Positions 1 to 7,906 of a stretch of DNA of 7,906 nt are shown piece after piece; position 1 is the stretch's first letter, and every line of letters begins with the position of its first letter. The DNA is from Chloroflexota bacterium. GTDB lineage: Bacteria > Chloroflexota > Chloroflexia > QHBQ01 > JADMIH01. Below the pieces are notes generated by a model. The model worked only from the letters and a program-made list of their open reading frames with translations. It made no database searches and was not told the origin of the DNA. The position numbers and the translations under genes are program-made. The stretch is from NCBI GenBank assembly GCA_015478675.1, contig JADMIH010000174.1, positions 1 to 7,906 of the forward strand, read 5' to 3'.

Positions 1-85
1 TGTGCCCTCATCTGCTGGCGTTATATCGAAAAGAGGTTTTGTTAGGCGTTCTTAGCGTTTAGCGTCAAGTAGTTGGGAACACCAC

Positions 86-412
86 CTACTTTACCGAGTA
101 TACCTCGTAGAGCGGGCCGCCATCGCGGTGGGTGAAAGTCTTTTCCAGGGTTGCCGTCTTGCCCTCTCTGGCGACTTCCGACATGAAGGCTTCATAGCGC
201 GGGTATGCGGTACCTGTGCGGGCTATATCGTTTGGGCCGTAGCCATGAAAAAGGTAGAGCGTGTTGGGGTCGGTGAGGAGGTCGCTCAAGCCTGTGTAGA
301 AGCCGGGCGGTGGGGTGGCTGAGTAGCCGTAGGCCTCAATAGGATTCACTTTCTCAAGGGTGAGGAACTGCAAGGGGCGCTTGAAACCCCAGTCCATTGC
401 GACCACCTTATC
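86..412 (-). pseudogene. C-terminal fragment of a membrane glycosyltransferase-like protein
   Basis: The last ~108 codons of an open frame ending in TAG at 86-88 read as a coherent protein tail. It starts near DKVVAMDWGFKRPLQFLTL, runs through DPNTLYLFHGYG and ends GGPLYEVYSVK. From memory this resembles the soluble, outward-facing C-terminal part of GT-C (GT39-like) membrane glycosyltransferases, which in full are around 500 residues or more with many membrane spans; none of the spans is present here. The open frame continues upstream to an ATG at 559, but those ~49 residues are simply the antisense of a leuS tail on the other strand, so that start is not real. The homologous part begins at about 412, a few bases from where leuS homology begins. 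I infer a gene remnant cut by rearrangement. The family assignment is tentative; that it is a 5'-truncated fragment is more secure. Confidence 0.5.
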
Positions 413-421
413 CTGTGGATG

Positions 422-595
422 CTGCTCCAGGTGAACGGCAAGGTGCGCGACAAGATCGAGATGCCTTCCGATGTGTCGCAGGAGGAGGCTATCGAAGCGG
501 CGCTGCGAAGCGAGAAGGTGCAGCAGCACCTGAACGGCAAAGCGCCCCGCCAGGTGCACTACGTGCCCGGCAGGCTGGTCAGCATAGTAACCTGA
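422..595 (+). pseudogene. leuS: 3' end fragment of leucyl-tRNA synthetase gene
   Basis: About 57 codons ending in TGA (593-595) encode LLQVNGKVRDKIEMPSDV followed by EKVQQHLNGKAPRQVHYVPG and a RLVSIVT ending. This is the highly conserved C-terminal end of bacterial leucyl-tRNA synthetase (anticodon-binding and tail region). The full enzyme is around 800-900 residues, so more than 90% is missing. Upstream in the same frame the sequence stops resembling LeuS at about 419-422, and a stop codon occurs at 320-322. Across the join, sequence on the other strand belongs to a different gene tail. There are no internal stops and the conserved residues are well kept, so the fragment is young or its loss recent. 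LeuS is essential, so an intact copy must lie elsewhere. There is no ribosome binding site, and expression as a peptide is unlikely. Confidence 0.85.
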
Positions 596-746
596 GTAGT
601 AACATGGAGAAAGATAAATGGTGTTTAACAGTGGTCATAGTCGGTCTCAAGCGCCGTAGAGACTGGCTACGACCTCTGGGAGCCATTAATCTAAGTTCGC
701 CGGCAAAGCTGCGCTTTAATCATGCAGCGGCCTCACGATTGCTAGC

Positions 747-1658
747 TCATCCGGCCTGCTTGTGATCAGCAAGTACTTCACCAACCACACGGCGGGCCTC
801 TTCTGCTTTCAATGGGTTTGTGTATATGTGCCTGGCAAGGGTAATCAGCGCCTTCCACAGCGCCCAGCCGCGGCCTCGCGCCCAGGCTGCGCCATCCACC
901 GGAACCCCTGCACGGAATGCGTTTCGGCTTTCACCGCACAGGAGCGTCCACGCAATCGTTAAGTCACACGCGGGGTCACCCACAGCCGAACACCCGAAGT
1001 CAATGACCGCACTTAAGCGGCCCTCTTTGACCAGCAGGTTCCCCGCAGCAACGTCCCCATGGAGCCAAACGGGGGGGCCACGCCACGCTGCGTTGAGAGC
1101 CGCTTCCCACACTACAGTCGCTGCATCTGCATCAATCTGGCCGTCTAAAGCTGCAATTGCTTGCCGGGTTTCGGCGTCATAGATTGTCAGTGGTCCGCCG
1201 CGATGGAAGTTGTGCGACCCGGGTGGCGGGCCGCCAGTAGGAGCGATGCGCTGTAGGGCGGTGAGGAATCGAGCGAGCGTAATCGCAAAGTGGCGTAGAT
1301 CGGCGATGCTCTCGATTGCCGCGACCTCGCCGTCTAACCACTGGTAGACGGACCAGTGCCAGGGATAGCCGTCGGCAGGAAGACCCATTGCCAGAGGCAA
1401 AGGGATGGGCAGAGGCAGGAGCGGAGCAAGCCTCGGCAACCACCGGTGTTCCTTCTCTACTTGCGCGGCGTACCCCTGGGCACTGGGAAGCCGCACGCTC
1501 ATCGCCTTGCCGAGATGGAACGTCCTGTTGTCCCACCCGCCGAATTGTACTGGCTCTACTGGGAGGGTTGCCCACTGAGGAAACTGCGTATCCACCAACT
1601 GCTGCACGAGAACTGCATCGATCTCCACTCCTGTGCCAGACAGGTCATCAGCGCGCAT
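747..1658 (-). CDS. Aminoglycoside phosphotransferase (APH) family kinase
   Basis: This 303-residue protein has the APH/choline-kinase fold (Pfam APH family), which transfers phosphate from ATP to a small-molecule hydroxyl in the cytoplasm. The N-lobe has a glycine-containing nucleotide loop at residues ~38-50 (VQFGGWDNRTFHLG), a strand MSVRLPS (53-59), and E68/E70 as candidates for the salt-bridging helix glutamate. The C-lobe has the Brenner-type catalytic loop HGDVAAGNLLV (200-210) with D202 and N207, then IDFG (219-222) with the metal-binding D220, and the downstream DPACDL with D228 and D232. All key residues are present and the length is normal, so it should be active. The start is ATG at 1658; the nearest purine-rich site (GAAAG) is about 13 bases upstream, so the ribosome binding site is weak. 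It is monocistronic here. This subfamily is usually annotated as drug phosphotransferase without a proven substrate, so resistance to aminoglycosides or macrolides should not be assumed. Confidence 0.9.
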   Translation of the reverse strand: MRADDLSGTGVEIDAVLVQQLVDTQFPQWATLPVEPVQFGGWDNRTFHLGKAMSVRLPSAQGYAAQVEKEHRWLPRLAPLLPLPIPLPLAMGLPADGYPWHWSVYQWLDGEVAAIESIADLRHFAITLARFLTALQRIAPTGGPPPGSHNFHRGGPLTIYDAETRQAIAALDGQIDADAATVVWEAALNAAWRGPPVWLHGDVAAGNLLVKEGRLSAVIDFGCSAVGDPACDLTIAWTLLCGESRNAFRAGVPVDGAAWARGRGWALWKALITLARHIYTNPLKAEEARRVVGEVLADHKQAG

Positions 1659-1696
1659 AAAATCGGTTCGCTTTCAGTTAGTTTGGCGGGCGGCAG

Positions 1697-1726
1697 AGTG
1701 TACGAGCATGCGACGACGCAGCGCAA
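1697..1726 (-). promoter_or_regulatory. Candidate promoter of the APH-family gene
   Basis: On the minus strand TTGCGC (1726-1721) and TACACT (1702-1697) are separated by 18 bases, about 40 bases ahead of the kinase ATG. The match to -35/-10 consensus is only moderate (3/6 and 4/6). What makes it plausible is its position: the octamer repeats at 1730-1764 lie immediately upstream of the -35 box, as expected for an activator or a regulator contacting the promoter. Weak evidence on its own. Confidence 0.25.
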
Positions 1727-1729
1727 CCT

Positions 1730-1766
1730 CTATCAGCTTCAACTATCAGCATTGAAGCTGATAGTT
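1730..1766. repeat. Triple CTATCAGC octamer forming two alternative hairpins
   Basis: CTATCAGC occurs at 1730-1737 and 1743-1750, and in inverted orientation at 1757-1764. Two perfect inverted repeats result. One is a 13-bp stem (CTATCAGCTTCAA, 1730-1742, with 1752-1764, 9-base loop). The other is a 10-bp stem (AACTATCAGC, 1741-1750, with 1757-1766, 6-base loop). They share the right arm, so only one can form at a time. The cluster is 72 bases upstream of the kinase start and directly behind its candidate -35 box. It could be a protein-binding operator with three half-sites or an RNA switch if transcribed. There is no T-run on either side, so it is not a simple terminator. Confidence 0.6.
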
Positions 1767-1868
1767 CATAACAGGCCATAGGTGAATCATTGACCGCAAA
1801 GGTGGGGTTATGGGGCGCTTACCTGGGCGTGGGGTGGGCTGTTAACGCTGAGGTGCAGCATCAGGCTC

Positions 1869-2015
1869 TTAGCGTGGCAACCCCAGCTTTTGAGGATCGT
1901 ACTCTATACCTTCACGACTCTCCACCCCGAAAGCAAGGGCTAACAGGTCCAACATCACCAGGGCAACAATCATAATTGCGAGTTCCATCGCCATCTCCAC
2001 ATTAGCGCTTTGCAT
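1869..2015 (-). CDS. Small single-span membrane protein, unknown function
   Basis: I place the start at the ATG at 2013-2015 because a clear AGGAG lies four bases before it, inside the sequence TTTTGCAGGAGCACA. A longer reading of the frame back to 2144 adds 43 residues of basic, low-quality sequence and is probably not translated. The 48-residue product has a hydrophobic segment at about residues 8-30 (MAMELAIMIVALVMLDLLAL), preceded by a short polar N-terminus. A polar tail follows with the motif FGVESREGIEYDP. The pattern of one helix followed by a G-V-[DE]-S-R-[DE]-G motif is reminiscent of short hypothetical proteins in high-GC Gram-positives and Chloroflexota. No function is known to me. 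It lies downstream of the terminator that closes infC, so it is probably transcribed on its own. A -10-like TAAAAT is present about 50 bases ahead of the start. Confidence 0.6.
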   Translation of the reverse strand: MQSANVEMAMELAIMIVALVMLDLLALAFGVESREGIEYDPQKLGLPR

Positions 2016-2147
2016 TGTGCTCCTGCAAAAGTGCGCAGGTGAATTCGCAAAGGCTCCATGCAATTTTACCCGATGGCGAGGTTGGTGGCTTGCGCCCCCA
2101 GATGTAACCTGCCTAAGCCGTTGGGCTGAGCCTGAATGTTGCACTAC

Positions 2148-2198
2148 ACAAAACAGTAGGGCCTCTCTCCATCATGGAGAAAGGCCCTACTGTTTTGT
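2148..2198. terminator. Bidirectional intrinsic terminator after infC
   Basis: A perfect 16-bp inverted repeat, ACAAAACAGTAGGGCC (2148-2163) with its complement at 2183-2198, continues inward for seven more positions with one mismatch to a five-base loop (2171-2175). The result is a stem of about 23 bp with a GC-rich core. Both strands end in TGTTTTGT, so termination can work in either direction. It sits about 80 bases beyond the infC stop codon and would end the infC transcript before the small-protein gene. Confidence 0.85.
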
Positions 2199-2275
2199 TC
2201 TACATAGGTACTGACCTGTAGCGCAGCCGCCTGGTTTCCTCTGCGCACCTCAGCCCCATGAATAATCTACAAAAT

Positions 2276-2929
2276 CTATTTCTCGCCGGGCCCTGCTCCC
2301 ACCGCTACCGGCGCTGCCACGTTAGCGGCCGGTGCTGCTTCGGCAGTCGCTGCTGGGCGTTCAACCCCTGGCTGGGCTGATCCGTCGCTGCTCTGGGGTG
2401 GGCGTGGAGCACGGACAGGCTTCGGCGGCTTAGAGGAGACGAGCATTGTCATGTTCTTGCCCTCCATCTTGGGAGGCGCTTCGACGATCAAGCTATCTCC
2501 CAGGGCTATCCTCATCTGCTCAAGGAGGTCTTTGCCGATGTTAGGGTGCGCTAGCTCGCGGCCCTTGAACTTGACGGTGAGCTTTACTTTGTTTCCCTCA
2601 TCGAGGAACCTTCTGACCATCTTAGTCCTGTACTCTACGTCGTGGTCGTCTATTTTCGGACTAAATCGCACTTCCTTAATAACAATTTGCTTTTGACTCT
2701 TGCGAGAGTCACGGTCCTTCTTCGTCTGCTCGTACCTGAACTTACCATAGTCCATCAGCTTGCAGACAGGCGGCACTTCGTTAGGCGCGACCTCTACCAG
2801 ATCCAAACCTCGCTGGCGCGCCAGGGCGAGGGCATCACTCGTAAACATGAGTGTGTTGTCTCCCGTGTCTCCCACCAGCCGGACTTCCCTTGACCTAATA
2901 CGTTCGTTTACACGAAAATTTCTGCTAAT
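2276..2929 (-). CDS. infC: Translation initiation factor IF-3, AUU start
   Basis: IF-3 binds the 30S subunit, prevents premature 50S joining and checks initiator tRNA and start-codon pairing. The 217-residue product has the canonical N-domain, ISRNFRVNERIRSREVRLVG at residues 1-20, then GLDLVEVAPN and PPVCKLMDYGKFRYEQ. A Lys/Arg linker follows (~68-82), then the C-domain from IKEVRFSPKIDDHD through VKFKGRELAHPNIG. The first ATG/GTG in frame (GTG at 2875) would cut off the conserved FRVNE segment. The frame has TAA at 2945-2947, so the start must lie between. The best candidate is ATT at 2929-2927, seven bases after GGGAG. In E. coli an AUU start on infC gives autoregulation, since IF-3 rejects non-standard starts; the same is inferred here. 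Residues ~168-217 form a Pro/Ala-rich tail absent from the ~180-residue E. coli protein. No rpmI-rplT follows; a terminator does. Confidence 0.95.
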   Translation of the reverse strand: MSRNFRVNERIRSREVRLVGDTGDNTLMFTSDALALARQRGLDLVEVAPNEVPPVCKLMDYGKFRYEQTKKDRDSRKSQKQIVIKEVRFSPKIDDHDVEYRTKMVRRFLDEGNKVKLTVKFKGRELAHPNIGKDLLEQMRIALGDSLIVEAPPKMEGKNMTMLVSSKPPKPVRAPRPPQSSDGSAQPGVERPAATAEAAPAANVAAPVAVGAGPGEK

Positions 2930-2936
2930 GTCTTTT

Positions 2937-2943
2937 CTCCCTT
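2937..2943 (-). promoter_or_regulatory. Ribosome binding site that fixes the AUU start of infC
   Basis: The minus-strand sequence AAGGGAG lies seven bases before ATT at 2929-2927 (AAGGGAGAAAAGACATT). An in-frame TAA is only a few codons upstream, so no alternative N-terminus is available. This site, with conservation of the first residues of IF-3, supports the ATT codon as the start. Confidence 0.75.
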
Positions 2944-3016
2944 CTTAGCTGCTAATCATACGAGAGGTGTATCGCAAGAAGTGAGGCCCTTGCAATAATC
3001 TCAATCGTGTCTCCAT

Positions 3017-3045
3017 ACATTAACACATTACTATACGTTAGTCAA
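3017..3045 (-). promoter_or_regulatory. Candidate promoter of infC
   Basis: On the minus strand TTGACT (3045-3040) is followed after 17 bases by TAATGT (3022-3017), in an AT-rich stretch that ends where the transposase remnant begins. A TATAGT at 3035-3030 is an alternative -10 box without a good -35. Transcription from here would give a leader of roughly 80 bases before the AUU start. The -35 match is good; the -10 match is poor. Confidence 0.35.
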
Positions 3046-3657
3046 TAGCAATTTGTTCCTGCAACAGGGCAAACGCATCTAAATTGGGGCACGTACGGAG
3101 CGCCACGCATCCATGCCGAACTGAAGGAAGGTGGAATGGCGTGCAGTCTCAACCGTGTAGCTCGCCTCATGCACCAAGCAGGTATACAGGCAAGGAAGCG
3201 ACAGGCATACAAGGTGACCACCACCGATTCCAAGCATAACTACCCCGTTGCTCCGAACACTCTCAACCGGCAGTTCTGGGCAGCTGCTCCGAATCAAAAG
3301 TGGGTCGGGGACATCACATATATCGAGACTCCAGAGGGCTGGCTGTACCTGGCAGCGGTGGTTGACATCGACCCACTCCCGCAAGGTGGTGGGCTGGGCG
3401 ATGGATAGGCACATGGAGACCGACCTGGTAGCTTCGGCCCTGCACATGGCCTCTACCCAGCGGCAACAGAGCAGGGGGTTGCTGCATCACACAGACCAAG
3501 GCAGTCAGTACGCTCCGCACGACTACCAGAAGTTGCTCCGTGCTCACCACATGAGCATGAGCAGGAAAGGGGAGCGCTATGACAATGCCGTAATCGAGAG
3601 CTTTTGGTCAACACTGAAGACTGAGTGCGCGACTCGCGTCTATGCCTCCCGCCTGGA

Positions 3658-3665
3658 AGCTCGTC
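3658..3665 (+). repeat. Left copy of 8-bp target site duplication (AGCTCGTC)
   Basis: AGCTCGTC directly precedes the inserted element and is repeated exactly at 3900-3907. Joining the flanks through one copy gives LEARQSIFEHIEVW, the expected transposase sequence, which shows that this is the original target. Confidence 0.9.
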
Positions 3666-3899
3666 GTAAGTGTTCAGAGTTGGGGTGCAGGGGCGTCCCT
3701 CCCCTCGCCCCATGCCCCTCTCCCCTAGTGGGAGAGGGGGCTTTACTCCTGCTGAGTGCACAGGGGCCTGCCCCTGACGGGGTTACAGGGTTCTCCCCCC
3801 TCTCCCTTCATGGGAGAAGGGCATGGGGTGAGGGTAGTCGGGAGTACACCCGCACAGATACCCCAAGAAGATTGCTCCACCCTAAATCTGAACAGTTAC
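3666..3899. mobile_element. 234-bp IS66-like MITE
   Basis: This non-coding element sits inside the orfB remnant. Its 22-bp terminal inverted repeats (3666-3687 and 3878-3899) match at 19 positions. They begin GTAAGTGTTCAGA on the left and, read inward, GTAACTGTTCAGA on the right. It is flanked by a perfect 8-bp direct repeat. Ends beginning GTAA together with 8-bp duplications are the known signature of the IS66 family, so an IS66-type transposase acting in trans is the likely mover. It has no gene of its own; its interior is dominated by C-rich and G-rich palindromes. The boundaries are exact because excision restores the interrupted coding sequence. The family assignment is inference from the ends and duplication length. 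Confidence 0.85.
3702..3834. repeat. Internal inverted repeats and hairpins of the MITE
   Basis: Bases 3702-3724 and 3812-3834 are inverted copies matching at 21 of 23 positions (core CCCCATGCCC / GGGCATGGGG). Each also takes part in a local hairpin. One is CCCCTCTCCC (3715-3724) with GGGAGAGGGG (3730-3739), loop of five. The other is TCTCCC (3801-3806) with GGGAGA (3812-3817), loop of five, extended beyond one mismatch. Similar CCCTCTCCC-n5-GGGAGAGGG hairpins are common as dispersed repeats in many genomes. Confidence 0.8.
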
Positions 3900-3907
3900 A
3901 GCTCGTC
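3900..3907 (+). repeat. Right copy of 8-bp target site duplication (AGCTCGTC)
   Basis: Exact repeat of 3658-3665, directly after the right terminal repeat of the element. The transposase reading resumes here in the correct frame. Confidence 0.9.
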
Positions 3908-4046
3908 AGAGCATATTCGAGCACATAGAGGTGTGGTACAATCGCCAGCGACGCCATTCGGCCATCGGCTATGTGAGCCCCGAGGTATTCGAGAGGGCGC
4001 ACCAACAAAACATCACCGAGTCATTTGTATCGGGGTAAGCCCACAC

Positions 4047-4116
4047 CCAGTGCCTGTAAGACGGTGCCAATCAGAGGGTGGGCAGCCTCTGATTGGCACC
4101 GTCTTACAGGCACTGG
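4047..4116. repeat. Perfect 31-bp inverted repeat with 8-base loop
   Basis: Arm 4047-4077 (beginning CCAGTGCCTGTAAGACGG) is perfectly complementary to 4086-4116, and the loop is 4078-4085. It starts nine bases after the orfB stop codon. The arms read TGCCTGTAAGACGG inward from each side, which resembles the TG...CA ends of IS3-type elements and the probable terminal repeat at 4271. The pair could be the two ends of an almost completely deleted element, a fold-back duplication, or a small palindromic repeat unit. No T-run follows on either strand, so it is not a standard terminator. Confidence 0.85.
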
Positions 4117-4215
4117 TAGAGTTGATGGGGGTGGATGCCGTGTGCAGTATCTCTCACACGATGTTAGCCTTGTACTCCGGTGAATACTGGTTGCGTAATC
4201 ATTGAGCTTTTTCAT
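4113..4215 (-). pseudogene. IS3-type orfA remnant, opposite orientation
   Basis: On the minus strand an ATG at 4215 opens MKKLNDYAT. One frame over, from 4195, the reading becomes RNQYSPEYKANIV, followed by TGA (4156-4154, probably from CGA) and EIL. Another frame (4142-4113) gives HGIHPHQLYQ. Together these match the start, middle and helix-turn-helix end of the short orfA protein of IS3-family elements (pattern [KR]-Q-Y-S-P-E-x-K ... E-x-G-I-H-P-x-Q-L-Y-x-W). A frameshift, a stop and an internal deletion are present. It breaks off at CAGTG, which is also the outer end of the palindrome arm. The opposite orientation shows that it is not the orfA partner of the orfB at 3088-4038 in its present arrangement. 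The assignment rests on short motifs. Confidence 0.5.
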
Positions 4216-4242
4216 GGTCGTTTTGTCTCACCTTAAATCTTG

Positions 4243-4271
4243 CCATTTCGCGGTCCGATTTTACAGGGCCA
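4243..4271 (-). repeat. Probable terminal inverted repeat of the IS3 remnant
   Basis: Read on the minus strand from 4271, the sequence is TGGCCCTGTAAAATCGGACC. It begins with TG, lies 55 bases ahead of the orfA ATG as left ends of IS3 elements usually do, and resembles the palindrome arm TGCCTGTAAGACGGTGCC with small gaps. No matching target duplication can be identified because the other end is lost. Confidence 0.4.
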
Positions 4272-4433
4272 TTATACTTATTCTCTCACCTTACGCAGAT
4301 TGGCCTTTTTCGCGCCTGAACGCCAACTGTTTTAGCTTGGAAATCGTGCCTGATTGCGTAACGTGAGTTATTCTAAAGGAGAACGCCCTCCTGCTCCCGA
4401 AAATGAATAGGCCCTGGGCCTTCCAGGATGTTC
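4272..4433. other. Gene-free spacer between IS remnant and exporter operon
   Basis: I see no gene here. The stretch holds a palindrome AGGCCC-T-GGGCCT (4409-4421), which overlaps a second inverted repeat CCTGG (4413-4417) / CCAGG (4423-4427), just ahead of the -35 box. An AAAGGAG at about 4376-4382 has no start codon at a useful distance. Confidence 0.5.
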
Positions 4434-4462
4434 TTGACGTTTCACCAATCTTGATGTATTAT
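4434..4462 (+). promoter_or_regulatory. Promoter of the tetR-ABC exporter operon
   Basis: TTGACG (4434-4439) and TATTAT (4457-4462) are separated by exactly 17 bases and match the sigma-70/sigma-A consensus at 5/6 each. Transcription would start near 4469, inside the palindromic operator, leaving a leader of about 55 bases before the repressor ATG. Confidence 0.8.
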
Positions 4463-4463
4463 G

Positions 4464-4487
4464 TGACTGAATAGACAAATTCAGTCA
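4464..4487. promoter_or_regulatory. Palindromic operator, probably bound by the adjacent TetR protein
   Basis: TGACTGAAT (4464-4472) and ATTCAGTCA (4479-4487) form a perfect 9-bp inverted repeat with a 6-base centre. A further GTGAC (4463-4467) / GTCAC (4492-4496) pair surrounds it. It begins two bases after the -10 box and covers the expected transcription start, where bound repressor would block polymerase. Its size and TGACTGA/TCAGTCA form are typical of TetR-family sites, and the next gene encodes such a regulator. Confidence 0.8.
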
Positions 4488-4522
4488 TTAGGTCACAATA
4501 GCCAACAGCAACGAAGAGATCT

Positions 4523-5287
4523 ATGGCAATCAGCAATCGCGGCAAAACCGCCAATCAGAGGCCAATGGGCGAAGAATCACCCCGCCCACCCGGACCGGAG
4601 CCTGACGAGCGCGAACAGGGCCAGCGCTGGCAGCGTGAGGAGCGTATTCTGGACGCCGCCGCCGCACTACTGGTGCGCTGGGGCTATCGCAAGACCACGA
4701 TTGATGACGTAGCCCGCGAGGCAGGTGTGGGTAAGGGCACCATTTATCTGCATTGGAAGGACAAAAACAAGCTCTTCAGTGATGTCATCTGGCGCGCAAG
4801 CAGGCAGGTAAGTGAAGAAATGATGCGGAGGGTTGCCGCCGATCCGGAGGGGGGGCTGTTTCATCGCATATGGACCCATGGAATGCTCGCTATCTTCTCC
4901 AATCCTCTCATGACAGCCCTCATGCAAGGGAGTCCTGATATCTTTCAGGGGCTGTTAGATACTATTGATCAGAAGACGCTCAACCAGCTTGTGCTAAATG
5001 CCGACGCTCATATTGTACAGCTTCAGGAGGCGGGACTAATCCGTCCTGATCTTCCGGTTCCCGTCATCACATTTCTGATTGGCTCTCTGAAGATTGGCAT
5101 CATCAACGTCTCTGACCTTATTGGGCAGGAACAGATGCCATCAATAGAACAGCTTACCGAAGGGCTCAGCGACCTGATGCGCAGGTGGCTGGAGCCCGAA
5201 CAACTCCCCGGCGACAGCACTGTTGGCAAACAGATTATGTTCGATTGGCTTGAGCGAGTCAACAAAATTGCGGAACAACTTCAGTAA
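4523..5287 (+). CDS. TetR-family transcriptional repressor of the exporter operon
   Basis: This 254-residue regulator has the TetR N-terminal DNA-binding domain at residues ~38-88. RILDAAAALLVRWGYRKTTI forms the first helices, and the helix-turn-helix lies in DVAREAGVGKGTIYLHWKDK (62-81) followed by KLF. The rest is an all-helical ligand-binding and dimerisation domain with no recognisable subfamily signature. The N-terminus has an extra ~37 hydrophilic residues rich in Pro, Glu and Arg before the domain. An internal ATG at 4565, with AGAGG just before it, would remove 14 of these and is an alternative start. The annotated ATG follows GAAGAGA. It is the first gene of the operon, with a palindromic operator on the promoter, and its stop codon is 18 bases from the ATPase ATG. 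I infer autorepression lifted by a ligand, probably a substrate of the exporter; the ligand cannot be named. Confidence 0.93.
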   Translation: MAISNRGKTANQRPMGEESPRPPGPEPDEREQGQRWQREERILDAAAALLVRWGYRKTTIDDVAREAGVGKGTIYLHWKDKNKLFSDVIWRASRQVSEEMMRRVAADPEGGLFHRIWTHGMLAIFSNPLMTALMQGSPDIFQGLLDTIDQKTLNQLVLNADAHIVQLQEAGLIRPDLPVPVITFLIGSLKIGIINVSDLIGQEQMPSIEQLTEGLSDLMRRWLEPEQLPGDSTVGKQIMFDWLERVNKIAEQLQ

Positions 5288-5290
5288 GAA

Positions 5291-5299
5291 AAGGTGGTG
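5291..5299 (+). promoter_or_regulatory. Ribosome binding site that selects the ATPase start
   Basis: AAGGTGGTG matches the anti-Shine-Dalgarno complement AAGGAGGTG at 8 of 9 bases and lies six bases before ATG at 5306. The two upstream GTG codons in frame (5294 and 5297) are inside this site and so are unlikely starts. Confidence 0.75.
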
Positions 5300-5305
5300 A
5301 AAAGG

Positions 5306-6235
5306 ATGCCGGCAATCATTGAAGTAGAGAGTCTCTCCAAGAGTTATGGCGGCAAGCGTGGAATAATCGACCTCTCCTTCCAGGTGGAGGAGGGCGAAAT
5401 CTTTGGTTTTCTTGGCCCGAATGGCGCAGGCAAAACCACCACCATTCGGCTGCTGATGGCGCTTCTTCGAGCCGATTCGGGCACAGCCCGCATTGCCGGG
5501 ATGGACGTCTGGGAGCAGTCTGTGGAGATCAAAAAGCTGGTCGGCTACCTTCCTGCTGAGCTCTCGCTCGACCCGAGCCTCACCGGCGGGCAAATTCTCG
5601 AATACTTCGGCCACCTGCGCGGCGGCGTCGACCAGGAATACCTGAAAAAGCTGATAGCCCGGCTGGACTTTGATCCTACCCGCAAGTTCCGCCAATATTC
5701 AAGCGGCAACAAGCGCAAGATCGGCATAATTCAGGCGTTCATGCACCGCCCCCGCTTGCTGGTGTTGGACGAGCCGACCAATGGGCTGGACCCGCTGAAC
5801 CAGCAGGAGTTTGACCGTATGATCAAGGAAGTGCGCGCCGAAGGGCGTACAGTCTTTCTCTCTTCGCATATCCTGACAGAGGTAGAGCAGAGTTGCAGCC
5901 GCGTCGCCATCATCCGCGAGGGACAACTGGTGAGGGTGAGCGGCGTGGCCGCCCTCAAGGATATCAAACGGCACGAACTCACCATCACCTTTGCCGGTGC
6001 CGTGCCGGTCGAGGCATTCGAGGCTCTGCAAGGCGTCGAGAGCGTCGAATCGGTGGACGATGGGCATACGCTGCGCCTCGATGTGTCAGGCGGCCAGGAT
6101 GCTATAGTCAAGGCTGCGGCGCAGTATTCGGTGGTGACTATGTCCAGCCACGAACCCAGCCTGGAAGATATATTTCTGCGCTTCTACGAAGGGGACGGCA
6201 ACGCCGACAGGGAGGCGAGCCATGTGGTTCAGTAG
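5306..6235 (+). CDS. ABC exporter ATP-binding protein (drug-efflux type)
   Basis: This 309-residue ATPase drives the permease encoded next. The motifs in order are Walker A GPNGAGKTT (residues 37-45), the Q-loop region with GYLPAELSLDP (80-90), the signature YSSGNKRK (131-138), Walker B LLVLDEP (151-157) with catalytic E156, D-loop NGLDP (159-163) and H-loop H188 in LSSHIL. The signature departs from LSGGQ in the way usual for CcmA/DrrA-like ABC-2 exporters. Residues ~222-295 form the C-terminal extra domain common in these ATPases, including the SHEPSLEDIFLRFYEG end. GTG at 5294 would add four residues but overlaps the ribosome binding site, so I use ATG at 5306. The stop overlaps the start of the permease gene by 14 bases, implying translational coupling and complex formation. 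All catalytic residues are present. Confidence 0.95.
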   Translation: MPAIIEVESLSKSYGGKRGIIDLSFQVEEGEIFGFLGPNGAGKTTTIRLLMALLRADSGTARIAGMDVWEQSVEIKKLVGYLPAELSLDPSLTGGQILEYFGHLRGGVDQEYLKKLIARLDFDPTRKFRQYSSGNKRKIGIIQAFMHRPRLLVLDEPTNGLDPLNQQEFDRMIKEVRAEGRTVFLSSHILTEVEQSCSRVAIIREGQLVRVSGVAALKDIKRHELTITFAGAVPVEAFEALQGVESVESVDDGHTLRLDVSGGQDAIVKAAAQYSVVTMSSHEPSLEDIFLRFYEGDGNADREASHVVQ

Positions 6236-7871
6236 TATCTATCTCAAAACCCTTCGTGATTTCCGTATAGCCATCTTTGGCTGGGGCCTGGGCATAGGGT
6301 TGCTCATGCTCACAGTTCTATCTACGGTCTCGGCCCTGGAGAGTACAGCTGCTGCGCGTGCTTCGCTCATCAGCCTGGCCAGCTCCTTCTCCTGGATCGC
6401 CGAGCCTGTCGCGGTGAATACGCCTGGGGGCTACGCTACCTGGAAATATGGTTTTACTATTCTGGTGATGGCCCTCTGGCCGCTGCTTGTGGGCAGCCGC
6501 ATGCTGCGCGCTGAGGAAGAGCGCGGCTCGATGGATGCGCTACTTTCGCTACCCCGCGGTCGGTGGCGTGTGGCGCTGGAAAAGCTGGCGGCCATGTGGA
6601 CGGCGCTGCTGGTGATAGCACTAATCATCGCCTTGCTGGTGTTTGCGGGCGGCGCAGGCGTCAGTGCTGATTTTGGTCTGGGAGGTGCTTTACTCTTTGG
6701 GCTGAATCTCGCGCTCATCTGCGGCGTCTTTGGTAGCATCGCTCTGCTGGTATCTCAATTCACGCAGGAGGCCGGCCCGGCAGCGGGGGTGACGGGTGGT
6801 TTGCTGCTGCTCTTCATAGTTGTAGATATGATCCATAGGGTCGTCCCCGGCACTGAGTGGCTTAGCCGCCTTTCGCCTGTCTACTACTACAACCTGAGCA
6901 AGCCTTTGGTGCCAGGATACGGTACCGATCCGGTCGCGATGCTGGTGCTGCTGGGCTTGAGCGCCCTCTTGAGCGGGACGGCGCTCTGGCTATTTGTGAA
7001 GCGCGATATAGCCAGGACAGTAACACTGCCCAGATTTCTGCACATGCCTGAACGTGCTGTGCGGCCTGAGTATGCACTGCCGGTGAATGACTGGTCGCTG
7101 CGCTCGATCTATGCGCGCAGCATGGCCAAGCTTGTGGTGCCCACCTTCTGGTGGACAGTTGCTATCGGTGGATTCGCCGCCTGGATGGTCTTCATTGTTG
7201 AGCAAACGGCACAGAAACTCCAGGACCTTTACAATAGCGCACCTTTGCTGAAAGATACAATTACCAAAGTCGGTAGGGGCGATGCCAATACCAATGCCTC
7301 TATCCTGAGTTTCCTCTACCTGATCTTACCTGTTATGTTGATGGCCTTTGCCGTCACCCAGGCGGGTCGGTGGGCTGCCGATGAAGAAGATGGACTGCAT
7401 GAGTTGGTGCTGTCAACGCCGCAGCCGCGCCTGAGGGTCTTGCTCTCGCGATTTGGTGCCGTCGCTACGGCGACGGTCATTATTGGCGTTGTTACCCTGG
7501 TGCTGACGGCTCTGGCCGCCGCGGCTGGCGGCTTGGCGCTTGACGGTGGTAACCTGACAGCAGCCACACTTTCAATAATACCGATGGGTCTGCTGATGGC
7601 GGCGCTGGGCTACCTCTTCTCCGGCTGGCTGCGCACGGCCATAGACACTGGCCTGTTGAGCTTCTTACTGGTGATTTGGTTTTCCATAACTTTCATTGGC
7701 CCGGAATTGAATCTGCCTGAGGGTGTGCTGCGGCTGTCAGCCTTCTACTACTATGGTACGCCTCTGCTGCATGGCCTGCCGCTGGGTGATATGTTGGGTG
7801 TGCTGGCGGTTAGCGCCATGGCACTCGTGCTGGCGTCAGCGCGCTTTGTACGCAAGGATATTGGACGCTAG
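6222..7871 (+). CDS. Duplicated 12-span ABC-2 permease, polyketide-antibiotic exporter type
   Basis: This 549-residue integral membrane protein is the pore subunit for the preceding ATPase. Hydrophobic segments lie at about 17-38, 76-93, 124-143, 154-180, 189-205, 238-258, 306-327, 358-380, 409-438, 448-469, 476-494 and 524-541, giving 12 spans. The two halves are homologous. RAEEERGSMDALLSLPRGRWRV (97 on) matches AADEEDGLHELVLSTPQPRLRV (385 on). RLSPVYYYNLSKPL ending FVKRDIAR (215-265) matches RLSAFYYYGTPLL ending FVRKDIGR (504-549). This size and layout is that of putative exporters of polyketide antibiotics (TnrB3/COG3559-like), where one protein replaces a permease dimer. The ATG at 6222 follows GGGAGG by six bases. 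With the TetR and ATPase genes it forms a regulated efflux operon; the exported compound is unknown. Confidence 0.92.
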   Translation: MWFSSIYLKTLRDFRIAIFGWGLGIGLLMLTVLSTVSALESTAAARASLISLASSFSWIAEPVAVNTPGGYATWKYGFTILVMALWPLLVGSRMLRAEEERGSMDALLSLPRGRWRVALEKLAAMWTALLVIALIIALLVFAGGAGVSADFGLGGALLFGLNLALICGVFGSIALLVSQFTQEAGPAAGVTGGLLLLFIVVDMIHRVVPGTEWLSRLSPVYYYNLSKPLVPGYGTDPVAMLVLLGLSALLSGTALWLFVKRDIARTVTLPRFLHMPERAVRPEYALPVNDWSLRSIYARSMAKLVVPTFWWTVAIGGFAAWMVFIVEQTAQKLQDLYNSAPLLKDTITKVGRGDANTNASILSFLYLILPVMLMAFAVTQAGRWAADEEDGLHELVLSTPQPRLRVLLSRFGAVATATVIIGVVTLVLTALAAAAGGLALDGGNLTAATLSIIPMGLLMAALGYLFSGWLRTAIDTGLLSFLLVIWFSITFIGPELNLPEGVLRLSAFYYYGTPLLHGLPLGDMLGVLAVSAMALVLASARFVRKDIGR

Positions 7872-7906
7872 AGAGCGTCTTCAGGGAGAGCCTCATCATC
7901 CGCTCT

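Follow-up and report, generated by a model that had tools for sequence, protein, structure and literature searches.

A probable non-autonomous IS66-type element with a palindromic core, nested in an IS3 remnant of a Chloroflexota bacterium

As a rule, the ends of IS66 family elements begin with GTAA. ISDge4, an IS66 element of the ISBst12 group that is reported to transpose, carries the ends GTGACTACTCAGCA/GTAACTGCTCAGCA and an 8-bp target duplication, CCTCGATG (PMC12898284, excerpt), and an 8-bp duplication is also listed for ISPpa5a and ISPpa7 (PMC3281130, excerpt). Bacterial MITEs have been connected with other families: MITECca01 derives from IS982 and has also been found disrupting other mobile elements (PMC9769881, excerpt), and MITEPsy1 and MITEPsy2 have been linked possibly to IS5, and to Tn3-family ends (PMC3189936, excerpt). 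The element described here resembles these three in being short, non-coding and bounded by inverted ends and, if our reading is right, shares with bacterial MITEs the dependence on a transposase supplied in trans, but it differs from the three in the family to which the excerpts tie them. The passages returned by a literature search on IS66 and MITEs describe no IS66-derived MITE, and a literature search with the end sequences of our element gave no relevant match.

The window, i.e., the whole stretch of 7,906 nucleotides of a Chloroflexota bacterium that was analysed, contains a 234-bp element with exact boundaries at 3666 and 3899, bordered on both sides by a perfect 8-bp direct repeat, AGCTCGTC (3658–3665 and 3900–3907). 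The termini of the element, which read GTAASTGTTCAGA, are imperfect inverted repeats identical at 19/22 positions, or at 21/25 (84%) over 25 bp. The features of the locus are as follows.

3136–3408, plus strand: first piece of a 5′-truncated IS3 orfB remnant, with the HTH_21 tail and the rve start (Pfam)
3374–4038, plus strand: second piece of the IS3 orfB remnant, after the frameshift, interrupted by the element (Pfam and alignment across the joint)
3658–3665, no strand: left copy of the target duplication, AGCTCGTC (repeat comparison and structure scan)
3666–3899, no strand: the whole element, 234 bp, probably a non-autonomous IS66-type MITE (boundaries, structure scan, same-ended elements elsewhere)
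3666–3690, plus strand: left terminal inverted repeat, GTAAGTGTTCAGAGTTGGGGTGCAG (repeat comparison; first 20 bases exact in genome G385)
3699–3740, plus strand: first arm of the palindromic core, with a hairpin of its own, CCCCTCTCCC-loop-GGGAGAGGGG (repeat comparison; free repeats in other Chloroflexota)
3796–3837, minus strand: second arm of the palindrome, 83% complementary to the first, with its own hairpin (repeat comparison, fold)
3875–3899, minus strand: right terminal inverted repeat, reading GTAACTGTTCAGATTTAGGGTGGAG inward from the right end (repeat comparison)
3900–3907, no strand: right copy of the target duplication, AGCTCGTC (repeat comparison and structure scan)

A structure scan for perfect 8-bp direct repeats around an inverted repeat of at least 17/20, with a spacing of 60–600 bp, returned this element as the only instance in the window; there were none in 300 mononucleotide shuffles and 300 order-2 Markov sequences, and none in the 19 related loci, 297,861 bases in all. 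As is usual for a MITE, the element is short and lacks a transposase gene, combining terminal inverted repeats (19/22) with a target duplication (perfect, 8 bp). It is too small for any IS66 transposase, the open frames that cross it are continuations from the flanking sequence, and the nine window ORFs scanned gave no match to the IS66 transposase domain (PF03050, DDE_Tnp_IS66), so the element is IS66-type by its ends only and not an IS66 element proper. The original prediction had placed a 234-bp element with 19/22 terminal repeats at exactly these coordinates, with a perfect 8-bp duplication at its borders and no IS66 gene in the window, and all of this agrees with our results. Taken at the level of sequence, the insertion, its boundaries and its duplication are established. 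For comparison we used 47 genomes of Ktedonobacteria at the class level and 400 Chloroflexota genomes at the phylum level; among the candidates scored, a second copy of the exact 234-bp sequence was found in neither the Ktedonobacteria nor the phylum-wide genomes searched, and this very sequence is presumed to be mobile.

The element interrupts a remnant of an IS3 orfB, the joint lying after LEAR; on the IS66 reading it is nested in a different family, as had been proposed. When the element and one repeat are removed, RLEAR is followed directly by QSIFEHIEVWYNRQRRHS in a single frame and the C-terminal frame is restored. The joint is crossed by the alignments of 29 out of 30 fetched IS3 relatives (the exception is L107), 28 of the 29 being gap-free within 5 residues of it; these relatives are Ktedonobacteria paralogues, 25–57% identical, and not the orthologous locus. 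The earlier claim that deletion restores the conserved protein thus holds for the rejoined C-terminal frame but not for the IS3 gene as a whole, which is truncated and frameshifted apart from the insertion. Its 5′ part is missing, the HTH_21 match starting no earlier than model position 38, and a frameshift near 3370 constitutes a second lesion that splits the rve domain into positions 2–31 and 33–95 (Pfam in both cases). Since the gene was broken beforehand, the effect of the insertion at this locus was probably neutral. The term "excision scar" used in the original prediction is a misnomer, as the data demonstrate insertion alone. Immediately past the IS3 remnant, at 4047–4116, lies a perfect inverted repeat of 31 bp whose loop measures 8 nt. 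A short reading adjoining it on the minus strand (approximately 4134–4215), NQYSPEYKANIV, resembles by eye the beginning of an IS3 orfA, which would place two IS3 fragments face to face.

The remaining genes of the window are of other kinds. An APH-fold phosphotransferase is encoded at 747–1658 on the minus strand (Pfam APH, 160 bits); its best NCBIfam score, 31 against a 400-bit cut-off for the resistance family, indicates that it is not a recognised resistance gene. On the plus strand, 4523–7871 is occupied by an apparent operon in which a TetR-type regulator comes first, then an ABC ATPase and finally an ABC-2 permease of 549 aa. Relatives of the permease (6222–7871) occur in Ktedonobacteria and other MAGs; it is 60–76% identical to proteins of 19 loci, and the best three (74–76%) come from MAGs labelled Ktedonobacterales or Ktedonobacteria.

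The family assignment of the element is suggested by its ends and by the length of its duplication, and full IS66 elements of the same phylum provide the measure for both. PF03050 is present in 26/47 Ktedonobacteria and 87/400 Chloroflexota genomes, and paired ends with an 8-bp duplication (mismatch of at most 1) were found at 17 of the 60 PF03050 loci scanned, in a search that demanded a GTA start. All 11 Ktedonobacteria copies read GTAACTAYTCAG at both ends and have 8-bp duplications, although three pairs among them share a genome, so that they represent about 8 different elements. The six copies outside Ktedonobacteria read GTAACTGCTCAC, GTAACCGTTCAG with GTAAGCGTTCAC, GTAACTGCCTAG, GTAAAAGGTCAG, GTACTTGTTTAG and GTATCCGTCCG. 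Set beside the GTAASTGTTCAG of the window, the GTAACTGCTCAC and GTAACCGTTCAG/GTAAGCGTTCAC ends bridge the gap to the Ktedonobacteria type, GTATCCGTCCG, GTAAAAGGTCAG and GTACTTGTTTAG being more distant; the ends of the window element lie within the range of the Chloroflexota IS66 ends compared, and its 8-bp target duplication is of the IS66 length. Position 7 is A in all 11 Ktedonobacteria copies versus G in the window element, and among the Chloroflexota IS66 loci scanned none had ends identical to those of the window. The features that the element shares with the IS66/ISBst12 group (ISDge4, PMC12898284, excerpt; Ktedonobacteria elements among L040–L067) are GTAA-type ends with TCAG at positions 9–12, imperfect inverted repeats and the 8-bp duplication, while the members of this group measure about 1.5–1.7 kb and encode a transposase, in contrast to the 234 bp, the missing transposase and the palindromic core of the window element. 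One of the Ktedonobacteria elements, L043 (1,540 bp), has a single IS66-like ORF of 482 aa, an organisation likewise found in the ISBst12 group. The earlier attribution of GTAA ends and an 8-bp duplication to IS66 is therefore matched by Chloroflexota IS66 elements, including those of the related Ktedonobacteria genomes, as well as by ISDge4 (PMC12898284, excerpt). In genomes G288 and G380 (L146, L149) divergent IS66-like transposases of 547–558 aa were observed whose ends start with GTATCCTCTCC and which apparently form a separate subgroup; they were considered as a partner and rejected, their GTATCC-type ends being unlike those of the window.

Short elements with the same ends are present in other Chloroflexota. 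The 20-base end of the window element was found at no more than 1 mismatch in 0/47 Ktedonobacteria genomes. At no more than 2 mismatches it gave 184 matches in 17/400 Chloroflexota genomes (1–74 each) versus 12 for the reversed pattern, with about 33 chance matches expected for 400 genomes of 4 Mb and even composition; genomes with one or two matches may reflect chance, and so may single ones, e.g., L122 and L128–L130. The left 20 bases of the window element occur exactly in G385. Opposite ends together with a duplication that is perfect or has one mismatch define 49 short elements (33 with perfect duplications) at 48 distinct targets in nine genomes, namely G067, which holds 26 of the 49, G288, G229, G365, G385, G283, G250, G350 and G139. 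These were drawn from 100 loci, among which some places had been fetched repeatedly; the deduplicated count is 63 distinct end pairs. Chosen regardless of their flanks, the 63 pairs comprise 28 with a perfect 8-bp duplication, 14 with one mismatch, 5 with two and 16 with four or more. The duplication is thus perfect or off by one base in 42/63, versus 0–2/63 after sliding the flank by 1–4 bases. In a count over 70 loci the duplication mismatch was at most 2 in 33; the other 37 either lacked a partner end or had a poorer flank.

In G067, the source of 26 of the 49 elements, the 16-base end is matched 286 times versus 0 for the control, and for one core type both ends are present in 27 of 30 copies, with a duplication mismatch of at most 1 in 22. 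Opposite ends of this genome lying approximately 1.2, 4.9 and 5.4 kb apart were considered as long elements and, among the first 100 of the 286 matches, proved to be separate short elements or unpaired ends; a full-length partner may lie among the others. The exact 16-base end also occurs in 6 viral contigs, where no convincing partner end was found, and was taken as chance. The Chloroflexota short elements resemble that of the window in the GTAASTGTTCASAsTTGGGG-type end, the 8-bp duplications and, in most cases, the palindromic core. They differ in length (82–251 bp, mostly 112–113 or 136 bp) and in their cores; some start with GTAC or GTAT, and most have at the opposite end a CTCC type, which diverges at around base 16 from the right end of the window element. 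The check proposed at the outset, a search of related genomes for further copies with different 8-bp flanks, gave these 49 same-ended elements at 48 targets, the exact sequence not being among them; together with the ends of full IS66 elements, they support the non-autonomous IS66-type reading. As a separate observation, some of the short elements of G067 (L346, L347, L194) stand in close series, and certain targets (GTTCACAC, TTTACCCC, ACCCTTAC) look like the ends of the elements themselves; one element may thus land within or next to another.

The core of the window element is built from two hairpins, one inverted relative to the other. In a DNA fold the whole element has a z-score of −7.24, and none of 200 shuffles was as stable. 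The core hairpins resemble dispersed repeats of the form CCTCACCCC..CCCCTCTCCC-loop-GGGAGAGGGG in Ktedonobacteria and other Chloroflexota, several of which keep the two-hairpin order. Core-like repeats at E ≤ 1e-5 are present in at least 35/400 Chloroflexota genomes, the counts of the core searches being lower bounds with at most 16 candidates scored per genome in Ktedonobacteria and at most 2 in the phylum. These dispersed repeats are akin to the core but lack the flanking end pair: paired GTAA-type ends, one on each side at up to 130 bp, were found at 0 of 55 distinct core-relative loci (71 were considered, the remainder being duplicates or without the strict hairpin pattern). This likeness suggests that transposable ends have come to stand around a repeat and that the element did not arise simply by deletion from an IS66 element. 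Weak Rfam matches to the element (microRNA families, Pseudomon-1), far below gathering scores, were ascribed to the palindromes. Hairpin repeats of the CCTCACCCC/GGGGTGAGG kind were also noted at L026–L038, L069–L084, L316–L344 and L348–L360, the number of first-look candidates reaching 645 in one genome, G312.

Clustering of the cores of the 49 short elements (E ≤ 1e-4) gave four groups, in none of which the core of the window element falls: a GGGAGCGAGGGCG-type (20 elements, 7 genomes), a GACGCAAAGGCGCAAAG-type (26 elements, all in G067), a CTGGGTGCGCGGGCC-type (2 elements, G385), which is by eye akin to the GGGAGCGAGGGCG-type, and a fourth group with one element in G350. The same 16–20 bp ends thus enclose four clustered core groups besides the window's own, two of the four looking alike by eye. 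In G288 the GGGAGCG core occurs at 18 places, of which 4 have both ends (3 of them with a duplication mismatch of at most 1), 7 have one and 7 have none, an end-like 11-mer being found in 109 of 2000 random 70-base windows; the cores with one end or none may represent either shells in decay or free-standing repeats. The cores hint at a conceivable, though in our opinion rather doubtful, role of IS66-type ends as exchangeable shells, each able to enclose one or another palindromic repeat.

Judging from its sequence features, the element in the window is very probably a non-autonomous IS66-type MITE moved in trans by an IS66 transposase of the single-ORF group. Such an enzyme, ISBst12-like and supplied from another locus of the cell, would recognise the GTAASTGTTCAGA ends (22–25 bp) and carry the element into the dead IS3 copy, and repair of the 8-bp stagger would yield the AGCTCGTC duplication; the identity of the transposase in this scheme is suggested by the ends and the length of the duplication. 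The element might instead be a MITE belonging to a different family of DDE transposases, one that likewise makes 8-bp duplications and has GTAA-like ends by coincidence. PF03050 was searched for in 14 of the 17 carrier genomes and had no match in 7, including G067 with its 286 end matches, some of the negative genomes holding just 1–2 end matches; the transposase may therefore be missing from the drafts, lost, or of another family. At L131, moreover, an end adjoins an ORF with an rve domain, IS21-like when judged by eye. This end is unpaired, however, and with about 1.3 chance matches expected at no more than 1 mismatch (400 genomes of 4 Mb, even composition) it was rejected as a partner and put down to chance. 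Against the coincidence also stand the nearest ends found, which belong to IS66 elements of the same phylum with the same duplication length, and the similar match of ISDge4 (PMC12898284, excerpt), and we regard this explanation as quite improbable.

Alternatively, a full-length IS66 element could have inserted here and lost its middle later, never having been mobile as a short unit. Such a history would agree with the failure to find a second copy of the exact sequence in the genomes searched, but the core is a strongly folding palindrome resembling dispersed hairpin repeats, and short elements with the same ends occupy 48 distinct targets, both of which make a decayed IS66 element unlikely. 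As the window could derive from a metagenome assembly, a chance arrangement or an assembly artefact deserves mention too; it is hardly credible given the exact restoration of the protein frame at the joint, the absence of the structure from the 600 randomised windows and the related loci, and the outcome of the slid-flank comparison.

The element, interpreted as a non-autonomous IS66-type MITE, would thus represent a new MITE family of a known kind. The family is frequent in some Chloroflexota, and its clean 8-bp targets allow tests of movement, while in the window itself the insertion is probably of no consequence for the host locus. The occurrence of one end type with differing palindromic cores offers a testable idea for the spread of short intergenic palindromes: if IS66-type ends do act as shells, they could let dispersed palindromic repeats be picked up and spread.
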